Assembly (NCBI GenBank): GCA_021775425.1
Contig: JAJFHX010000020.1
Span: 83,582 to 147,581 of the forward strand
Direction: 5' to 3'
DNA length: 64,000 nt
Source of the DNA: Hyphomicrobiales bacterium
GTDB taxonomy: Bacteria > Pseudomonadota > Alphaproteobacteria > Rhizobiales > HXMU1428-3
The translations under genes were made by a program, and so were the position numbers. The notes under the pieces are model-generated. The model did not search any database. It saw nothing but the letters and a program-made list of their open reading frames with translations, and was not told where the DNA came from. Below are positions 1 through 64,000 of this stretch, one piece after another (the first letter of the stretch is position 1; each line of letters opens with the position of its first letter).

Positions 1-44
1 AGTTTTTTTAATATCAAGCCACTGATATTAAATCATTTTCCCTT

Positions 45-1586
45 TTATGCCGGCAGGTCAGGAAAGCCAAGACTTCTGTGCAATCCAATACGTTGCAGCT
101 TCCCGGTTGGCCCTTTCGGGATTTCATCGACAAACACAACTTCACTCGGCACCTTAAAGTCAGCCAGTTTCTCCCTGACATATTTCTGCAATTCAGTTGG
201 TTCGATGCTCTCACCTTCGCGAAGCACCACAGCCGCACCAACAATCTCACCCCATTTTTGGTCAGGAATAGAAAATGTCGCCACCTGCGCCACAGCCGGA
301 TGTTCGGAAATCGCATTATCAACCTCAACCGGCGCAATTTTTTCGCCGCCCCGATTGATAATTTCTTTCGTCCTCGCAACCAGTTTTAAATAACCTTCAT
401 CATCCATCACGCCTGTGTCCCCAGTGCGGAACCAGCCATTCGAGGTAAAATCTTTCGCATTCGCTTCCGGATTATTATGATACCCAGCCGTCACATTCTC
501 ACCGCGAATAACAATATCCCCTTCTTCACCGGCAGGTAATAAATTCTCAGACAATGGGTCCATAATCCGCACATCCGGCCCCGCGGCAATGCCAACAGTT
601 CCCGGCTTCCGGCGCGCTCTGTCAACGGGGTTGCTTGTCATCTGATGGCAGGCTTCCGTCATCGCGTAACTTTCAACAACCACAGCGTTCGGGAACAAAG
701 CTTCAAGCTCAGCCAAAACTGAAGGCGGCAACGCTGCCGATGCCGAGCGAACAAAACGAATGTTTTTTGCAAAGCCTTCAACAATCGGCCGGTTCTTTTC
801 TTTTGAAGCTTGTGTCAGTAGCCCCTGATGCATCGTCGGCACCCCCGTGTACCAGGTCGGCTGCGCTTCATCCATCCAGTCAATAATATGCCGCGCATTA
901 AATCCGGGCGTATAATATACACTACCACCTGCAGCCAATGGTGCTGTCACACTGGCCATAAGCCCGTGAATATGGAACAAAGCCATAATGCCAACACCCT
1001 TATCTTCACTTGTCAGAGAAAGCGTATTACCGATATTTCTTGCCGAAGCCAGAACGTTCTTAAGCGAAAGTGGCACAATCTTTGGCCGCCCCGTTGTACC
1101 AGATGTGTGCAGCACAAGCGCCTCATCATCATCCCCGTTAAAACCGCTCTCATTGCCAAGCGGGTTCTCTGGCATCTGTTCTGTATTCAGCGAAAATTTT
1201 CCGGCAATGCTCTCATCAGCGACCAGCCACAACACAGGAATGTTTAATTTTTGCGCCGCTTCAATCGCTGTTGAATTCGAGCCTTCATCAATCAGAAGAC
1301 ACTTCACTTCAAGGTCATCCATATAAAATTCAAACTCATCCTTTTTGTAAGATGGGTTCAAAGGCGCTGCTGAAGCACCAGACGCAACAGAGAGAAACGC
1401 GGTTGCCGCATGTGGCCCGTTAGGTAACACAATTGCCACCCTGTCATTTCGCCCAACCCCGATATTATTCAAAGTGCTGTTCGTATAAATAATCTGATCG
1501 CACAAACCAGTAAAATTCATCGGTTCTTTTGAGGGAGCCCGAACAGCAATGGAATCGGTTTTATCATTAAATAATTTGATGAGCAT
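45..1586 (-). CDS. AMP-dependent acyl-CoA ligase, oxalate-CoA-ligase-like
   Basis: An adenylate-forming enzyme that would activate a carboxylic acid with ATP and join it to CoA in the cytosol. Seen: the AMP-binding P-loop TSGTTGRPK near residues 161-169, the YAMTEA motif near 306, the GDTGVMDDEGY and K-E-I-I-N-R-G-G-E-K hinge motifs near 390-420, and the catalytic lysine in PTGKLQR near the C-terminus. Length (513 aa) is normal for the family. N-terminal and P-loop wording is closest in my reading to oxalate-CoA ligases of the Pcs60/AAE3 type, but malonate or a medium-chain acid cannot be excluded. It lies 77 bp downstream of the ketopantoate-reductase-like gene on the same strand, so the two are probably cotranscribed. 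Confidence 0.85.
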   Translation of the reverse strand: MLIKLFNDKTDSIAVRAPSKEPMNFTGLCDQIIYTNSTLNNIGVGRNDRVAIVLPNGPHAATAFLSVASGASAAPLNPSYKKDEFEFYMDDLEVKCLLIDEGSNSTAIEAAQKLNIPVLWLVADESIAGKFSLNTEQMPENPLGNESGFNGDDDEALVLHTSGTTGRPKIVPLSLKNVLASARNIGNTLSLTSEDKGVGIMALFHIHGLMASVTAPLAAGGSVYYTPGFNARHIIDWMDEAQPTWYTGVPTMHQGLLTQASKEKNRPIVEGFAKNIRFVRSASAALPPSVLAELEALFPNAVVVESYAMTEACHQMTSNPVDRARRKPGTVGIAAGPDVRIMDPLSENLLPAGEEGDIVIRGENVTAGYHNNPEANAKDFTSNGWFRTGDTGVMDDEGYLKLVARTKEIINRGGEKIAPVEVDNAISEHPAVAQVATFSIPDQKWGEIVGAAVVLREGESIEPTELQKYVREKLADFKVPSEVVFVDEIPKGPTGKLQRIGLHRSLGFPDLPA

Positions 1587-1663
1587 TAGATTTACCCTTC
1601 GAGATTGATCGTTCTAATCTTTTCGTATTGTTATGTTTTATTGAGTTAATTCAATAATTTGCC

Positions 1664-2821
1664 TCAAGTCTGCAAAACAGCCTGCCGCGCATTGATAGCC
1701 GCCTGTTTCATATCCTCGCCACTTGCCGCAAGTTCATCCCGCTTTAAAAGCATAGCCCGAAAATTATCGTGAATGGTTTTGACATGCGGCGCCTCAAGCT
1801 CGCTTTTTATGGCTAAAGAAACTACAGGCTTCAGAATAACGGACATTTCACAGTCCGGATCGCCATTTTCAAACGCAGCATGGGTCGAAGTATAATGCCC
1901 ATTAAGTGAGACTTTCGCCTTCACCACCATAGCCGTTAACTTCGGTATCAGTTTTTCAAATTTGGCAGGTAACCCGTGATGCAATCCAACCCGCAAAGCT
2001 TCCTCAATCGTATCTTTTAAATATGGCCCAAGCTCAGGGTCAGTAAACAGTTCCGGCAAATGCTTGTCATACATCGCAGCCCCGTAATTAGCAGCAATGT
2101 TCCCGGCTATTTTGACCCAGAACTGACGAAGAAGCGCCTCTTTGTTTTTCAGATGATTGGTTGGCATTCCACACCGCACATGAAACAATTCGATCAACTC
2201 AGCGCAGATTGTAGCCACATGTTCATTAAGCGGATCAATCGGTCCAAGGTGAATATTGCCGTGAACAAAGTCACCGCTTTCATTGATCGCCGGGTGTCCT
2301 TCAACTTCACCCGGGCCAATCTTCACACCAGCCACATCCACAATCGAACCGATAAGTAAAGCGCCCTGACGGTTAAGTTCATTTAGAATTTTTCGATCAG
2401 GATCAATCAACCCCATCACTTCCGGGTCAATATCAAACAATTCCGGATACCAGAACGGAATTCCGTTAAGCAGGGGAATGACAACCGTTTTCTCCGGAAC
2501 AGTCATAACCGCCATTTGTTCAAGCGGCATCGCACTCGCCGGTGTCGCGCAAATGATCACATCTTGCGGGCCAAGATCATTGGCATCATTCGAAACAAGG
2601 AACGTCTCTTCAAGCCGGTTATGCTGGCCTGGTATTTGCGGGTTTTCATCATAAAAAATAAGTCCGTTTTCCCTGATAGCATTCAGAGAGGCCGGGCTAT
2701 GCACCAGCCCACTTAACTGCCAGCCATCAGCTTTACCGGTATTGATCGCATGCGCGAGATGCGCCGCGACATACCCGCCAATTCCGCCATTCGGACCAAT
2801 CACTACAATTTTTTTAGTCAT
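1664..2821 (-). CDS. Ketopantoate reductase (ApbA/PanE)-like oxidoreductase
   Basis: A predicted NAD(P)H-dependent reductase. Seen: an N-terminal Rossmann start KIVVIGPNGGIGGYVAAHLA (residues 4-23), the PLLNGIPFWYPE segment typical of the ApbA family, and a C-terminal helical half with NHLKNKEALLRQFWVKIAGN. At 385 aa it is clearly longer than classical PanE (about 300 aa), so it is more likely a paralogue acting on another 2-oxo acid than the pantothenate enzyme. I start it at MTKK (2821), because the 18 residues before it in the ORF track lack family character and would place a hydrophobic stretch ahead of the nucleotide-binding strand. It sits between the amidohydrolase-like and acyl-CoA-ligase-like genes, which suggests a shared catabolic pathway (inference). 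Confidence 0.75.
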   Translation of the reverse strand: MTKKIVVIGPNGGIGGYVAAHLAHAINTGKADGWQLSGLVHSPASLNAIRENGLIFYDENPQIPGQHNRLEETFLVSNDANDLGPQDVIICATPASAMPLEQMAVMTVPEKTVVIPLLNGIPFWYPELFDIDPEVMGLIDPDRKILNELNRQGALLIGSIVDVAGVKIGPGEVEGHPAINESGDFVHGNIHLGPIDPLNEHVATICAELIELFHVRCGMPTNHLKNKEALLRQFWVKIAGNIAANYGAAMYDKHLPELFTDPELGPYLKDTIEEALRVGLHHGLPAKFEKLIPKLTAMVVKAKVSLNGHYTSTHAAFENGDPDCEMSVILKPVVSLAIKSELEAPHVKTIHDNFRAMLLKRDELAASGEDMKQAAINARQAVLQT

Positions 2822-2978
2822 ACTATATATGTCTACCCGTTCAAATGCCCAACTCAGTTTTATGCAGGGCCACAAAAATTAACAGTCCACCCATCGATAT
2901 CACATGCAGCTTCAACTGTGATACGGCAAATGAATTAAAGCCAGATCTACCAACAAACAATAAGTCGATACGCCAACT

Positions 2979-2988
2979 TTGTATACAA
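2979..2988. promoter_or_regulatory. Palindromic operator-like site TTGTATACAA upstream of the reductase gene
   Basis: A perfect 10-bp palindrome in the gap between the gamma-glutamyltransferase-like and ketopantoate-reductase-like genes. It fits the general binding pattern of FadR/FCD-type GntR regulators (TNGTNNACNA, family knowledge). The same core occurs twice upstream of the gene at 3038-4624. Confidence 0.5.
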
Positions 2989-3037
2989 TATTTTATTCAA
3001 GGGAAAGTCCCCAATTCAAATTTATCGAGAAAAAACT

Positions 3038-4624
3038 CTAAACAATGAGCGCCAACCCGTCTGATCTCGGGTCATTGGCACCTTCAATCAAGCCATGATC
3101 ATGCAAAACAATCGCCCCGGCATGCCCCATCATTTCATTGAGCGGATCAACAAGCTCAACAGCATGCCCCGCAGTCTTTAGAGCTTCGATAACAGCTGGA
3201 GACATATTGCTCTCTATCTTCAAACTCGTTGACCCGCTACCCCAGGTTTTGCCAAGCAACCAGCGAGGCGCTGTGATCGCCTCCTGTAAATCTCCCCCAA
3301 ATGCGGCATAGCGCGTTAATAAGGCGGCTTGTGTTTGGGGTTGCCCATCCCCGCCCATCGTCCCATAAACCATCAACCGGCCATCATTCAGCTCAGCAAA
3401 TGCCGGGTTCAATGTGTGAAACGGTCGCTTTCCAGGTTCAAGTCCATTTGGCCCGCCAGCCAATGAAAAACCAGCCCCCCGGTTTTGAAAAAACACACCC
3501 GTTGCAGGGCAGGTCAGGCCCGAACCAAACTCCCAGAACACACTCTGAATAAAACTCACCATTGTCCCTTCACTATCACATGCCCCCATCCAGATGGTAT
3601 CACCAGGTTTTAAAGGGTGTGGCCAGGGCAGTGCAGTTTTTATATCAATGCCAGTCGATAATTTTTCCAGAAATTCATCCGATAAAAAGTCTTGAGCTGG
3701 CCGGGTCATATGCAAAGGGTCACCAAGCTCAGAGTTCCTGATCTGAAACGCCTGCTTGGTTGCTTCAATCAAGCCATGAAGATGTTCAAAACTGTCGCTA
3801 TTCTCAACATTTAAACGGTCAAACAGACCTAAAATCATCAGCGAAGCCATGCCCTGTGTCGGTGGCTGCGTGTTATAAAAATGCCCGAGAGATGTCTTAA
3901 GGCGCAAAGGTTCAGTCAGCTTAGGTGCATATTTCACGAAATCCTCAGCACGAAGCGGGCTCTCATGGCTTTTCAAAAAAGCATCATGTTCTGTCGCCAC
4001 ATCACCATTGTAAAAAGCCTCAAGCCCTTGCTCAGCCAAATATCTCAACGTTTTAGCCAGAGCTGGCTGGCATAACCTGTCACCAGCCTCATGCACTTTA
4101 CCATCATCAAGAAAGACATCAGAAAAACCAGTCACATCTTTCAAACCATCCAGTTTATCACCAGTGCAGTTCGCCTGACTGGCCGTCACCGCGATGCCAT
4201 TTTCGGCATAAGTAATTGCAGATTTTAAAAGCACTGACAAAGGAAGTGGCGCCTTATGATTGATCGTGCCAAGCGCTTTTTGCCAGCCTCCGATCGTACC
4301 CGGCACAGTGAGCGCAGCCTCACCTCCGCGTGCCGGAATGGCGTCAACATGCCCCCGGCTTTGATACCACTCTTTGCTGGCTAACCCGGCAGCCTGACCG
4401 CAACCTTCAATACAAAAAGGCGCTTCACCCTGTCTTTTTATAATCCAGAACCCATCACCGCCAATGCTGTTCATATGCGGATAAACCACCGCAATGGTCG
4501 CAGCAGCAGCTACCATGGCCTCAATGGCAGTTCCCCCCTGCTCTAAAACCTCAACACCAGCCTTTGAAGCCACCTGGTGAGGGGCAGTCACGCACCCTTT
4601 AAAACCAAAGCTCGTTTTTAACAT
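3038..4624 (-). CDS. Gamma-glutamyltransferase-family amidohydrolase, HpxW (oxamate amidohydrolase)-like
   Basis: An N-terminal-nucleophile hydrolase of the gamma-glutamyltransferase family, normally self-cleaved into two subunits at a threonine. Seen: N-terminal GGTAIEAMVAAAATIAVVYPHMNSIGGDGFW, the presumed catalytic Thr in PGDTIWMGACD near residue 341, and the conserved small-subunit blocks FGSGLTCPATGVFFQNRGAGFSL and YGTMGGDGQPQTQ. The TTH of classical Ggt is replaced by TIW and there is no signal peptide, which points to the cytoplasmic HpxW-like branch (oxamate to oxalate plus ammonia) rather than glutathione breakdown. I choose ATG 4624, since GGAG lies 7 nt upstream; the extra 69 residues of the ORF track look non-coding. 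An oxalate-CoA-ligase-like gene lies two genes downstream. Confidence 0.75.
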   Translation of the reverse strand: MLKTSFGFKGCVTAPHQVASKAGVEVLEQGGTAIEAMVAAAATIAVVYPHMNSIGGDGFWIIKRQGEAPFCIEGCGQAAGLASKEWYQSRGHVDAIPARGGEAALTVPGTIGGWQKALGTINHKAPLPLSVLLKSAITYAENGIAVTASQANCTGDKLDGLKDVTGFSDVFLDDGKVHEAGDRLCQPALAKTLRYLAEQGLEAFYNGDVATEHDAFLKSHESPLRAEDFVKYAPKLTEPLRLKTSLGHFYNTQPPTQGMASLMILGLFDRLNVENSDSFEHLHGLIEATKQAFQIRNSELGDPLHMTRPAQDFLSDEFLEKLSTGIDIKTALPWPHPLKPGDTIWMGACDSEGTMVSFIQSVFWEFGSGLTCPATGVFFQNRGAGFSLAGGPNGLEPGKRPFHTLNPAFAELNDGRLMVYGTMGGDGQPQTQAALLTRYAAFGGDLQEAITAPRWLLGKTWGSGSTSLKIESNMSPAVIEALKTAGHAVELVDPLNEMMGHAGAIVLHDHGLIEGANDPRSDGLALIV

Positions 4625-4679
4625 CACCGCACTCCATAAAAATAAATCCTCTAACGATAGTATAACCCTATCAAGCGAT

Positions 4680-4693
4680 AATTGTATACAATT
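4680..4693. promoter_or_regulatory. 14-bp perfect palindrome AATTGTATACAATT, candidate GntR operator
   Basis: Lies 56 bp upstream of the ATG at 4624, in promoter position for the amidohydrolase gene, next to a -10-like TATACT on the minus strand. Same core as the site at 2979-2988. Binding by a GntR/FCD regulator is inferred; no such regulator gene is in the window. Confidence 0.55.
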
Positions 4694-4763
4694 CTGAGGC
4701 AAAATGACACAAGGCCCGACAGCAAATGAGCAGATATAACTAACCAGTGAAGCAAGTGCAAAC

Positions 4764-4773
4764 TTGTATACAT
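4764..4773. promoter_or_regulatory. Second TTGTATACA site upstream of the amidohydrolase gene
   Basis: Nine of ten bases match the TTGTATACAA palindrome; it lies about 84 bp further upstream of the 4680-4693 site and could be an auxiliary operator. Confidence 0.4.
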
Positions 4774-5258
4774 CAAACAGATTTCTCAACCTGAGAGGAG
4801 CAAATAGTAAAATTTTCCAGTATCTGATCAAAATTTAATTTTGAATATTCAGAGTAATATCTCAATAAATTTCTGGGACTTATGTTGATTTTTACAAATC
4901 ACAAATCATTCAATCCAGAAAAGAAAATGGCTATTTTTTCGTCTTCAATGCCAGATTCTGAGATGAACTCATAAGTTGCAGTCTGATTTGGGCTATTCAA
5001 ACCACCTTCATCTGGAAGGTTGTCTGATGCCCCACCAGGCTCCGGCGGTCTGAATATCAGGTCTACTGATTTTCAGACAACACAGAGTAGATAAATTTTG
5101 AACAGGACCCCATTGCAATTGCAAATGGGCAATTCCTGTATACCAGATTCAAGCTTTTTAAAAATTTCATGAAGTGGGCCAGAGCAACATTGGCCCACAT
5201 TAAAACTGACCAGAAAACACTGACCAGAGTGCAATATGCCATCAGATGAGAGCTTGCT

Positions 5259-5302
5259 GAGTTATAGGCCTGATGAGTTAAAGGCCTGATGAATTTAAAG
5301 GA
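5259..5302 (+). repeat. 16-bp tandem repeat (about 2.6 copies) in the leader of the universal stress gene
   Basis: Copies GAGTTATAGGCCTGAT (5259-5274) and GAGTTAAAGGCCTGAT (5275-5290) differ at one base. A third degenerate copy (from 5291) supplies the ribosome-binding AAAGGA before the TTG start. The duplication therefore creates repeated Shine-Dalgarno-like sequence directly upstream of the start. Confidence 0.75.
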
Positions 5303-5310
5303 TCGAAGCT

Positions 5311-6165
5311 TTGATACGTAAAATAATAATACCGGTACGGGGTGATGGGAAAAGCGGCAACGTTTTTGCGCACGCGGCTATCCTCGCGCATCGTTTCAAA
5401 GCTCACATTGTCGTCACCCATTGCCGGCCACGACCAGAAGACCTCTTGCCATATGGAGTGCCAGTCCCTGCTTTTATGCGTGAAATGTTTGTTGAGCAGT
5501 CTTCAAAAGTTGCGGACCTTGAAGAACAAAGCCTTCAGGAAGAAATGACAACCCTCGCCAGACAATATGGCATCGAAATGATGGAGAAACCCACAGGCAA
5601 TACAGCCTCATTTTCATGGTTTGAAGAAGCCGGCAGGCAAGTGGATATCATCAAGCGTCATGGCCGCCTTGCTGATCTCATCTGTGTTGCGAAACCTGAC
5701 AGAGACCGCAACCTTGGTGCAAATACGTTGAAAGCTGCCCTTTTTAATACCGGCCGCCCTGTCATGATGTGCCCGCCAGCGGATACCCCGCAAGAAAACC
5801 TGGGCAACCATATCGCCATCGCCTGGAACGGTTCACAAGAAGCCAGCCGCGCCATTGCGCTAACGCTTGACCTCTTCCAGAAGGCCGAACATATCACCGT
5901 GCTGACCACTGGCAAGCACCCACACGGAGCGAGTTCAGAAGAATTAATCGATTATCTCGCCATGCGTGATGTGAAAGCCAGCATCAACAGATTTGAAGCC
6001 AGTGGCAACATCGCAGCAAGGTTACTCGAAGAAAGCAAATCAATCGGCGCAGACATGATGGTCATGGGTGCCTATGGCCATAGTCATGAAAGAGAAACAA
6101 TCTTTGGAGGAAACACCCAGTCAGTCGTCGATACAGCAAAGATGCCAGTTGTGATGGTGCACTAA
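5311..6165 (+). CDS. Universal stress protein with two UspA domains
   Basis: A cytosolic tandem-UspA protein (284 aa, the usual size for two-domain members). Seen: an N-terminal IIIPVRGDGKSGNVFAHAAILAHRF domain and a C-terminal domain starting HIAIAWNGSQEASRAIALTLDLF near residue 167, ending in the nucleotide-binding pattern GAYGHSHERETIFGGNT (G-2X-G-9X-G). The start codon is TTG with AAAGGA 8 nt upstream; no in-frame ATG fits better. It precedes the TTT transporter genes by about 165 bp on the same strand; such USPs often accompany transporters, but coupling is inference. Role: probably stress or energy-state sensing; no ligand can be named. Confidence 0.85.
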   Translation: MIRKIIIPVRGDGKSGNVFAHAAILAHRFKAHIVVTHCRPRPEDLLPYGVPVPAFMREMFVEQSSKVADLEEQSLQEEMTTLARQYGIEMMEKPTGNTASFSWFEEAGRQVDIIKRHGRLADLICVAKPDRDRNLGANTLKAALFNTGRPVMMCPPADTPQENLGNHIAIAWNGSQEASRAIALTLDLFQKAEHITVLTTGKHPHGASSEELIDYLAMRDVKASINRFEASGNIAARLLEESKSIGADMMVMGAYGHSHERETIFGGNTQSVVDTAKMPVVMVH

Positions 6166-6330
6166 GCAGCTCACCTGAAGAACCTGGAATTAGTGACCTT
6201 GACTGTACGAAATGCACTTTTTGCGATTGATACATTTTTGAAAATTAAAATTGAGATTGCCGGTTATCAGGCTGGTGAATAAAAGCGAAGCGTGACGCTA
6301 TCACGCAAAATCCTTGGGAGGAGACTTGTA

Positions 6331-7305
6331 ATGATAACACGTAGAACTATGATCGGATTGGTCGCTGCCACGATGCTGGCGTCAACCTCTTTCACAGGCA
6401 TAGCCCATGCCTTTGAACCAAACAAACCAGTAGATTTTATCATCATGGCTGGTAAAGGCGGCGGCGCTGATAAAATGGCGCGCCTGATGCAATCCATTAT
6501 CGAGAAAAACAAGCTTTCAACACGGCCACTTGTCCCCATAAACAAATCTGGTGGTTCAGGTGCTGAAGCATTAATTGCCGCCAAAGGCGCAAGAGATCCA
6601 GATCACACAATCATGGTCACGCTGAACTCTTTCTTCACAACCCCGCTTCGTCAGCCGGGCCTGAAAATTGATGCCATGAAATTTGCCCCGATCGGCCGCA
6701 TGGCAGAAGACACCTTCCTGCTGTGGGTCCACAAAGACAGCGGCATCACAACCTTTGAGCAATATCTCGAAAAAGCCAAAAAAGATGGCAGCAAATGGGT
6801 CATGGGTGGAACCGGTAAAAATTCAGAAGACAATATCATTACCGATTACCTGAACAACAATTACGGTCTCAGCATGAAATACATTCCCTATAAAGGTGGC
6901 GGTGCTGTTGCCAAACAGGTTGCCGGCAAGCAGTTAAACTCATCAGTAAACAACCCATCAGAAGCACTCGGTTTTTATGAATCTGGTGACATGGTGCCAC
7001 TGGTTGCATTTACAGATGAACGCCTGCCGATGTTCCCTGATGTCCCGACATTAAAAGAAAAAGGCGGTGACTTCTCTTACTTCATGCAGCGCGCCGTCGT
7101 TGGTGCCCCTGGCATGTCAGATGAAGCTCTTGCCTATTATAACGGCCTTTTCAAAAAGGTTTACGACTCAGCCGAATGGCAGGATTACAAAAAGAAGAAA
7201 TCACTCATGGGTGATTTCATGTCCGGTAAAGATCTTGTCAGCTACTGGGGCACACAGGTTGATCGCCACAGAAAAATCCTGAAAGCCTCTGGCGCGATCA
7301 AATAA
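6331..7305 (+). CDS. tctC: Tripartite tricarboxylate transporter substrate-binding protein (TctC/Bug family)
   Basis: The periplasmic binding component of a TTT-type secondary carboxylate importer. Seen: a signal peptide MITRRTMIGLVAATMLASTSFTGIAHA with likely cleavage after AHA, then FEPNKPVDFIIMAGKGGGADKMAR, the typical N-lobe of Bug proteins, and the DVPTLKEKG motif in the C-lobe. ATG 6331 is chosen over the GTG at 6292 because GGGAGGAG sits just upstream and the signal peptide begins there. tctB and tctA follow, and a strong hairpin separates tctC from tctB, consistent with the binding protein being made in excess. The substrate is unknown; a mono- or dicarboxylate processed by the neighbouring enzymes is a reasonable guess. 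Confidence 0.9.
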   Translation: MITRRTMIGLVAATMLASTSFTGIAHAFEPNKPVDFIIMAGKGGGADKMARLMQSIIEKNKLSTRPLVPINKSGGSGAEALIAAKGARDPDHTIMVTLNSFFTTPLRQPGLKIDAMKFAPIGRMAEDTFLLWVHKDSGITTFEQYLEKAKKDGSKWVMGGTGKNSEDNIITDYLNNNYGLSMKYIPYKGGGAVAKQVAGKQLNSSVNNPSEALGFYESGDMVPLVAFTDERLPMFPDVPTLKEKGGDFSYFMQRAVVGAPGMSDEALAYYNGLFKKVYDSAEWQDYKKKKSLMGDFMSGKDLVSYWGTQVDRHRKILKASGAIK

Positions 7306-7326
7306 TTTTCATATCCAAAACTTTGC

Positions 7327-7348
7327 GCCGGGGGAATGTTCCCCCGGC
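7327..7348 (+). terminator. Intercistronic hairpin between tctC and tctB
   Basis: Perfect 10-bp stem GCCGGGGGAA/TTCCCCCGGC with a 2-nt loop and no T run. It is placed right after the tctC stop, where such hairpins act as 3' stabilisers or partial terminators that raise binding-protein mRNA over permease mRNA (role inferred). Confidence 0.7.
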
Positions 7349-7396
7349 ACATATCAATAATAACAATAAAGAATGTTAAGGTCGGGAGCCCTTTAA

Positions 7397-7927
7397 ATGC
7401 GTAAAGCAGAAATCGTTACCGCAGTGATACTCGCGATCCTGTCGTTATATCTGATGTGGAAAAGCGGTGAACCACCATCATGGAACCCCGACATCGCCCG
7501 CTTTGATAACATCTGGATGATCAAAGGCGAAGGCCCGGGCAGCGGCTTCTGGCCGTTCTGGCTATCGTTTATTATGTTTCTCAGCACAATCTGGATCGCT
7601 GTGAACTGGTTTCGAAAAACCTCACCGATGTCCGTCTCAGATGAACCCTTCCTTGATGCCTATGGCATGAAAATGCTGGTGCAGGTAGGCGGCGGCCTGT
7701 TCGGATTTCTGGCGCTGATTCACATCATCGGCTTTTACGGCGCGATGTGTGTGTTCCTGATTTACTACCTTAAATTCCTCGGCAGACATACCATGACAGT
7801 GACCTTACTCATCTCGGTCCTGACCCCGGTTGTATGTTTCTTCTTCTTTGATATCGCCATGCGGATCGTGTTGCCCAAAGGCTATTTGGAGCCACTCTTC
7901 ATCCCGCTATACGATATTTTTCTCTAA
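7397..7927 (+). CDS. tctB: Tripartite tricarboxylate transporter small membrane subunit (TctB family)
   Basis: The small integral membrane component of the TTT importer, 176 aa. Seen: a first helix IVTAVILAILSLYLMWKSG, then FWPFWLSFIMFLSTIWIAVNWF, FGFLALIHIIGFYGAMCVFLIYYL and a last pair of helices around VTLLISVLTPVVCFFFFDIAMRIVLPKG; the final motif (D-x-A-x-R-x-x-L-P-K-G) is typical of the family. The GPGSGFWPFW segment is also a TctB signature. It lies between tctC and tctA on the same strand. The start ATG has GGGAG upstream with somewhat long spacing. Confidence 0.88.
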   Translation: MRKAEIVTAVILAILSLYLMWKSGEPPSWNPDIARFDNIWMIKGEGPGSGFWPFWLSFIMFLSTIWIAVNWFRKTSPMSVSDEPFLDAYGMKMLVQVGGGLFGFLALIHIIGFYGAMCVFLIYYLKFLGRHTMTVTLLISVLTPVVCFFFFDIAMRIVLPKGYLEPLFIPLYDIFL

Positions 7928-7949
7928 ACAAGTCGCGACATTAAAAAGA

Positions 7950-7971
7950 AGCGCACAGATAGCGCACAGAT
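7950..7971 (+). repeat. 11-bp tandem duplication AGCGCACAGAT x2 between tctB and tctA
   Basis: Two exact adjacent copies in the short tctB-tctA gap; probably a neutral slippage duplication. Confidence 0.7.
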
Positions 7972-7994
7972 AAAGAACTTATAGGACAAATGAA

Positions 7995-9515
7995 ATGGAA
8001 GTTATTTCAGCGTTAGCAGATGGCGTATTGGTCGCCTTGCAACCGGTAAATCTTGGCCTTGCAATTTTAGGCGTCATCGTCGGCCTGTTCGTTGGTGCAA
8101 TGCCCGGCCTTGGCTCCGTGAATGGTGTCGCCATTCTCTTGCCCTTTACATTTGTCATTCAGTCATTCACCGGCGGTGCCACGTCTCCAATGATATTCCT
8201 TGCCGCGATTTATTATGGCGCAATGTATGGAGGCGCCATATCATCTATCACCCTTGGCATTCCCGGGGCATCAACAGCCGTTGCCACCACATTTGATGGC
8301 CGGCCCATGGCTTTATCCGGCAAGGCTCATATCGCTCTCGTTACAGCCGCTCTGGCTTCCTTTGTCGGCGGCACAGTTTCAAATATTATTTTCACAGCGT
8401 TCGCCCCGGCCCTTGCCTCTGTAGCCCTTGATTTTGGTGACCCTGAAATTTTCGCCCTGATGCTGCTGGCCTTTGCCACCTTTGTCGGCCTTGGCGGCGA
8501 TGACATACCAAAAACCATTTTTTCAATCTGTATCGGCCTTGTTCTGGCAACGGTCGGGTTTGACATCGTCTCAGGTGAACCTAGGCTTATCTTTTTTGAT
8601 ATAACCGGCTTTAGTCACGGCATCCGTTTTCTGGTGCTCGCAATTGGCGTCTATGGCATTGGAGAAATGATCTGGACCATCAACACTTCGCGCTATAGCT
8701 CAAGCATGACACAAGTCGATGTCAGCGCTAAAAACATCTGGCTCGCTATCAAAGAATTTAAAACCGCCTGGAGAGGAACATCCATTGGTTCAGCCCTTGG
8801 CTTTTTCGTTGGTATTTTGCCAGCCGCCGGTGCCACCCCAGGCTCATTGATGTCATATGGTGTCACAAAGCTAATCTCAAAAAATCCGAAAGAGTTTGGC
8901 AAAGGCGCAATTGACGGCATCGCCGCACCTGAGGCCGCTAACAATTCAGCCTCTACCGGTGCGATGCTGCCCATGATGACGCTCGGCATTCCCGGCTCAC
9001 CGACAACAGCCGTGCTGCTGGCGGGCATGGTCATCTGGGGCTTGCAACCCGGACCATTACTGTTCACTAATCAACCGGATTTTGTCTGGCCTCTGATTGG
9101 GTCATTCTATATCTCAAACGTGGTCGCGGTTCTGATTAACCTTGCCTTTATTCCAGTGTTTTTATGGATGCTGCGCATGCCCTTTACCATTCTGGCCCCA
9201 ATGATTTTTGTGCTGTCATTGGTTGGCACCTTCGCCGCATATCTTGACATGTTCGATGTCTGGTTGATGGTCATTGTAGGCGTCGCCGCCTTCTTCCTGC
9301 GCATTCTGGATTACCCACTGGCCCCAGCCGTGCTGGCAATTGTCCTCGGTCCGATTGCTGAGCCAAAACTGCGTCAGTCGCTACTTTTCTCTGATGGCGA
9401 TTTCAGCATTTTCTTCACCCGGCCGATCGCTGGCCCCATCACCATCCTGGCAATAATTCTTATTTTGTTGCCATTATTTAAAGTGATTAAAAACAAGATG
9501 AAGGCAGCAAGCTAG
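7995..9515 (+). CDS. tctA: Tripartite tricarboxylate transporter large permease (TctA family)
   Basis: The large permease (506 aa, usual length, about 12 hydrophobic segments) that carries out cation-driven uptake together with TctB and the TctC binding protein. Seen: the two family glycine-rich motifs, GLFVGAMPGLGSVNGVAILLP near residue 30 and GSALGFFVGILPAAGATPGS near residue 260, which mark the internal duplication of the fold, and GIAAPEAANNSASTGAMLPMMTLGIPGSPTTAVLL. It is the last gene of the tctCBA set; the next gene (9597-10628) is convergent. No terminator hairpin is evident after it. Confidence 0.92.
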   Translation: MEVISALADGVLVALQPVNLGLAILGVIVGLFVGAMPGLGSVNGVAILLPFTFVIQSFTGGATSPMIFLAAIYYGAMYGGAISSITLGIPGASTAVATTFDGRPMALSGKAHIALVTAALASFVGGTVSNIIFTAFAPALASVALDFGDPEIFALMLLAFATFVGLGGDDIPKTIFSICIGLVLATVGFDIVSGEPRLIFFDITGFSHGIRFLVLAIGVYGIGEMIWTINTSRYSSSMTQVDVSAKNIWLAIKEFKTAWRGTSIGSALGFFVGILPAAGATPGSLMSYGVTKLISKNPKEFGKGAIDGIAAPEAANNSASTGAMLPMMTLGIPGSPTTAVLLAGMVIWGLQPGPLLFTNQPDFVWPLIGSFYISNVVAVLINLAFIPVFLWMLRMPFTILAPMIFVLSLVGTFAAYLDMFDVWLMVIVGVAAFFLRILDYPLAPAVLAIVLGPIAEPKLRQSLLFSDGDFSIFFTRPIAGPITILAIILILLPLFKVIKNKMKAAS

Positions 9516-9596
9516 AAGTGGTTTCGCCAGATAAGGCATAAGGACGACTGTGACGAACAAAGAAATCAGCACATCTCTGAGTAACAAGACATCGCT

Positions 9597-10628
9597 CTAT
9601 CTCATCGGCGGAGCATAGAGAATGCCACCCTTGTTCCATAAGGCGTTGAGCCCCCGTGAAAGGCGCAGTGGTGAACCTTCGCCTAAGTTCTTGTCAAAAA
9701 CTTCAGAATAATTACCAACCTTACCGATAACATCTGCGACCCAATCATCTTTCAGATTCAACTTTTGGGCAACTGCAATGGCTGCTTTCGTAAGGGCTTC
9801 TCGTTCCGGTCCGTTTTCCGCTTTGCTATTTTTCTCATGATCAGAAGTCCAGCCGATTTCTTCAGCATTGATTAAAGCAAAAAGTGTCCAGCGAACAAGA
9901 TCAACCCACTGCGAATCCCCCTCAAGAACCACAGGACCTAGCGGTTCCTTAGAAATGACCTCAGGTAAAATAATCAACTCATCCGGATTTTTTAATTTTA
10001 CACGATCAGCCGCAAGAGCTGAACGATCTGAAGCATAGGCATCACACTTCCCAGCGTCATAAGCAACAAGCAGTTCAGCCCGACTGTTAAATGCGATGAT
10101 CTCTGTTTCAATTTTCTGTGCTTTGAAATAAGCTCTGACATTCGGGTCAGTTGTCGTCCCGGATATTAAACAGATTTTAACGCCACCAAGTTCCAGCGCA
10201 CTTATAAGCCCCTGTGCTTTCCGCACCATAAATCCCTGGCCGTCATAATAAATGACACCTACAAATTCAAGTTCGAGATTAATGTCCCGGGTCATCGTCC
10301 AGGTACTGTTGCGAGAAAGAAGGTCCACTTTGCCAGCCTTCAGAGCATCAAACCGCTCCTCAGCAGTAAGCGGAACAAAAGTAATTTTAAGTGGGTCAGA
10401 AAAAATCGCAGTTGATACCGCCCGGCAAAAATCAACATCAAAACCACGCCACTGATCTGATGCCCCTTTTTCCGCAAATCCGGATAATCCTGCGTTAACA
10501 CCGCAGATCAATTGCCCCCTGCTTCGGATATCATCCAGCGTACTGGCATTCAAGGTATGAAAAGGAAGGAACATTAGAAAAATGACAAGAATGGCTTGCA
10601 GCGAGCGCATAGTGGTGAATATTTCCAT
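9597..10628 (-). CDS. Amino-acid ABC transporter substrate-binding protein (AapJ-like), orphan
   Basis: A periplasmic solute-binding protein of the family-3 (SBP_bac_3) type. Seen: an N-terminal signal segment ILVIFLMFLPFHTLNAS, then DDIRSRGQLICGVNAGLSGFAEKGASDQWRGFDVDFCRAVSTAIF, and KVDLLSRNSTWTMTRDINLELEFVGVIYYDGQGFMV, which are characteristic of general L-amino-acid (AapJ/BztA) receptors. ATG 10628 is preferred over TTG 10640 because GGGA lies 6 nt upstream. No aapQMP permease or ATPase gene adjoins it, so it either feeds a transporter encoded elsewhere or has a sensing role. The next gene upstream (L,D-transpeptidase) is on the same strand but 145 bp away. Confidence 0.85.
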   Translation of the reverse strand: MEIFTTMRSLQAILVIFLMFLPFHTLNASTLDDIRSRGQLICGVNAGLSGFAEKGASDQWRGFDVDFCRAVSTAIFSDPLKITFVPLTAEERFDALKAGKVDLLSRNSTWTMTRDINLELEFVGVIYYDGQGFMVRKAQGLISALELGGVKICLISGTTTDPNVRAYFKAQKIETEIIAFNSRAELLVAYDAGKCDAYASDRSALAADRVKLKNPDELIILPEVISKEPLGPVVLEGDSQWVDLVRWTLFALINAEEIGWTSDHEKNSKAENGPEREALTKAAIAVAQKLNLKDDWVADVIGKVGNYSEVFDKNLGEGSPLRLSRGLNALWNKGGILYAPPMR

Positions 10629-10773
10629 ATCAATTCCCAACTTTTCTATTGATGACAGAAAATGTCTTTGTCTAATGCTAATTTTTTATTTCATTCACTG
10701 CCATATTGCTAAATTACTAGAGGTCAATTTCATAAACCAGACCGGCTCTTATATTTTAATATACGTCTCGGAA

Positions 10774-12081
10774 TTATGGAGACAATTTTTTATCTATATC
10801 CCATTCATCTGACCTGACAATTTGTTGTTTTCTCGAATCACGATCATAAATATCTTCACGAAAAAGAACATCACCATTTGCTGCAGCCCACGCTGTCACA
10901 TATACAAAATAAACCGGCACATGTTTTTTCAGTTTGATAGTCTGTGGCTCGCCACTGTTAATCACACCATCAGCTTTTGAGGCCGACCAGTCAGGATAAT
11001 CATCCGCAATCAACCAGTCAGCAAGTTCAAGAACCCGTTCAACACGAACACACCCGGCACTATAAGGCCGCATGTAATATTTAAAAAGTTTCTTCAGCGG
11101 CGTATCATGCATATAGACAATATCCTTATTCGGCATGTCGATACGAACGAGGCCAAGGGCGTTGAAGGGGCCGTAATCCTGCCTGAAAACATACCTCTCA
11201 CCTTGAGCAGACCACCAGTTCACATCTCTGGGGTCAACTTCTTTGCCACCCCAACCCGAATAGACACGAATATGCTCACGCTTTAAATAATTAATATCTT
11301 TTTTGATTTCCGGAATTAACGCCCGAACAGCAATTGATTTGGGCACATGCCAGAAAGGAAGGTAATTCACCGCCTTGATATTTGCGTCAATGCTCGGTGT
11401 TGGCGTGTGCGGCTTGCCAACAATCACCCGGCTATGAAGCTCAACCCTGCCTCCACGAATGGCCTGCATTTCATATGCTGGAATATTAACAATCACATGG
11501 CGCTTGCCTTGTGTTTTCAGGGCAAGCTCACGGATCCGAACCTGATTAATGCGCAGTTGCTCTAACCTGTGATAGGCAGATACATTCAGCGAACGCCATG
11601 TGCGCCTATTGACTTTACCCGATGGCGTCAGGCCAAGCCGGTGCTGATAACGTTTGACAGCACTTTCAAGCCTCTCATCAAATAAATCAGCTTGCCCGCT
11701 GGTCTGCCGCAGATCACCAGAGGCAAGCAACCGCCTTTTCAGCGCAATAACACGAGAGCCAAAATCTCCAACTTTCAGCGACGGCCCTTTGGGAATAGGC
11801 CGCCACCCACCAGCCGAAACAATTTTCTGGTATTTCTGTATTGCATTCACTAAAGCAATTTGCGTTGTTTCACTTGTCAATAAATGTTTAGCGGCCCAGG
11901 GCAAATCGGATGGATCATATCCAGGGCGCTTAGAGTTATTGTTTGATTTTTTCTGTTTTACACCAAACAATTCTTCAAACAGGTTCCATTCCTGCCCTAT
12001 GGCCACCCCGTTTAAACTCAATGTAAAAAAGAAGCTGCAAGCAAACACAAAACAGCTGGTTCTTTGACGGAGACTTCCCAA
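10774..12081 (-). CDS. L,D-transpeptidase with peptidoglycan-binding domain (LdtD/YcbB-like)
   Basis: An enzyme that makes 3-3 crosslinks or anchors proteins in peptidoglycan, acting in the periplasm. Seen: an N-terminal signal-like hydrophobic stretch (CFVFACSFFFTLSLNGVAI), a PG_binding_1 domain near residues 105-165 (DLFDERLESAVKRYQHRLGL), then a YkuD domain ending with the catalytic block MHDTPLKKLFKYYMRPYSAGCVRVE, with the nucleophile Cys near residue 345. The usual SHGC is SAGC here, as in the S-S/A-GC variants of the YcbB branch. The start is TTG 12081 with AGGAG upstream; there is no other Met before the domains. The YcbB N-terminal extension is shortened. Confidence 0.88.
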   Translation of the reverse strand: MGSLRQRTSCFVFACSFFFTLSLNGVAIGQEWNLFEELFGVKQKKSNNNSKRPGYDPSDLPWAAKHLLTSETTQIALVNAIQKYQKIVSAGGWRPIPKGPSLKVGDFGSRVIALKRRLLASGDLRQTSGQADLFDERLESAVKRYQHRLGLTPSGKVNRRTWRSLNVSAYHRLEQLRINQVRIRELALKTQGKRHVIVNIPAYEMQAIRGGRVELHSRVIVGKPHTPTPSIDANIKAVNYLPFWHVPKSIAVRALIPEIKKDINYLKREHIRVYSGWGGKEVDPRDVNWWSAQGERYVFRQDYGPFNALGLVRIDMPNKDIVYMHDTPLKKLFKYYMRPYSAGCVRVERVLELADWLIADDYPDWSASKADGVINSGEPQTIKLKKHVPVYFVYVTAWAAANGDVLFREDIYDRDSRKQQIVRSDEWDIDKKLSP

Positions 12082-12367
12082 ACTTACAAACTCCTGACCT
12101 GCACGCGGTAACTGCTCTCTATACCGGGCAAAATTCCTGCTACATCAATTATCATTAAAATAGTCGCACAATGTTCTGCCAACCTAGAACAAAATAACAG
12201 TGGCGTAAATTAATGAAGAAATTACTCATCCACCCACCAGATTTATTCGTTCAAAATAAGGTAACCAGATGACAAATAAGAAGATACACAAGCGTTTACT
12301 GTAATAAATAGTCAAGTAACAATTGCTTGACCGCATTTGTAGTAAATCGAATTACACAATTCTCCTG

Positions 12368-12421
12368 ACGCCGCCCATCGAAGACCTGAGAACATCGCTA
12401 TAAGAATGGCCGTGAGTTAAA
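12368..12421. repeat. 54-bp repeat element, copy A
   Basis: Aligns without gaps to 12556-12609 with 8 mismatches (CGCCGCCCATCG... to ...CGTGAGTTAAA). Both copies lie downstream of tRNA-Phe in the tRNA's transcription direction, 188 bp apart. Confidence 0.8.
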
Positions 12422-12423
12422 TT

Positions 12424-12452
12424 GCGCGGTTGCTGGTGGGCAACTGAAGCGC
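12424..12452. repeat. Compound hairpin GCGC-GGTTGC-loop-GCAAC-bulge-GCGC
   Basis: Inner stem GTTGC/GCAAC with loop TGGTGG, a TGAA bulge, and an outer stem GCGC/GCGC. The same architecture with a different outer stem (CCC/GGG) occurs twice in tandem at 63781-63858 downstream of the 5S rRNA. Confidence 0.6.
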
Positions 12453-12555
12453 CACTAAAATGGTGGTTCTCAGACCAATTTCAAATTACGAAGAAGGAAC
12501 CCTAGCCTGCAAGGCCGGGGTGACATGGCGTAGCATCAGCGAAGCCCGGCGTGTT

Positions 12556-12609
12556 GCGCCGCCCATCGGAGGCCTGAGAGCATCGCTCGAAGAATAGCCG
12601 TGAGATAAA
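12556..12609. repeat. 54-bp repeat element, copy B
   Basis: Second copy of the element at 12368-12421, directly adjoining the 3' end of tRNA-Phe (3 bp away). Confidence 0.8.
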
Positions 12610-12612
12610 AAA

Positions 12613-12688
<76 letters not shown>

Positions 12689-12804
12689 AAATATCAACTG
12701 CGAAAGAAAGGCAGGATGAACGGTTTTATAGAGACAAATTCCTCCCCTGTCCAGCCTTCCTTTGTTCAAACAGGGGGAAATAACTGAAAAAATTTGAAGC
12801 CTGA

Positions 12805-13806
12805 TTAATCCTTGTCATCTGATGAAAAATCAGACTGATCAAAATTATAAACTTCGTTACAGAATTCACAGGTGACAATAATTTTCCCAGCCATTTCAAT
12901 CATCTCATCCCGCTCTTTTGCGGAAAAATTAGCGAGCATTCCTTGCACCCGTGTCCGTGAACAGGAACACCTCGCCACCACTGGCACCTTATCATAAATC
13001 CGAACACCTTCTTCATGATAAAGTCGCAGCAATAGCCGCTCCGGCGCAAGTTCAGGATCAAGAAGCTCATGAGCTTCTACAGATTCACCCAAAATTCGCG
13101 CCCGCCGCCAGTCATCTTCAATATCTTCAAAAGCCGGGGCCATTTCAACAGGGTTACCACCCTCACTGGTCAGATACTGAACCAGCAATCCACCAGCCCG
13201 CCAATGCCAGTTCTTCCCGTCAGATGACGCATCAGCATTATAATGTTTCGCCACATGCAACCGGACAAGGCTGGGTATTTGCTCAGATTGCTGAAAGTAA
13301 TCTTCAGCGACCAGGCCAAGATTATCCTGCTCCAGCGCGACAATCCCCTGATATCGCTCCATATCCGGCCCCTGATCAACTGTCAGAGCCATATAGCCCC
13401 GCCCCAGCCAGCTGCCAAGTTCATGTTCAACACCTTGCGCTTCCAGATCAGCCACCGCCGCCTTATTAAAGCTGGCATAACCACGCAGTTCTCCCGGCGT
13501 GGTGTAATCCACCACAATCATAGATATCGGCCCATCGGTTTTGGTTTGCAAAATAAGCTTGCCATCAAACTTTAAAGAGGCACCAATCAAGGCTGTCAGC
13601 GCAATCGCCTCTCCCAGATAGTTCGATACACTATCAGGATAATCATGCGCGGCGATGATATCATCAACCGCTGTGCCAAGCCGCGTTAGACGCCCGCGCG
13701 CCCCGGCACCGTCCGCCTGAAACGGTAACACAACATCATCGGTAACTTCACTATCAAGAATAATATAGCCATCATCAGAGACAGATGACTGGTCATTTTC
13801 ACTCAT
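12805..13806 (-). CDS. hslO: Redox-regulated chaperone Hsp33
   Basis: A cytosolic holdase chaperone switched on by oxidation of a zinc-binding Cys cluster. Seen: the N-terminal core with ALTALIGASLKFDGKLILQTKTDGPISMIVVDY and the C-terminal redox switch with CSC (about residues 282-284) and CEFC (about 313-316), the CxC/CxxC pair of the family. At 333 aa it is normal for alphaproteobacterial Hsp33, which carries an extended N-terminus. It follows argF by 43 bp and probably forms an argD-argF-hslO operon, an arrangement seen in many alphaproteobacteria. Confidence 0.95.
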   Translation of the reverse strand: MSENDQSSVSDDGYIILDSEVTDDVVLPFQADGAGARGRLTRLGTAVDDIIAAHDYPDSVSNYLGEAIALTALIGASLKFDGKLILQTKTDGPISMIVVDYTTPGELRGYASFNKAAVADLEAQGVEHELGSWLGRGYMALTVDQGPDMERYQGIVALEQDNLGLVAEDYFQQSEQIPSLVRLHVAKHYNADASSDGKNWHWRAGGLLVQYLTSEGGNPVEMAPAFEDIEDDWRRARILGESVEAHELLDPELAPERLLLRLYHEEGVRIYDKVPVVARCSCSRTRVQGMLANFSAKERDEMIEMAGKIIVTCEFCNEVYNFDQSDFSSDDKD

Positions 13807-13849
13807 TTACATACCTTCTTAACCGGCCAATAATCTCTTAATCAACGGC

Positions 13850-14794
13850 CTATATAGCACCAAGGCTCCAGGCGATGATCGCCTTTTGCACATGCAAACG
13901 GTTCTCAGCTTCATCAAACACAACAGATTGCGGCCCATCTATGACATCAGCTGTCACTTCGCGTCCCCGATAAGCCGGCAGGCAGTGCATGAATAAAGCA
14001 TCTTTATCAGCAAGCGCCATCATCTCACGATTAACCTGATAGGGCGCAAAGGCTTCCTTGCGTTCAGCTGCATCTTCATCACCCATAGATACCCATGTAT
14101 CAGTCATGATAAGATCAGCCCCTTCAAAAGCGTCTTCGATCTTATCAACAATATGTATTGAGGATTTGCCGCCCGTTAAACCAAGAGCTTTATCTTTAGC
14201 AATCGCCTCCTGCATGGCTTCAGTTGGTCCATATTGTTCCGGTGCCGCTATATAGAATGAAAATCCGAGTTTGGTCGCTGCATGAACAGCAGAAAGCGCG
14301 ACATTATTACAATCACCAATCCAGGCGACTTTACGGCCCTCAATCGGCCCGCGTTTTTCTATAAAGGTAAGAATATCAGCCAGAATCTGACAAGGATGCG
14401 AACGATCTGTTAATCCATTAATCACCGGCACATCCGCAAACTCAGCCAGGTCGAGCAAATTCTGATGCGCAGACGTGCGTAGCATCATCACATCCACATA
14501 GCGCGACATCACCCGTGCTGTATCCGCAATCGACTCGCCCCGCCCAAGCTGTAGGTCATTTGAGCTAAGTGAAATACAAGACCCACCAAGGTCACGCATC
14601 GCCACATCAAATGAAACCCGCGTGCGCGTCGAAGGCTTTTCAAAAATCGTCGCCAGAATGCGCCCATCACACAGCTTAGGAGCTTTGTGGCGCAAATCTT
14701 TAAACTCTTTTTTCATTAAGAGTGCCTTATCTAAAATATGGCTGATCTCTTCAGAGCTTAAAATATCTAAATCAATAAAATGCCGTTTTTCCAT
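13850..14794 (-). CDS. argF: Ornithine carbamoyltransferase
   Basis: Makes citrulline from ornithine and carbamoyl phosphate in arginine synthesis. Seen: the carbamoyl-phosphate motif STRTRVSFDVAM near residue 55, HPCQILAD, and the ornithine-site motif HCLPAYRGREV near residue 271. I place the start at MEKRHFIDLD (14794), because AAGGA lies 7 nt upstream, the protein then has the usual length (314 aa) and OTC proteins normally begin just before an HFLDL-like segment. Alternatives are ATG 14827 and GTG 14839, which would add 11-15 residues. It follows argD closely. Confidence 0.95.
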   Translation of the reverse strand: MEKRHFIDLDILSSEEISHILDKALLMKKEFKDLRHKAPKLCDGRILATIFEKPSTRTRVSFDVAMRDLGGSCISLSSNDLQLGRGESIADTARVMSRYVDVMMLRTSAHQNLLDLAEFADVPVINGLTDRSHPCQILADILTFIEKRGPIEGRKVAWIGDCNNVALSAVHAATKLGFSFYIAAPEQYGPTEAMQEAIAKDKALGLTGGKSSIHIVDKIEDAFEGADLIMTDTWVSMGDEDAAERKEAFAPYQVNREMMALADKDALFMHCLPAYRGREVTADVIDGPQSVVFDEAENRLHVQKAIIAWSLGAI

Positions 14795-14848
14795 CGGCCT
14801 GTCCTTAGCTAAAATTTCTACATTCATTTTATCACCCACAAGAAACGA

Positions 14849-16042
14849 TTAAGTCTCAATCCGGGCCGCTGCCCGCTCCAGTGCCATCACAGCCGCATCA
14901 AAGTCTTTCTCTGTCGCAATCAGCGGTGGCAACAACCTGACAACATTCCCCCCTGCCGGAACACATAACAGTTTTTCCGCAAACGAGGCCGCCACCATGT
15001 CTTGCGGGCTGCATTTTAATTGAAGTCCTAATAAAAGACCCTCACCCCTGACAAGTTCAAAAACATTCGGGTGTCCATCTACAACAGAAGCCAGCTTTTG
15101 TTTGAACAACAACCCCTTTTCCCTGACCTGTTCAAGAAAACCTGGCTCCAGTACAACATCAAGCACAGCGTTTGCTGCCGCCATCGCCAGTGGGTTGCCG
15201 CCAAAAGTCGACCCATGCGAACCGGCACTCATCGGGCCAGCCACTATATCTGAGGCAAGACAAGCCCCAATCGGAAAGCCCCCTCCAAGCCCCTTGGCCG
15301 AAGTGAGAATATCCGGTTCAACACCATGAAGTTGATAAGCATAAAGCGCCCCTGTCCGCCCAGCACCGGTCTGGACTTCGTCAAAAATCAGCACCAGCTC
15401 ATTTTCATCACATAGCGTGCGAAGTTCCCGAAGAAATGAAGGGTCAACCGGGTTAATACCGCTTTCCCCCTGAATAGGCTCTATCATAATCCCGGCAGTC
15501 CGCGGTGTAATCGCAGCTTTAAGTGCTTCTATATCCCCAAGCGGAACATGATCAAACCCATCAACAACCGGGCCAAAACCTTCAAGGTGTTTTTCCTGTC
15601 CGCCAGCCGCGATCATAGCCAGAGTACGCCCATGAAAGGCACCGTCAAAAGTGATGATGCGAAAAGGAGCATCCTGTTCCTCTCCCCCATTCTGGCAATG
15701 TTGAGCTGACTTGTATTTCCGCGCCATTTTCACAGCACACTCGTTTGCCTCTGCCCCTGAATTAGCAAAGAAAACTTTATCAGCAAAACTATTCGCACAA
15801 AGCCGGTTCGCAAGAACTTCCTGTCCCTCAATCTTATAAAGATTAGAAACATGCATCAGCTTTTGTGCCTGCTGCTGAATGGCATCTACTAGATGTGGGT
15901 GAGCATGACCAAGCGAGTTCACCGCAATACCAGCACCAAAATCCAGATATCGTTCACCAGTAGTCGAGATAAGCTCGCACCCGTCCCCATGGTCAAAAGT
16001 AATATCGGTCCGCGCATATGTCGGTAAAATATTATTCGTCAT
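14849..16042 (-). CDS. argD: Acetylornithine aminotransferase
   Basis: A PLP-dependent class-III aminotransferase of arginine synthesis (and possibly lysine synthesis), 397 aa. Seen: GAEANECAVKMARKYK, FDGAFHGRTLA, LIFDEVQTGAGRTG and the PLP lysine in TSAKGLGGGFPIGA near residue 248. First gene of the argD-argF-hslO set. Upstream on the minus strand are a sigma70-like promoter and a hairpin with a T run just before the start codon (see the separate entries), so leader-mediated control is possible. Confidence 0.95.
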   Translation of the reverse strand: MTNNILPTYARTDITFDHGDGCELISTTGERYLDFGAGIAVNSLGHAHPHLVDAIQQQAQKLMHVSNLYKIEGQEVLANRLCANSFADKVFFANSGAEANECAVKMARKYKSAQHCQNGGEEQDAPFRIITFDGAFHGRTLAMIAAGGQEKHLEGFGPVVDGFDHVPLGDIEALKAAITPRTAGIMIEPIQGESGINPVDPSFLRELRTLCDENELVLIFDEVQTGAGRTGALYAYQLHGVEPDILTSAKGLGGGFPIGACLASDIVAGPMSAGSHGSTFGGNPLAMAAANAVLDVVLEPGFLEQVREKGLLFKQKLASVVDGHPNVFELVRGEGLLLGLQLKCSPQDMVAASFAEKLLCVPAGGNVVRLLPPLIATEKDFDAAVMALERAAARIET

Positions 16043-16062
16043 TTTTCCGGAAGCCCATAACT

Positions 16063-16085
16063 AAAAAAGCTGCCAGAAGGCAGCT
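16063..16085 (-). terminator. Terminator-like hairpin in the argD leader (possible attenuator)
   Basis: On the minus strand: AGCTGCC, loop TTCT, GGCAGCT, then a run of T, ending about 20 nt before the argD ATG. The stem is perfect. Its place between a good promoter and argD makes an attenuator or a 5' stabilising hairpin possible. Confidence 0.65.
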
Positions 16086-16098
16086 AACATCAAAATTT

Positions 16099-16128
16099 AT
16101 AATAGCGTTTCAGTTACGGGGCTGTCAA
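16099..16128 (-). promoter_or_regulatory. Sigma70-type promoter of argD
   Basis: On the minus strand: TTGACA (16128-16123), an 18-bp spacer, TATTAT (16104-16099). Transcription would start about 10-15 nt before the leader hairpin, leaving a leader of roughly 50 nt. Confidence 0.65.
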
Positions 16129-16771
16129 ACATTAGCAACATATGCAGATCAGAAGACGAAGTTTAATTCCTTCGATGCTAACTATAGCAAAAAACCAGTT
16201 ACTAAATCCTCGACGACAGAAAACAGGATCGCCAGCAAAAAAATAGACAATATGCCCAGCTCATAATTATCAGCAATGTATAGAGATTAAGAGCCTTTAT
16301 TGAAAAATGACAGATAAATGACAGACAGATAACGAAACAACCAACAACATGCCCTCAAAGTTGTTGCATAGCCCTTACAATATTCTCCGCTCGCATTTGC
16401 ACAATAATTATAACCACATAAACGCTTTTCATGATTTTAAATATTGCCGTGCTAAAAACGTAACAGTTTAAATTTGGATTGTTGAAAAGATAAATTCAAT
16501 CCCCCTCTTCTCTTGCAGCTTTCAGCTTTGTCAGTGTAACTTGAACTCATCCTTGCTGACCTTAGTCACAGTCCCGATGTTAATTTACTCAAGGTTAAAT
16601 TATTAAGGGCCAGTCTTAAAAGTGCTTAATTTTGTAGAATATCTTCCTTAAAGTCAGCGTATTTCCAGTTTTAGTAGAGTAATTCAAATAAGAGCTCATC
16701 CAGAATGAGGGTGTAACTCTGTTTTTGAACTGTATTCAGTGTTGAGGCGGTGCTCATGCTGAAAGCGTAAC

Positions 16772-16787
16772 GATTCAAACTAGATTC
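16772..16787. promoter_or_regulatory. Two GANTC (CcrM) sites 11 bp apart upstream of gcrA
   Basis: GATTC at 16772-16776 and at 16783-16787, one helical turn apart and 32-47 bp before the gcrA start. GANTC is the CcrM methylation site in alphaproteobacteria, and GcrA acts at methylated GANTC promoters (established knowledge), so autoregulation or cell-cycle timing is plausible. Confidence 0.5.
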
Positions 16788-16818
16788 TAAAATATCGGCA
16801 TACGACGAGGAGGCATTC

Positions 16819-17364
16819 ATGTCCTGGACTGATGATCGGGTAGAAATTTTAAAAAAGCTTTGGGCAGAAGGTCTGAGCGCCAGCCAGATAGCAGGTCGCC
16901 TTGGCGGTGTGACCCGCAATGCCGTCATTGGTAAAGTTCACAGGCTCGGACTTTCAGGCCGGGCCACAACATCAAGAGCCAAACCGGCCCGCGCCAGAAA
17001 ACATAAAACCACGCGCCAGGGTGGCACAACCAGACTTGGCTTGTTTTCCAGCAACAGCACAGCAATGCGCAGCTTATCAACTAATCCTGATGGCCCAAAA
17101 GAAGAACCTTTCCGTTCCCAATATGTTGAGCTTGATATTCCGCTTGAAGAACGGGTCGATCTTGTTGATTTAAAAGAAAGCCAGTGTCGCTGGCCGATTG
17201 GTGATCCTCAGGAGAGTGGGTTTCACTTTTGCGGTAAGCACAAAGAAGATGGCACTCCCTATTGTGAATACCACGCAGAAATAGCTTTCCAGCCATTGTC
17301 ACGTCAAAGTGCCAGAGCAAAAGCGCAAACAGCCGTTGCAACAGCAGCGCGTCTGGCAAAATAA
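16819..17364 (+). CDS. gcrA: GcrA cell cycle regulator
   Basis: A sigma70-interacting transcription regulator that activates promoters methylated by CcrM. Seen: the diagnostic N-terminus MSWTDDRVEILKKLWAEGLSASQIAGRLGGVTRNAVIGKVHRLGL (a helix-turn-helix of about 45 residues), a basic linker, and the C-terminal block CRWPIGDP...FCG...YCEYH, which binds sigma70 domain 2 in this family. 181 aa, normal length. Strong ribosome-binding site GAGGAGG 5 nt before the ATG. A bidirectional terminator separates it from the convergent tad locus. Confidence 0.96.
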   Translation: MSWTDDRVEILKKLWAEGLSASQIAGRLGGVTRNAVIGKVHRLGLSGRATTSRAKPARARKHKTTRQGGTTRLGLFSSNSTAMRSLSTNPDGPKEEPFRSQYVELDIPLEERVDLVDLKESQCRWPIGDPQESGFHFCGKHKEDGTPYCEYHAEIAFQPLSRQSARAKAQTAVATAARLAK

Positions 17365-17394
17365 AAAATTACAGATTTAAAAGAATACCCCAGC

Positions 17395-17435
17395 AAAAAC
17401 CACGGTCAATGCAACTTATGCAACCGTGGTTTTTC
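17395..17435. terminator. Bidirectional terminator between gcrA and tadC
   Basis: Perfect inverted repeat AAAAACCACGGT / ACCGTGGTTTTT around a 16-nt loop, with A and T runs on the two sides, between convergent genes. Confidence 0.85.
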
Positions 17436-17459
17436 ATTTCTGCAATGCATCACTAAAAA

Positions 17460-18437
17460 TTATTGAATGCTCATCACCTGAATGATAGCCGGGCCGAGGA
17501 TAACGGCGAACAATACGGGAAGAAAAAACACAATCATGGGGACAGTTAGTTTGGGGGGTAAAGCAGCAGCTTTTTTCTCTGCTTCATTCATACGTTCATC
17601 ACGAAACTCTTCAGCCATCGCTCGAAGCGCAACACCCAGCGCAGTACCATATTTCTCAGCCTGAATAAGACTGGTCGTCACTGAACGAACCCCGGGCAAC
17701 CCGGTACGTAATCCAAGATTCTCCAACGCTTGTCGCCGGTTTTGCAAATATGACATCTCGGCAGTCGTTAATGTCAGCTCTTCAGCTAGCTCGCTCGACT
17801 GTCCGCCAATTTCCACAGCCACTTTACGAAAAGCAGCCTCAATAGACATACCCGCCTGCACGCAGATCAAAAGCAGGTCAAGCGCATCAGGAAATGCCTG
17901 ACGAATAGAAGCCTGGCGTTTTTGAATAAGATTGGAAATAAAAATATTCGGCAGATAAAATCCCAGATACCCACCGCCAAGAATGGCAGAAAATTTCAGC
18001 ATACCCTCGAGGCCAAAATCATTGATAAAAAACATATAAAATGCAGTCAGCCCCATGCCAACAAACGGCAGCACACAACGCATCACCAGAAACACCATAA
18101 TAGGGCTGCTACCTCGCAATCCAGCCATCTTCATTTTTAAAGCAAGGTCTTCCGTTTCGAGGGCTTTGCGAAGATTAAACATCTTCACGATTTGCGCCAT
18201 ACCCGTTTTCTGATTATGGCGGATATTCCCGGTGCGCGCTTTTTCTTCTGCCAGATCCTGCAAACGCTGGACCTTAAGACGCTCGCGCTCATCGGCAACA
18301 TATTTCATCCGGCTGCCAAGTTTATCATTTGTCAACAAAGGGCCGGTCAGAGTCAGTACAGTGGCAAATGCAGCCACCGCTGTCAAAATAACAAGAACAT
18401 TCCTTGGCTCCATCGCCATTTGCATGATTTCATACAT
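17460..18437 (-). CDS. tadC: Tad pilus inner-membrane platform protein TadC
   Basis: One of two GspF-type membrane proteins that form the platform for Flp pilus assembly with TadB and the CpaF ATPase. Seen: an N-terminal TM helix (VLVILTAVAAFATVL), a pair of central helices, the T2SSF domain with DALDLLLICVQAGMSIEAAFRKVA, and a C-terminal TM segment LTVPMIVFFLPVLFAVILGPAI. ATG 18437 is preferred over the TTG at 18458. Last gene of the cpaB-C-D-E-F-tadB-tadC run. Confidence 0.93.
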   Translation of the reverse strand: MYEIMQMAMEPRNVLVILTAVAAFATVLTLTGPLLTNDKLGSRMKYVADERERLKVQRLQDLAEEKARTGNIRHNQKTGMAQIVKMFNLRKALETEDLALKMKMAGLRGSSPIMVFLVMRCVLPFVGMGLTAFYMFFINDFGLEGMLKFSAILGGGYLGFYLPNIFISNLIQKRQASIRQAFPDALDLLLICVQAGMSIEAAFRKVAVEIGGQSSELAEELTLTTAEMSYLQNRRQALENLGLRTGLPGVRSVTTSLIQAEKYGTALGVALRAMAEEFRDERMNEAEKKAAALPPKLTVPMIVFFLPVLFAVILGPAIIQVMSIQ

Positions 18438-18503
18438 ATCAACACTCACTCTCGCCAATAATGGCTACGCACCCAAAAGCTCCGGGCAAAACAAACATCA
18501 GAT

Positions 18504-19496
18504 CTAAATTTTAAAGTTAATCATCCAGCGCATAACAAACACACCCGTCAACATAACTAGTGCACTACCAGCCAGAATCATATGACCTGTTGGATGCGTC
18601 CATAAAATTTCCATATAATCAGGGTTCGCGAAGGAAACACCCCCCATAACAATGAGCGGCAGTGAACCGATAATTCCCGCTGAAGCTTTCGCTTCCATAC
18701 TCACAGCCTGAACTTTTGCTTTGAGTTTATGCCTGTCTCTCAGCACTTTCACCAGATTTGAAAGCGCTTCCGCGATGTTACCACCAACTTGCAATTGGAT
18801 CGTCACAACAATGGTGAAAAAATTAACTTCCTGAAGTGGCACCCGTTCATAAAGACGGCTCATAGCTTTCTCAATCGGTATACCAACCCGCTGTTGTTCA
18901 ACAACATTCAGAAATTCACTCTTCACCGGCTCACCAACTTCCGTGGTGATAATTTGCAAGCAATCATTAAACGGCAAACCGGCCTTCACACCGCGAATGA
19001 TAATATCAATAGCATTGACAAATTCACTGATAAAAACCTTCTGCCGCCGCTTGATCAAAACACTAAGCACATAACGCGGCAGACCGACACCGCCGACAAA
19101 TAAACCAAGTGCTACAAAGTAAATTGGTAATCCAAAGAGCAAAAGCATGAAACCAAGAATAAGACCGCTCATTGCTGAAATCATGTAAAATGTTTTCGGC
19201 TTAAGGTTTTCTAACCCCGCCCGCTGTAATAACAGCCGAAGTGTTACTTTTTTCTGCTTTTTACTTTTGGCTTCAAGTTCTTTAACGGCATCCTGCACCT
19301 GCTTGCGACGAGTTTGCTCAACCTGCCCTTCACGTGAGGCAATCTTCGCCTTCATGCCACCGGCAACAACCTGTTTGCGTTTTTCAACTTTTCTTTCACC
19401 CGAAAGAAAAGGATCAAGCACCATAAAGATTATGGCACCGACAGACAGCGCACCAAGCCCCATCGCGGCATAAATAAGCATTTCCTGATCAAACAT
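18504..19496 (-). CDS. tadB: Tad pilus inner-membrane platform protein TadB
   Basis: GspF-domain membrane protein paired with TadC. Seen: an N-terminal TM helix (AAMGLGALSVGAIIFMVLDPF), a basic linker rich in K/R, a mid-protein TM pair (MISAMSGLILGFMLLLFGLPIYFVALGLFVGGVGLPRYVL), the T2SSF motif FVNAIDIIIRGVKAGLPFNDCLQIITTEVG, and a C-terminal TM segment. 330 aa, usual length. Its start overlaps the cpaF stop by 8 bp, so translation is probably coupled. Confidence 0.94.
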   Translation of the reverse strand: MFDQEMLIYAAMGLGALSVGAIIFMVLDPFLSGERKVEKRKQVVAGGMKAKIASREGQVEQTRRKQVQDAVKELEAKSKKQKKVTLRLLLQRAGLENLKPKTFYMISAMSGLILGFMLLLFGLPIYFVALGLFVGGVGLPRYVLSVLIKRRQKVFISEFVNAIDIIIRGVKAGLPFNDCLQIITTEVGEPVKSEFLNVVEQQRVGIPIEKAMSRLYERVPLQEVNFFTIVVTIQLQVGGNIAEALSNLVKVLRDRHKLKAKVQAVSMEAKASAGIIGSLPLIVMGGVSFANPDYMEILWTHPTGHMILAGSALVMLTGVFVMRWMINFKI

Positions 19497-21012
19497 TAGC
19501 TTCTCCTAATGGATTACCATGTTCATCAGTAACTTCAGCCCGTGAAAGAACTTCAGTAAGTCTTGCATCTTCCCCATAATACTGTGCCCGCTCATAGAAA
19601 CGCGGCCGGGTAATGCCTGTTGAGCGATGTCGGCCAATCAATTTGCCGTTTTCATCTTCACCAAGAATATCATATACAAATATGTCCTGAAGTGTCGGCA
19701 CATCACCTTCCATGCCCACCACTTCAGTAATCCGGGTGATCTTCCGCGATCCATCCCTGAGCCTTGCAGCCTGCACAATCACATCAACAGATCCAACAAT
19801 CATCTCTCGAATAGTCCGGGCGGGGAGGGTAAAGCCCCCCATCAGAATCATACTTTCCATACGGCTGATCGCTTCACGCGGGCTGTTCGAGTGAAGCGTA
19901 CCCATTGACCCGTCGTGACCAGTGTTCATTGCCTGCAACAGATCAAAAGCCTCAGGGCCACGCACCTCACCAACAATAATTCGATCCGGACGCATCCGAA
20001 GACAGTTCTTCACCAGATCACGCATAGTGATCTCACCTTCACCTTCAAGGTTAGGCGGTCTGGTCTCTAACCGCACCACATGCGGTTGTTGCAATTGCAG
20101 TTCGGCACTGTCTTCGCAGGTAATCACTCGTTCATCTTTGTCTACATAAGCGGTCAGACAATTGAGCAATGTCGTTTTACCAGAACCCGTACCACCGGAA
20201 ATAACCACATTACACCGGCACTTACCGATAATTTCAAGCACTTCCTTACCTTCAGGAGAGATCGCTTTAAAATCCATCAGCTGATCAAGGGTAAGCCGGT
20301 CCTTCTTAAATTTCCGAATGGTCATTGTCGGCCCCTCAAGCGCAAGAGGCGGCGCAATCACATTCACCCGCGAACCATCCGGCAAACGAGCATCACATAT
20401 GGGGCTCGATTCATCCACCCGCCGGCCAACCTGGCTAACAATCCGCTGGCAGATATTCAACAACTGCATATTGTCTGTAAAACGAACGGCTGTCTTTTCA
20501 ACCCGGCCATCAACTTCAATAAAGCAGTCCGCTGCGCCATTGATCATGATATCAGCAATATCATCACGTGCCAGCAAAGGCTCAAGCGGGCCATAACCAA
20601 GGACATCATTACATATGTCTTCAATCAGGTCTTCCTGCTCGGAAATTGGCATAACAACATTCTGAATGGCCAGAATTTCGCCAACAATATCCCTGATTTC
20701 TTCACGAGCAGCATCATTATTCAGGTTCGCCAGCTGTGTCAGGTCAATCGTATCAATCAGCGCATTAAATACAGTGGTTTTTACATCATAATAATTTTCA
20801 GAACGGCTTCGAGATGGCTCCTTGTGCACCTCCGGTTCCATAGCAGGCATTGGCTCAACAGGTTTTTGAACTTTCTTGGTAGGCGTCTCAACTACCGGCT
20901 GGCTAGCAACACTGGGCTTTTCAACAGGCTTAACTTTTGGCGCCGCCACACTTTGCGGCTGCCTGATGGGGGCCTTCTGGCCATCTGCTGCTGAACCACG
21001 CTTTCCAAACAT
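19489..21012 (-). CDS. cpaF: Tad pilus assembly ATPase CpaF/TadA
   Basis: Hexameric secretion ATPase (VirB11/GspE superfamily) that powers Flp pilus assembly on the cytosolic face. Seen: a low-complexity Pro/Lys/Val-rich N-terminus of about 80 residues, the CpaF N-domain, Walker [15 protein letters not shown] near residue 270, the [35 protein letters not shown] Walker-B region, and [12 protein letters not shown]. 507 aa, typical. The N-terminal low-complexity tail is common in rhizobial CpaF. Confidence 0.97.
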
Positions 21013-21025
21013 AACAAAACTATCC

Positions 21026-22315
21026 CTACTTCATACCAAAGCGATTTAAAATCGGCTTCAAAATTGAACTATCTTCCTCAGCTGGCGCTTTGATATTCGC
21101 CAACATACAAGCCAATTCATTAATCTGTTTTGCAACTTTTGATTTTTGCGAAACTTCACCAAGCATCTGGCCATTATTCGCCGCTGTGCCAAAAATCTCC
21201 GCCTCATAATCAATCACAACGGTTGGCTTTAGCTCAACGATCTGGGCAAAATCTGCAACTGATATTTCAGGCTTTTTCGGCATACCGACCAGATTCAGAA
21301 TAAGTCGTGGCTCAATGTCAGATTGCCGGTGCGTCTTTAAAAACTCGAGAATGTTTTTCGTATTTCTCAAATTCGCCAGATCTGGTGTTGCGGTAATCAC
21401 AATCTCATCTGATTGCATCAGCACATATTTCGACCAGCTCGCCCATGAGTGCGGCATATCCACAACTGAAAACGGAATGTTTTTGCGAAGCACATCAAGC
21501 ACTATATCGCAGGGCTCCTGCTCAACATCATATTCCTGATCAAGATTACTTGCAGAAGCAAACAGGCTTAATCTTTCAGAACATTTCGATAGCAACCGGT
21601 CTAGCATCACATCATCAAGCCGGTCAGATTGAAACAGCGCTTCTGCTATGCCCTGGTTCGGGTCCTGATTAAAATCAAGACCAGCCGTGCCAAACGGTAA
21701 ATCGAAATCTGAAATAACAACATCCGTCTGGGTAATCTCAGAAATTGCCCATGCCACATTATGACTTAAAATACTGGAACCAACGCCACCCTTAGCGCCA
21801 ACAAAAGTAATAACCTGACCAAGCGGGTCAGAATTCGGGTCTGAATAGAGATTGGAAATCGAGCCGATGATCTGCAAAGAAGTTACAGGCGCAACAAGAT
21901 ATTCACTAACGCCTCTTTCAACCAGCGCTCTGTAAAGCAAAACATCATTTAAATGGCCAACAATAATCACTTTCGTCCCAGCATCACAAACCTCAGCCAG
22001 TTCATCAAGCTGGGCGATTAATTGTTCCCGAGAAGCCTTGCTTTCAAGAATTATAAGATTTGGGGTCGGTCCCTCGCGATAGCTTTCAAGCGCCGCATTA
22101 ATGCCACCCATCTGCATAGAAAGATGGGCTTTATCCATCCGCCGGTCACCTGCAGCATTTTGTACAGCATCAGAAAAGTCCTGCTCTTCGCAAAACACCT
22201 GAATAGAAATGCGTGGCACAGGTCTGGCTTTCCGGCTTGCCTCAGCCATGCCTTCGGCACCCGCCTCTTCGGCGCTGCCTGTCTCTCCATCATGTGAATA
22301 TGCTATGTCACTCAT
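21026..22315 (-). CDS. cpaE: Tad pilus localisation ATPase CpaE/TadZ
   Basis: A MinD/ParA-like protein that places the pilus machine at the pole. Seen: a degenerate receiver-like domain in the first 150 residues (NLIILESKASREQLIAQLDELAE...VIIVGHLNDVLLYRALVERGVSEYLVAPV), then the deviant Walker A VGAKGGVGSSILSHN near residue 170. The C-terminal half retains VVDMPHSW and the LILNLVGM segment. 429 aa, normal. It lies between cpaD and cpaF with short gaps, in one operon. Confidence 0.94.
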   Translation of the reverse strand: MSDIAYSHDGETGSAEEAGAEGMAEASRKARPVPRISIQVFCEEQDFSDAVQNAAGDRRMDKAHLSMQMGGINAALESYREGPTPNLIILESKASREQLIAQLDELAEVCDAGTKVIIVGHLNDVLLYRALVERGVSEYLVAPVTSLQIIGSISNLYSDPNSDPLGQVITFVGAKGGVGSSILSHNVAWAISEITQTDVVISDFDLPFGTAGLDFNQDPNQGIAEALFQSDRLDDVMLDRLLSKCSERLSLFASASNLDQEYDVEQEPCDIVLDVLRKNIPFSVVDMPHSWASWSKYVLMQSDEIVITATPDLANLRNTKNILEFLKTHRQSDIEPRLILNLVGMPKKPEISVADFAQIVELKPTVVIDYEAEIFGTAANNGQMLGEVSQKSKVAKQINELACMLANIKAPAEEDSSILKPILNRFGMK

Positions 22316-22348
22316 CTTTTTCTTCCCGAATTTTACAAATTCACTAAT

Positions 22349-23080
22349 TTACTTTTTCTTCGTATCAGTACGTTCATCTTGCGATCTGGTAGAGCTTGAA
22401 ACTTCACCCTTAACCCATTTATCCCAAACACCATCTCTTCGTCTGGCATCGCGCGGGCTCCAGCCTCTTGGACCTTTTAAATCTCGCGGGTTCGCAACCA
22501 TCGCCGCCAGATTTTTCTGGTTGGCACAGCCCCAGTAATGTGAATTTCTATTATTTTCGCTATTGTTTAAGTTTTCGTTCCAGTGACCACAATCAGGTCC
22601 TTTAGCAACATATCGCTTATAAGAAAGATGGATAAAAGGATGTCTGTCACCGCGGCCCTGATATCGCTTAACTGAAATGACCTCAGGCCCAAGAGACATG
22701 TTCTGCATTTCATGCTGCACCTGACTTAAAACATTATGAAGTGCACCCTGATAATAAGAATTTGCCGGTAAAGTCACTTTGATGCGGCCAATTCCCTGAT
22801 CACGATAATAATGAAGGAACGTGATGAGTTCATTCCGTTTTGATGGCACAAGCTTGCGGTCTTTATTGTTAACCGAAATGCTCATTGAAAGCTCACCAGT
22901 TGAAACCTCAATCGGATGCTCATCTTTTGCATGATAGAATAAAGAACCAGTTGGTCTTTCATCAGCATATCGCCCATCAAGACCATGCTTACAGGCCGTG
23001 CTCATCAAAGACGCCACAATCACAAAGGCTGTTAAACGAGCTGTTTTTAAAAGCCGGTTATCTGTCAATTTAAATACCAT
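22349..23080 (-). CDS. cpaD: Tad pilus assembly lipoprotein CpaD
   Basis: An outer-membrane-associated lipoprotein that supports the CpaC secretin. Seen: a signal peptide with lipobox (LMSTAC; lipidated Cys about residue 30), the CpaD-family segment VIFV-like VSVNNKDRKLVPSKRNELITFLHYYRDQGIGRIKVTLP, and the C-terminal DCGHWNENL...NSHYWGCANQKNLAAMVANPRDL motif that is diagnostic. ATG 23080 has AAGGG/GAG upstream and fits better than TTG 23113. 243 aa. Confidence 0.93.
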   Translation of the reverse strand: MVFKLTDNRLLKTARLTAFVIVASLMSTACKHGLDGRYADERPTGSLFYHAKDEHPIEVSTGELSMSISVNNKDRKLVPSKRNELITFLHYYRDQGIGRIKVTLPANSYYQGALHNVLSQVQHEMQNMSLGPEVISVKRYQGRGDRHPFIHLSYKRYVAKGPDCGHWNENLNNSENNRNSHYWGCANQKNLAAMVANPRDLKGPRGWSPRDARRRDGVWDKWVKGEVSSSTRSQDERTDTKKK

Positions 23081-23105
23081 TACTCTACCCTTATCCAAAA
23101 ACAGT

Positions 23106-24656
23106 CTATTCAACTATGAACCCAAGTCCCTGGTCCCGATCACGTCGCCCCCAGGACCTGCTCTTATGTGTGTCCTGGTGTGCGGGTTTATAAGACCCTT
23201 TCAATGTGTCCTTCAGGCTCCATTCAACAGGCTCTTCTCTCCGCTCTGAAATTCGGCGTCCTCTTGGCCTCTCATATTTATTTAAGTGGCCTCGAAGAAA
23301 CGCTTTTCTGTCAGATGGAAACCCTAATCCCTCATCAGGCGTAGCAAGTTTCTTGCGTGAAGTTTCATTCACAAGATAAGGCGTAACAATCACCACAAGT
23401 TCAGTTTCATTGCGCACAAAATCACGGCTTCGGAACAGTGCCCCAAGAATTGGTAACCGTTTCAGTTCTGGAACATCATCAATATTATGTTTCGTGCGGT
23501 CCGAAATCAGTCCCGCCATCACAATTGAACCACCCGATCCAAGCTCAACCGTCGTGGAGGCCCGCCTGACTTCAATTGCAGGAATCGTAATGCTATTAAG
23601 TACAACAGAACCACGGTCTGTTATGTCGCTTACTTCAGTCGCGATTTTGAGGCTGATCCGCCCCGCATCCATGACAACTGGCGTAAAGGCAAGGCCGATA
23701 CCAAACGGTTTAAATTCGATTTTGATCTCGCCGTCTTTATCCGAAACCGGAATAGGGAATTCACCGCCCGCGAGGAAATTAGCTGTCTCTCCTGAGATAG
23801 CTGTCAAATTTGGTTCAGCAAGAGTGCGAAGCACGCCATTTCGCTCTAGCGCCCGCACCACAGCTGTAATGCTATCACCTGCATTTGTATGTGTCAGAGT
23901 AGTACTCGAACCAACAGTACCGGCAATAAACTGGCTAACGTTTGGAAACGCAAGAGATGTTGCCTGAGCCACAGAAAGCCCACCATTAATCATCCCGCTT
24001 ACATTAATACCAAGTTTCTTGGCCACATTGCGCTGCATCTCAGCAACAGTCACTTTAAGAAGAACCTGCTCATTCCCACTGGTTGAAAGCAGGTTAATTA
24101 CCTGATCTTTTGATTTCACAAACCGTGCGGCAATGTCAGTAGCTTTGGTAGAATCGATAGGTGTACGAACAGAACCAGTCAGGACGATATGTTCATTGAC
24201 CATATCCACCTTGATTTTACTGTCCCGCAAAATCCGGCCATAAATACCGCTTAGTGCTGTCATATCCCGCGAGATTGAAATCTCAATAGTCAGAATTCGA
24301 TTGCCTTCCTTATCAAAAAAGAAAGCATTCCCCTCACCGATTTTCTTACCAATCAGATACGCCCTGCGTGAACTATGCAGCACAGCATCAATAAATTCAG
24401 GATTAGAAACAAGCACGTCCCGAACGTCTTTTGGCAGTTCAACCACAAGTGATTTGTTCAAGCCAATTTTAACGTGGCGGGTTTCACCACCCGGAGCAAC
24501 CCGGTTAATCTTCAAAAGCGAGCGGTGCTCATTAGCAAATTTCTTATGAGTATCAGCTAATGCAGGTGCCGCGTTTAAAATCACACAGGTGCCAAGGAAT
24601 AACAGGCTGCATAATGCCCGCCTGAAAATTTTACCCTGATGTATCAATTCACTCAT
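23106..24656 (-). CDS. cpaC: Tad pilus outer-membrane secretin CpaC/RcpA
   Basis: Forms the outer-membrane channel of the Flp pilus. Seen: a signal peptide (ALCSLLFLGTCVILNAAPALA), a pilus-secretin N-domain (LNKSLVVELPKDVRDVLVSNPEFIDAVLHSSRRAYLIGKKIGEGNAFFFD), a BON-like middle, and the secretin domain with VLRTLAEPNLTAISGETANFLAGGEFPIP and VVMDAGRISLKIATEVSDI. ATG 24656 is chosen: the residues before it in the ORF track are not signal-like and an AAGGTGG lies upstream. About 516 aa, normal. Confidence 0.95.
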   Translation of the reverse strand: MSELIHQGKIFRRALCSLLFLGTCVILNAAPALADTHKKFANEHRSLLKINRVAPGGETRHVKIGLNKSLVVELPKDVRDVLVSNPEFIDAVLHSSRRAYLIGKKIGEGNAFFFDKEGNRILTIEISISRDMTALSGIYGRILRDSKIKVDMVNEHIVLTGSVRTPIDSTKATDIAARFVKSKDQVINLLSTSGNEQVLLKVTVAEMQRNVAKKLGINVSGMINGGLSVAQATSLAFPNVSQFIAGTVGSSTTLTHTNAGDSITAVVRALERNGVLRTLAEPNLTAISGETANFLAGGEFPIPVSDKDGEIKIEFKPFGIGLAFTPVVMDAGRISLKIATEVSDITDRGSVVLNSITIPAIEVRRASTTVELGSGGSIVMAGLISDRTKHNIDDVPELKRLPILGALFRSRDFVRNETELVVIVTPYLVNETSRKKLATPDEGLGFPSDRKAFLRGHLNKYERPRGRRISERREEPVEWSLKDTLKGSYKPAHQDTHKSRSWGRRDRDQGLGFIVE

Positions 24657-24719
24657 ATCCCCAACCACCTTAACTTTCCTATTAAACAAAGCCCCGTAAA
24701 GAAGCCCTACATCTACCAA

Positions 24720-25517
24720 TTAACGCACATCAAATGATTGAACCGACCGCCCAAATTTTATAATCCGAACAGAATTCCCTCTCTGTTCTCTTAAATTCTC
24801 GATCTGCTCTTTTTTTCCACCAGGGTTCGAAAGACTAATGCTTCGAAGCGCCAGTGAGATAGACCCCATCTGATCAGCAAGAGCCAGAACCTCTGCCTGA
24901 GCTAAAGTAAGCTCCAGTGTCGCAGTCTTACCTGAAGCTGATTTTTCACCTTTTGATTGTTCAATTGTCTGACCAATTGCCAGCACTTTGACATTCGAAA
25001 GAATTGTACTGCTGGTAAATTTAGACTGACTGGAGCGGCCCAGTTTACGGGATAAAATCACATCAACTCTGTCATTCGGCAGAATGAAACCACCGGCTGC
25101 CGTTTCTTCTTTAATCTTGGTCGATACCGCCCGCATGCCTGGCGTTAAAATCGCGGCCATTACGCCGCCCTGATTTGCTTTAATCAGCTTGCCTTCCTGA
25201 ATAGGCTCGCCTGGTAAAAAGGAGCCTCGTGCAATCGCTTTATCAAGTCCCTTTAAAGCATTTTGATTTGAGGCGCGGTCAATCATGGTTGATGTCAAAC
25301 CGTCTTTTGGCCATTGCTGCCACTTGAACTGTGAAGCAGAAACCATTTCACCAATCTTGATCTTTTGCGAGGCAACCAGCACCTCTGTCGTGTTCATGAA
25401 TTCTTTCGTAATCACTTGTTGAGTCTTTTGCTCACCAACAATACTTCTTGCAAGAAGCGCGGCTCCAGCCGCTGCAACGAATGCAATTCCTAATACTAAA
25501 ACGCGTGATTTTTTCAT
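24720..25517 (-). CDS. cpaB: Tad pilus assembly protein CpaB/RcpC
   Basis: A membrane-anchored periplasmic protein with a SAF domain, thought to link secretin and peptidoglycan. Seen: an N-terminal TM helix (VLVLGIAFVAAAGAALLARSIVG), the SAF-type segment VLVASQKIKIGEMVSASQFKWQQWP near residues 47-71, and RcpC-like GMRAVSTKIKEETAAGGFILPNDRVDVILSRK. 265 aa, usual size. First gene of the cpaB-to-tadC run; a 207-bp gap separates it from the prepilin peptidase gene upstream. Confidence 0.94.
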   Translation of the reverse strand: MKKSRVLVLGIAFVAAAGAALLARSIVGEQKTQQVITKEFMNTTEVLVASQKIKIGEMVSASQFKWQQWPKDGLTSTMIDRASNQNALKGLDKAIARGSFLPGEPIQEGKLIKANQGGVMAAILTPGMRAVSTKIKEETAAGGFILPNDRVDVILSRKLGRSSQSKFTSSTILSNVKVLAIGQTIEQSKGEKSASGKTATLELTLAQAEVLALADQMGSISLALRSISLSNPGGKKEQIENLREQRGNSVRIIKFGRSVQSFDVR

Positions 25518-25724
25518 AACCAGACCAAATCCCTTTTACGCTCAAAAAATACAAGCGATAGACTTACAACATCAGTTAACTGTAAGGAGGAATCGTCAAT
25601 AGGGAGTTAATAAGCGTAACTTTTTGACCAGATAGCTCTCAAAATAACGAGCAGCAGAGCTCAGCCAGACAAAAAGGCGTGCCAGTAGAAGTCAATCATT
25701 AGAAAAAATTTAGAGTTTCTTAAC

Positions 25725-26225
25725 TCAGAGAAGACCAAGCCAGATCGATTGAGGATAAACACTCAACCCGGCAAAACCAATCGCAATCCCGTAAGGCACG
25801 GCAGCTGTCCCGGTTTGGAAATTCAACAACCAACGTTGCCCGGAAAGATAAGCCGGCAAAGGTGTGTTATATAGATAAAGACAAATCACTGATAAAATAC
25901 CGCCATAAAAAGCAGCGAATAATATAAATGAGCCAACCAGGTCAGGTCCAAGCCATAAGGAAGCTGCTGCAATAAGTTTTGCGTCCCCCCCTCCGAGGTA
26001 ACCTCTGGCAAAGAAAATAAAACCGATCACTAGCATAACAAAACCGGTTATAATATGAATCCCGATTTCAGCCAGTGAAAGCCCTGAAAATGGCACAAGA
26101 ATAACAAAGCCAAAAAACAGCGCAGCAGAAATCTTATTAGGAATTGTAAAAGACATAGCATCAGATATTCCTGCAAAAATTAATGCGAAAGGAAATATCA
26201 ACAAAACGCACCACTCATAAAACAT
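25725..26225 (-). CDS. cpaA: Tad prepilin peptidase CpaA/TadV
   Basis: An A24-type aspartic membrane protease that cleaves the leader of Flp pilin and the TadE-type pseudopilins. Seen: the two catalytic Asp contexts, SDAMSFTIPN near residue 22 and ARGYLGGGDAKL near residue 77, and about six hydrophobic segments in 166 aa. There is no N-terminal methylase domain, as expected for the short TadV type. It lies 157 bp after the Flp pilin gene, from which it is separated by a terminator, so it may be read through at low level or have its own promoter. Confidence 0.94.
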   Translation of the reverse strand: MFYEWCVLLIFPFALIFAGISDAMSFTIPNKISAALFFGFVILVPFSGLSLAEIGIHIITGFVMLVIGFIFFARGYLGGGDAKLIAAASLWLGPDLVGSFILFAAFYGGILSVICLYLYNTPLPAYLSGQRWLLNFQTGTAAVPYGIAIGFAGLSVYPQSIWLGLL

Positions 26226-26299
26226 AACGATCCCAGCCTAATTAAAATAACTTCTCAGTAAATCTAGCAAAATAGACTTAATGTCAGATAAATTTTGTC

Positions 26300-26331
26300 A
26301 AAAAAAACACCCGCCGAAAGAGCGGGTGTTT
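26300..26331 (-). terminator. Rho-independent terminator after the Flp pilin gene
   Basis: On the minus strand: AACACCCGC, loop TCTTTCG, GCGGGTGTT, then seven or more T. It would limit readthrough from the abundant pilin transcript into cpaA. Confidence 0.9.
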
Positions 26332-26382
26332 CTATTATTGTCATGAAATCATATAAAATATTTCATGATTTAGCTGGCTAAA

Positions 26383-26550
26383 TTATTCACCAAGTCCAGT
26401 GTCAATAGCTGTGAAAGCTGTTCCAAGCTTAGTACCAATGCTATTTACTGTACCAATGATAATAACTGAGATACCTGCTGCGATAAGGCCATATTCGATA
26501 GCTGTTGCACCAGACTCATCTTTCATAAAACGAACCATTAGATTTTTCAT
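26383..26550 (-). CDS. flp: Flp/PilA major pilin (not in the ORF track)
   Basis: A 55-residue prepilin found by translating the minus strand. It begins MKNLMVRFMKDESG with cleavage expected after that Gly, giving mature ATAIEYGLIAAGISVIIIG, with the family Glu+5 and Tyr+6 and a hydrophobic helix; the rest is NSIGTKLGTAFTAIDTGLGE. GGGAG lies 7 nt before the ATG. It is followed by a strong terminator and preceded by a leader stem-loop, as suits a highly made structural subunit. It is the subunit assembled by the neighbouring cpa/tad genes. Confidence 0.96.
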   Translation of the reverse strand: MKNLMVRFMKDESGATAIEYGLIAAGISVIIIGTVNSIGTKLGTAFTAIDTGLGE

Positions 26551-26963
26551 TACGTAACTCCCTGATTACTTTTAATACATGCCCTATAGTCACCCATGCA
26601 TAGGGCATAAGAGCTTTTACAAGATTGATAATAACGACAATCTGTAAACAAACAGTAAAAAAGAAAGAAATAACGAAGAATAAACACGAGAAAATAAGTA
26701 TAGTTAACAATAAAATAACAGAATTTATAGTTATAAATTAATTAAAACTTGAACCAAAACAAGAACTACTGGTTAAGTCAAAAAACAACAACGAACAAGT
26801 AAAGCTAAGAATTCAGAAGATTCATGTAATTACTATAGAACTCTATGGAAACTAAAGTATTAAACCTAGTAAATAAAAAATCCAAATCTGTACACAAATA
26901 AGGAAATCCTTCATCTTTTTGTTTTTTTATAGAAGATAACATTTTTAAAAGAGGATATTTGTA
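26551..26963. other. Divergent promoter region of the pilin gene and the secretin-N-domain gene
   Basis: AT-rich, no gene. The pilin side carries the leader stem-loop listed separately; the right side ends in the ribosome-binding AGAGGAT before 26964. I cannot fix the promoters with confidence. Confidence 0.6.
26579..26608 (-). promoter_or_regulatory. Perfect 9-bp stem-loop in the pilin leader
   Basis: ATGCCCTAT / ATAGGGCAT around a 12-nt loop, starting 29 nt upstream of the pilin ATG. No T run follows, so a 5' UTR stabiliser or an operator is likelier than a terminator. Confidence 0.6.
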
Positions 26964-27566
26964 ATGTTTAGTTTTCCATCTTTAACCAGCGTGAAGAAAC
27001 CTGGCCTGTCAGCAAAAGCGCTGTTTTCAGGCTGTGCTCTGTTATCTTTTTCTGTAATGACAGCTTTTGTTGCAGACAATGCCCAAGCAAGAGATTTAAC
27101 AAACACCATCGAACAAAAACTTGAACGAGCAAAGTTCGAAGAAATCATCACTCACTCCACAAATTCTAACTTCATGAAGGTGACGCTAAATCAGATCACA
27201 CTCGTCAAGCTTGATGAACAGATTACAGACGCTTTGATTGGCAACCCGGCCATCGCTGATATCACAATCCAGAATGGCAAAACTTTTATCATCACCGGCA
27301 AATCATATGGGCGCACAAACATCATCCTGATGAATAAAAAAGGCGAGACGATTTTTAATAAATCCGTCTATGTTGACGATGACAATCAAAACGTAGTGCG
27401 AATCCAACGCGGAAATATGCGCCTTAGCTATACCTGCACGCCTCATTGTCAGCCAACACCAACCCTTGGTGATGATCCGGCACACTCAAAACAATTGTCA
27501 GAAAATCTCAATGGAAAATTAAAAACCATTAATGATCTGGTTGATGGCAACACCAGAAGCAACTAA
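26964..27566 (+). CDS. Secreted pilus-assembly (secretin N-domain) protein, stand-alone
   Basis: A 200-aa predicted periplasmic protein: signal peptide ending near NAQA (about residue 47), then a domain like the N-terminal domain of CpaC secretins (LNQITLVKLDEQITDALIGNPAIADITIQNGKTFIITGKSYGRTNIILMNKKGE), with no secretin barrel. Such free N-domain proteins are known in rhizobial Tad loci next to the pilin gene. It is divergent from flp and convergent with the TadG gene, with a terminator between. A periplasmic accessory of the CpaC channel is the likely role. The tail contains CTPHC, perhaps a disulfide. Confidence 0.85.
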   Translation: MFSFPSLTSVKKPGLSAKALFSGCALLSFSVMTAFVADNAQARDLTNTIEQKLERAKFEEIITHSTNSNFMKVTLNQITLVKLDEQITDALIGNPAIADITIQNGKTFIITGKSYGRTNIILMNKKGETIFNKSVYVDDDNQNVVRIQRGNMRLSYTCTPHCQPTPTLGDDPAHSKQLSENLNGKLKTINDLVDGNTRSN

Positions 27567-27582
27567 TTCTGAATAAGCAAAA

Positions 27583-27621
27583 GAAAAAACGCGATGACCA
27601 ATTACAATCATCGCGTTTTCT
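27583..27621. terminator. Bidirectional terminator between convergent pilus genes
   Basis: Inverted repeat AAAACGCGATGA / TCATCGCGTTTT with a loop of about 10 nt and A/T runs on both sides. Confidence 0.88.
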
Positions 27622-27644
27622 TTATTCATTTGCCCAGCTCTGGA

Positions 27645-29147
27645 TTATTGTTTCAATTGCAGCTTCTGCAAACCCGTTGCAATCTCATCAAACGCATCTT
27701 GCAAAGATGATCCATCCGGTGAATTGAAATACATGTCATTTCGCGTCGCACAGTTTCGCATTAAATTTTGCGTGTTCGTATCATTCAACTCAAATGTAAT
27801 CGAATAGACAAGAATACCCTTGCTCTTTACATTGGAACAAATCGTTTCCAGCTTATCATCGAGTTCATTACCAAGCCAGCCAGTACCAAGATGCTGTTGA
27901 TATGGCATCCCGTAAGCTGAATAATATCCCCCCATTTTATTACTGGTATAATAGCCATGGTCGTTCTGGCCATCAGTTAAAATCACAATCACTTTTCTGG
28001 TATTATCAGTGCCATAAGGCACACCTTCTGTATAAGGCGCATGGCTCGACAAACTCCGCCATCCCCAGATCAACCCAATCGGCACCGAAGTACCACCATT
28101 GGCAATCATAGACTCAATATTTGTATCAATGGTGCTTTTGGTGTTTGTAAGAGGTAAGATCGACCTTTGCGGACAACTGCCATTATAATTATTCAGCCAG
28201 CTTCTGATATCGCTATCACTTGGCTTGACTTGCGCCCCCCACCAGGTCGTATCGTAATAATCCTTCAGTGGTCTTAAATGTGGTGCAAATAATGTATTTG
28301 GATCACTCGCATCAGCCTCCACATCCCAAAGATCCAGATCAACAGTATCGCCATTTTCATTCACAGCGCTGCCAATCCGAGCTCGCACACAGCCATTCCA
28401 GTTGACATTAAAATGATTAAGCGCTTCGAAAGCTGTCATACCGTCATATTGATTGTCAGACCAGTAGGTAAAGCTAGAGCCATAATCCTCTTGTGCAGCG
28501 GTAGATAGGCCATTTTTATCAAACCAGGATACATTCTCATTACCAGTGCCAATGTTCACAGCACCAGTAAAAGGAATCAAAGAAAATTTTACATAATTTT
28601 CACTGCCCGTTGGGGTATATAATGTTTCGACCAGTTTTTTAGCGGCAGATTTTAGTGATGAAAGTTTCGAGCCACTCATAGACCCTGTATTATCAAGCAC
28701 CAGCGCAACTTCTAAATTCACCAGGGTTCTGCCTGCAACAGCTCTCGCGCCAACTTCCACGTTTTCATGCCCGGCGAGATACATTAAAAACGTCGGAACT
28801 GTCGCACTTGATGTAACAGTCAGTGTATCAGTCCCGACTACAGTATTAATCTGCGGGTTATATTTTTGCTTTGTGTTCTCTGAAATATTGGCATCAAAAT
28901 ATTTTTTAGCAAGGGCCTTCATCTCGGTTTCATCCGTGATGGCCAGTGATCCAGCCGCCAATACAGCAGCATCAAGTGCCCGCGAAATTTCTCTTTGCAC
29001 AAGATATGAGCGTGAATAATCAATCGCGATACCAGCTGCAATTAATAACATGAGCGTCATTGGGCCATAAATAAGAGCAACGACACCACTTTGATCCTTT
29101 TTAAATTTTGAAAATTTATCTCGAATATTTTGAAAAAGGAAATTCAT
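27645..29147 (-). CDS. tadG: TadG-like pilus protein with VWA domain
   Basis: A Tad-locus protein with an N-terminal TadE/G-type helix (FKKDQSGVVALIYGPMTLMLLIAAGIAIDYSRSYLVQREISRALDAAVLAAG) followed by a von Willebrand A domain whose metal site begins VALVLDNTGSMSGSKL near residue 160. The usual pseudopilin E+5 after the Gly is absent (VVALIY), so processing by CpaA is uncertain. The second half includes VIVILTDGQND. I prefer ATG 29147 to the TTG at 29192. About 500 aa. It faces away from the two TadE-like genes. Likely role: minor surface or adhesion-related pilus component. Confidence 0.88.
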   Translation of the reverse strand: MNFLFQNIRDKFSKFKKDQSGVVALIYGPMTLMLLIAAGIAIDYSRSYLVQREISRALDAAVLAAGSLAITDETEMKALAKKYFDANISENTKQKYNPQINTVVGTDTLTVTSSATVPTFLMYLAGHENVEVGARAVAGRTLVNLEVALVLDNTGSMSGSKLSSLKSAAKKLVETLYTPTGSENYVKFSLIPFTGAVNIGTGNENVSWFDKNGLSTAAQEDYGSSFTYWSDNQYDGMTAFEALNHFNVNWNGCVRARIGSAVNENGDTVDLDLWDVEADASDPNTLFAPHLRPLKDYYDTTWWGAQVKPSDSDIRSWLNNYNGSCPQRSILPLTNTKSTIDTNIESMIANGGTSVPIGLIWGWRSLSSHAPYTEGVPYGTDNTRKVIVILTDGQNDHGYYTSNKMGGYYSAYGMPYQQHLGTGWLGNELDDKLETICSNVKSKGILVYSITFELNDTNTQNLMRNCATRNDMYFNSPDGSSLQDAFDEIATGLQKLQLKQ

Positions 29148-29394
29148 AAAATTTCTCGCTTGTCCTCTACTCACAATCTGAAAAAACTCCAAGGTTCTCT
29201 CTCCACAACATGTGAGAATTTATTCAAATCATGAATAAAAAATAAGAGTCGCATAAAATGATAAATTTTTTCCAACTCAAACTGGTTAACATTCCGTGCA
29301 TGAATTCCCTCAATTCTTAGGCAGTTTTTTAAGTCTAATTTATCCTTTTTCGGTTAAACCTATCACTAGATTTAAAGCATTAAAGGCAGTGTCG

Positions 29395-29946
29395 ATGTTG
29401 AAGCTATCAAGTCAGCGCCTTAAAAGGGCATACCAGAATTTACGAATACAGCTGGGGTGGTTTCAAGGCGCAAAGGAAGGGACAACTTCTGTTGAATTTG
29501 CATTCATAGGTTTGCCATTTTTGTTACTGCTGTTTGCCATGTTGGAAGTATCACTGGTTTTTATGGCCGACATTAACGTCCTTCATGCAACAGCCGACAC
29601 CGCAAGAAAAGTTCGCACCCTTCAGGATGGGATCAATACGCCAGATAAATTCAAAGCAGACGTTTGTAGCCAAGTTATATTCATCCCCAACTGTCTTAGT
29701 AAGTTACAGGTTGAAGTTAAGGCCTATTCTGATTTTGACAGCATTAATAACGAAGACCCGTTAAATGATGACGGTGCATTAAAAGACGACTTCATTTTTA
29801 ACATCGGCGGACCCGGCAGTGTCATAACTGTGAGAACATTTCTAGTCTGGGATATATTCGCAAAATTACCAGATATAGGCCTTGGCAACTTGCCAAATGG
29901 AGACCGTCTGATTCAAGGGTTTGCAGCATTTAGAAATGAATCTTAA
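29395..29946 (+). CDS. TadE/TadF-like pseudopilin
   Basis: A minor pseudopilin of the Tad system. Seen: a basic N-terminus, then the processing site EGTTSVEFAFIGLPFLLLLFAMLEVSLVFMADINVLHATADTARKVRT, i.e. Gly followed by TTSVEF with Glu+5 and a hydrophobic helix. The C-terminal part (about 130 residues) contains two Cys near SQVIFIPNCLSK. ATG 29395 has AAAGG 8 nt upstream and removes a 33-residue unlikely extension. It is followed closely by a second pseudopilin. Confidence 0.87.
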   Translation: MLKLSSQRLKRAYQNLRIQLGWFQGAKEGTTSVEFAFIGLPFLLLLFAMLEVSLVFMADINVLHATADTARKVRTLQDGINTPDKFKADVCSQVIFIPNCLSKLQVEVKAYSDFDSINNEDPLNDDGALKDDFIFNIGGPGSVITVRTFLVWDIFAKLPDIGLGNLPNGDRLIQGFAAFRNES

Positions 29947-29983
29947 GAATAGTTTCAACAGACCGAAACAGAGTTATATAAAA

Positions 29984-30565
29984 ATGAGCAAATTCAAACT
30001 ATTACATGGATTTTTAAAACCTCATCTCACTGATTTCAAAAGAGATAGCAGAGGCACGTCCGCAATTGAATTTGCATTATTGCTCCCCATAATGTTGTTC
30101 ATTTTCTACGGAACGATCGAAGTTTCAAAACTTTATATTGAAAAAAATCAGGTTGAAGCCATTTCTGAGACTGTGGCCGATCTTGTCACTCAGGGAAAAA
30201 CAATCACCACAGATCAGTTGGAAGACATATTCAAAATCAGCACAAAAGCTCTGAATGCAGATATGGAAGCTAAAGTCAACATAGCAGTAACAGCCGTCAG
30301 AACATTGCCTGATGAAAATGGACAGCCCGAAACCAAAGTAACCTGGAGTGAAAGCAAAACCGGTCAGAACACCAAATCTGAAGATTCAACATATAGCGAC
30401 CTTCCAGACGACATGGCTAAAAATTATGAAACCATCATTGTCACTGAATTATATTACACACACAGGTCGATCTATGAATTTTTCATAAAAGGGGATAAAT
30501 CATTTGATCGCCGTTTTCTCAACAAACCGAGATATTCATCGGACATCCCCTGCACGGATTGTTAA
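29984..30565 (+). CDS. TadE-like pseudopilin
   Basis: Second minor pseudopilin. Seen: FKRDSRGTSAIEFALLLPIMLFIFYGTIEVSKLYIEKNQVEAISETVADLVTQG, with Gly followed by TSAIEF (Glu+5, Phe+6) and a hydrophobic helix. The start is uncertain: ATG 29984 gives the normal short leader, whereas ATG 29936 would overlap the previous gene by 11 bp. It probably forms a two-gene unit with 29395-29946. About 193 aa. The C-terminus ends DIPCTDC, two Cys that could pair. Confidence 0.87.
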   Translation: MSKFKLLHGFLKPHLTDFKRDSRGTSAIEFALLLPIMLFIFYGTIEVSKLYIEKNQVEAISETVADLVTQGKTITTDQLEDIFKISTKALNADMEAKVNIAVTAVRTLPDENGQPETKVTWSESKTGQNTKSEDSTYSDLPDDMAKNYETIIVTELYYTHRSIYEFFIKGDKSFDRRFLNKPRYSSDIPCTDC

Positions 30566-30594
30566 GCATCCTCCACAACAGACATTGATCAAAT

Positions 30595-31359
30595 TTAATT
30601 CGTAACCTCTGGTTCTTTGGCTATCGCCGTCTGGAACTGCTCAAGATCAATCCCGAACCAGTGTCCTTCCGGCAGCATCCGGTCCCAAAGCTCAGTCCAA
30701 AGATCATTCGTCGCCATCACATCATAAAACTGATTAATCGGCGGGGTGAAAAAAAACATGCCCGCCACAGCCACCAGCATTAAGAAAGAAGCTGTCGGAT
30801 CACGGTATTCAAATAATTTCATCGCAGTTCCAAACGACCGCTTCACCCTGTTACCGCTAAAATCAACGCTATAAATTTCATCAAGCAACAAATGGATCAG
30901 ATAGCCAAACAGCATAAACACCCCAGCCAGCCAGCTGATGCCTGTTGGTACATTCAACCCATGATGAAAAATAGCAGCCGTCGCCAGTAGAAAAAACACA
31001 CCCGCCAATACGGAATGAAACACACCCCGATGCACCGCAAAATTATGAAACAACGAATGCCCCAGATAACGAACGGTTAAAAACGCGCCAATCCAGATGA
31101 TCCATAATTCAACGATCGAATATTTTGCAACCACACAAAACAGAACCACAATTGATAGAAATAAACCCAGCGCAAAAAATATAATCCTTGATGACCGGGA
31201 ATCTTTCAGGTCAATATCTGGCAATACACTACCGAGCGCCCCAACCAGTGCAAGAGTGATCACATCACCCTGTCCCACCATATTCGTCGCCACAGCCAAA
31301 GTCGCTGCCATACCACTCGCGATCGTACCAACACCCAAATGAGTTGCAAAATTAGCCAT
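30595..31359 (-). CDS. YdjM-like membrane-bound metal-dependent hydrolase
   Basis: An inner-membrane protein of the YdjM family (254 aa). Seen: the N-terminal MANFATHLGVGTIASG, ALGSVLPDIDLKDSRSSRI with the paired Asp, LGHSLFHNFAVHRGVFHSVLAG and FGYLIHLLLDEIYSVDF, the His/Asp positions expected to bind metal, spread over several hydrophobic segments. Family function is unproven (in E. coli it is LexA-controlled); I see no LexA-type box here. Convergent with the pseudopilin genes, 29 bp apart. Confidence 0.8.
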   Translation of the reverse strand: MANFATHLGVGTIASGMAATLAVATNMVGQGDVITLALVGALGSVLPDIDLKDSRSSRIIFFALGLFLSIVVLFCVVAKYSIVELWIIWIGAFLTVRYLGHSLFHNFAVHRGVFHSVLAGVFFLLATAAIFHHGLNVPTGISWLAGVFMLFGYLIHLLLDEIYSVDFSGNRVKRSFGTAMKLFEYRDPTASFLMLVAVAGMFFFTPPINQFYDVMATNDLWTELWDRMLPEGHWFGIDLEQFQTAIAKEPEVTN

Positions 31360-31501
31360 GCGTCACCACCAATCCGGTCTGAATTACGTATCTGCATTCA
31401 AGGTCTGATAAATGCTTATTCGCAAAAAAGCAGATTCTTGGATTAAAGAGAAGCAATTATCCGTTCATATGGGCCTATCCACACGGCCTGCTGTTGATAA
31501 C

Positions 31502-32134
31502 TCACTTATAAGTAACGCCTGTCCCTTTAAGGTTACAATAACCAGCAGGGTTTTTCGCCAGATATTGCTGGTGCCCGGTTTCAGCAAAATAGAAAGGCCC
31601 GGCCATTTTAATCTCAGTCGTAATCGCCCCATACCCGACCTTGGAAAGTTCTGCCTGCAATCTTTCCCTGCCTGCCTTAGCCACCTCAAGCTGTTGCTCC
31701 GTACTACAATAAATACCAGAGCGATACTGCGTGCCGATATCATTACCCTGCCGCATCCCCTGTGTCGGAATGTGTGATTGCCAGAACACCTTCAAAACCT
31801 CTTCAAGCGAGATGACCTCTGGTTCAAAAACAACTTTGACAACTTCATTATGAAAAGTCAGCCCGGTGCAAACCTCTTCATATGTCGGGTTCGGCGTATA
31901 GCCTTCAGCGTAACCAACCGCCGTGACCCAAACACCTTTCTGTTCCCAGAACCGGCGTTCAGCGCCCCAAAAGCACCCCATGCCAAAAGTAATCTCTTCA
32001 CTTGCCTCCGGATAAGGCCCTTTTAGCGGGTTTTTATTGACAAAATGAAGCGGCTCAATCTCCAGAGGTGTGTCACGCCCTGGCAAGGCCTCTTCTTTTG
32101 TGATCGATTTAATTTTGTTTTTTGCATAAAACAT
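31502..32134 (-). CDS. msrA: Peptide methionine sulfoxide reductase MsrA
   Basis: Reduces methionine-S-sulfoxide in proteins. Seen: the catalytic motif [12 protein letters not shown] with Cys near residue 54, [33 protein letters not shown], and [10 protein letters not shown]. 210 aa, which is usual for the longer bacterial MsrA with an N-terminal extension (E. coli type). The VGYAGG of most homologues is VGYAEG here. No msrB adjoins it. Single gene, with gaps on both sides. Confidence 0.95.
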
Positions 32135-32234
32135 TTTTTCTGCCTATTCTCTGTCAATGGAACCATAAATATATCCATTTTTCATTTCACATAGTGTAAC
32201 AACACTTCACGATTAGCTCAAAAGGGCCGGCAAC

Positions 32235-32981
32235 ATGGCTGAAGAAAAACATTCCACACGCATCTACGAAGCAAGCAGAGGCCGAAAAATCATCCTTATC
32301 ATAGTCTTCACTTGCCTCATTCCCTTTTTCATTTCCTTGCCCTTCATGATCTATTTAAGACTCAGCAAGGGCTTTTATTATGATGCCGCCATTCTCAGTC
32401 TGTTTGCAATCCTGTTCGCCATCTGGATGATATTTCTTGGCGCGCATATTCTCTCAAGCCTGCGAACGCGCATCCAGTTAAATGAGCAGGATGCTGTCTT
32501 TAACGTACCCAACTGGCGCGGCCCTTTACCTCTTCTGCCTTACCGCACAATCAGTCTCACCTATGAAAACGTTCAGGCCGTTGAAAGTCGCAGTGAAATC
32601 TACCGCGAAGCCATCATCCCCGTGCTGATGCGCGCCTCAAGCATTGTCACAAGAGACGGCGAGCGCCACATTCTCGGATATACCAAAGAGCAGGCAACTG
32701 ACCCCGCTTTTCCTTTTTCCGAAATCAGTCATGAAGTCGCCATGCGTGCAGGCCTGCCGCTGAGTGACAAAGGCACCATTCACGCTGGCGGCCAATATCT
32801 CGCTGCCTTCAGAGGAGCCCCCTCCTGGGACAAGCCCCCCCTTTCACCTGCCGCCGTTCAGACAGCAAGGAAAGCCGCACAAAAATTCTGGTGGATTATG
32901 ATCGCAATTTCTAGCGCCATTTTGGTCGCAGGCGTCTCAATTGAATTATGGCGCGTTGGCGTTCAGGGCTTTGCACAGTAA
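32235..32981 (+). CDS. Hypothetical membrane protein, three predicted TM helices
   Basis: Not recognised. 248 aa: two N-terminal TM helices (IILIIVFTCLIPFFISLPFMIYL and DAAILSLFAILFAIWMIFLGAHIL), a soluble domain of about 120 residues beginning LRTRIQLNEQDAVFNVPNWRGPLPLLPYRTISLTYENVQAVESRSE, and a C-terminal TM helix. The soluble part (alternating strands, YRTISLTYENV) reads like a PH-like/bPH membrane domain, but this is an impression only. Ribosome-binding AAAGGG upstream. Followed by a perfect bidirectional terminator. Confidence 0.75.
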   Translation: MAEEKHSTRIYEASRGRKIILIIVFTCLIPFFISLPFMIYLRLSKGFYYDAAILSLFAILFAIWMIFLGAHILSSLRTRIQLNEQDAVFNVPNWRGPLPLLPYRTISLTYENVQAVESRSEIYREAIIPVLMRASSIVTRDGERHILGYTKEQATDPAFPFSEISHEVAMRAGLPLSDKGTIHAGGQYLAAFRGAPSWDKPPLSPAAVQTARKAAQKFWWIMIAISSAILVAGVSIELWRVGVQGFAQ

Positions 32982-33018
32982 GTTGTGCGGTTCACCAACA
33001 CAAAAACCTATCGCAAAA

Positions 33019-33052
33019 GCAAAAGGCATCTCATTTCTGAGATGCCTTTTGC
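33019..33052. terminator. Bidirectional terminator between convergent genes
   Basis: Perfect 15-bp inverted repeat GCAAAAGGCATCTCA / TGAGATGCCTTTTGC with a 4-nt loop. Confidence 0.85.
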
Positions 33053-33086
33053 TTCTTGAATTCAAGAAATAAAAAGAAATTCTGCC

Positions 33087-33824
33087 TTACCTGACAACCT
33101 TCTTTTGCGCAATGGCCGCTTCATGCATCAGCTTTTCAACATAGCGCGGCACAATCTCAGTTGCCTTACCCTGATGCGCCTCATGAAACTGAACAGCCCC
33201 ATCTGAAGGCTCAAGATTAAGCTCAACCGTATGTGCCCCCGCTTTGCGGGCCATGTTTACAAATCCGGCTGCTGGATAAACCGAACCAGACGTGCCGATT
33301 GAGATAAACAGAAAGCAACTATCAATTTCCCGCTGAATTTCTTCAAGATGATACGGCATCTCACCAAACCAGACAACGTCTGGTCGCTGACTGCCAACCA
33401 CCTTGCAGGAAGGGCACATTGTCGTCAGCTCAATATTTCCATGGCTCAGCGCATAAACGTGGCCACAATCATTACATTTCGCCTTATTAATCTGCCCATG
33501 CATATGGATGACCCGGTGCGAACCTGCCAGCTCATGCAGATTGTCAATATTTTGTGTAACAACGACGACTTCACCCGGATACTCAGCCTCAAGCCGGGCC
33601 AAAGCTTTATGCGCCGCATTGGCCTCTGCATTTTTATGAATGTCGCGCCGGTAATTGTAAAAATCAAGGCAGCGCTGCGGGTCAGCCGAATAGCCTTCCG
33701 GCGTTGCCACTTCCTCAAAATTATACTGACTCCAAATCCCGTTTTCATCCCGAAAGGTGCCAAGACCGGATTCAGCCGACATCCCGGCACCGGTCAGTAT
33801 AAGAATTTTATCGTATAATGACAT
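33087..33824 (-). CDS. cobB: NAD-dependent protein deacylase, CobB-type sirtuin
   Basis: Removes acyl groups from lysines using NAD+. Seen: ILTGAGMSAESGLGTFRDENGIW at the NAD site, YNYRRD (the Tyr/Arg pair that in class-III sirtuins favours succinyl/malonyl substrates), VVTQNIDNLHELAGS, the catalytic His in IHMHG, and a four-Cys zinc site KCNDC...MCPSC. 245 aa, normal. The 'Y..R' pair implies desuccinylase activity like E. coli CobB (family knowledge). Confidence 0.93.
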   Translation of the reverse strand: MSLYDKILILTGAGMSAESGLGTFRDENGIWSQYNFEEVATPEGYSADPQRCLDFYNYRRDIHKNAEANAAHKALARLEAEYPGEVVVVTQNIDNLHELAGSHRVIHMHGQINKAKCNDCGHVYALSHGNIELTTMCPSCKVVGSQRPDVVWFGEMPYHLEEIQREIDSCFLFISIGTSGSVYPAAGFVNMARKAGAHTVELNLEPSDGAVQFHEAHQGKATEIVPRYVEKLMHEAAIAQKKVVR

Positions 33825-33962
33825 AGAGCTCCCTCATCTACGAACATTGCCTTTCTTTTGAATCTACAACAATTCTCAACGAGAACAAACCGGACCACCC
33901 AAATTTCGAAAATTAAATGCTAACGAACCCGCCAGCAATACCTCTGAACTGTACCAGCCGCA

Positions 33963-35045
33963 CTATCCCTGCTGGCCGCGGTGCAACAAATAATGGTCCG
34001 CCAATACAAGCGCCATCATAGCCTCACCAACAGGCACCGCCCTGATCCCCACACATGGGTCATGGCGCCCTTTCGTCAAAATCTCAGTATCATTCCCTTG
34101 CCGGTCAACAGTTTTGCGCGGCGTTAAAATAGAAGAAGTTGGCTTGACCGCAAAGCGGGCGACAATTGGCTGCCCGCTTGAGATGCCCCCAAGCACACCG
34201 CCCGCATGATTAGAAGAAAACTCAACCCCGGCATTCCCCATGCGGATCTCATCTGCATTTTCTTCACCTGTTAATTCAGCCGCTCCAAACCCGGAACCGA
34301 TTTCAACCCCTTTAACAGCATTGATGCTCATCATCGCGCTGGCAATATCCTGATCAAGCTTGCCATAAACCGGCGCCCCAAGCCCGGCAGGCACATGGTC
34401 AGCAACCACTTCAATCACCGCGCCAATAGAAGAGCCAGCTTTTCGAAGCCCATCAAGATACTCAGCCCAGACATCAACAATCTCACGGTCAGGCGCAAAG
34501 AACGGGTTGTTATCCACTTCATCCCAATCCCAGTTATCACGGTTGATTTTATGCGGCCCCATTTGCACAAGCGCACCGCGAACAATCATCCCCGGTACGA
34601 CCTTGCGCGCAATGCCGCCTGCCGCCACCCGCATCGCGGTTTCCCGCGCGCTGGAGCGCCCCCCGCCACGATAATCCCGAATGCCATATTTTTCGATATA
34701 AGTATAATCAGCGTGACCCGGGCGAAACTTGTCTTTAATATCACCATAATCTTTTGAGCGCTGGTCAGTATTTTCAATCAGCAGAGAAATCGGAGTGCCT
34801 GTTGTCACCTGCACGCCAAGTTCGTTTTCAAAAACACCGGATAAAATCTTAACCTCATCAGCCTCTTTGCGCTGCGTTGTAAAACGGGATTGCCCCGGCT
34901 TTCGTTTATCGAGAAAAACCTGCAATTCCTCAACCGTGATGGGAATGTTAGACGGGCAACCGTCAACAACAGCTCCAATCGCCGGCCCGTGCGATTCGCC
35001 CCAGGTGGTAAAACGAAACAGATGTCCAAAACTATTGTAAGACAT
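33963..35045 (-). CDS. aroC: Chorismate synthase
   Basis: Last step of the shikimate pathway (EPSP to chorismate, needs reduced FMN). Seen: the N-terminal signature [71 protein letters not shown], and [20 protein letters not shown] 35045 (MSYNSFG) is preferred to ATG 35063, since it matches family starts and has GGAAA upstream. 360 aa. The neighbourhood with histidine phosphatase and fabI is conserved among rhizobia. Confidence 0.97.
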
Positions 35046-35329
35046 AAAATTTTCCAGGCTCATAAATCAGCTGTTCTGAAAACATCCGTTCCCATTGAAA
35101 ACAAGAGGAAAAATCAAACTGAACAGCAAAGATTGAAAGGTAATAATAATATCGGATGAATAACAACAGTCCGAACCATTGTTATAGCTGAGATAGAAAA
35201 AATTGAAAGCTCTGGCTCAAAATTTCATCAGTCCGCATAGCAAAAATAACGGCACCCCAAAAAATGAGAACCACAACATGAGGGAAAGTGTAACAGGGTC
35301 AGAAAGAACCGCAAAAACCAACAGACAAT

Positions 35330-35998
35330 TTAAACCCAGGCAAATCCTGCCATGCCATTTCCCCCATTCCCCTTGCAAACATCCAGAAACTTATCCTGAT
35401 GCGCAACAAGATGCGGGATTTCAATCGGATCCATATTGCTAAGATGCCCTTCAATAATCCGCAAAGGCCCGGAATGCGTAACGGCAATCGTTTTTAAGGG
35501 TAAGGCCTCAAACCAGTCAAGCACACGTGTCTGCATTTGCGTATGCGACTCGCCCTTTGGCGCAACCACATCCCACGGGTTAGCGAACCGAGCCGCAATA
35601 AGCTCTGGTATCTCTAACCGCAATTCATCCCAGCTTCTCCCCTCCCAGTCACCAAAACCAATCTCAACCAGGTTGTTGGAAAGTTCATAAGCCTTTGGGT
35701 CTAAGCCAAGTTCACCGCGAACGATCTCCATCGTCTCGCGGCAACGTGAAAGCGGGCTTGAAACAAAATGCCAGTTAGTAAGTTCATCGCATAAATCAGC
35801 AGCCGTAAACCCAAACTGATCAATCAGTCTGGTACGCAATGCCTGGCCGTGCCGGCGGGCCTGCGCCTGCCCCCGCTCATTAATCGGGATGTCAGTTCGT
35901 CCCTGCAAACGCTTGATTACATTCCAGTCAGTCTCACCATGTCGCAGCAGATACAACCGCGGCAAGCGCAAACCGGAACTGTCATTCAGGATTTCCAT
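35330..35998 (-). CDS. Histidine phosphatase (phosphoglycerate-mutase-like) protein
   Basis: A branch-1 histidine phosphatase, 222 aa. Seen: the catalytic RHG motif in LYLLRHGETDWN (about residues 16-27), the second conserved Arg in SSPLSRCRETMEI, the catalytic Glu in EIGFGDWEGRSW, and the late His in IAVTHSGPLRI. The substrate cannot be read from sequence; such proteins next to fabI and aroC in alphaproteobacteria are broad phosphatases of unknown role. It follows the lipoprotein gene by 17 bp and could be cotranscribed. Confidence 0.9.
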   Translation of the reverse strand: MEILNDSSGLRLPRLYLLRHGETDWNVIKRLQGRTDIPINERGQAQARRHGQALRTRLIDQFGFTAADLCDELTNWHFVSSPLSRCRETMEIVRGELGLDPKAYELSNNLVEIGFGDWEGRSWDELRLEIPELIAARFANPWDVVAPKGESHTQMQTRVLDWFEALPLKTIAVTHSGPLRIIEGHLSNMDPIEIPHLVAHQDKFLDVCKGNGGNGMAGFAWV

Positions 35999-36015
35999 CG
36001 ATAAATTTTATGAGT

Positions 36016-36432
36016 TTATTTAACCGTCAACCGAACTGTATGAACACCAGCCCGCGGCCCAGAAGTGACCCGGTAAGAGAATTCATCAACACCTTTGCGA
36101 TACCCACGATAGGTCAGTTTCGAGCCTTTAATCGGGATGCCCTTACACTCAGTCACTTGAATAACGTGATTGCCACGAGAGATTGAAAGTGAACCAAGTT
36201 TTGGTTTCTTGACGATTTTTACATTCGGTATGGTCGCCGCCCAGCAGTTTTTATCCCAGTGCAGAAACCGGCCGATCTCAACAGAACGTCCACGGCTGAT
36301 CACTTTAGATGAAAGACCACCAGATGCCCCAAGACTATCCCCGGTAATTCCGGCACCCGGGCCAGCACAACCAGCCACAAATCCACCCAAGCCGAACACC
36401 AATGCTAAACCAACGATCTTTTTCGCAGACAT
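36016..36432 (-). CDS. Putative lipoprotein with a C-terminal Ig-like strand-rich domain
   Basis: 138 aa from ATG 36432. Signal peptide with lipobox FVAGC (lipid Cys about residue 22), a Gly/Ser-rich linker, then a strand-rich domain: KIVKKPKLGSLSISRGNHVIQVTECKGIPIKGSKLTYRGYRKGVDEFSYRVTSGPRAGVHTVRLTV. The PKLGSL / YRGYRKGVDEFSY / VRLTV pattern resembles bacterial Ig-like or cadherin-like repeats found in small rhizobial secreted proteins (impression). Function unknown. Confidence 0.78.
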   Translation of the reverse strand: MSAKKIVGLALVFGLGGFVAGCAGPGAGITGDSLGASGGLSSKVISRGRSVEIGRFLHWDKNCWAATIPNVKIVKKPKLGSLSISRGNHVIQVTECKGIPIKGSKLTYRGYRKGVDEFSYRVTSGPRAGVHTVRLTVK

Positions 36433-36599
36433 AATATTAACCAATCCCAAAATGCATGACTAAATTTCAAATGACTAACTTCAAATGAATAGTCTTCCCG
36501 TTAACCCCTAAAAAGATGAAAGCTTTTAAATCTCAAGCCCATCCCTGATGGTTCCATACATTAACCGAAAGTGCCCAGTGCGAAAATCCATGAAAGAGA

Positions 36600-37412
36600 T
36601 TAAGTCACAGATATATCTGGCGCATCTTCATTCTTCATACCCACTATATGATATCCGCTGTCCACATGATGTATCTCACCAGTCACACCACGGCTAAAAT
36701 CAGACAAGAGATAAACGCCTGCATTTCCCACTTCCTCAATAGAAACTGTCCGTCTGAGCGGCGAATTATATTCATTCCACTTCAGAATATATCTGAAATC
36801 GCTAATGCCAGAAGCCGCTAACGTCTTGATAGGTCCTGCAGAAATTGCATTTACACGAATATTATCCTTGCCAAGGTCAGCCGCCAGATATTTCACACTC
36901 GCCTCAAGCGCGGCTTTCGCAACGCCCATTACATTATAATGCGGCATAACCTTCTCCGCGCCATAGTAAGTCAGCGTCAATAATGAACCACCATCATTCA
37001 TCATCTTTTCAGCTCGCTGCGCTATCGCAGTGAAAGAATAACAGGAAATTTGCAGTGAATTCTGGAAATTCTCGGGGCTTGTATCAACATATCGCCCATC
37101 AAGCTCATTTTTATCTGAAAAGGCTACCGCATGCACAACAAAATCCAGCGTGCCCCATTGCTCTTTTAAAGTGGCAAAAACCGCATCCATAGAAGCTTCA
37201 TCAGTGACATCACACGGCAATACAAGATTAGAACCAAGGCTCTCGGCCAGCGGCTCAACCCGTTTCTTCAGCGCATCACCCTGATAAGTAAAAGCAACTT
37301 CAGCGCCCTGCTCACTTGCCGCTTTTGCTATGCCCCAGGCAATCGAACGATTATTCGCAACACCCATAACCAGCCCGCGCTTACCAGCTAACAGATTCTG
37401 AACAGCGGTCAT
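36600..37412 (-). CDS. fabI: Enoyl-[acyl-carrier-protein] reductase (NADH)
   Basis: Final reduction of the fatty-acid elongation cycle. Seen: the FabI Rossmann motif VMGVANNRSIAWGIAKA, the catalytic region TYYGAEKVMPHYNVMGVAKAAL (Tyr-x6-Lys), and AGPIKTLAASGI. ATG 37412 (MTAVQNLL) with AAGGA 8 nt upstream is preferred to the longer ORF start. 270 aa, normal. Target of triclosan-like inhibitors in other bacteria (family knowledge). Confidence 0.96.
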   Translation of the reverse strand: MTAVQNLLAGKRGLVMGVANNRSIAWGIAKAASEQGAEVAFTYQGDALKKRVEPLAESLGSNLVLPCDVTDEASMDAVFATLKEQWGTLDFVVHAVAFSDKNELDGRYVDTSPENFQNSLQISCYSFTAIAQRAEKMMNDGGSLLTLTYYGAEKVMPHYNVMGVAKAALEASVKYLAADLGKDNIRVNAISAGPIKTLAASGISDFRYILKWNEYNSPLRRTVSIEEVGNAGVYLLSDFSRGVTGEIHHVDSGYHIVGMKNEDAPDISVT

Positions 37413-37587
37413 ATCCCATGTCCTTTTTAACAAAGTAAAACAATTTTTGGCGCATCCTACACAAATCCGCCATCACGTCTATAGCAATGCATGAGATATA
37501 TCACGATTATTCATGCCAAAAAGTCTGCTTTCCATCTCGAAAAGTCGTGAAATTCACGGTTCACGAATACAATCACTTCTCGTCTTT

Positions 37588-39009
37588 TCACGGCGAAGCC
37601 TTGTCCTGATCGGAAAAGCCAGAAAGCATCCGCGCAAAAGCCCGGCACCCTTTTTGAAAGCTGGAAAGGTTATACTTTTCATTCGGCGCATGAATGCAAT
37701 CATCATTCAGCGCATAACCAACCAGCAAGCAATCCATATCAAGCTGGCTCATAAACGCTTCAACAATCGGTATTGATCCACCGCACCCCAGCATCACCGG
37801 CTCACGCTCAAACTCATCTTTCAAAGCCTGCCGCGCCACATCCATATGCGGTTTGGTCAGGTCAAACGCCACTGCCGGGGATCCATCTGGCAGCGAAAAA
37901 CTCACTTTCACATCTCCGTCAAACTGCGCCCGCAAAAATTGCTGCACAGCTTCAAGTATAGCTTCAGGCTGCTGCCCGGCAACAAGACGAAACGAAAGTT
38001 TCGCATTCGCCTTTGAAGGGATGACCGTTTTTTGCCCCGGACCAATATAGCCCCCCCAAATTCCGTTAATTTCAATCGTCGGTCGGCACCAGAGCTGTTC
38101 AAGTAAATGATAACTGCTTTCACCATGCGGTTTTGTTAAACCAATGTCTGCCAGAAACCCTTTGTCATCAAAATCAAGCGAGCGCCACTGCGCTGCCATT
38201 GAGGGGTCAGGCTCTGCAATATTGTCATAAAACCCCGGCACTGCCACACGGCCCTCATCATCATAAAGCGCAGCCAGAGCCTTATTCAGCGCACGTATCG
38301 GATTAAGTGCCGGCCCGCCATACATCCCCGAATGCAGGTCTCTGTTCGGCCCTTCAATATTGATTTCAACACCAGCCAACCCGCGCAGCATCGATGTAAT
38401 AGCCGGAGTATCCTTATCCCACTGCAACGTATCACAAATCAGCGCAAAATCGGCCCGAACATCCTGGCCCCGTTTTTCTAGAAACCCGTCAAGCGAAGGG
38501 CTGCCGCATTCTTCTTCTCCCTCAAGCAGAACGGTTACATTGACTGGCAAATCTCCCGTGACTTCATGCCAGGCTCTCGCCGCCTCAATAAAGGTCAGCA
38601 ACTGCCCCTTATCATCTGACGACCCCCGCCCGTGAATAACCTTGCCGTTTAAAGGATCTTCAATAATTTCTGCCGCAAATGGCGGTCGTGACCACTCGGA
38701 TAAAGGGTCAACCGGCTGCACATCATAATGCCCATAAAATAACAAATGCGGCCCATCTTCATTTGCTTTTGAGCGATATTTCCCAAGCACCATAGGGTGA
38801 CCCGTTGTTGGGGCAACTTCAGCTTCAAATCCAGCCTGCTCTAAATATCCCGCAGCCAGTTTTGCCGCATCAAGGCATTGTTCTGAATAAGCCGGGTCAG
38901 TAGAAATACTTTCAACCGCGATAAAAGAGAACAACCTATCAAGGGCATCACCTTGCCCTTCATCCAGTTTCGCCAATACCCGCTCAAGCACATCTGTTTG
39001 AGAATTCAT
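37588..39009 (-). CDS. M20-family dipeptidase/metallopeptidase
   Basis: A di-zinc M20 peptidase of the dipeptidase group (473 aa). Seen: LLFYGHYDVQPVDP with the first zinc His, GRGSSDDKGQLLTF with the bridging Asp, LEGEEECGSPSL with the catalytic Glu pair, HSGMYGG, and GCGGSIPIVEAF in the closing domain. ATG 39009 has AGGTGGATGGG upstream. No signal peptide, so cytosolic. Substrate not predictable beyond di/tripeptides. Confidence 0.92.
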   Translation of the reverse strand: MNSQTDVLERVLAKLDEGQGDALDRLFSFIAVESISTDPAYSEQCLDAAKLAAGYLEQAGFEAEVAPTTGHPMVLGKYRSKANEDGPHLLFYGHYDVQPVDPLSEWSRPPFAAEIIEDPLNGKVIHGRGSSDDKGQLLTFIEAARAWHEVTGDLPVNVTVLLEGEEECGSPSLDGFLEKRGQDVRADFALICDTLQWDKDTPAITSMLRGLAGVEINIEGPNRDLHSGMYGGPALNPIRALNKALAALYDDEGRVAVPGFYDNIAEPDPSMAAQWRSLDFDDKGFLADIGLTKPHGESSYHLLEQLWCRPTIEINGIWGGYIGPGQKTVIPSKANAKLSFRLVAGQQPEAILEAVQQFLRAQFDGDVKVSFSLPDGSPAVAFDLTKPHMDVARQALKDEFEREPVMLGCGGSIPIVEAFMSQLDMDCLLVGYALNDDCIHAPNEKYNLSSFQKGCRAFARMLSGFSDQDKASP

Positions 39010-39301
39010 CCCATCCACCTCGTTACAAACCTGTCTCATCTCAGCCAGAACCTACCTTACCCACAATTATTTTTCACCACCGAAATGCATCTGATGCACA
39101 CCAGCCTTTTAAGCAATGTAAAGTGAAAGCTCATTAAAATGCCAAAGACGCATGTCTTTGCGAGAAATTTAGACGAAAGTTGATGGATCAAATAAGTCAC
39201 AAAACTCAGCAGATTAACCACCCTTTGCCTAAAAAACGTGCAACCAGATGAAAATATAAATATACTCTGCAACCTGAGCTAAATTTCCAAGGGAGGGAAA
39301 C

Positions 39302-39580
39302 ATGGAAGCTTATTTACCACTGATTATTAATCTCGTTGGCGGTGCTGTTGGTGGCAATGTCGCTGGCGGTGTACTAAGAAATCTCAGCCTCGGCACGCTT
39401 GGCAATTCAATCGCCGGTATCTTAGGTGGCGGTGCTGCCTATCATTTTCTACCCGAATTATTAGGAACAACAAGCAGTCTTGATATGCAAGGCATCCTCA
39501 CTCAAATTGCTGGCGGTGCTGGCGGCGGCGGTATCATCATGATTGTTCTTGGCTTGATTAAAAGCATCATCAGCAGATAA
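39302..39580 (+). CDS. Small glycine-rich membrane protein
   Basis: 92 aa, hydrophobic and Gly-rich: LPLIINLVGGAVGGNVAGGVL, LGNSIAGILGGGAAYHFLPELLG and GGAGGGGIIMIVLGLIKSII suggest two or three short TM helices with GxxxG-like packing. Good ribosome-binding site AAGGGAGGG and a downstream terminator show it is a real gene. Similar small proteins occur widely in rhizobia; their function is not known to me. It forms a single-gene transcription unit. Confidence 0.82.
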   Translation: MEAYLPLIINLVGGAVGGNVAGGVLRNLSLGTLGNSIAGILGGGAAYHFLPELLGTTSSLDMQGILTQIAGGAGGGGIIMIVLGLIKSIISR

Positions 39581-39603
39581 TCATTCGCCACAACAATGTT
39601 TCC

Positions 39604-39635
39604 AACCGGACCAGTTCAGCTGGTTCGGTTTTTTT
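39604..39635 (+). terminator. Rho-independent terminator of the small membrane protein gene
   Basis: Stem AACCGGACCAG / CTGGTTCGGTT (one mismatch) followed by a run of T. Confidence 0.85.
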
Positions 39636-39709
39636 ATGTTCGAAAAATTAAAACGGGAAAGTGATTTAGATTTATTAAGGGCAGCCTAGGGGCAATATCC
39701 AATGAACCA

Positions 39710-39910
39710 CTAAACAGAGATATCGAGCAACTGTCCTGTGCCCGGTGGTGCCGCGCTGGTAACAGCTTCAATATTCTGTTGTGCCGCGTTCAGCAGGTCA
39801 ACCACAGACCGCTCCGAGGCCGCATTAAATTTAGCAATTTTCGCAGCGATCGCCACCTGTACCTGCGCCTGACTTGAAGCTGCCGCCGCTGCCGCTATAG
39901 ATGCACTCAT
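39710..39910 (-). CDS. YjfB-like putative motility protein
   Basis: 66 aa, Ala/Gln-rich helix: MSASIAAAAAASSQAQVQVAIAAKIAKFNAASERSVVDLLNAAQQNIEA...GTGQLLDISV. The pattern (Ala-rich start, VQ-x-AIAAK, LL-x-x-A-x-x-N, GxLLDISV end) matches the YjfB family, named 'putative motility protein'. A Shine-Dalgarno-like AAAGGTG sits just upstream. There are no flagellar genes in this window, so its context is unusual. No experimental role known to me. Confidence 0.75.
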   Translation of the reverse strand: MSASIAAAAAASSQAQVQVAIAAKIAKFNAASERSVVDLLNAAQQNIEAVTSAAPPGTGQLLDISV

Positions 39911-40041
39911 CAGATTTCACCTTTAATAAACATCCGCAAACTTGCTACACGAGAACAAACCGTCACGAATGGAATTAAGCTTAAACAAAGATGCCTAATT
40001 TTGTGTAAAAATACAAATATGCCCGATAGCTGGTCTTAAAG

Positions 40042-40749
40042 TCATCTCAGAAGAAGTTGTTTTATAGGTCGGAATGAATGTCGGTGATGCTCTGTAATCC
40101 CATCAGCTTCAAGCGCATCAATGTGCGCCTTCGTTCCATAGCCTTTATTGGAAGCCCAGTTATAAGAGGGAAAAGCCTCCCCAAGCTCAACCATCATCCG
40201 GTCCCTTGTCACCTTCGCAACAATGGAAGCTGCCGCAATTGAAAGTGATCTCCCGTCCCCCTTCACAAGCGTGAGCGCCGGCATTGGCAAAGGCGGACAC
40301 TTGTTACCATCAACCAGAACGCTGGCTGGCACAACTTTCAGTTGTGCAACGGCCTCACTCATCGCCCATAACGAAGCCTGCAAAATATTATCCCTGTCAA
40401 TCCGCGCGACATCAGCAATCCCAACACCGATATAAAGCCGCTCAGATCTGGCCATCTCCTGCATTTGCTCAAACAATAATTCTCGTTTTTGTTCAGTGAG
40501 TTTTTTAGAATCATTTAATCCCTCCGGTAAATCATCCGGGTTTAAAATGACCGCACCCGCAACAACCGGCCCGGCCCAGGGGCCACGTCCGGCCTCATCA
40601 GTCCCGGCAACACAGCCGCCATACTCGACAAGCGCTTCATTCTCAAACGAAAAATCCGGCCCGCTATCTGCAACCCTGTTGGCTCCGTTTCCCGATGAAC
40701 TGCCTTTGCCACTTGAAAGTCTATTATTTGTCCGTTTTTTTTCAACCAT
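40042..40749 (-). CDS. rnhB: Ribonuclease HII
   Basis: Removes ribonucleotides from DNA and RNA-DNA hybrids. Seen: the active-site signature AGTDEAGRGPWAGPVVAGAV (Asp, Glu), NDSKKLTEQKRELLFEQM, VDGNKCPP and SIAAASIVAKVTRDRMM with the third Asp. A Ser/Gly/Asn-rich, basic N-terminal extension of about 45 residues (VEKKRTNNRLSSGKGSSSGNG...) precedes the domain; its role is unknown. ATG 40749 is chosen as the likely start. Confidence 0.95.
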   Translation of the reverse strand: MVEKKRTNNRLSSGKGSSSGNGANRVADSGPDFSFENEALVEYGGCVAGTDEAGRGPWAGPVVAGAVILNPDDLPEGLNDSKKLTEQKRELLFEQMQEMARSERLYIGVGIADVARIDRDNILQASLWAMSEAVAQLKVVPASVLVDGNKCPPLPMPALTLVKGDGRSLSIAAASIVAKVTRDRMMVELGEAFPSYNWASNKGYGTKAHIDALEADGITEHHRHSFRPIKQLLLR

Positions 40750-40850
40750 CAATGAGCCCCGCAATACCCCGACAAGTCATCCGGAACCATAAAATCAATC
40801 AGCCACCTAAACAAGCAATGAACCAGAACGATTAACGACATTTAGTGGAC

Positions 40851-42017
40851 TTAAAACAGCGCCATCTGCCCACCTTTCGGCACTGGCGGAAGAAACAGGT
40901 CCGTTCTTAATTTTTGCCGCTGGCGGTTTAAGCCCAATCGCTTCACAGCCAGTTGAAACCGTTTGGAAAGCAAATCCGCATAAGGCCCCTCGCCGCGCAT
41001 CCGCTTGCCAAATTCAGCCCGGTAATCCTTTCCGCCCCGCATAGACTGAACAAGCCCCATCACCCGCTGCGCTCTGTCCGGCACTTCACGTGCCAGCCAG
41101 TCCCGAAACAAATCTTTAATTTCATGTGGCAAACGCAGCAGCACATAATGCGCCTCTCGGCACCCCCGTGCCAGCACCTCTTCCATAATCTGCTCCATTT
41201 CATGGTCATTCAGCGAAGGAATCATAGGGGCCATCATCGTCATCGTCGGCACACCAGCTTTGTGCAGTTCTTCAAGCGCCATCAACCGCCGGTGCGGCGC
41301 ACTGGCTCTTGGTTCCATTTTTCGCGAAAGCCCCCCATCTAAACTGGTGATAGAAAGCGCCACCATAACCAGCCCTTCAGCAGCCATCGGCGCCAGCAAA
41401 TCAAGATCCCTCAATACAAGGGCCGATTTCGTCACAATCGTTAGAGGGTGTTTCGCCTTCAGCAACACCTCTAAAATCTCACGCGTGATTTTGTAGTCCC
41501 GCTCTATCGGCTGGTATGGGTCGGTATTCGCGCCCAGCGCAATTGAAGAAACCACATAACCCGGTTTTGCCAGTTCCTTTTCCAGTATTTCAGCCGCATT
41601 GACCCTGGCTGTCAGCTTCGTTTCAAAATCCAGCCCGGGCGAAAGCCCCCAGAAAGAATGACTGGGCCGTGCATAACAATAAGAACACCCATGCTCACAC
41701 CCCCGATAAGGATTAATCGACTGATCAAATGGAATGTCAGGTGATTTATTTTTCGATAAAATAGAAGAGCTGGTCTCATGGCGGATTTCAGTTTTAAACG
41801 GTGGCAATTCAGCCAGCCCGTCCCATCCATCATCCCATTCCTGTCTTGTCAGACTTTCAAACCGGCCCACATCATTGCTTGTTGTCCCGCGCCCCCGCAC
41901 GCGCTGATGATTTTCAATCAGATTACGTCTGCCTTGTCCCCTTATTTGATCTGTCCTACTCTCAGAATCTGTCCCACTATCCGGACTAGGAAAATCTGAA
42001 AATTCTTCATCTGTCAT
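40851..42017 (-). CDS. PA0069-family radical SAM protein
   Basis: A radical SAM enzyme related to spore photoproduct lyase. Seen: the cluster motif NPYRGCEHGCSYCYARPSH (CX3CX2C), an N-terminal DDGWDGLAELPPFKTEIRHE-like segment that is characteristic of the PA0069 group, and a TIM-barrel body (IVTKSALVLRDLDLL, SITSLDGGLSRKMEPRASAPHRRLMAL). 388 aa from ATG 42017. The reaction is unknown; the name is taken from the Pseudomonas prototype. Divergent from the two glycosyltransferase-like genes. Confidence 0.9.
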   Translation of the reverse strand: MTDEEFSDFPSPDSGTDSESRTDQIRGQGRRNLIENHQRVRGRGTTSNDVGRFESLTRQEWDDGWDGLAELPPFKTEIRHETSSSILSKNKSPDIPFDQSINPYRGCEHGCSYCYARPSHSFWGLSPGLDFETKLTARVNAAEILEKELAKPGYVVSSIALGANTDPYQPIERDYKITREILEVLLKAKHPLTIVTKSALVLRDLDLLAPMAAEGLVMVALSITSLDGGLSRKMEPRASAPHRRLMALEELHKAGVPTMTMMAPMIPSLNDHEMEQIMEEVLARGCREAHYVLLRLPHEIKDLFRDWLAREVPDRAQRVMGLVQSMRGGKDYRAEFGKRMRGEGPYADLLSKRFQLAVKRLGLNRQRQKLRTDLFLPPVPKGGQMALF

Positions 42018-42220
42018 CAAAACGATACCTGAACTATGAGAAACAACTTCACCAAAGACTAAATCACAACCCGGCAACAATCAAGAACATTTAGCGAACA
42101 TTCAACAGATTTGAGCTGACTGATCTGCACATTTCCTGATCTGATGCAAAGCCGCAGAGGAGTGAAATCCAGAAACTGTTTCACTTGCTCAAGCCACCCC
42201 AAGCAGATAAGTTACTGCCC

Positions 42221-42949
42221 ATGCTATCAATCATCATCCCGACCTTAAATGCCGCCAAAGAACTGCCAGAGACGTTCAACTCTCTGATGCCGGCTCTGAT
42301 TGACGGTATGATCAGTGAAGTGATTATCGTTGATGGCGGCTCAACCGATGAAACTCTGAAAATCGCTGAAATTTCAGGCGCAACAATCATTAAATCTGAA
42401 AATTCATCCACTGAACCGGACGCCAACACCGCCATAAAAGGCCGAGGGCCCCAGTTAAGAGCTGGTGGTGATGCTGCAAAAAAAGATTGGCTGCTCTTTC
42501 TTCACGCTGACACCCTTCTTGAAGAAGGCTGGCACGAGGAAGTCAGAGACTTCATCACAAACGCAGAAGAAAACACCAGCGACCAAAACACAGCAGCCGT
42601 TTTCACATTTGCCCTTAAAGATAAATCTCTTGCTCAGTTCACAGTTGAAAAAATGGTCTCCCTTCGCTGCCGGATATTGTCCCTCCCTTATGGTGATCAG
42701 GGCTTATTGATTTCAAAACAAACCTATCAGGCAATCGGTGGCTTTGCCCCCCTACCGATCATGGAAGATGTGGACATTGTCCGCCGCATACCTTCTTTAA
42801 AAATATTGAAATCACGTGCCATCACCAGCGCAAGCCGTTATAAAAAAGACGGCTACATAAAACGCATCAGTAGAAATTTATACTGTATCGGTGCTTACTA
42901 CTACGGCATCAACCCGGAAAAAATTCACAAGATCTATCATAAATCCTGA
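42221..42949 (+). CDS. Family 2 glycosyltransferase, TIGR04283 type
   Basis: 242 aa. Seen: a GT-A start MLSIIIPTLNAAKELPETFNSL, the nucleotide-site IVDGGSTDETLKIAE, LLFLHADTLLEEGW with the metal-binding DxD position replaced by HAD, and YGDQGLLISKQTYQAIGGFAPLPIMEDVDIVRR. This wording is that of the 'rSAM/selenodomain-associated transferase 2' group. ATG 42221 is preferred to the upstream TTG. It is followed 41 bp later by the TIGR04282-type partner. Confidence 0.88.
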   Translation: MLSIIIPTLNAAKELPETFNSLMPALIDGMISEVIIVDGGSTDETLKIAEISGATIIKSENSSTEPDANTAIKGRGPQLRAGGDAAKKDWLLFLHADTLLEEGWHEEVRDFITNAEENTSDQNTAAVFTFALKDKSLAQFTVEKMVSLRCRILSLPYGDQGLLISKQTYQAIGGFAPLPIMEDVDIVRRIPSLKILKSRAITSASRYKKDGYIKRISRNLYCIGAYYYGINPEKIHKIYHKS

Positions 42950-42990
42950 ACCTTCAGAAAATAGCCGCCTCAACAAACGAGCCTGTATAA

Positions 42991-43701
42991 ATGGTCCAGC
43001 AACATCTCGTCATCATGGTCAAAGCACCCAAAGCAGGCCGCGTCAAAACAAGACTGGCCAGAGAAATCGGCTCAGTTGCTGCGACCAGTTTTTATCGCCG
43101 CACCTGTTTTACCATTCTGCATCGCCTCGGCCCTGATCCGCGCTGGCAAACCCATCTCGCCATCAGCCCGGATTCAGAATTAAACAACCCCTTCTGGCAG
43201 CACATTCAAAGCACCAATAGTCATGTCAAGAGATCACCCCAGGGCGAAGGTGACCTAGGCAAAAGAATGCAAAACCAGTTCAATAATCTCACCACATGCA
43301 GAAAAAAACTATCCCCATCACGCCAACCAGCCCATATCGAAAAAGGCCCGGTCCTGATCATCGGCACGGACATCCCCGCCATCACACCAAACCACATCGC
43401 CGCCGCATTTAAGAAACTGCGGCAAAAATCAGCCATTCTCGGCCCTTCTGGTGATGGCGGTTATTGGCTCGTTGGCCAGAACACCATCCCAAAACCGCTC
43501 AACCTGTTTCAGAATATCCGTTGGTCAACTGAACATACCTTTAAAGACACAATGCGCAATCTGCCAGCCTCGTCATGGGCCGTCACAGAAACATTAAGCG
43601 ATGTCGACAGTAAAGCTGAATATCAGGCATTTCACCATTTGAGCCGCACAGTAATACCACCCCGACAGATAAGAGAATTAACGGTGAGAGAATATAAATA
43701 A
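42991..43701 (+). CDS. TIGR04282/DUF2064-type glycosyltransferase-like protein
   Basis: 236 aa, CofC-like nucleotidyl/glycosyl-transferase fold. Seen: HLVIMVKAPKAGRVKTRLAREIG near the N-terminus, QGEGDLGKRMQNQF, VLIIGTDIPAITPNHIAAAF, and LGPSGDGGYWLVGQ. These are hallmarks of 'rSAM/selenodomain-associated transferase 1', the usual partner of the preceding gene. Together they are thought to modify an unknown small molecule (family knowledge limited). The central radical SAM/selenodomain enzyme is not seen here. Confidence 0.87.
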   Translation: MVQQHLVIMVKAPKAGRVKTRLAREIGSVAATSFYRRTCFTILHRLGPDPRWQTHLAISPDSELNNPFWQHIQSTNSHVKRSPQGEGDLGKRMQNQFNNLTTCRKKLSPSRQPAHIEKGPVLIIGTDIPAITPNHIAAAFKKLRQKSAILGPSGDGGYWLVGQNTIPKPLNLFQNIRWSTEHTFKDTMRNLPASSWAVTETLSDVDSKAEYQAFHHLSRTVIPPRQIRELTVREYK

Positions 43702-43836
43702 TCGGAACAGCTTTTCTTAATCAACATCTGATATAGAAATCGACAAACAGAAAAATTTAGCCTTTTATAATCGCATACCGGACAAATCCGTTTTGACAGG
43801 CCGAATAAAACCAGAGCGCAAAGAGATTGCAGTTTA

Positions 43837-45597
43837 ATGAGCAATAAAAGCCCGGACAAATCAATCACATCAAAAGTTGAAGCCGCGCTCAAAAGCTGCC
43901 GCAGCGCTTTTGTCAGCGTCGTTTTTTTCAGCATGTTCATCAATCTTCTGATGTTAACTGGCCCCCTCTTTATGCTGCAGGTCTATGACCGTGTTCTTGC
44001 CAGCAAAAGCCAGTCAACCCTTGTCGCCCTGGTCATTCTGGTCGCGGCCCTCTTTATCTTTCTCGGCCTGCTGGAACTGGTCCGCACCCGCATCCTCGCC
44101 CGCATCGGTGAAAAAATAAATCAGCAGCTAAGCGCACCAAGTCTGGTTGCCACCATTAACCACGCCGTAAAACAAACACCAAATGTCGGCACTCAGCCAA
44201 TCAGAGACCTTGACACCCTGAAAAGCTTTATCGCAAGCAACGGCCCAGCCACTCTGTTTGACCTGCCCTGGACCCCGATTTATCTCGCTGTCAATTTTAT
44301 GCTGCATTGGGTATTGGGCGTTTTTTCAGTCCTCGCCACTTTGTTTCTGGTTATCATTTCAATACTCAATGAATGGCTCACCAAACCCCGTTCAGAAAAA
44401 GCCACAACCACCGCCGTGAAAAGCGCCATCATCGCCGAGGAAACCCGCCAGAACGCTGAAATCCTCACCGCCATGGGCATGCAGAAAAACATTCAGAATA
44501 ATTGGCAGGACCTGCAGCAAGAAACAGCAAAATCACAGCTCAGCCTCTCAAATATTTCAAGCCTCTTTATCAGCATCTCAAAATCATCCCGCATGTTCCT
44601 CCAGAGCTGCACACTCGCCATTGGCGCGCTGCTGGTCATCGAACAGCTCATTTCCCCCGGCGCGATGATCGCCGCTTCAATCATTTTAACAAGAGCCCTC
44701 GCCCCAATTGATCAGTCCATTGCCCAGTGGCGCAATTTCATGAACGCAAGAAAAGCCTATGCACGGCTAAAACTTTTTCTGGGTGAGGAAACACCAGATA
44801 CACCGCAAATGCCACTGCCAGAGCCAAAGGGAAAAATCACCGTTGAAAAACTGTTCCTCGCCCCGCCCGGTATGAAAACCCCGGTTCTGAAATCGGTTGA
44901 ATTCACCCTTAACCCGGGCGAAGCTCTCGGCATCCTTGGCCCGACAGGCGCCGGCAAATCCTGTCTGGCCCGCGCGCTTATTGGCACCTGGTCACCTTTA
45001 AGCGGCACCGTTCGGCTTGATGGAGCAACACTCGAGCAATGGAACCCGGATCAGTTAGGCCCGGCCATGGGCTATCTCCCTCAGTCAGTTGAACTGTTAT
45101 CAGGCACAATAAAAGATAACATCGCCCGCTTTAACAAAAACCCCGATCCTGAAAAAATTGTCAAAGCAGCCATCGCCGCCAATGTTCACGAGCTCATCCT
45201 CACACTGCCAGATGGCTATGACACCGCCCTCGGTGAAGGTGGGCACAGATTATCCGGCGGCCAGAAACAACGCATTGGCCTTGCCCGCGCCCTTTATAAT
45301 GACCCTTGTTACATCATCCTTGATGAACCAAATTCGAACTTGGATGCCGAAGGCGAGCAAGCCCTCACCAACGCCATCGGCGCGGCAAAGCAAAATGGAC
45401 AAACGGTCGTCGTCGTCGCCCATCGCCCAAGCGCCCTGGAAGCCTGCGACAAAGTCCTGTTCCTCAGAGACGGCAAACAACTTGCCTTTGGCGAAAGAGA
45501 CGACATCCTTTCAAAAATTCTGCAAAAGCCAACTACAAACGGTATCCAGCAACAACAGCAGACGAACAAAAAAACTCAGGGAGGTGAGCCATCATGA
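43837..45597 (+). CDS. Type I secretion permease/ATPase, PrtD family
   Basis: An inner-membrane ABC exporter (586 aa) for a type I secretion system. Seen: a TM domain from about residue 20 to 300 (ALKSCRSAFVSVVFFSMFINLLMLTGPLFMLQVYDRVLASKSQSTL), then the ATPase with Walker A LGPTGAGKSCLARAL, signature LSGGQKQRIGLARAL and Walker B YIILDEPNSNLD. No N-terminal C39 peptidase domain, as in PrtD/AprD. Its stop overlaps the adaptor start (ATGA). No substrate gene or TolC adjoins. Confidence 0.95.
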   Translation: MSNKSPDKSITSKVEAALKSCRSAFVSVVFFSMFINLLMLTGPLFMLQVYDRVLASKSQSTLVALVILVAALFIFLGLLELVRTRILARIGEKINQQLSAPSLVATINHAVKQTPNVGTQPIRDLDTLKSFIASNGPATLFDLPWTPIYLAVNFMLHWVLGVFSVLATLFLVIISILNEWLTKPRSEKATTTAVKSAIIAEETRQNAEILTAMGMQKNIQNNWQDLQQETAKSQLSLSNISSLFISISKSSRMFLQSCTLAIGALLVIEQLISPGAMIAASIILTRALAPIDQSIAQWRNFMNARKAYARLKLFLGEETPDTPQMPLPEPKGKITVEKLFLAPPGMKTPVLKSVEFTLNPGEALGILGPTGAGKSCLARALIGTWSPLSGTVRLDGATLEQWNPDQLGPAMGYLPQSVELLSGTIKDNIARFNKNPDPEKIVKAAIAANVHELILTLPDGYDTALGEGGHRLSGGQKQRIGLARALYNDPCYIILDEPNSNLDAEGEQALTNAIGAAKQNGQTVVVVAHRPSALEACDKVLFLRDGKQLAFGERDDILSKILQKPTTNGIQQQQQTNKKTQGGEPS

Positions 45598-46922
45598 TCA
45601 GCAATGCCCCCCAAGCTCAAACTCAGCCAACCCCGGATCAGGCCATTCGCAAATATCAGCGGCTCGGGTTTTTCTTTCTTTTGCTGCTTGTTGGCGGCAT
45701 TGGTGGCTGGGCCGCTTTTGCGTCCCTGCAAGGCGCGGTGATTGCCCCGGCTCAGGTCACCGTAAAAGCTAACATCAAACGCATCCAGCATCTCGAAGGT
45801 GGTATAGTCAAAGACATCCTCGTTGATGATGGAGACCTTGTAGAAGCAGGCCAGGTGCTTCTGCGTCTCGATACCACCAAAGATGCCGCCAACCTCGCCT
45901 CACTGGATGCCAACCTGAATGAACTCCTTGCCAACCGTGCCCGCCTCATTGCAGAGCGTGACAAAAGCAACAAGATCGATTTTCCCAAAGAGCTGAAAGA
46001 AAAAGCCAGCACCAACGAAGAAATTGCTAAAATTCTCAAAGGGCAGGAAAACCTGTTAATCGCCCGCAATGAAACCATCAAAGGTCAGATAAACCAGCTT
46101 TCACAACGCACCGGTCAGCTAAAAGAAGCCATCAAAGGTCTTGAATCTCAAATCAAATCAAAACAGAACCAGCTCGGCTTCATCCGCAAAGAACTGACCG
46201 ATTTACAAACCTTAAAAGATAAAGGCCTCGTGCCACAAAACCGCTTGCTGGCCCTTCAGCGTGAAGAAGCTCGCCTTGAAGGTGAGCATGGCGAACTGGT
46301 CGCTTCAACTGCCAGAACAAAAGTCCAGATCGGTGAAACAGAAATTCAGATATTGCAAATTGAAAAAGAGCATCTCTCGGCCATCCTCACCAGCCTTGGT
46401 GAAACCACAACAAGAGCCAATCAGCTCATAGAACAGCGCGCGGCCCTTGCAGACAAACTCAAACGAATGGAAATCATAGCCCCAAAATCGGGCATCATTC
46501 ATCAGCTTTCCGTCCATACCATTGGCGGCGTCGTAGCCCCCGGTGACCCGGTGCTGATTATTGTCCCGCAAAATTCTGAAATGATTTTCGCCGCCCGCGT
46601 TAATCCGGAAGATATTGACCAGGTCTATAAAGGCCAATTAGCCAATGTCCGCCTAAGTGCATTTGACCAGCGCACCACACCTGAAGTGACAGGCCTCGTC
46701 ACCCTGGTCTCAGCCGACGCCACACAGGATCAGCCCGGTACGCCCCCTTATTATAAGGTGCATATCGAACTGCCCAAAGATCAATTAGAGCGAATTAAAG
46801 ATAAGCAGCTAGTCCCCGGCATGAACGCGGAAGCCTTCATACAGACCAAACAAAGACTGGTGTTTGAATATCTGCTCCAGCCATTAACCGACCAGATCCG
46901 CCGGACAATGCGCGAGCCGTAA
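45594..46922 (+). CDS. Type I secretion periplasmic adaptor, HlyD family
   Basis: The membrane-fusion protein that joins the ABC exporter to an outer-membrane channel. Seen: a single N-terminal TM helix (LGFFFLLLLVGGIGGWAAFASL), lipoyl half-motif KRIQHLEGGIVKDILVDDGDLVEAGQVLLRLD, a long coiled-coil hairpin (about residues 90-280), and the second lipoyl half with IIAPKSGIIHQLSVHTIGGVVAPGDPVLIIVPQ. 442 aa, typical of PrtE/AprE. ATG overlaps the permease stop by 4 bp, so translation is coupled. Confidence 0.95.
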   Translation: MISNAPQAQTQPTPDQAIRKYQRLGFFFLLLLVGGIGGWAAFASLQGAVIAPAQVTVKANIKRIQHLEGGIVKDILVDDGDLVEAGQVLLRLDTTKDAANLASLDANLNELLANRARLIAERDKSNKIDFPKELKEKASTNEEIAKILKGQENLLIARNETIKGQINQLSQRTGQLKEAIKGLESQIKSKQNQLGFIRKELTDLQTLKDKGLVPQNRLLALQREEARLEGEHGELVASTARTKVQIGETEIQILQIEKEHLSAILTSLGETTTRANQLIEQRAALADKLKRMEIIAPKSGIIHQLSVHTIGGVVAPGDPVLIIVPQNSEMIFAARVNPEDIDQVYKGQLANVRLSAFDQRTTPEVTGLVTLVSADATQDQPGTPPYYKVHIELPKDQLERIKDKQLVPGMNAEAFIQTKQRLVFEYLLQPLTDQIRRTMREP

Positions 46923-46992
46923 AGTCACAAATCGAAATGGCGCACACAATATAAAGCCCGCCTCATGCAACTCCACTAATGTGTTTGTTAGA

Positions 46993-49041
46993 TTAGCCCT
47001 CTATCTTGCCAAACTGCGCCACGCTTAGTGAAACTTCCCGAATGGCAGACAAAAGCTTCAAGCGGTTCACCCGCTGCGCCCCATCTTCATCATTGACAAT
47101 CACATCTTCAAAAAACCGGTCGATTGGCTGACGCAATTTTGCAATTTCACCCATCGCATCTTCAAACTCTTCATTGCTGATATGCTTCGTCACGGCCTTT
47201 GAAGCCTTTTCAATCGCTTTATGAAGCACACGCTCCTGCGCTAGCTGAAAGAGAGCCTCATCAGGTTTACCCGTATATTTCGCTTTGTCTTTTTTCTCTT
47301 CTATTGAGAGAATGTTCTCCGCCCGCTTCACACCGGCCAGCACATTTGCACCATCTTCTGTCTCAAGAAAATTCCGCAAAGCCTCAACCCGCTTAACGAT
47401 CATCAACAGATCATCCTGCCCGCCAAGTGAAAACACCGCATCAATCAGATCATGCCGCACACCAAGGTCCCGCAAATGCACTTTGAGCCGGTCCGCAAAG
47501 AACGAGAGCAGATCATCGGTTAATGCGGCTGATTGAGCAAAATCCTTGCGTGCCGCCTGAAACATTTCTCGTAATGGCAACCGGAGCTCATTTTCTAAAA
47601 CAATCCTTATCACCCCAAGCGCCGCCCGGCGCAGTGCAAACGGGTCTTTTGAACCGGTTGGTTTTTCGTCAATCACCCAGAACCCGGTGAGAATATCCAG
47701 CTTTTCCGCCAGTGCAACAGCTATGGATACTGGTGCAGATGGCACATCATCTGTCGGCCCTTGCGGCTTATAATGGTCTTCAATCGCAAGCGCGACTTCG
47801 CTTTCCATTCCTTCAGCTAGCGCAAGGTAGCGCCCGGCAATGCCTTGCATATCCGGCGCTTCATAAACCGTCTCGGAAACAAGATCAGCCTTGGCAAATT
47901 TAGCCGCCTTTGCAGCAAGGCTTTGATCAGCTCCAATATGTTTTGCAACATGAGAGCTCAATCCTTCAAGCCGCGTCACCCGCGCCCCAACAGTGCCAAG
48001 CTTGGCATGGAACACAATCTCATCAAGTTTCGGCAGCAAATCTTCAAGCGGCCGCGCCAGGTCGTTATCCCAGAAAAATTTCGCATCAGACAAACGCGCC
48101 CTGATCACCCGCTCATTACCGGCAATAATCTCAGCCCCATCGTCATCCGCCTCAAGATTAGAAACAAGAATAAACCGGTTCACCAGGTTCTTACCTTTTT
48201 TAAGAGAAAAACATTTCTGATGGCTCTTTAAAGTGCTGATCAAAACCTCAGACGGTACATCGAGAAATTCCTTATCAAAAGACCCCATCAGAACAACCGG
48301 CCATTCAACCAGACCAGCCGCTTCGCTTAGCAAACCGGCATCGTCAACCAGAGTAAATCGACCTTTTTTCGCAACCGCTTTCGCATCGCGCAAGATAATT
48401 GCAGCCCGGTCTTCCCCCTCAAGCACCACATGGCGCTTCAGCAAAGTTTCGGAATAGTCTTTAAAATTCTTCACCTTAAATGGCTTACCACCCAAAAACC
48501 GATGCCCGCTGGTTTTATTATCTGACTTAATCCCATCAACCTGAAACTTCACCGACTTACCGCCAAGCACACACAAAATCGAATGCAAGGGCCGCACCCA
48601 TTTTAATTTGCCAGCTCCCCAGCGCATTGATTTCGGCCAGGGAAAATTGCGCACAACATTCGTGACCACTTCCGCAATGATAAGCTCAGCCGATCGGCCT
48701 TCCCGGTCGATAACGGCCATATAAAACTGGCCCTTTTTATCGTCGTGAATTTCACATTCTTCAATTGTCAGGCCAGTGCTGCGCAAAAAACCTTCAAGCG
48801 CCCGCTCAGGTGCATCAACCCGCGGCCCCTTGCGCTCTTCCCGAACATCAGAAGACTTAGCCGGCACATCTTTGATAAGCAGCGTCAGCCGCCTTGGCGT
48901 TGCAAAGCTCTGCACCTCACCGAAATGCAGGCCGGCTTCCTTAAGTCCAGCCGTCACCAGCCGCGTCAGGTCTTGCCGCGCTTTATTTTGCATCCGTGAT
49001 GGGATTTCTTCGGAAAAAAGTTCAAGTAATAGTTCAGACAT
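46993..49041 (-). CDS. glyS: Glycyl-tRNA synthetase beta subunit
   Basis: Subunit of the bacterial alpha2beta2 glycyl-tRNA synthetase; binds tRNA-Gly. Seen: the N-terminal ELLLELFSEEIPSRMQNKARQDL, HDDKKGQFYMAVIDREGR, FPWPKSMRWG, and a C-terminal anticodon-binding-type domain. 682 aa from ATG 49041, normal. Separated from glyQ by one small membrane protein gene on the same strand, an order that I recall from rhizobia. Confidence 0.97.
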   Translation of the reverse strand: MSELLLELFSEEIPSRMQNKARQDLTRLVTAGLKEAGLHFGEVQSFATPRRLTLLIKDVPAKSSDVREERKGPRVDAPERALEGFLRSTGLTIEECEIHDDKKGQFYMAVIDREGRSAELIIAEVVTNVVRNFPWPKSMRWGAGKLKWVRPLHSILCVLGGKSVKFQVDGIKSDNKTSGHRFLGGKPFKVKNFKDYSETLLKRHVVLEGEDRAAIILRDAKAVAKKGRFTLVDDAGLLSEAAGLVEWPVVLMGSFDKEFLDVPSEVLISTLKSHQKCFSLKKGKNLVNRFILVSNLEADDDGAEIIAGNERVIRARLSDAKFFWDNDLARPLEDLLPKLDEIVFHAKLGTVGARVTRLEGLSSHVAKHIGADQSLAAKAAKFAKADLVSETVYEAPDMQGIAGRYLALAEGMESEVALAIEDHYKPQGPTDDVPSAPVSIAVALAEKLDILTGFWVIDEKPTGSKDPFALRRAALGVIRIVLENELRLPLREMFQAARKDFAQSAALTDDLLSFFADRLKVHLRDLGVRHDLIDAVFSLGGQDDLLMIVKRVEALRNFLETEDGANVLAGVKRAENILSIEEKKDKAKYTGKPDEALFQLAQERVLHKAIEKASKAVTKHISNEEFEDAMGEIAKLRQPIDRFFEDVIVNDEDGAQRVNRLKLLSAIREVSLSVAQFGKIEG

Positions 49042-49123
49042 AAGCCATCCAGACAATCGCCACACCGGGTCAGTCCCGGTTAATTAATGATAAGAAAATT
49101 TTCAGTCCCGCTATTAAAAGCCG

Positions 49124-49489
49124 CTAATATCCCATCCCGCCAAGCATCGCGCCATTGACCATCTCGAACAAAGTCTCCGGGCCAAAATAAAACACCAGCG
49201 GCAAACAAAGCACCAGCCCGACAAAAATTAGCATCAACAATAACGGCCAGACGGCTTCAACAATCCAGCCAATAAGAAAAGTGAACGCCGCCACCAGAAA
49301 CGCGAACAACAATGAAAGCGGAATAACAATAGCCAAATGATGGCTCACAACCGCATTATCCGCCGGGCCATAAACATAAATCAAACCAACCACACCAAGG
49401 GCCAGCAAACCACCAACCAGCGTGCAAACGCCAGAAAAAACACCGGGCTCCGGCAGTTCATCCATTATGCCATGTTGTTGTTCACTCAT
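49124..49489 (-). CDS. Small membrane protein between glyQ and glyS
   Basis: 121 aa with three to four hydrophobic helices (GVCTLVGGLLALGVVGLIYVYG, HLAIVIPLSLLFAFLVAAFTFLIGWIVEAVWPLLLMLIFVGLVLCLPLVFYFG). ATG 49489 has GGGG upstream; ATG 49495 is possible. Not recognised; position between the two synthetase subunit genes suggests only co-expression, not function. Confidence 0.75.
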   Translation of the reverse strand: MSEQQHGIMDELPEPGVFSGVCTLVGGLLALGVVGLIYVYGPADNAVVSHHLAIVIPLSLLFAFLVAAFTFLIGWIVEAVWPLLLMLIFVGLVLCLPLVFYFGPETLFEMVNGAMLGGMGY

Positions 49490-49530
49490 CACCATCCCCA
49501 ATCAAATACAAATAGTCGTTAAACCAAACC

Positions 49531-50520
49531 TTACGCTTTATTGCCTTCACTACCACCAGCCTCGGTCTTCAACCAGGCCTCACAGCACGCCTTTGTCAGC
49601 TCCCGCACCTGCAGAATGTAAGATTGTCGCTCAGTCACGGAAATGACACCGCGCGCATCAAGCAGGTTAAACAAATGGCTGGCCTTAATACACTGGTCAT
49701 ATGCGGGCAGCACACAACCATGGCGGCCAAGCGCCGCCTGCCCTTCACCTAGTTCTAATAAGGCACGGCATTCAGAAGCGGCATCCTTAAAATTCTGAAA
49801 CAGTTTTTCCGTGTTGGCATATTCAAAATTATGCCGGGAATATTCCTGCTCCGCCTGCAAAAACACATCGCCATAATTAACCCGGCCCTCACCTTCAACA
49901 CCATTGAAATTGAGGTCATAAACATTATCAACACCCTGGCAATACATCGCCAGCCGCTCAAGCCCGTATGTCAACTCACCCATCACCGGGGAACAGTCAA
50001 ACCCGCCTACTTGCTGAAAATATGTAAACTGAGAAACCTCCATGCCATCACACCAGACCTCCCAGCCAAGGCCCCAGGCCCCAAGTGTCGGGCTTTCCCA
50101 GTCATCTTCAACAAAACGGATATCATGCCCGAGAAGGTCAATTCCAATCGCCTCAAGGCTTTTCAGATAAAGCTCCTGAATCTCAGGTGGCGAAGGTTTC
50201 AGAACAACCTGAAACTGGTAATAATGCTGCAAGCGGTTAGGGTTTTCACCATAGCGCCCATCAGTTGGCCGCCGTGATGGCTGCACATAAGCCGCTGACC
50301 ATGGCTTTGGCCCAAGCGCCCTGAGCACAGTCGCCGGATGAAATGTCCCGGCACCAACTTCAATATCATAGGGTTGCAGCACAACACAGCCCTGCTCTGC
50401 CCAGTAAAGCTGAAGGGTTAAAATCAGATCCTGAAAAGATTTTTTTGGTTGCAGAGACTTTTTTGGCTTTTTTGCAGTCATTTTTTTGCTCGCTGCTTTT
50501 GCTGTCGCCGTTTTTGTCAT
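49531..50520 (-). CDS. glyQ: Glycyl-tRNA synthetase alpha subunit
   Basis: The catalytic class-II subunit that activates glycine. Seen: [79 protein letters not shown], the diagnostic N-terminal block, and [19 protein letters not shown]. 329 aa: about 25 residues longer than usual because of a Lys/Ala-rich N-terminus ([27 protein letters not shown]). ATG 50481 would shorten it, but neither start has a strong ribosome-binding site. Confidence 0.96.
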
Positions 50521-51066
50521 TTTAAAGTTTTATCCCTGTCACTAACATTCCGTAACACATCAAGAAGCTGGCACGTTCAAAGTTAAGCGTAAAAAATAAG
50601 CACAAGACATCTTAAGCCGCGGCCCCGCTTAATTTACGCCCCCCCTGACACCCCAGAAACAAACAATCAGAAGGTGCCTGAATTATAGTGCCCCTTTTAG
50701 CCGAACGAAAAAGATTTAGCTACCACGTTTTTAGCTCAATTTGCTCATCCACGGCCTAAATAAAGCCGCTCACTGTTGCCCTTTTACTCTTGCCTAGAAG
50801 CTTAACCACTTTATTCTACGTTAACCATGTTGTAAGTGCGCCAAAAATGAATATCCTATTGATAAAAAGAACAAACAACGAAGCGATTTGATAGTGAATA
50901 TCCCGGTTGGGGGGCAATACCAGGCCAAATTCTTCAAATCTGCTCCACGCGGCAATGAACACATGAACGAACGTTAAGAACTGAAACGTTAAGTACTAAA
51001 ACGTTAAGAACTAACAAGGCAACGAACCAGGGGATGTATGTTGGTATGTTGGGAAGAGTTTTAAAT
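50521..51066. other. Intergenic region between glyQ and the GH19-type gene
   Basis: No gene seen. It must hold the promoters of both divergent genes. The last 100 bp carry three 15-bp tandem repeats (separate entry). The middle part is AT-rich without a clear RNA gene. Confidence 0.6.
50971..51015 (+). repeat. Three 15-bp tandem repeats ACGTTAAGNACTNAA upstream of the GH19-type gene
   Basis: Units at 50971, 50986 and 51001 share ACGTTAAG exactly and differ at one to three later bases. The strict 15-bp period (about 1.4 helical turns) and the position 50-100 bp before the start suggest a repeated regulator site; simple slippage is the alternative. Confidence 0.75.
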
Positions 51067-52710
51067 ATGTCTGCCATTCAAAAGGGCGGCCAGAAACGAT
51101 CACACCTGAAATATGGCCCTATACTAGGGACGGTTATTGTGGCCGGTATGGTCGCTTTACTTCCCATTCAGTTCAAAGCTGGCACATTCACCCATTCAGT
51201 TGCCACAGCCCAGGAAGATACAGACAGCGAACCGGATAAACCCAAATCCTTCACCAAGGAAGATATCATCGACCGGGCACATTTTTTTGCCAAATTCCGC
51301 ACTAATTTTTACCGCATCACAGACAAAGAAGCCTATTTGGTCGATAGATACGAACGCATTTTCGATTATTGGGACAGCCAGCCACAATTAAAAGACCTGC
51401 GCTGGCTGGCCTACATTCTCGCCACCACATATCATGAAACAGGCCGCCGCATTCAGGCGGTTAGAGAATGTTTTGGCAAAACAGATCAGGAATCGATCAA
51501 TTGCGTCACCAGCCTTTATCGTCGCGGCCGCATCAAACGCAACTATGCCGCCATAGATAAAGTTACAGGCAAAGCCTATTTTGGCCGCGGCCACGTTCAG
51601 CTCACCTGGGATTTTAACTACAAGCGCATGGGCAAAGAGCTCGGCATGGGTGATCAGGTCTATATCAACCCAGACCTTGCCCTCCACCCGGATAGCTCTG
51701 TTGCCATCATGGCTGAAGGCATGATCAAAGGTATCTTTACCGGCAAACGGCTCTCTCAATATTTCAACGCGACAACAGAAAACTGGGGCGGCGCCCGCCG
51801 TATCGTTAACGGCCTCGATAAATACACCCTCATTGCCGGCTATGGCCGCAAGTTCTACGCGTCTTTGCGCACCATGAAAAACGAAATCCCTGTCGCCGAT
51901 GCGGATGATAAGAAAGATCCTGATACAAAAGATCCGGTCCAAACGGTTGATTGCACCAAACCATCGATACCGCAAAGCTGTTTGAGCAAACTAACCGGCC
52001 AGCTCGCCGTTTTAAATACCCGCTATGACGACCTGAATAAAACCTATCAGAACTCCCTCGCTGCCAACAATATCCTTGAAGACAAAGTAAAAACCCTGAC
52101 GCAAGACTTAAGTGAAGCCCAAAAAGATTTGCCAGCAGCAAAGGCTGAACTGGCAGGCCTCAAAAAAGCCCATCAGGTGCTACAGAATGAATATAATGAA
52201 CTTGAAAAAACCAACAAGACCAATGCGGATGAGAAATTGCGTTTAGCCGCCCTTTCAACTGAGCTGCAAACCAAACTGGACGACGCAATTACCACCGGTT
52301 CCACCGGCGATGGTTCATTGCTAAAACAACGCCTTGATGAGCTTGAAAAAAGCCAGAACGAAGTCAACCAGCAACTGGCTTCCATTAAAGTCAAACAATC
52401 AGAGTTAAATACGCTTCAAGACTCTCTAGCCAAAAAGGAAGCCTCCCTGAAAGACCGCACGGCTGATATTGAGCTTTCAAAAAATGCTCTGCAAGTGAGA
52501 GAAACAAATTTGTTAAAAGAACTTGATAACCTCAATCAACAACAAAAACAATTAAGCCAGGATCAGCAGGAACTTACATTAGAAGAAGAGCGCCTCAAAC
52601 GTTTTGATGAAGATTTGAAAGAAGAAAAACGAAAATTTGAGGAAGAAAATTCAAAAAGCTGGTATTCAAAAATATGGGACAGCGCATCATCCACATGGAG
52701 GAGCAAATGA
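51067..52710 (+). CDS. GH19-type lysozyme/chitinase-fold protein with long C-terminal coiled coil
   Basis: About 547 aa, not a standard chitinase. Seen: an N-terminal membrane anchor or signal (YGPILGTVIVAGMVALLPIQF), then a GH19-like domain (about residues 60-280) with the catalytic Glu in TTYHETGRRIQAV and the substrate-groove motif YFGRGHVQLTWDFNYKRMG, and GARRIVNGLDKYTLIAGYGRKFY. After an Asp/Lys-rich linker come about 240 residues of coiled coil (LEKSQNEVNQQLASIKVKQSELNTLQ...). ATG 51067 has GGAAGAG 8 nt upstream; ATG 51034 and 51046 are alternatives. It overlaps the next gene by ATGA. Likely periplasmic, acting on peptidoglycan or another polymer. Confidence 0.82.
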   Translation: MSAIQKGGQKRSHLKYGPILGTVIVAGMVALLPIQFKAGTFTHSVATAQEDTDSEPDKPKSFTKEDIIDRAHFFAKFRTNFYRITDKEAYLVDRYERIFDYWDSQPQLKDLRWLAYILATTYHETGRRIQAVRECFGKTDQESINCVTSLYRRGRIKRNYAAIDKVTGKAYFGRGHVQLTWDFNYKRMGKELGMGDQVYINPDLALHPDSSVAIMAEGMIKGIFTGKRLSQYFNATTENWGGARRIVNGLDKYTLIAGYGRKFYASLRTMKNEIPVADADDKKDPDTKDPVQTVDCTKPSIPQSCLSKLTGQLAVLNTRYDDLNKTYQNSLAANNILEDKVKTLTQDLSEAQKDLPAAKAELAGLKKAHQVLQNEYNELEKTNKTNADEKLRLAALSTELQTKLDDAITTGSTGDGSLLKQRLDELEKSQNEVNQQLASIKVKQSELNTLQDSLAKKEASLKDRTADIELSKNALQVRETNLLKELDNLNQQQKQLSQDQQELTLEEERLKRFDEDLKEEKRKFEEENSKSWYSKIWDSASSTWRSK

Positions 52711-53348
52711 GTAGGCACAAATCCAGGCCGCAAACAACCAAGAAAGCAGCAACCAACATGATCATTCACGCAAAAACAGCAGCTAGATTTGCAGTATTTA
52801 CGATGCTGTCTCTGCTGGTCATAGCAACGACCCCATTTTCAACCGCCAATGCAGCAGACCGAACATTCGCCAAATTTGACATCGTGCTGAATAAATCAAG
52901 CGGTGCCGTAAATGTTGAAGGGCTGCAAACTAAAAATTATCTCCAGGAACTGGCAGACACCCGCTTCGCCTATCTTGATCTGAAAGTTCTGGTCGATGGC
53001 ACAGATGAAGATGCAGTTCTCCAGTCAACCGAAGAAGCTGACCGCCGTACCGAAGTTGATTGCCAGCAAGGCCGTTTCGGGCCCCTGCCCATGGTTGACG
53101 GAATGGAATACTTCCTAACCACATCTTATGAAGGCAAAAAAATTGACGTCACCTTCTATCCCGGCACCCGCGCTGTCCATACCTTCAACGATGTGGCCTG
53201 CACATTTGACATCCGCATCAAGAAAAAAGCCGTCTTTCACCTGCGCGGCTTCTTTGCAGTTGTCTCAAACACATATGAAGATGGCGTCGCCTTTCAATTG
53301 CGCCCGCTCACACCAACACCAAGTGAGATTGATCAGGTCTTGAAATAA
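52707..53348 (+). CDS. Secreted protein of unknown function, partner of the GH19-type gene
   Basis: 213 aa. Starts in the ATGA overlap with the preceding stop, with GGAGG 6 nt upstream, so the two are translationally coupled. Basic N-terminus, signal peptide FAVFTMLSLLVIATTPFSTANAA, then a mature domain DRTFAKFDIVLNKSSGAVNVEGLQTKNYLQELADTRFAYLDLKVLVDGTDE... with two Cys (VDCQQGRFGP and NDVACTFDIRI) that may pair. Strand-rich; I do not recognise the family. The coupling implies that it works with the GH19-type protein in the periplasm or outside. Confidence 0.8.
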   Translation: MSRHKSRPQTTKKAATNMIIHAKTAARFAVFTMLSLLVIATTPFSTANAADRTFAKFDIVLNKSSGAVNVEGLQTKNYLQELADTRFAYLDLKVLVDGTDEDAVLQSTEEADRRTEVDCQQGRFGPLPMVDGMEYFLTTSYEGKKIDVTFYPGTRAVHTFNDVACTFDIRIKKKAVFHLRGFFAVVSNTYEDGVAFQLRPLTPTPSEIDQVLK

Positions 53349-53370
53349 AACAAGATCGACTTGTTAAAAT

Positions 53371-53408
53371 AAAAAATCCGCGCTGTAATCACCCAGCGCG
53401 GATTTTTT
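53371..53408. terminator. Bidirectional terminator between convergent genes
   Basis: Perfect 15-bp inverted repeat AAAAAATCCGCGCTG / CAGCGCGGATTTTTT with an 8-nt loop. Confidence 0.93.
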
Positions 53409-53432
53409 ATTACCGATATATATTGATAGCTT

Positions 53433-54323
53433 TTAAAGACCAAACCGTGACCAGAGCGCTCTGGTTTCAAGTGATGAAATCAGTTGATCGGTAAATTGTG
53501 GAGACCCGGTAGAACCGCCGCCACCAAACAACCCGCCAAACATTCCGCCACGCACACCTTGCGGCGAAGTCCGACCAAACAATCCTCGCTTGGGTTTTAC
53601 CAGTTGCAGCTCGACATCCGGCCCGAACACCTCACGCATTTTTGTGCGCACATCAGAAAGCCCGTCAATCAAACCCAGCTCAACTGCTTTAGTTCCTGTC
53701 CAGAATTCACCAGTAAACAAATCATCAGAAGTCAGCTTTTCCGCCCGGCGCGACATCACCACATCTTTAAATGTATTATGGATATCCTTCTGCAATTCTT
53801 TCAGCCGCGCTATGTCATCAGGGTTTTCTGGCTGGAAAGCATCAAGTGTCAGCTTCTTTTCACCAGCGGTATAAACCCTGCGCTCAACACCAATTTTCTC
53901 AATCGCCTTATCAAAGCCAAAGCCTGCTGCAATCACGCCGATTGACCCGATGATAGAGCTTGGGTCCGCATAAAGCTCGTCACCGGCAACGGCGATAAAA
54001 TATCCGCCTGAAGCTGCTACATCTTCCATAAACACATAGATTTTCTTGTCATTTTCTTCAGCTAAAGAGCGCAACCGCTTGAAAATCATCATTGATTGAA
54101 CAGGAGAACCACCAGGCGAATTAATCACCACAGCAACCGCTTTGGCCTTCTTGTCCTCAAATGCTTTTTCAATCATGTCCGCACTATTGGCCAGGCTAAT
54201 CCCCGGGTTAAGCGGTGTTGCCATGCCAATCGGCCCCGTCAAACGAATAACAGGCACACGGGGCGCTTTCTGAAACAAGCGTTTATACCAGGCTTTTTTC
54301 TTCTTCTTCGTTTTCACGGACAT
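53433..54323 (-). CDS. S49-family (SppA/SohB-like) serine peptidase
   Basis: A Ser-Lys protease of the signal-peptide-peptidase type, 296 aa. Seen: VPVIRLTGPIGM at the start of the crotonase-like fold, NSPGGSPVQSMMIFKRL, the nucleophile Ser in FMEDVAASGGYFIAVAGDELYADPSSIIGSIGVI, and the Lys side near EKIGVERRVYTAGEKK. The N-terminus is very basic (VKTKKKKKAWYKRLFQKAP) and there is no clear TM helix, so it may be cytosolic and membrane-associated. ATG 54323 is preferred to the longer start. Part of a conserved rhizobial block with the methylase and ispB. Confidence 0.93.
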   Translation of the reverse strand: MSVKTKKKKKAWYKRLFQKAPRVPVIRLTGPIGMATPLNPGISLANSADMIEKAFEDKKAKAVAVVINSPGGSPVQSMMIFKRLRSLAEENDKKIYVFMEDVAASGGYFIAVAGDELYADPSSIIGSIGVIAAGFGFDKAIEKIGVERRVYTAGEKKLTLDAFQPENPDDIARLKELQKDIHNTFKDVVMSRRAEKLTSDDLFTGEFWTGTKAVELGLIDGLSDVRTKMREVFGPDVELQLVKPKRGLFGRTSPQGVRGGMFGGLFGGGGSTGSPQFTDQLISSLETRALWSRFGL

Positions 54324-54485
54324 TGACCTAACCTTAATAAAAAAATTAACCGCCCAGCGCACATCAACGCGCTTCAGCGCAACCACTATAACTTAATTTC
54401 AAAAATTAAAAATACAAGAGACCACCCGATAACAACATGACAACGCGCTCTATATATCGAGCAATTCAATCTCTGGGAAAAAGTC

Positions 54486-55577
54486 CTAATCAAACAAGCC
54501 CTTCAGCCCAACAGGGCCGGAACAGATCGCATCAACCTCAGGTAAATAGCGCCCTTCATCATCATGCAACGCCAATCCTTCCAATAATTTTAAAGGTGCT
54601 TTTGATCCCTTTTTACCCGAAATTAAAACCCTGTTCGCTGGCTCCCCGGCTTTAGGAAACAGCGGAAACACCCGCAAATTGCCAAAACGGCCATCAAGAA
54701 CTCTCAGAATTTCATCTAATTTTTCCGCCCGGTTGATCATCAGAAACTGCCCCTTGGGCGCAGCCATCGCCGTCATAAACCGAACCCATTGCTCAAGCGT
54801 TTCAGCAACAGCCCGTTTCGCCCGCCGCCGCAGTGGATGATTGGATACCCGCATTTCGCCTTCATGATAAAATGGCGGATTAGCCACCACAAAATCATAT
54901 GAATTTCGTTGCAGTCCGAGTATTTCAAGTTTGCTGATCGGCTCGGCAAGGTCCGCAAGATAGATCTGAACCCGCGGTGATAAATCATTCCGTTTCACAT
55001 TCCGCTGGGCAATTTCAGCGTTGATATGCTCAATCTCAATCCCGTCAACAAAAGCCCGCTGGCACCGCCGGGCAATTGAAAGACTAACAACCCCCGCCCC
55101 GCATCCCGCTTCGAGCACACGAAAATCCCTGCTGTTTCCAGCCTGATCCTTAAAATCTTCCGGCAGTGAAGCCGCCAGCAAAACCGCATCAATACCTGAG
55201 CGAAACCCCGACCGCGGCTGATAAATTTTAACGGCCCCGCCAAGAAACAGATCATCCGTGATGTCAGACTCATCCAGCATTTCACTGATGACATCATCAT
55301 GGACATTAGCTGTAACACCGTTCGTCACAACATCATCCAGCTCCAGCTCATTGGAAAGTCCGGTTAAATCTGCCTGCGCCCTGCTGTCAGACAAAAGAGA
55401 ATGTGCCTCATCAAAATCTTCATCAGTCACCATAATTCTGCGAGGTAAAATACCAATTGATCCCTCAATCAAACTCATATTCTGATCAAGCACAGCAAAC
55501 TCAATGCCTTCCTGGCTCAAAAGGTCCTGCGTGAAACTGAGCAACACCACATCATTTGTAGATATCAGTTCTTTCAT
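54486..55577 (-). CDS. DUF2007 domain fused to TrmN6-like tRNA/RNA adenine methyltransferase
   Basis: 363 aa. Residues about 1-70 (MKELISTNDVVLLSFTQDLLSQEGIEFAVLDQNMSLIEGSIGILPRRIMVTDEDFDEAHSLLSD) match the small DUF2007 'signal-transducing' domain, normally a separate protein. After a linker, residues about 110-360 are a class-I methylase: GFRSGIDAVLLAASLP, VLEAGCGAGVVSLSIARR (SAM site) and the N6-adenine catalytic motif VVANPPFY. In relatives the two are adjacent genes; here one reading frame joins them. The substrate is probably tRNA (TrmN6 modifies A37 of tRNA-Val1), by analogy only. Confidence 0.9.
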   Translation of the reverse strand: MKELISTNDVVLLSFTQDLLSQEGIEFAVLDQNMSLIEGSIGILPRRIMVTDEDFDEAHSLLSDSRAQADLTGLSNELELDDVVTNGVTANVHDDVISEMLDESDITDDLFLGGAVKIYQPRSGFRSGIDAVLLAASLPEDFKDQAGNSRDFRVLEAGCGAGVVSLSIARRCQRAFVDGIEIEHINAEIAQRNVKRNDLSPRVQIYLADLAEPISKLEILGLQRNSYDFVVANPPFYHEGEMRVSNHPLRRRAKRAVAETLEQWVRFMTAMAAPKGQFLMINRAEKLDEILRVLDGRFGNLRVFPLFPKAGEPANRVLISGKKGSKAPLKLLEGLALHDDEGRYLPEVDAICSGPVGLKGLFD

Positions 55578-56157
55578 TCTCGATTTTAGCCTTCACTCTT
55601 GTCTAATTTCACACATCAAAAAACAGACACAACATGTCTCGGCTGTTATTCGCCAACAGTCTAAGAGTTGCCCCTGCGGCATGCCGACGCAAGTTTATCT
55701 TACCCGCTGCGGACAATTCTTTAAAATCACCTAAACCTGATGTCATCAATTCTGGATCGAAATTAAAATCAATCAATTAGAGAGCTTAAGCGCGAAGCAT
55801 CAGTAATTGAAAGTCAAATCACAAACAAAAGTATTATTTTTCAATAAAATATGACAGGCTGTGCAATATACATGAAATAGACCCGGTGCGTTTCGAAGCG
55901 AAAAAGTAACAGATCAGGCTGGACCCAATACTTGAAATCGTCAGCTATGGTCAAAAATTTACAATCCCGGCTTAAACAGGCCTGATATACTGCAAATCAG
56001 CTATTTTTTTATTTTCTGACCAGAGAATAAAGCCTATAGTCCCACATATATTGAATGCATCATTCTGAGCACTCACTGTGCCAGAGGTGAATTGTAATAA
56101 TCTTCGTCGCGTTAAGCAGCGATAAAACAGTCAGTAAGAAAATTATGGGAGCTAAAT
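55578..56157. other. Intergenic region between the methylase and ispB
   Basis: No gene or known RNA seen. AT-rich; it must carry two divergent promoters. I found only short, weak dyads. Confidence 0.55.
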
Positions 56158-57210
56158 TTGACCGCCCCTGAGCCAGTCAGCAAATCTCTGTCAGTCAACA
56201 ATCCTTCATCAGCCAACAGTTCTAACAATTCTGCAACAGGTCTTGATAAATTACTTGAGCTGACAAAAGAAGATATGAGCCGAATTAACGATCTGATCCT
56301 GGCTGAGGCTCACTCATCCGTGGACATGATCCCAAAGCTCGCCAAACATCTGATTGATTCTGGTGGCAAGCGCATTCGCCCTATGCTCACCTGCGCTACG
56401 GCAAGGTTGTGTGGTTATCAGGGGCTGGATCATATCCCGCTCGCCACTTCCATTGAATTTCTGCACACAGCAACTCTGTTGCACGATGATGTGGTCGATG
56501 AAAGTGATATGCGCCGCGGCAAAAAAACCGCAAGGCTGCTCTGGGGCAATCAGGCAAGTGTTCTCGTGGGAGATTATCTGCTTGGTCAAAGCTTCAAAAT
56601 CATGGTCTCTGTTGGCTCATTAGAAGCCCTGAAAATTCTCTCCAACGCCTCCGCCATAATTGCTGAAGGCGAGGTGATGCAACTTGCCGCCACCAATAAT
56701 CCTGAAATCAGCGAAGATGATTATATGGCGGTTATCAATTCAAAAACCGCTGCCCTGTTCGTTGCAGCCGCTGAGCTTGGTGCTGTTGTCAGCAATCGCC
56801 CGGAAAAAGAGCGCGATGCCTTAAAGCAATATGGCGAAAATCTTGGCATCGTATTCCAGCTAGTCGATGATGCACTTGATTATCACGGCAAAGCCGCAGA
56901 ACTTGGCAAAGATGTCGGTGACGATTTCCGCGAAGGTAAAATCACCCTGCCGGTGATCCTCGCTTATCAGCAGGGTACAGACCAAGAGCAAAAATTCTGG
57001 CAAAAAACACTTGGTGAAGGCAACATAGAAGAAAATGACCTGCAACAGGCCATTGACCTCACAACCAAATATGCCACCCATGAAGAAACCATGGCCAGAG
57101 CGCGCAATTTTGGTGAAAAAGCCCGTATATCACTTGAGATCTTCCCCGATAATCAATGGAAAGATGCTTTATTGCACGTCGTCGATTTTTGCATAGAACG
57201 TGGAAATTAA
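56158..57210 (+). CDS. ispB: Polyprenyl (octaprenyl-type) diphosphate synthase
   Basis: Makes the side-chain precursor of ubiquinone. Seen: first Asp-rich motif LLHDDVVDESDMRRGKKTARLLWGNQASVLVGDYLL, second QLVDDALDYHGKAAELGKDVGDDFREGKITLPVI, and the upstream GGKRIRPMLTCATARL. 350 aa. Start TTG 56158 with GGGAG 7 nt upstream; the next in-frame Met would be residue 41. The N-terminal 25 residues are Ser/Asn-rich. Confidence 0.95.
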   Translation: MTAPEPVSKSLSVNNPSSANSSNNSATGLDKLLELTKEDMSRINDLILAEAHSSVDMIPKLAKHLIDSGGKRIRPMLTCATARLCGYQGLDHIPLATSIEFLHTATLLHDDVVDESDMRRGKKTARLLWGNQASVLVGDYLLGQSFKIMVSVGSLEALKILSNASAIIAEGEVMQLAATNNPEISEDDYMAVINSKTAALFVAAAELGAVVSNRPEKERDALKQYGENLGIVFQLVDDALDYHGKAAELGKDVGDDFREGKITLPVILAYQQGTDQEQKFWQKTLGEGNIEENDLQQAIDLTTKYATHEETMARARNFGEKARISLEIFPDNQWKDALLHVVDFCIERGN

Positions 57211-57417
57211 TCATAATTTTGTGATTTTTCCCGGCGGTTAAGCCCCCAGAACTCTTTCCACAGCCCTAAAAATTAAAACCTTCACACCTCTTTGCGCCAC
57301 AAACCAGCCTTAACCATTCTCAACACATTAAACCCCGGCATCAATTGAATGGTTGATTGATCAAATCATTGATTTAATATCTTTATTATATGTTGCCAGC
57401 AAACAGGTGTAGGGCAC

Positions 57418-59961
57418 ATGAGCACAAGTGATGATCAGAGTAAGGAACAGGAACCCCTCAAATTTTCTGAGGCCGCAACCCCTTTGCCCCCGCCCGGTTT
57501 AAAACCAGAAAACACCGCCGAACGTCTTTGTCTTGAAGCCCTTAAAATTGGCCAGTCCATCTGGGTCGACCCCGAGCCGGATGCCCAGACACAGCTCGAA
57601 GACATTTCGATCCGGCCTGGTTTTTGTCATTCAATCCTCCGCCAGATTTTTAAACGCCGTCAGGAAAACCAGGACATCACTTCAATCTATGAGTGGACCA
57701 ACCTGAACGGTCCCTTTACCACGCGGGAATTACAACTGGTAGAAACCACAATGGCACTGGATAAAACCTTGCCGTTCGCCGCTCAAATGCGCCCGAGACC
57801 CGAACAAACTCAAACCCTCATACGGGCTGATTTTTTACGCAGCGTTATTCAGTCCTGCCAACACTCCCACCCCGATGGAATATCTGCAACAACATCAAAA
57901 TTCTGCATTTCAGGGGCAATTATCATTGATGAATTAAACCTTTCACACACCACCATTAAAGCCCCCCTCAATCTGACATATTGCCATTTTGAAGAAATCC
58001 CTGTTTTCAGCTATTCCAAACTCGCAGGTCTTAATTTAAGTGGCAGCTATTGCCCGGGCCTCACATACAATGGCGCCGAACTGAACGGCCCGCTGAAATT
58101 ATCAAAAGGCTTCACAGCAAATGGTGACACTGAAATTATCAACACAGTCATCAACGGCACTCTTGACGCGAAAGACGGCTACTTTCAGCCAACCATCGTG
58201 TCTCTGGATAATGATGCCCTCAGCCTGAAATTATCACATATTAAAAACAGCATCTGTCTCTCAGATGGTTTTGAAGCTACTGGCCGCGTAAATCTGCGCG
58301 GTACAAAATGCGATCTTGATTTAATATGCCAAAACGCCAGCATCACCAACCAGCAACAGGATTTAACCGGCTATGCCCTGATATGTGACAACGCCAGCAT
58401 AAACGGCAATATCAACCTTGGTGAAAATTTTTCAGCCACAGGCAGCGTAACCTGCCGGGGAACCAGAATTGGCGGCAACTTTGAAGCGGTCGGTGGTTCT
58501 TTTCAAAGCTTTTCTTCAACCAGCAAAACCAACAGCCTGCATTTTCAGAATTGCCACATCAATAACAACCTGATCCTGTTATACGCCAACGTTACAGGTC
58601 GATTAAACATTGAAAATACAGAAATTAATGGAAATTGCGATTTAGGTTATATCGCTGCCAATAACAGCACCAGCAGCGGTAATGGCCAGGCCTTAAAAAT
58701 CAGCAACAGCCGGATCAAAGGCTCCTTATTATTGGCTGAAGCCACTCTGAAAGGCCAGACATACATCAGAGATACAACAATCTCCAACTCTCTTGATTGT
58801 TCTTTCAGTATCCTCGAAAATTTTTCCGTAAAAAATGTCGGCCAGGCATTTATCATTGAAAACAGCCACGTCGGTCATAATTTTCTGCTCGCCTATGGGT
58901 TCTCTGCCAAAGGCCATGTTGCCGCAAACGACCTCACCGTTGGCCATGACCTGATCTGCAACGGTGGCCATTTCAGAGGCGATGTCACGTTTAAAAACTG
59001 CCGGATAAAAGGCACACTCAGTCTTGATAGCAAAGAAGACCCGGTCTCTAAATTTGAAGAACAGGTCAGGCTCATCAACCTCACCACCACTTCATATGCT
59101 GATGATGAACGTTCCTGGCCTGAAAAGCTAACCCAGCGAAATTTCAGATATGAAAAATTTACCCAATCCACAAACAGCACAGCTGCCAAAAGACTGGCCT
59201 GGCTTGAAACACAACCTGAGCATACCAGCTTAGCCAACCAGCAGCTCATAAGCACCTTAACAGCAATGGGTAAGCATAGTGACGCAAAAACAGTGGCCAT
59301 TGATTTCAGCAAAAAGCAATACTGGCAGAGCCTCTACCAAAACTTAGCGACAACAACCCAAAAGCCCGACCATAAAACACTAACTCAAAAACTGGGAGTG
59401 GCAGTTCGCTGGCCGTTTTACGTCCTCTGGTGGCTGGTTTATGGTGCATGGATGGTCTATGGCTATCGCAGTCATCGCATCTTAAGCACCAGTCTGTTTG
59501 TATTTTTATTTTCTGTCTTTGTGTATTTCAAAGCCGACCAGCAAACTCTGTTTACCCCAACTTCACTCACACCGGCACTTGAAGCAAAAATAAAACGCTG
59601 CAATCAGCTTCCTTTAAGCGAAAGCCAGCGGTTAAGTGCAATCGAATCCTGCAATACACCAGAATTGCCAACCTTTTCACCCGTCCTATATGCAATGGAA
59701 AACCAGCTTCATCTGACAAACCTTCATCAGCAAACCTTTTGGCAACCAACAGAAAACAACATCATCTTTCATATTCCCTCACCCTCATGTCTGCAGCTGA
59801 TCAAAACCTGCATGACAACAAAGTGGGTGCCGGTTAATTTTGGTGCCACTTTCCTCACCAATCTCATTCGTTTCCAATCGATATTCGGTATGGCCGCCAT
59901 CCTGGCCCTGCTCTATAACCTGATAAAACCCGCACTAAGGCCTGTTTTGCCAAAAAAATGA
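57418..59961 (+). CDS. Large repeat (beta-helix-like) protein with C-terminal membrane segments
   Basis: 847 aa, not recognised. Residues about 165-550 consist of roughly six 40-70-residue units with the pattern 'h-x-n-x-x-I-x-g-n-l-x-L-x-x-g-f-x-A-x-G-x-v-x-h-x-g-t-x-I-x-G-x-h', e.g. SINGNINLGENFSATGSVTC and HVGHNFLLAYGFSAKGHVAA, suggesting a right-handed beta-helix or pentapeptide-like solenoid. After a helical linker come TM helices near residues 664-682 and 690-706, an extracytoplasmic loop with four Cys (about 710-810), and a last TM helix near 815-835. The first 150 residues are soluble. No signal peptide, so the solenoid is probably cytoplasmic. Its own start follows AGGTGTAGGG. Confidence 0.8.
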   Translation: MSTSDDQSKEQEPLKFSEAATPLPPPGLKPENTAERLCLEALKIGQSIWVDPEPDAQTQLEDISIRPGFCHSILRQIFKRRQENQDITSIYEWTNLNGPFTTRELQLVETTMALDKTLPFAAQMRPRPEQTQTLIRADFLRSVIQSCQHSHPDGISATTSKFCISGAIIIDELNLSHTTIKAPLNLTYCHFEEIPVFSYSKLAGLNLSGSYCPGLTYNGAELNGPLKLSKGFTANGDTEIINTVINGTLDAKDGYFQPTIVSLDNDALSLKLSHIKNSICLSDGFEATGRVNLRGTKCDLDLICQNASITNQQQDLTGYALICDNASINGNINLGENFSATGSVTCRGTRIGGNFEAVGGSFQSFSSTSKTNSLHFQNCHINNNLILLYANVTGRLNIENTEINGNCDLGYIAANNSTSSGNGQALKISNSRIKGSLLLAEATLKGQTYIRDTTISNSLDCSFSILENFSVKNVGQAFIIENSHVGHNFLLAYGFSAKGHVAANDLTVGHDLICNGGHFRGDVTFKNCRIKGTLSLDSKEDPVSKFEEQVRLINLTTTSYADDERSWPEKLTQRNFRYEKFTQSTNSTAAKRLAWLETQPEHTSLANQQLISTLTAMGKHSDAKTVAIDFSKKQYWQSLYQNLATTTQKPDHKTLTQKLGVAVRWPFYVLWWLVYGAWMVYGYRSHRILSTSLFVFLFSVFVYFKADQQTLFTPTSLTPALEAKIKRCNQLPLSESQRLSAIESCNTPELPTFSPVLYAMENQLHLTNLHQQTFWQPTENNIIFHIPSPSCLQLIKTCMTTKWVPVNFGATFLTNLIRFQSIFGMAAILALLYNLIKPALRPVLPKK

Positions 59962-60002
59962 GACTTTGAAGCATATAATTGCAGCTCATAGTAATGTTTA
60001 AA

Positions 60003-60040
60003 TAAAAAAATAGCGGCCAGAAATACTGACCGCTACTTTA
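60003..60040. terminator. Bidirectional terminator-like hairpin
   Basis: TAGCGGCCAG / CTGACCGCTA (one mismatch) with flanking A-rich and T-rich runs between convergent genes. Confidence 0.8.
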
Positions 60041-60079
60041 TTCAATTATTGCAATAATGAAGTGAGAAAAACTTCAGTA

Positions 60080-60265
60080 CTATTGCGTTTTCTCACAAGC
60101 TTTTGTTTCTTCGTTCCACTCTTCGCCTTCTGGGCATTCTTTCTTCTCATAAACAACACTGTTTAGTGTTGAAAATGATCTGTCAGATGCGCCTGCAAAA
60201 GCTGCAGAAGTAGAAAGACCTAATGCGAAACAACCCATTGTCAAAATTGACAAGAATTTGCTCAT
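60080..60265 (-). CDS. Small secreted Cys-containing peptide
   Basis: 61 aa: signal peptide MSKFLSILTMGCFALGLSTSAAFA, mature part of about 37 residues ending KKECPEGEEWNEETKACEKTQ, in which two Cys 14 apart can form one disulfide. GGGAG 9 nt before the ATG. The CPEG-x-x-W-x-x-x-x-x-x-C motif occurs in small secreted and chitin-binding-like modules, but no function can be named. It has its own terminator and probably its own promoter. Confidence 0.8.
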   Translation of the reverse strand: MSKFLSILTMGCFALGLSTSAAFAGASDRSFSTLNSVVYEKKECPEGEEWNEETKACEKTQ

Positions 60266-60404
60266 AAGATTATCTCCCGATAATTTTATTCATAACACCA
60301 TGTCATGAATTCGAGGGTTATTAAAAGCTTCAATGATGTCAGTAATTTGGTAGAATTAAGGTATTCTTTGCATGGCGAATACAAGTATAAAAACGTGAAT
60401 ATTG

Positions 60405-60436
60405 AATAACGTTTATTAACTTACTGAAACGTTATT
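60405..60436. promoter_or_regulatory. Perfect 10-bp inverted repeat AATAACGTTT / AAACGTTATT
   Basis: Arms separated by 12 nt, about 140 bp upstream of the small Cys-peptide gene, not followed by a T run. Each arm contains AACGTT, also the core of the tandem repeats at 50971-51015. Candidate dimeric regulator site. Confidence 0.5.
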
Positions 60437-60499
60437 TGATTATTTCGATACCAAAAAAAGTCCATTTCACACCTCGCGGCCTATTTAATGTCACAAACA

Positions 60500-60532
60500 A
60501 AAAGCCACCTCTTTTCTAAAAAGAAGTGGCTC
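60500..60532 (-). terminator. Terminator after the Tat-signal protein gene
   Basis: On the minus strand AGCCACTTCTTTT / AAAAGAGGTGGCT (one mismatch), followed by TTTTTGTTTG. Confidence 0.82.
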
Positions 60533-60569
60533 TCCGCAGATTTTTATCAATTATGGCAAAGGTCCCGGC

Positions 60570-60851
60570 TTACAAACGAAGCGTACCCGTTTTTTCAACC
60601 TGACTGGCCCAGGCTGTGGTAAAATGTTCCGCACTGTCAAACGGATTCATCTGATTGAGAGGCTGGTCCATCCGGCCACCTATAGATTTACCGCCAGCTG
60701 CTTTACCGCCAGTTGGAGCTGAACCGGTTGCTCCCAGCGCAGAGCCCATTCCAGAGCCAAAAGCAGCCATTCCAGCTACAATGCCAGTTGCCAGAGAGCC
60801 TTTTACAAAGCCCCGTCTTGTCGTTTTACGTGTTTTTTTAAGGTTTGTCAT
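60570..60851 (-). CDS. Small exported protein with twin-arginine-like signal
   Basis: 93 aa from ATG 60851 (GGAG 8 nt upstream). The N-terminus TRKTTRRGFVKGSLATGIVAGMAAFGSGMGSALG matches the twin-arginine pattern (RRGFVKG, then a mildly hydrophobic Gly/Ala run). The mature part is about 50 residues, Gly/Lys-rich then QPLNQMNPFDSAEHFTTAWASQVEKTGTLRL. Too short for a cofactor enzyme, so it might be a small partner, or a remnant of a larger Tat substrate. Its good ribosome-binding site and terminator argue for a working gene. Confidence 0.75.
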   Translation of the reverse strand: MTNLKKTRKTTRRGFVKGSLATGIVAGMAAFGSGMGSALGATGSAPTGGKAAGGKSIGGRMDQPLNQMNPFDSAEHFTTAWASQVEKTGTLRL

Positions 60852-60963
60852 ATGAATACTCCTCATCAAATGTAACCACTCCAAAAAATATAAACTAATT
60901 TATGAGTTACAAGGGATAAATTAATGTTTTTATTGATTTTATAGTGGTTATTGATTGATTGTT

Positions 60964-62139
60964 TTAAAGTTTGAGATATTTCACCATAAAATAAATTCCG
61001 GCAAACGGGCCGGCAGCCATCACACAAATTGTTAAAGGCCAGCCAATCATCAACGCGATCAAAGGCATGCCCTGCACAGTAAAAATCGTCAGCGAAAAAC
61101 CAAGGGCTGTTTGCAGCGTCATCAGGCTACCCACATGCTCAGCCGGTGAATGATCGGCAATCAAAGCCGAAAATTGGGCCGAATCCGGAATAATCGTCAT
61201 TCCCCATAGCAATACAAAAAAAGTCAGCAACCAGAACGGCCCACCAAAAGAGAGCGCCGTTCCAATCGCCGCCATCCCGCTTCCAGCCATTGCGATGATT
61301 GTCACCTGAGATTTACCGATTTTGTCAGCAGCAAAGCCAGCGAAAATTGATGCCACTCCACCAAGCGCAATCGCAAAGAATGTAATAAGACTGGCCGTGC
61401 TGACAGCACTCGCCAAAGACATCTGGCTGCGAAAGGAAAGCGCGGCAATGCTGGATATCCACGCCCACATTGCATAAAGCTCCCACATATGCCCGAGATA
61501 GCCCAGAAACGGATACCTCAGTCTCTTATCCGTCCAGATCAACCCGACATTACTAAACTGAAACCCAGTCGCTTTCGCATGATAGGGCCCAGTTTGACTG
61601 AACAATATCATCACCCCGCCAAGTAGCGACATAACCGAAGCCACAAAAACAGCAACCCGCCACTCCATACCGCCAAGATAAATGGTCAGAAATGGAGCCG
61701 CACTGCCAATTGTCAAAGCACCAACCATCACTCCAACCAGCAGGCCACGGTCTTCCCGCCCCCATCCAACCGCGATTTTCATTCCAACCGGATATACACC
61801 AGCCAGACAAAAACCGGTCAGAAACCGGCACATCACAGCACCAATTCCGCCAACCTCAAACAAAAATAACGAGAGATTGATCAAGGTGGCAAGAAACGCA
61901 AACAGGGCAAACACATGTTTAGGATTAAATCTGTCAGCAATGCCGAACAGAGCAATAACCAACGCACCAACAACAAACCCGGCGCTAACCGAGCTGGTCA
62001 GCAACCCCTGAATGAACGCATCAATCCCAGCCTCAGCCACCATATCAGGCAACGCCGCCGCTGATAAAAACCACAAGCTCATCGTCAGCAGTTCAGCCAC
62101 AACCAACAATGCGATTGAAATGAATTTATCACTGAACAA
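60964..62139 (-). CDS. MFS transporter
   Basis: A 12-helix major facilitator, 391 aa. Seen: the N-half helices (IALLVVAELLTMSLWFLSAAALPDM, LTSSVSAGFVVGALVIALFGIADRFNPKHVFALFAF), VYPVGMKIAVGWGREDRGLLVGVMVGALTIGSAAPFL, and the C-half FAGFAADKIGKSQVTIIAMAGSGMAAIGTAL. The start is TTG 62139, 15 nt after the stop of the DUF4337-like gene, so expression is probably coupled to it. Substrate unknown; the sequence is of the multidrug/carboxylate-like type but this is weak. Confidence 0.87.
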   Translation of the reverse strand: MFSDKFISIALLVVAELLTMSLWFLSAAALPDMVAEAGIDAFIQGLLTSSVSAGFVVGALVIALFGIADRFNPKHVFALFAFLATLINLSLFLFEVGGIGAVMCRFLTGFCLAGVYPVGMKIAVGWGREDRGLLVGVMVGALTIGSAAPFLTIYLGGMEWRVAVFVASVMSLLGGVMILFSQTGPYHAKATGFQFSNVGLIWTDKRLRYPFLGYLGHMWELYAMWAWISSIAALSFRSQMSLASAVSTASLITFFAIALGGVASIFAGFAADKIGKSQVTIIAMAGSGMAAIGTALSFGGPFWLLTFFVLLWGMTIIPDSAQFSALIADHSPAEHVGSLMTLQTALGFSLTIFTVQGMPLIALMIGWPLTICVMAAGPFAGIYFMVKYLKL

Positions 62140-62154
62140 AATGGAAGGGCCTAC

Positions 62155-62790
62155 TCATAACTGAGACCGAACCCAATCTATCGCCAATTTAGGGTCAGTC
62201 GGGATGTCGTAATAAAGGCCATAGCCGTTCACAACCACGAATAAAGAAACCAGACTTAATACAAAACTGAATGACAGCAAAACACCACCACCCGTGATCA
62301 ACGAAACAGATGCCAGAACAATCGCAATTTGCAACAGGGCAATGGCAATACCAAAATAATCCCCCTGCCGGATTGCGATCTCCTGCTTTGCCTTTTCAGC
62401 TTTCGCAGTTGCAAGAATTTCATCTTTTTCAGCTGAATACCGATCAGCCTTTTGCTGCCATTCACTGGCCAGAGCGACCTGGCCCATAGATTTAAAAGTT
62501 CCGGCTGCAATTTCAGAACTGGTCAGACGAATATTTTTCGCCTGAAAATACGAAAACTGGTTCGAAGCTTCTATATGTGCGACAAGCGCCCGTTTCCCTG
62601 CATCATCATCAGCCATTGAAACAAAGGCCAGAAATGCTGCCAGAATGGCGATGTAAATCGGCGTCTTGCTATTGTGCGCTTCTTGCGAAATTTCTTTGAT
62701 GATATTTTTTAGATCATAAGAAACCGCTTTTTCTTCTGTCTGTTTGCCAGACTGAGTATCCTTTAAATCTGAAGACTGTTCCAAAGACAT
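62155..62790 (-). CDS. DUF4337-like membrane protein
   Basis: 211 aa. Seen: an N-terminal TM helix (IYIAILAAFLAFVSMADDDAG), the family phrase ASNQFSYFQAKNIRLTSSEIAA, a helical middle KADRYSAEKDEILATAKAEKAKQEIAIRQGDYFG, and two C-terminal TM helices. This order (TM, WxYYQAK-like phrase, helix, two TM) is that of DUF4337. No function known. Lies directly upstream of the MFS gene, same strand. Confidence 0.82.
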   Translation of the reverse strand: MSLEQSSDLKDTQSGKQTEEKAVSYDLKNIIKEISQEAHNSKTPIYIAILAAFLAFVSMADDDAGKRALVAHIEASNQFSYFQAKNIRLTSSEIAAGTFKSMGQVALASEWQQKADRYSAEKDEILATAKAEKAKQEIAIRQGDYFGIAIALLQIAIVLASVSLITGGGVLLSFSFVLSLVSLFVVVNGYGLYYDIPTDPKLAIDWVRSQL

Positions 62791-62828
62791 AACTTAACAA
62801 CTCCCCCAAAAAGAATGAGCTTACCCAA

Positions 62829-62864
62829 TTTAAGGGGGCTAAACAAATAGTCAGCCCCCTTAAA
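62829..62864 (-). terminator. Strong intergenic hairpin (weak terminator)
   Basis: Perfect 12-bp stem TTTAAGGGGGCT / AGCCCCCTTAAA with a 12-nt loop, between 62982-63533 and the DUF4337-like gene. Only a short T stretch follows on either strand. Confidence 0.6.
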
Positions 62865-62981
62865 ACTTCATATCAAACGGCACATATTTTCATTTATTTT
62901 CACATGATCGGCAAGAAAAACAAACTGTTACGAATAAGTAGAAACGCTCGCTCTTCAATATCTTTAGTGAGCAAACAACAA

Positions 62982-63533
62982 TTAGGCGCCCCCGAATATA
63001 TGAGCGAGATATATACCCGCATCCCGAATGTCAAAAATGAAAGAAATCAGAATGACAGCTGTAATAACCCCAGCCCAGACAGAATAAAAAGTCACTTCCT
63101 TAAAAAATGGCCGTGTCTTTAACATGCAGTAAAGCCCAGGTGACCAGCAAACAATATGTGTAAGACCAATCAATCCACCAAGCACCGGTATATTGAGCGC
63201 CGGATACACAAACAAAACCAGAATAACAGTGAGAATAAACCCGCCAACCAGCCAGCGTGCAATCGGGTAATTCCAGACAAAAAGTAACCCAAGTGCAAAT
63301 ACACCCATCATTACATTCACCCATAGGTGAATAAGCGGTGGCATTTCCGCCATGCCCTTTTCATCAAAAAGCTCCAGCGCCCCATGACCACTAGGATAAT
63401 CTTGCGCAAAAGCGACCGTAGCGGCCAGTAACATAGCCAAAGCGAACACAAATCCACTCAATAAAACAGAACCAGTTGTAAGTTTAAAACTAAATCCCAA
63501 AGTTTTAACCGGCAAATAAACACTCGATACCAT
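62982..63533 (-). CDS. Hypothetical membrane protein
   Basis: 183 aa with about five hydrophobic helices: a first segment that may be a signal anchor (VLLSGFVFALAMLLAATVAFAQDYP), then LIHLWVNVMMGVFALGLLFVW, WLVGGFILTVILVLFVYP, LGGLIGLTHIVCWSPGLYCML and FYSVWAGVITAVILISFIFDI. GGGGAG 5 nt before the ATG. Not recognised. Its right neighbour is the rRNA operon terminator region. Confidence 0.75.
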   Translation of the reverse strand: MVSSVYLPVKTLGFSFKLTTGSVLLSGFVFALAMLLAATVAFAQDYPSGHGALELFDEKGMAEMPPLIHLWVNVMMGVFALGLLFVWNYPIARWLVGGFILTVILVLFVYPALNIPVLGGLIGLTHIVCWSPGLYCMLKTRPFFKEVTFYSVWAGVITAVILISFIFDIRDAGIYLAHIFGGA

Positions 63534-63690
63534 AATAGCTCCCCTTAAAATATTTATGAGTGAAATCTCATCCAGGCGAGATCATATTAGCACCCGGATA
63601 AAAGGTCTTCATGAAAATCAACATCCCCGAGTCAATAATAAGTGATCAAAAAACCGAACAGGTTTTAAGGAAACAGATAAAATCAGCACA

Positions 63691-63734
63691 AAAAAACGCC
63701 CCTGAATTGCATCACTGCAAGTCAGGGGCGTTTT
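63691..63734 (-). terminator. Terminator of the rRNA operon
   Basis: On the minus strand, AAAACGCCCCTGA / TCAGGGGCGTTTT with an inner TTGCA/TGCAA pair, followed by seven T. It lies about 150 nt after the 5S gene. Confidence 0.88.
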
Positions 63735-63780
63735 AGATTCTATTATATGAACAAAGATCAGAGAGGACTTGATAGATAAA

Positions 63781-63858
63781 CCCCGTTGCTTGTGAGCAAC
63801 CTAAAGGGTCATTTAGTGATCCCGGTTGCTTGTGGGCAACCAGAAGGGTCATTTAGAA
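63781..63858. repeat. Two tandem 40-bp hairpin repeats downstream of 5S rRNA
   Basis: Units at 63781 and 63821 each read CCC-(G)GTTGC-TTGTGR-GCAACC-NNAA-GGGTCATTTAG. The inner stem, loop and bulge match the hairpin at 12424-12452 downstream of tRNA-Phe. Confidence 0.8.
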
Positions 63859-63880
63859 TGACAACCTGTGTAGTTTATAT

Positions 63881-63996
63881 GCCTGGCAACGACCTACTCT
63901 CCCACATCTTAAGATGAAGTACCATCGGCGCTGGAGCATTTCACGGCCGAGTTCGAGATGGGATCGGGTGTAGGCGCTCCGCCATAATCACCAGGC
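63881..63996 (-). rRNA. rrf: 5S ribosomal RNA
   Basis: Read on the minus strand: GCCTGGTGATTATGGCGGAG... then CACCCGATCCCATCTCGAACTCGG, CGATGGTACTTC and a 3' end GGGAGAGTAGGTCGTTGCCAGGC that pairs with the 5' end. About 116 nt, full length. 23S rRNA should lie just beyond the right end of the window. Confidence 0.96.
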
Positions 63997-64000
63997 AAAT

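Follow-up and report, generated by a model that had tools for sequence, protein, structure and literature searches.

A 64,000-nucleotide stretch of DNA from a Hyphomicrobiales bacterium (here referred to as the window) carries a pair of adjacent genes that looks like an inherited, so far unstudied cell-wall tool, present in at least three related families. The first gene encodes a GH19 enzyme of the phage endolysin type and the second a partner protein. In our view there is about an even chance (roughly 0.5) that the pair combines a domesticated, endogenous hydrolase of the cell wall with a periplasmic regulator dedicated to it, which would most likely be an inhibitor. The earlier note on this DNA had proposed an undescribed two-gene envelope system, and this proposal stands, the system being real and conserved: both proteins bear export signals, and the genes stand side by side in 13 genomes from three families (7 of the 8 genomes of the genus, g1, all five genomes of f12, and one of f9).

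The enzyme gene (547 aa; 51067..52710, forward strand) encodes a signal peptide, a GH19 endolysin-type domain, a long helical linker and an aromatic tail; a possible alternative start lies upstream, at 51034. The partner gene (213 aa; 52707..53348, forward strand) encodes a signal peptide (approximately residues 1-49) followed by a mature domain of about 160 aa. Both open reading frames and the ATGA translational coupling described previously were recovered in the window: the enzyme stop codon (TGA, 52708-52710) overlaps the partner start codon (ATG, 52707-52709), and the Shine-Dalgarno sequence of the partner, GGAGGAG (52697..52703, forward strand), is located within the enzyme gene and ends three bases upstream of the first partner codon. 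The junction was read in 12 pairs of g1 and f12; only 3 of them retain this overlap, the remaining ones having a gap of approximately 40-80 bp. The terminator said to close the cassette is indeed perfect, consisting of an 18-bp inverted repeat without a mismatch, an 8-nt loop and A/T runs on either side (53368..53411; -26.1 kcal/mol, z = -8.8, with 0 of 200 shuffles folding as well). Since this hairpin is sited between two convergent genes, it can serve both the pair and the neighbouring S49 gene. A simple promoter scan upstream of the cassette gave no signal above chance.

The neighbouring genes bear out the reported glyS-glyQ and S49-methylase-ispB surroundings of the cassette. Of the 8 genomes of the genus, 7 have the pair enclosed by glyQ and the S49 gene, a count that includes two genomes (G006 and G007) in which the locus is divided over two contigs. 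The eighth genome (G005) lacks the pair, and this absence is uninformative, because it also lacks a glyQ match and a close S49 orthologue. As a separate observation, G005 is a 98%-complete assembly of 6 contigs, so that either the glyS-glyQ-S49 block is absent from the assembly or the glycyl-tRNA synthetase has been replaced. The glyQ-S49 block, described as continuous in rhizobia, proved to be common rather than universal, with S49 beside glyQ in 6 of the 10 informative outgroup families. In five of these the distance between the two genes is 0.4-0.9 kb, which is too short for the cassette, and in the sixth it is 1.2 kb; in the other four families S49 does not adjoin glyQ. Because most outgroups that keep S49 beside glyQ have nothing between them, the cassette probably entered a pre-existing neighbourhood in the ancestor of the genus. 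A 125-aa membrane protein without a Pfam match is encoded between glyQ and glyS (window positions 49124-49501, reverse strand) and occurs throughout the genus.

The pairs of the other two families sit at loci other than glyQ-S49. In the four f12 genomes with enough flanking sequence, the neighbours are an SSF transporter, an L,D-transpeptidase and MscL, while the f9 pair (G015) adjoins an SLT_2 transglycosylase; we count the transpeptidase and the transglycosylase in favour of a cell-wall role. In G015 a 113-aa gene separates the enzyme and the partner (L025 5515-5856). Its product is an exported or membrane protein, helical and without a PHROG match.

The N-terminus of the enzyme (residues 1-48, ...VATA|QE; 51067..51210, forward strand) had been regarded as an anchor. 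Most likely it is instead a signal peptide that is cleaved off, since the orthologues show canonical A-x-A|Q sites (AHA|Q, ALA|Q, AFA|Q). Signal peptides were judged by eye from the sequences, and on this basis a signal-peptide-like N-terminus is present in all complete cassette enzymes. The GH19 catalytic domain (residues 69-271; 51271..51879, forward strand) is supported by Pfam (PF00182, E 2.8e-6, 27.7 bits against a gathering cut-off of 25.5; the G015 orthologue scores under this cut-off), by PHROG (endolysin family 181, E 1.9e-24, residues 54-292) and by AlphaFold2. The two motifs noted previously are in place: HETG at residues 123-126 (codons from 51433), containing the first catalytic glutamate (Glu124), and GRGHVQLTW at residues 173-181 (at 51583), with the second catalytic glutamate (Glu134, within VRE) between them. 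Both glutamates are retained in every cassette enzyme; in G015 Tyr replaces the His preceding the first of them. The domain is basic in all cassette enzymes. AlphaFold2, run with an alignment of 46 phage relatives, modelled most of the domain with a pLDDT of 91-98, and an enzyme profile built with 46 phage relatives matches GH19 structures in the PDB, the SPN1S endolysin (4OK7) among them.

A Foldseek search with the enzyme model ranks GH19 proteins first, the top matches being chitinases, which are also the best matches in a single-sequence PDB search. Bacterial GH19 chitinases (ChiC, ChiA) share the fold of the enzyme; however, profile and tree both place it nearest to phage endolysins, and no chitin-binding domain was seen in it. 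PaGH19Lys, whose E51 and E60 (the equivalents of the catalytic glutamates of the cassette enzyme) have been assigned as catalytic base and acid, is a proven muramidase without chitin activity (PMC12329726). The cassette enzyme would cut peptidoglycan, namely that of its own cell.

The nearest GH19 relatives of the enzyme are endolysins of both phages and prophages, as indicated by PHROG 181 and by a tree that comprised phage sequences and a few chromosomal GH19s, chitinases being left out. The cassette GH19s lie on one side of a branch with SH-aLRT 76-86, so their monophyly is not significant, and they are placed close to prophage GH19 genes of the same genus; the partner tree likewise lacks the resolution to address monophyly. 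These prophage genes (G001 C143, G004 C7 and G005 C1) belong to ordinary lysis modules with spanin-like genes. One of them (L027 272-2021, G001 C143) combines a PHROG 1158 tail-assembly-chaperone-like domain with a GH19 endolysin and is followed by an Rz-like spanin. The pair itself lies outside prophages: in contrast to L085 and L189, no holin, Rz/Rz1 or phage structural genes were found beside it, and its flanks in the genus are glyQ and S49.

The statement that the enzyme is unlike phage endolysins therefore needs to be divided: it holds for the architecture and fails for the catalytic domain, which is itself of the phage-endolysin type. GH19 endolysins (PHROG 181; PaGH19Lys, 9EOI; SPN1S endolysin, 4OK7) share the domain, both glutamates and the GRG.VQLTW motif with the enzyme. 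The cassette differs from them in the signal peptide, a linker of approximately 200 or more residues, the aromatic tail, a chromosomal housekeeping locus, a dedicated partner and the lack of holin or spanins. The longest C-terminal extension among the phage relatives is 102 aa, and none has a long linker. In 363 genomes of the order, partner-linked GH19 frames span about 480-608 aa, except for two cut by contig ends, while GH19 genes without a partner link are mostly 200-375 aa. The longer non-cassette GH19s that were opened proved to be M15-like-GH19 fusions, a protein with a C-terminal peptidoglycan-binding-like repeat and a prophage fusion, and in none of them do a signal peptide and a long linker occur together. 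No GH19 of the cassette architecture lacking the partner was found among the sampled genomes of the order, and the sole match of a contig scan with the GH19 domain was a Rhodoferax GH19 without this architecture.

The partner gave zero matches in Pfam, NCBIfam, PHROG and the PDB, and its profile matched nothing in the PDB at E up to 10, including X-Tfi (4QTQ) and other inhibitors. Pfam scans of 20 members of the partner family at E up to 1 detected no known lysozyme inhibitor family (Ivy, MliC/PliC, PliI, PliG), and no peptidoglycan-binding family was found in the partner by Pfam scan. Weak matches of its relatives to DUF2135 (E 0.05) and RFC_C (0.16) were taken as chance. Single-sequence structure prediction of the partner gave a poor fold, with a pLDDT of 40. 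Two conserved cysteines (C119 and C165) and the motifs GxR...ND[VI][AS]C and Q[LF]RP characterise the cassette copies. Pairing of a basic enzyme with an acidic partner was considered and set aside as inconsistent between families: the GH19 domain is basic throughout, but the pI of the partner ranges between 4.9 and 9.9, and so the simple picture of an acidic inhibitor fails.

Profile searches recovered the partner from three families of this order and gave weak or distant relatives in a few other genomes; a sample of the class yielded one weak match among 384 other genomes, 298 other genomes of a phylum sample gave no match, and none was found in viral contigs. All its closest copies adjoin the enzyme, so that the partner does not occur mostly on its own. 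Lone divergent paralogues are nevertheless present in f12 and f9. Those of the five f12 genomes (L031, L078, L079, L080 and L081) are all distant from any GH19 gene, and therefore the partner fold can serve elsewhere; in four of the five, the neighbouring gene encodes an EamA-like membrane transporter. A distant homologue (L185 5329-11000, G043) has genes for a bacterial alpha-2-macroglobulin and a PBP1C-type penicillin-binding protein directly beside it, a setting that we likewise count in favour of a cell-wall role.

Both proteins are under strong purifying selection. In the comparison of G000 with G002, the mature partner is 86% and the GH19 domain 80% identical, against 50% in the tail and 48% in the linker. 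In the comparisons with unsaturated dS (G002-G004, G018-G101 and G018-G159), dN/dS was 0-0.07 in GH19 and 0.01-0.06 in the partner; the linker gave 0.11-0.19.

Phage endolysins are lethal to the cell and for this reason are normally held in check by a holin. The activity of a chromosomal endolysin-type enzyme that has its own export signal and is fixed across families must therefore be contained, and the always-adjacent, unannotated partner is the obvious candidate for this task. The closest precedent is the XAC2609/XAC2610 pair (X-Tfe/X-Tfi), in which a GH19 peptidoglycan hydrolase is matched with a dedicated exported inhibitor (PMC10933484), much as the cassette enzyme is matched with a dedicated exported partner. 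XAC2609, unlike the cassette enzyme, is a cytoplasmic T4SS substrate with an XVIPCD, and XAC2610 carries a lipobox and folds as a beta-propeller, whereas the cassette partner has no sequence match to any PDB chain. The same layout of a lysozyme and an exported protein could point to an antibacterial effector-immunity pair, in which the enzyme is released against rivals, the partner shields the producer's own wall, and the lone paralogues of f12 and f9 are orphan immunity genes. T4SS and T6SS effectors, however, do not carry a Sec-type signal peptide, and the cassette enzyme appears by eye to have one; moreover, the pair occupies one fixed locus genus-wide, is strongly constrained and shows no diversification, and the partner resembles neither 4QTQ nor any lysozyme inhibitor or immunity protein by sequence (Pfam, NCBIfam, PDB). 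We thus consider such a role unlikely. It is somewhat less doubtful, and still only a possibility, that the partner works as an activator or adaptor, binding peptidoglycan or a membrane protein and positioning or switching on the muramidase. Exported regulators of periplasmic wall hydrolases are known, with EnvC and NlpD, one of which has a coiled-coil spacer, positioning or switching on amidases. In those systems the coil is on the regulator, while in the cassette it is on the enzyme and no M23/LytM domain is present. Conservation of the partner at least equal to that of GH19, with a dN/dS of about 0.04-0.06, is what a working component would display, and the G043 homologue beside a PBP1C-type protein and alpha-2-macroglobulin points the same way; against this, the exported protein dedicated to a GH19 peptidoglycan hydrolase in the best precedent is an inhibitor (PMC10933484), and the Pfam scan found no peptidoglycan-binding family in the cassette partner.

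Two further explanations appear much weaker. The proteins might merely share an operon without a joint function, as the intervening gene of G015 and the stand-alone partner-like genes could suggest, but the adjacency persists in three families at different loci and the enzyme architecture was never seen apart from the partner in the sampled order genomes, which renders this improbable. A prophage lysis module remnant retained by chance would account for the PHROG 181 type of the GH19 domain, and true prophage GH19 genes do exist in the same genus. The glyQ and S49 flanks without phage genes, the lack of a long linker in phage relatives, a dN/dS far under 1 and the absence of the partner from viral contigs make it extremely improbable that the present-day pair is such a remnant.

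Under the preferred reading, that of a domesticated hydrolase with a periplasmic regulator, a phage-type GH19 muramidase would have gained a Sec signal peptide and a spacer about 190-310 residues long, with an aromatic tail added in g1 and f12. Having acquired this signal, the enzyme would need no holin in order to act from the periplasm. Together, spacer and tail probably keep the catalytic domain some way off its dock, which would be a membrane or a protein, and peptidoglycan may thereby be cut at a chosen place. The partner, co-translated or closely following and co-exported, would bind the enzyme as its dedicated regulator, and we infer that it acts as an inhibitor or gatekeeper, preventing an enzyme that would otherwise be lytic from doing harm before it is required. 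Of the partner roles suggested in the earlier note (cofactor, inhibitor or substrate adaptor), that of an inhibitor is thus the one we favour. We propose more tentatively that the partner is the founding member of a new family of regulators acting on muramidases in the periplasm, and that the pair is an endogenous wall-remodelling device derived from a phage endolysin, in which a spacer of freely replaceable type, either coiled coil or disordered, acidic and proline-rich, sets the reach of the active site from the dock.

The linker of the window enzyme (residues 303-546; 51973..52704, forward strand) was modelled by AlphaFold2 as about 240 residues of near-continuous helix, in the form of two helices (303-410 and 413-546) broken by a GSTG hinge (52297-52308), with a helix pLDDT of 77-89 except for the first few and the last approximately 17 residues. 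Heptad periodicity in the linkers is weak (z 0.6 to 3.3), and the coiled-coil claim therefore rests on the AlphaFold2 helix. Thus the coiled coil of about 240 residues in the earlier note stands as a long modelled helix in the window, but it is not conserved. In the genus the linker has 228-241 residues, 1-2% proline and a pI of about 5 (5.0 in the window enzyme); in f9 it has 312 residues and is helical by sequence, with a pI of 9.8, so acidity is not shared either. In f12 it is replaced by a proline-rich acidic linker of similar length (185-233 residues, 13-20% proline, pI 4.1), and a coiled coil spanning the periplasm is accordingly not maintained. Because the linker type differs in f12, the conserved property judged from these sequences is a long spacer, not a coiled coil as such. 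This swap of linkers is a natural experiment on spacer length versus sequence in periplasmic wall enzymes. The aromatic C-terminal tail, which would be the docking element, reads SWYSKIWDSASSTWRSK in the window enzyme (52657..52707, forward strand) and has similar counterparts in orthologues, including an f12 tail that resembles it (SWWGT.KS...VWKF); a short aromatic tail of this kind (SW[YFW]...) terminates most g1 and f12 enzymes.
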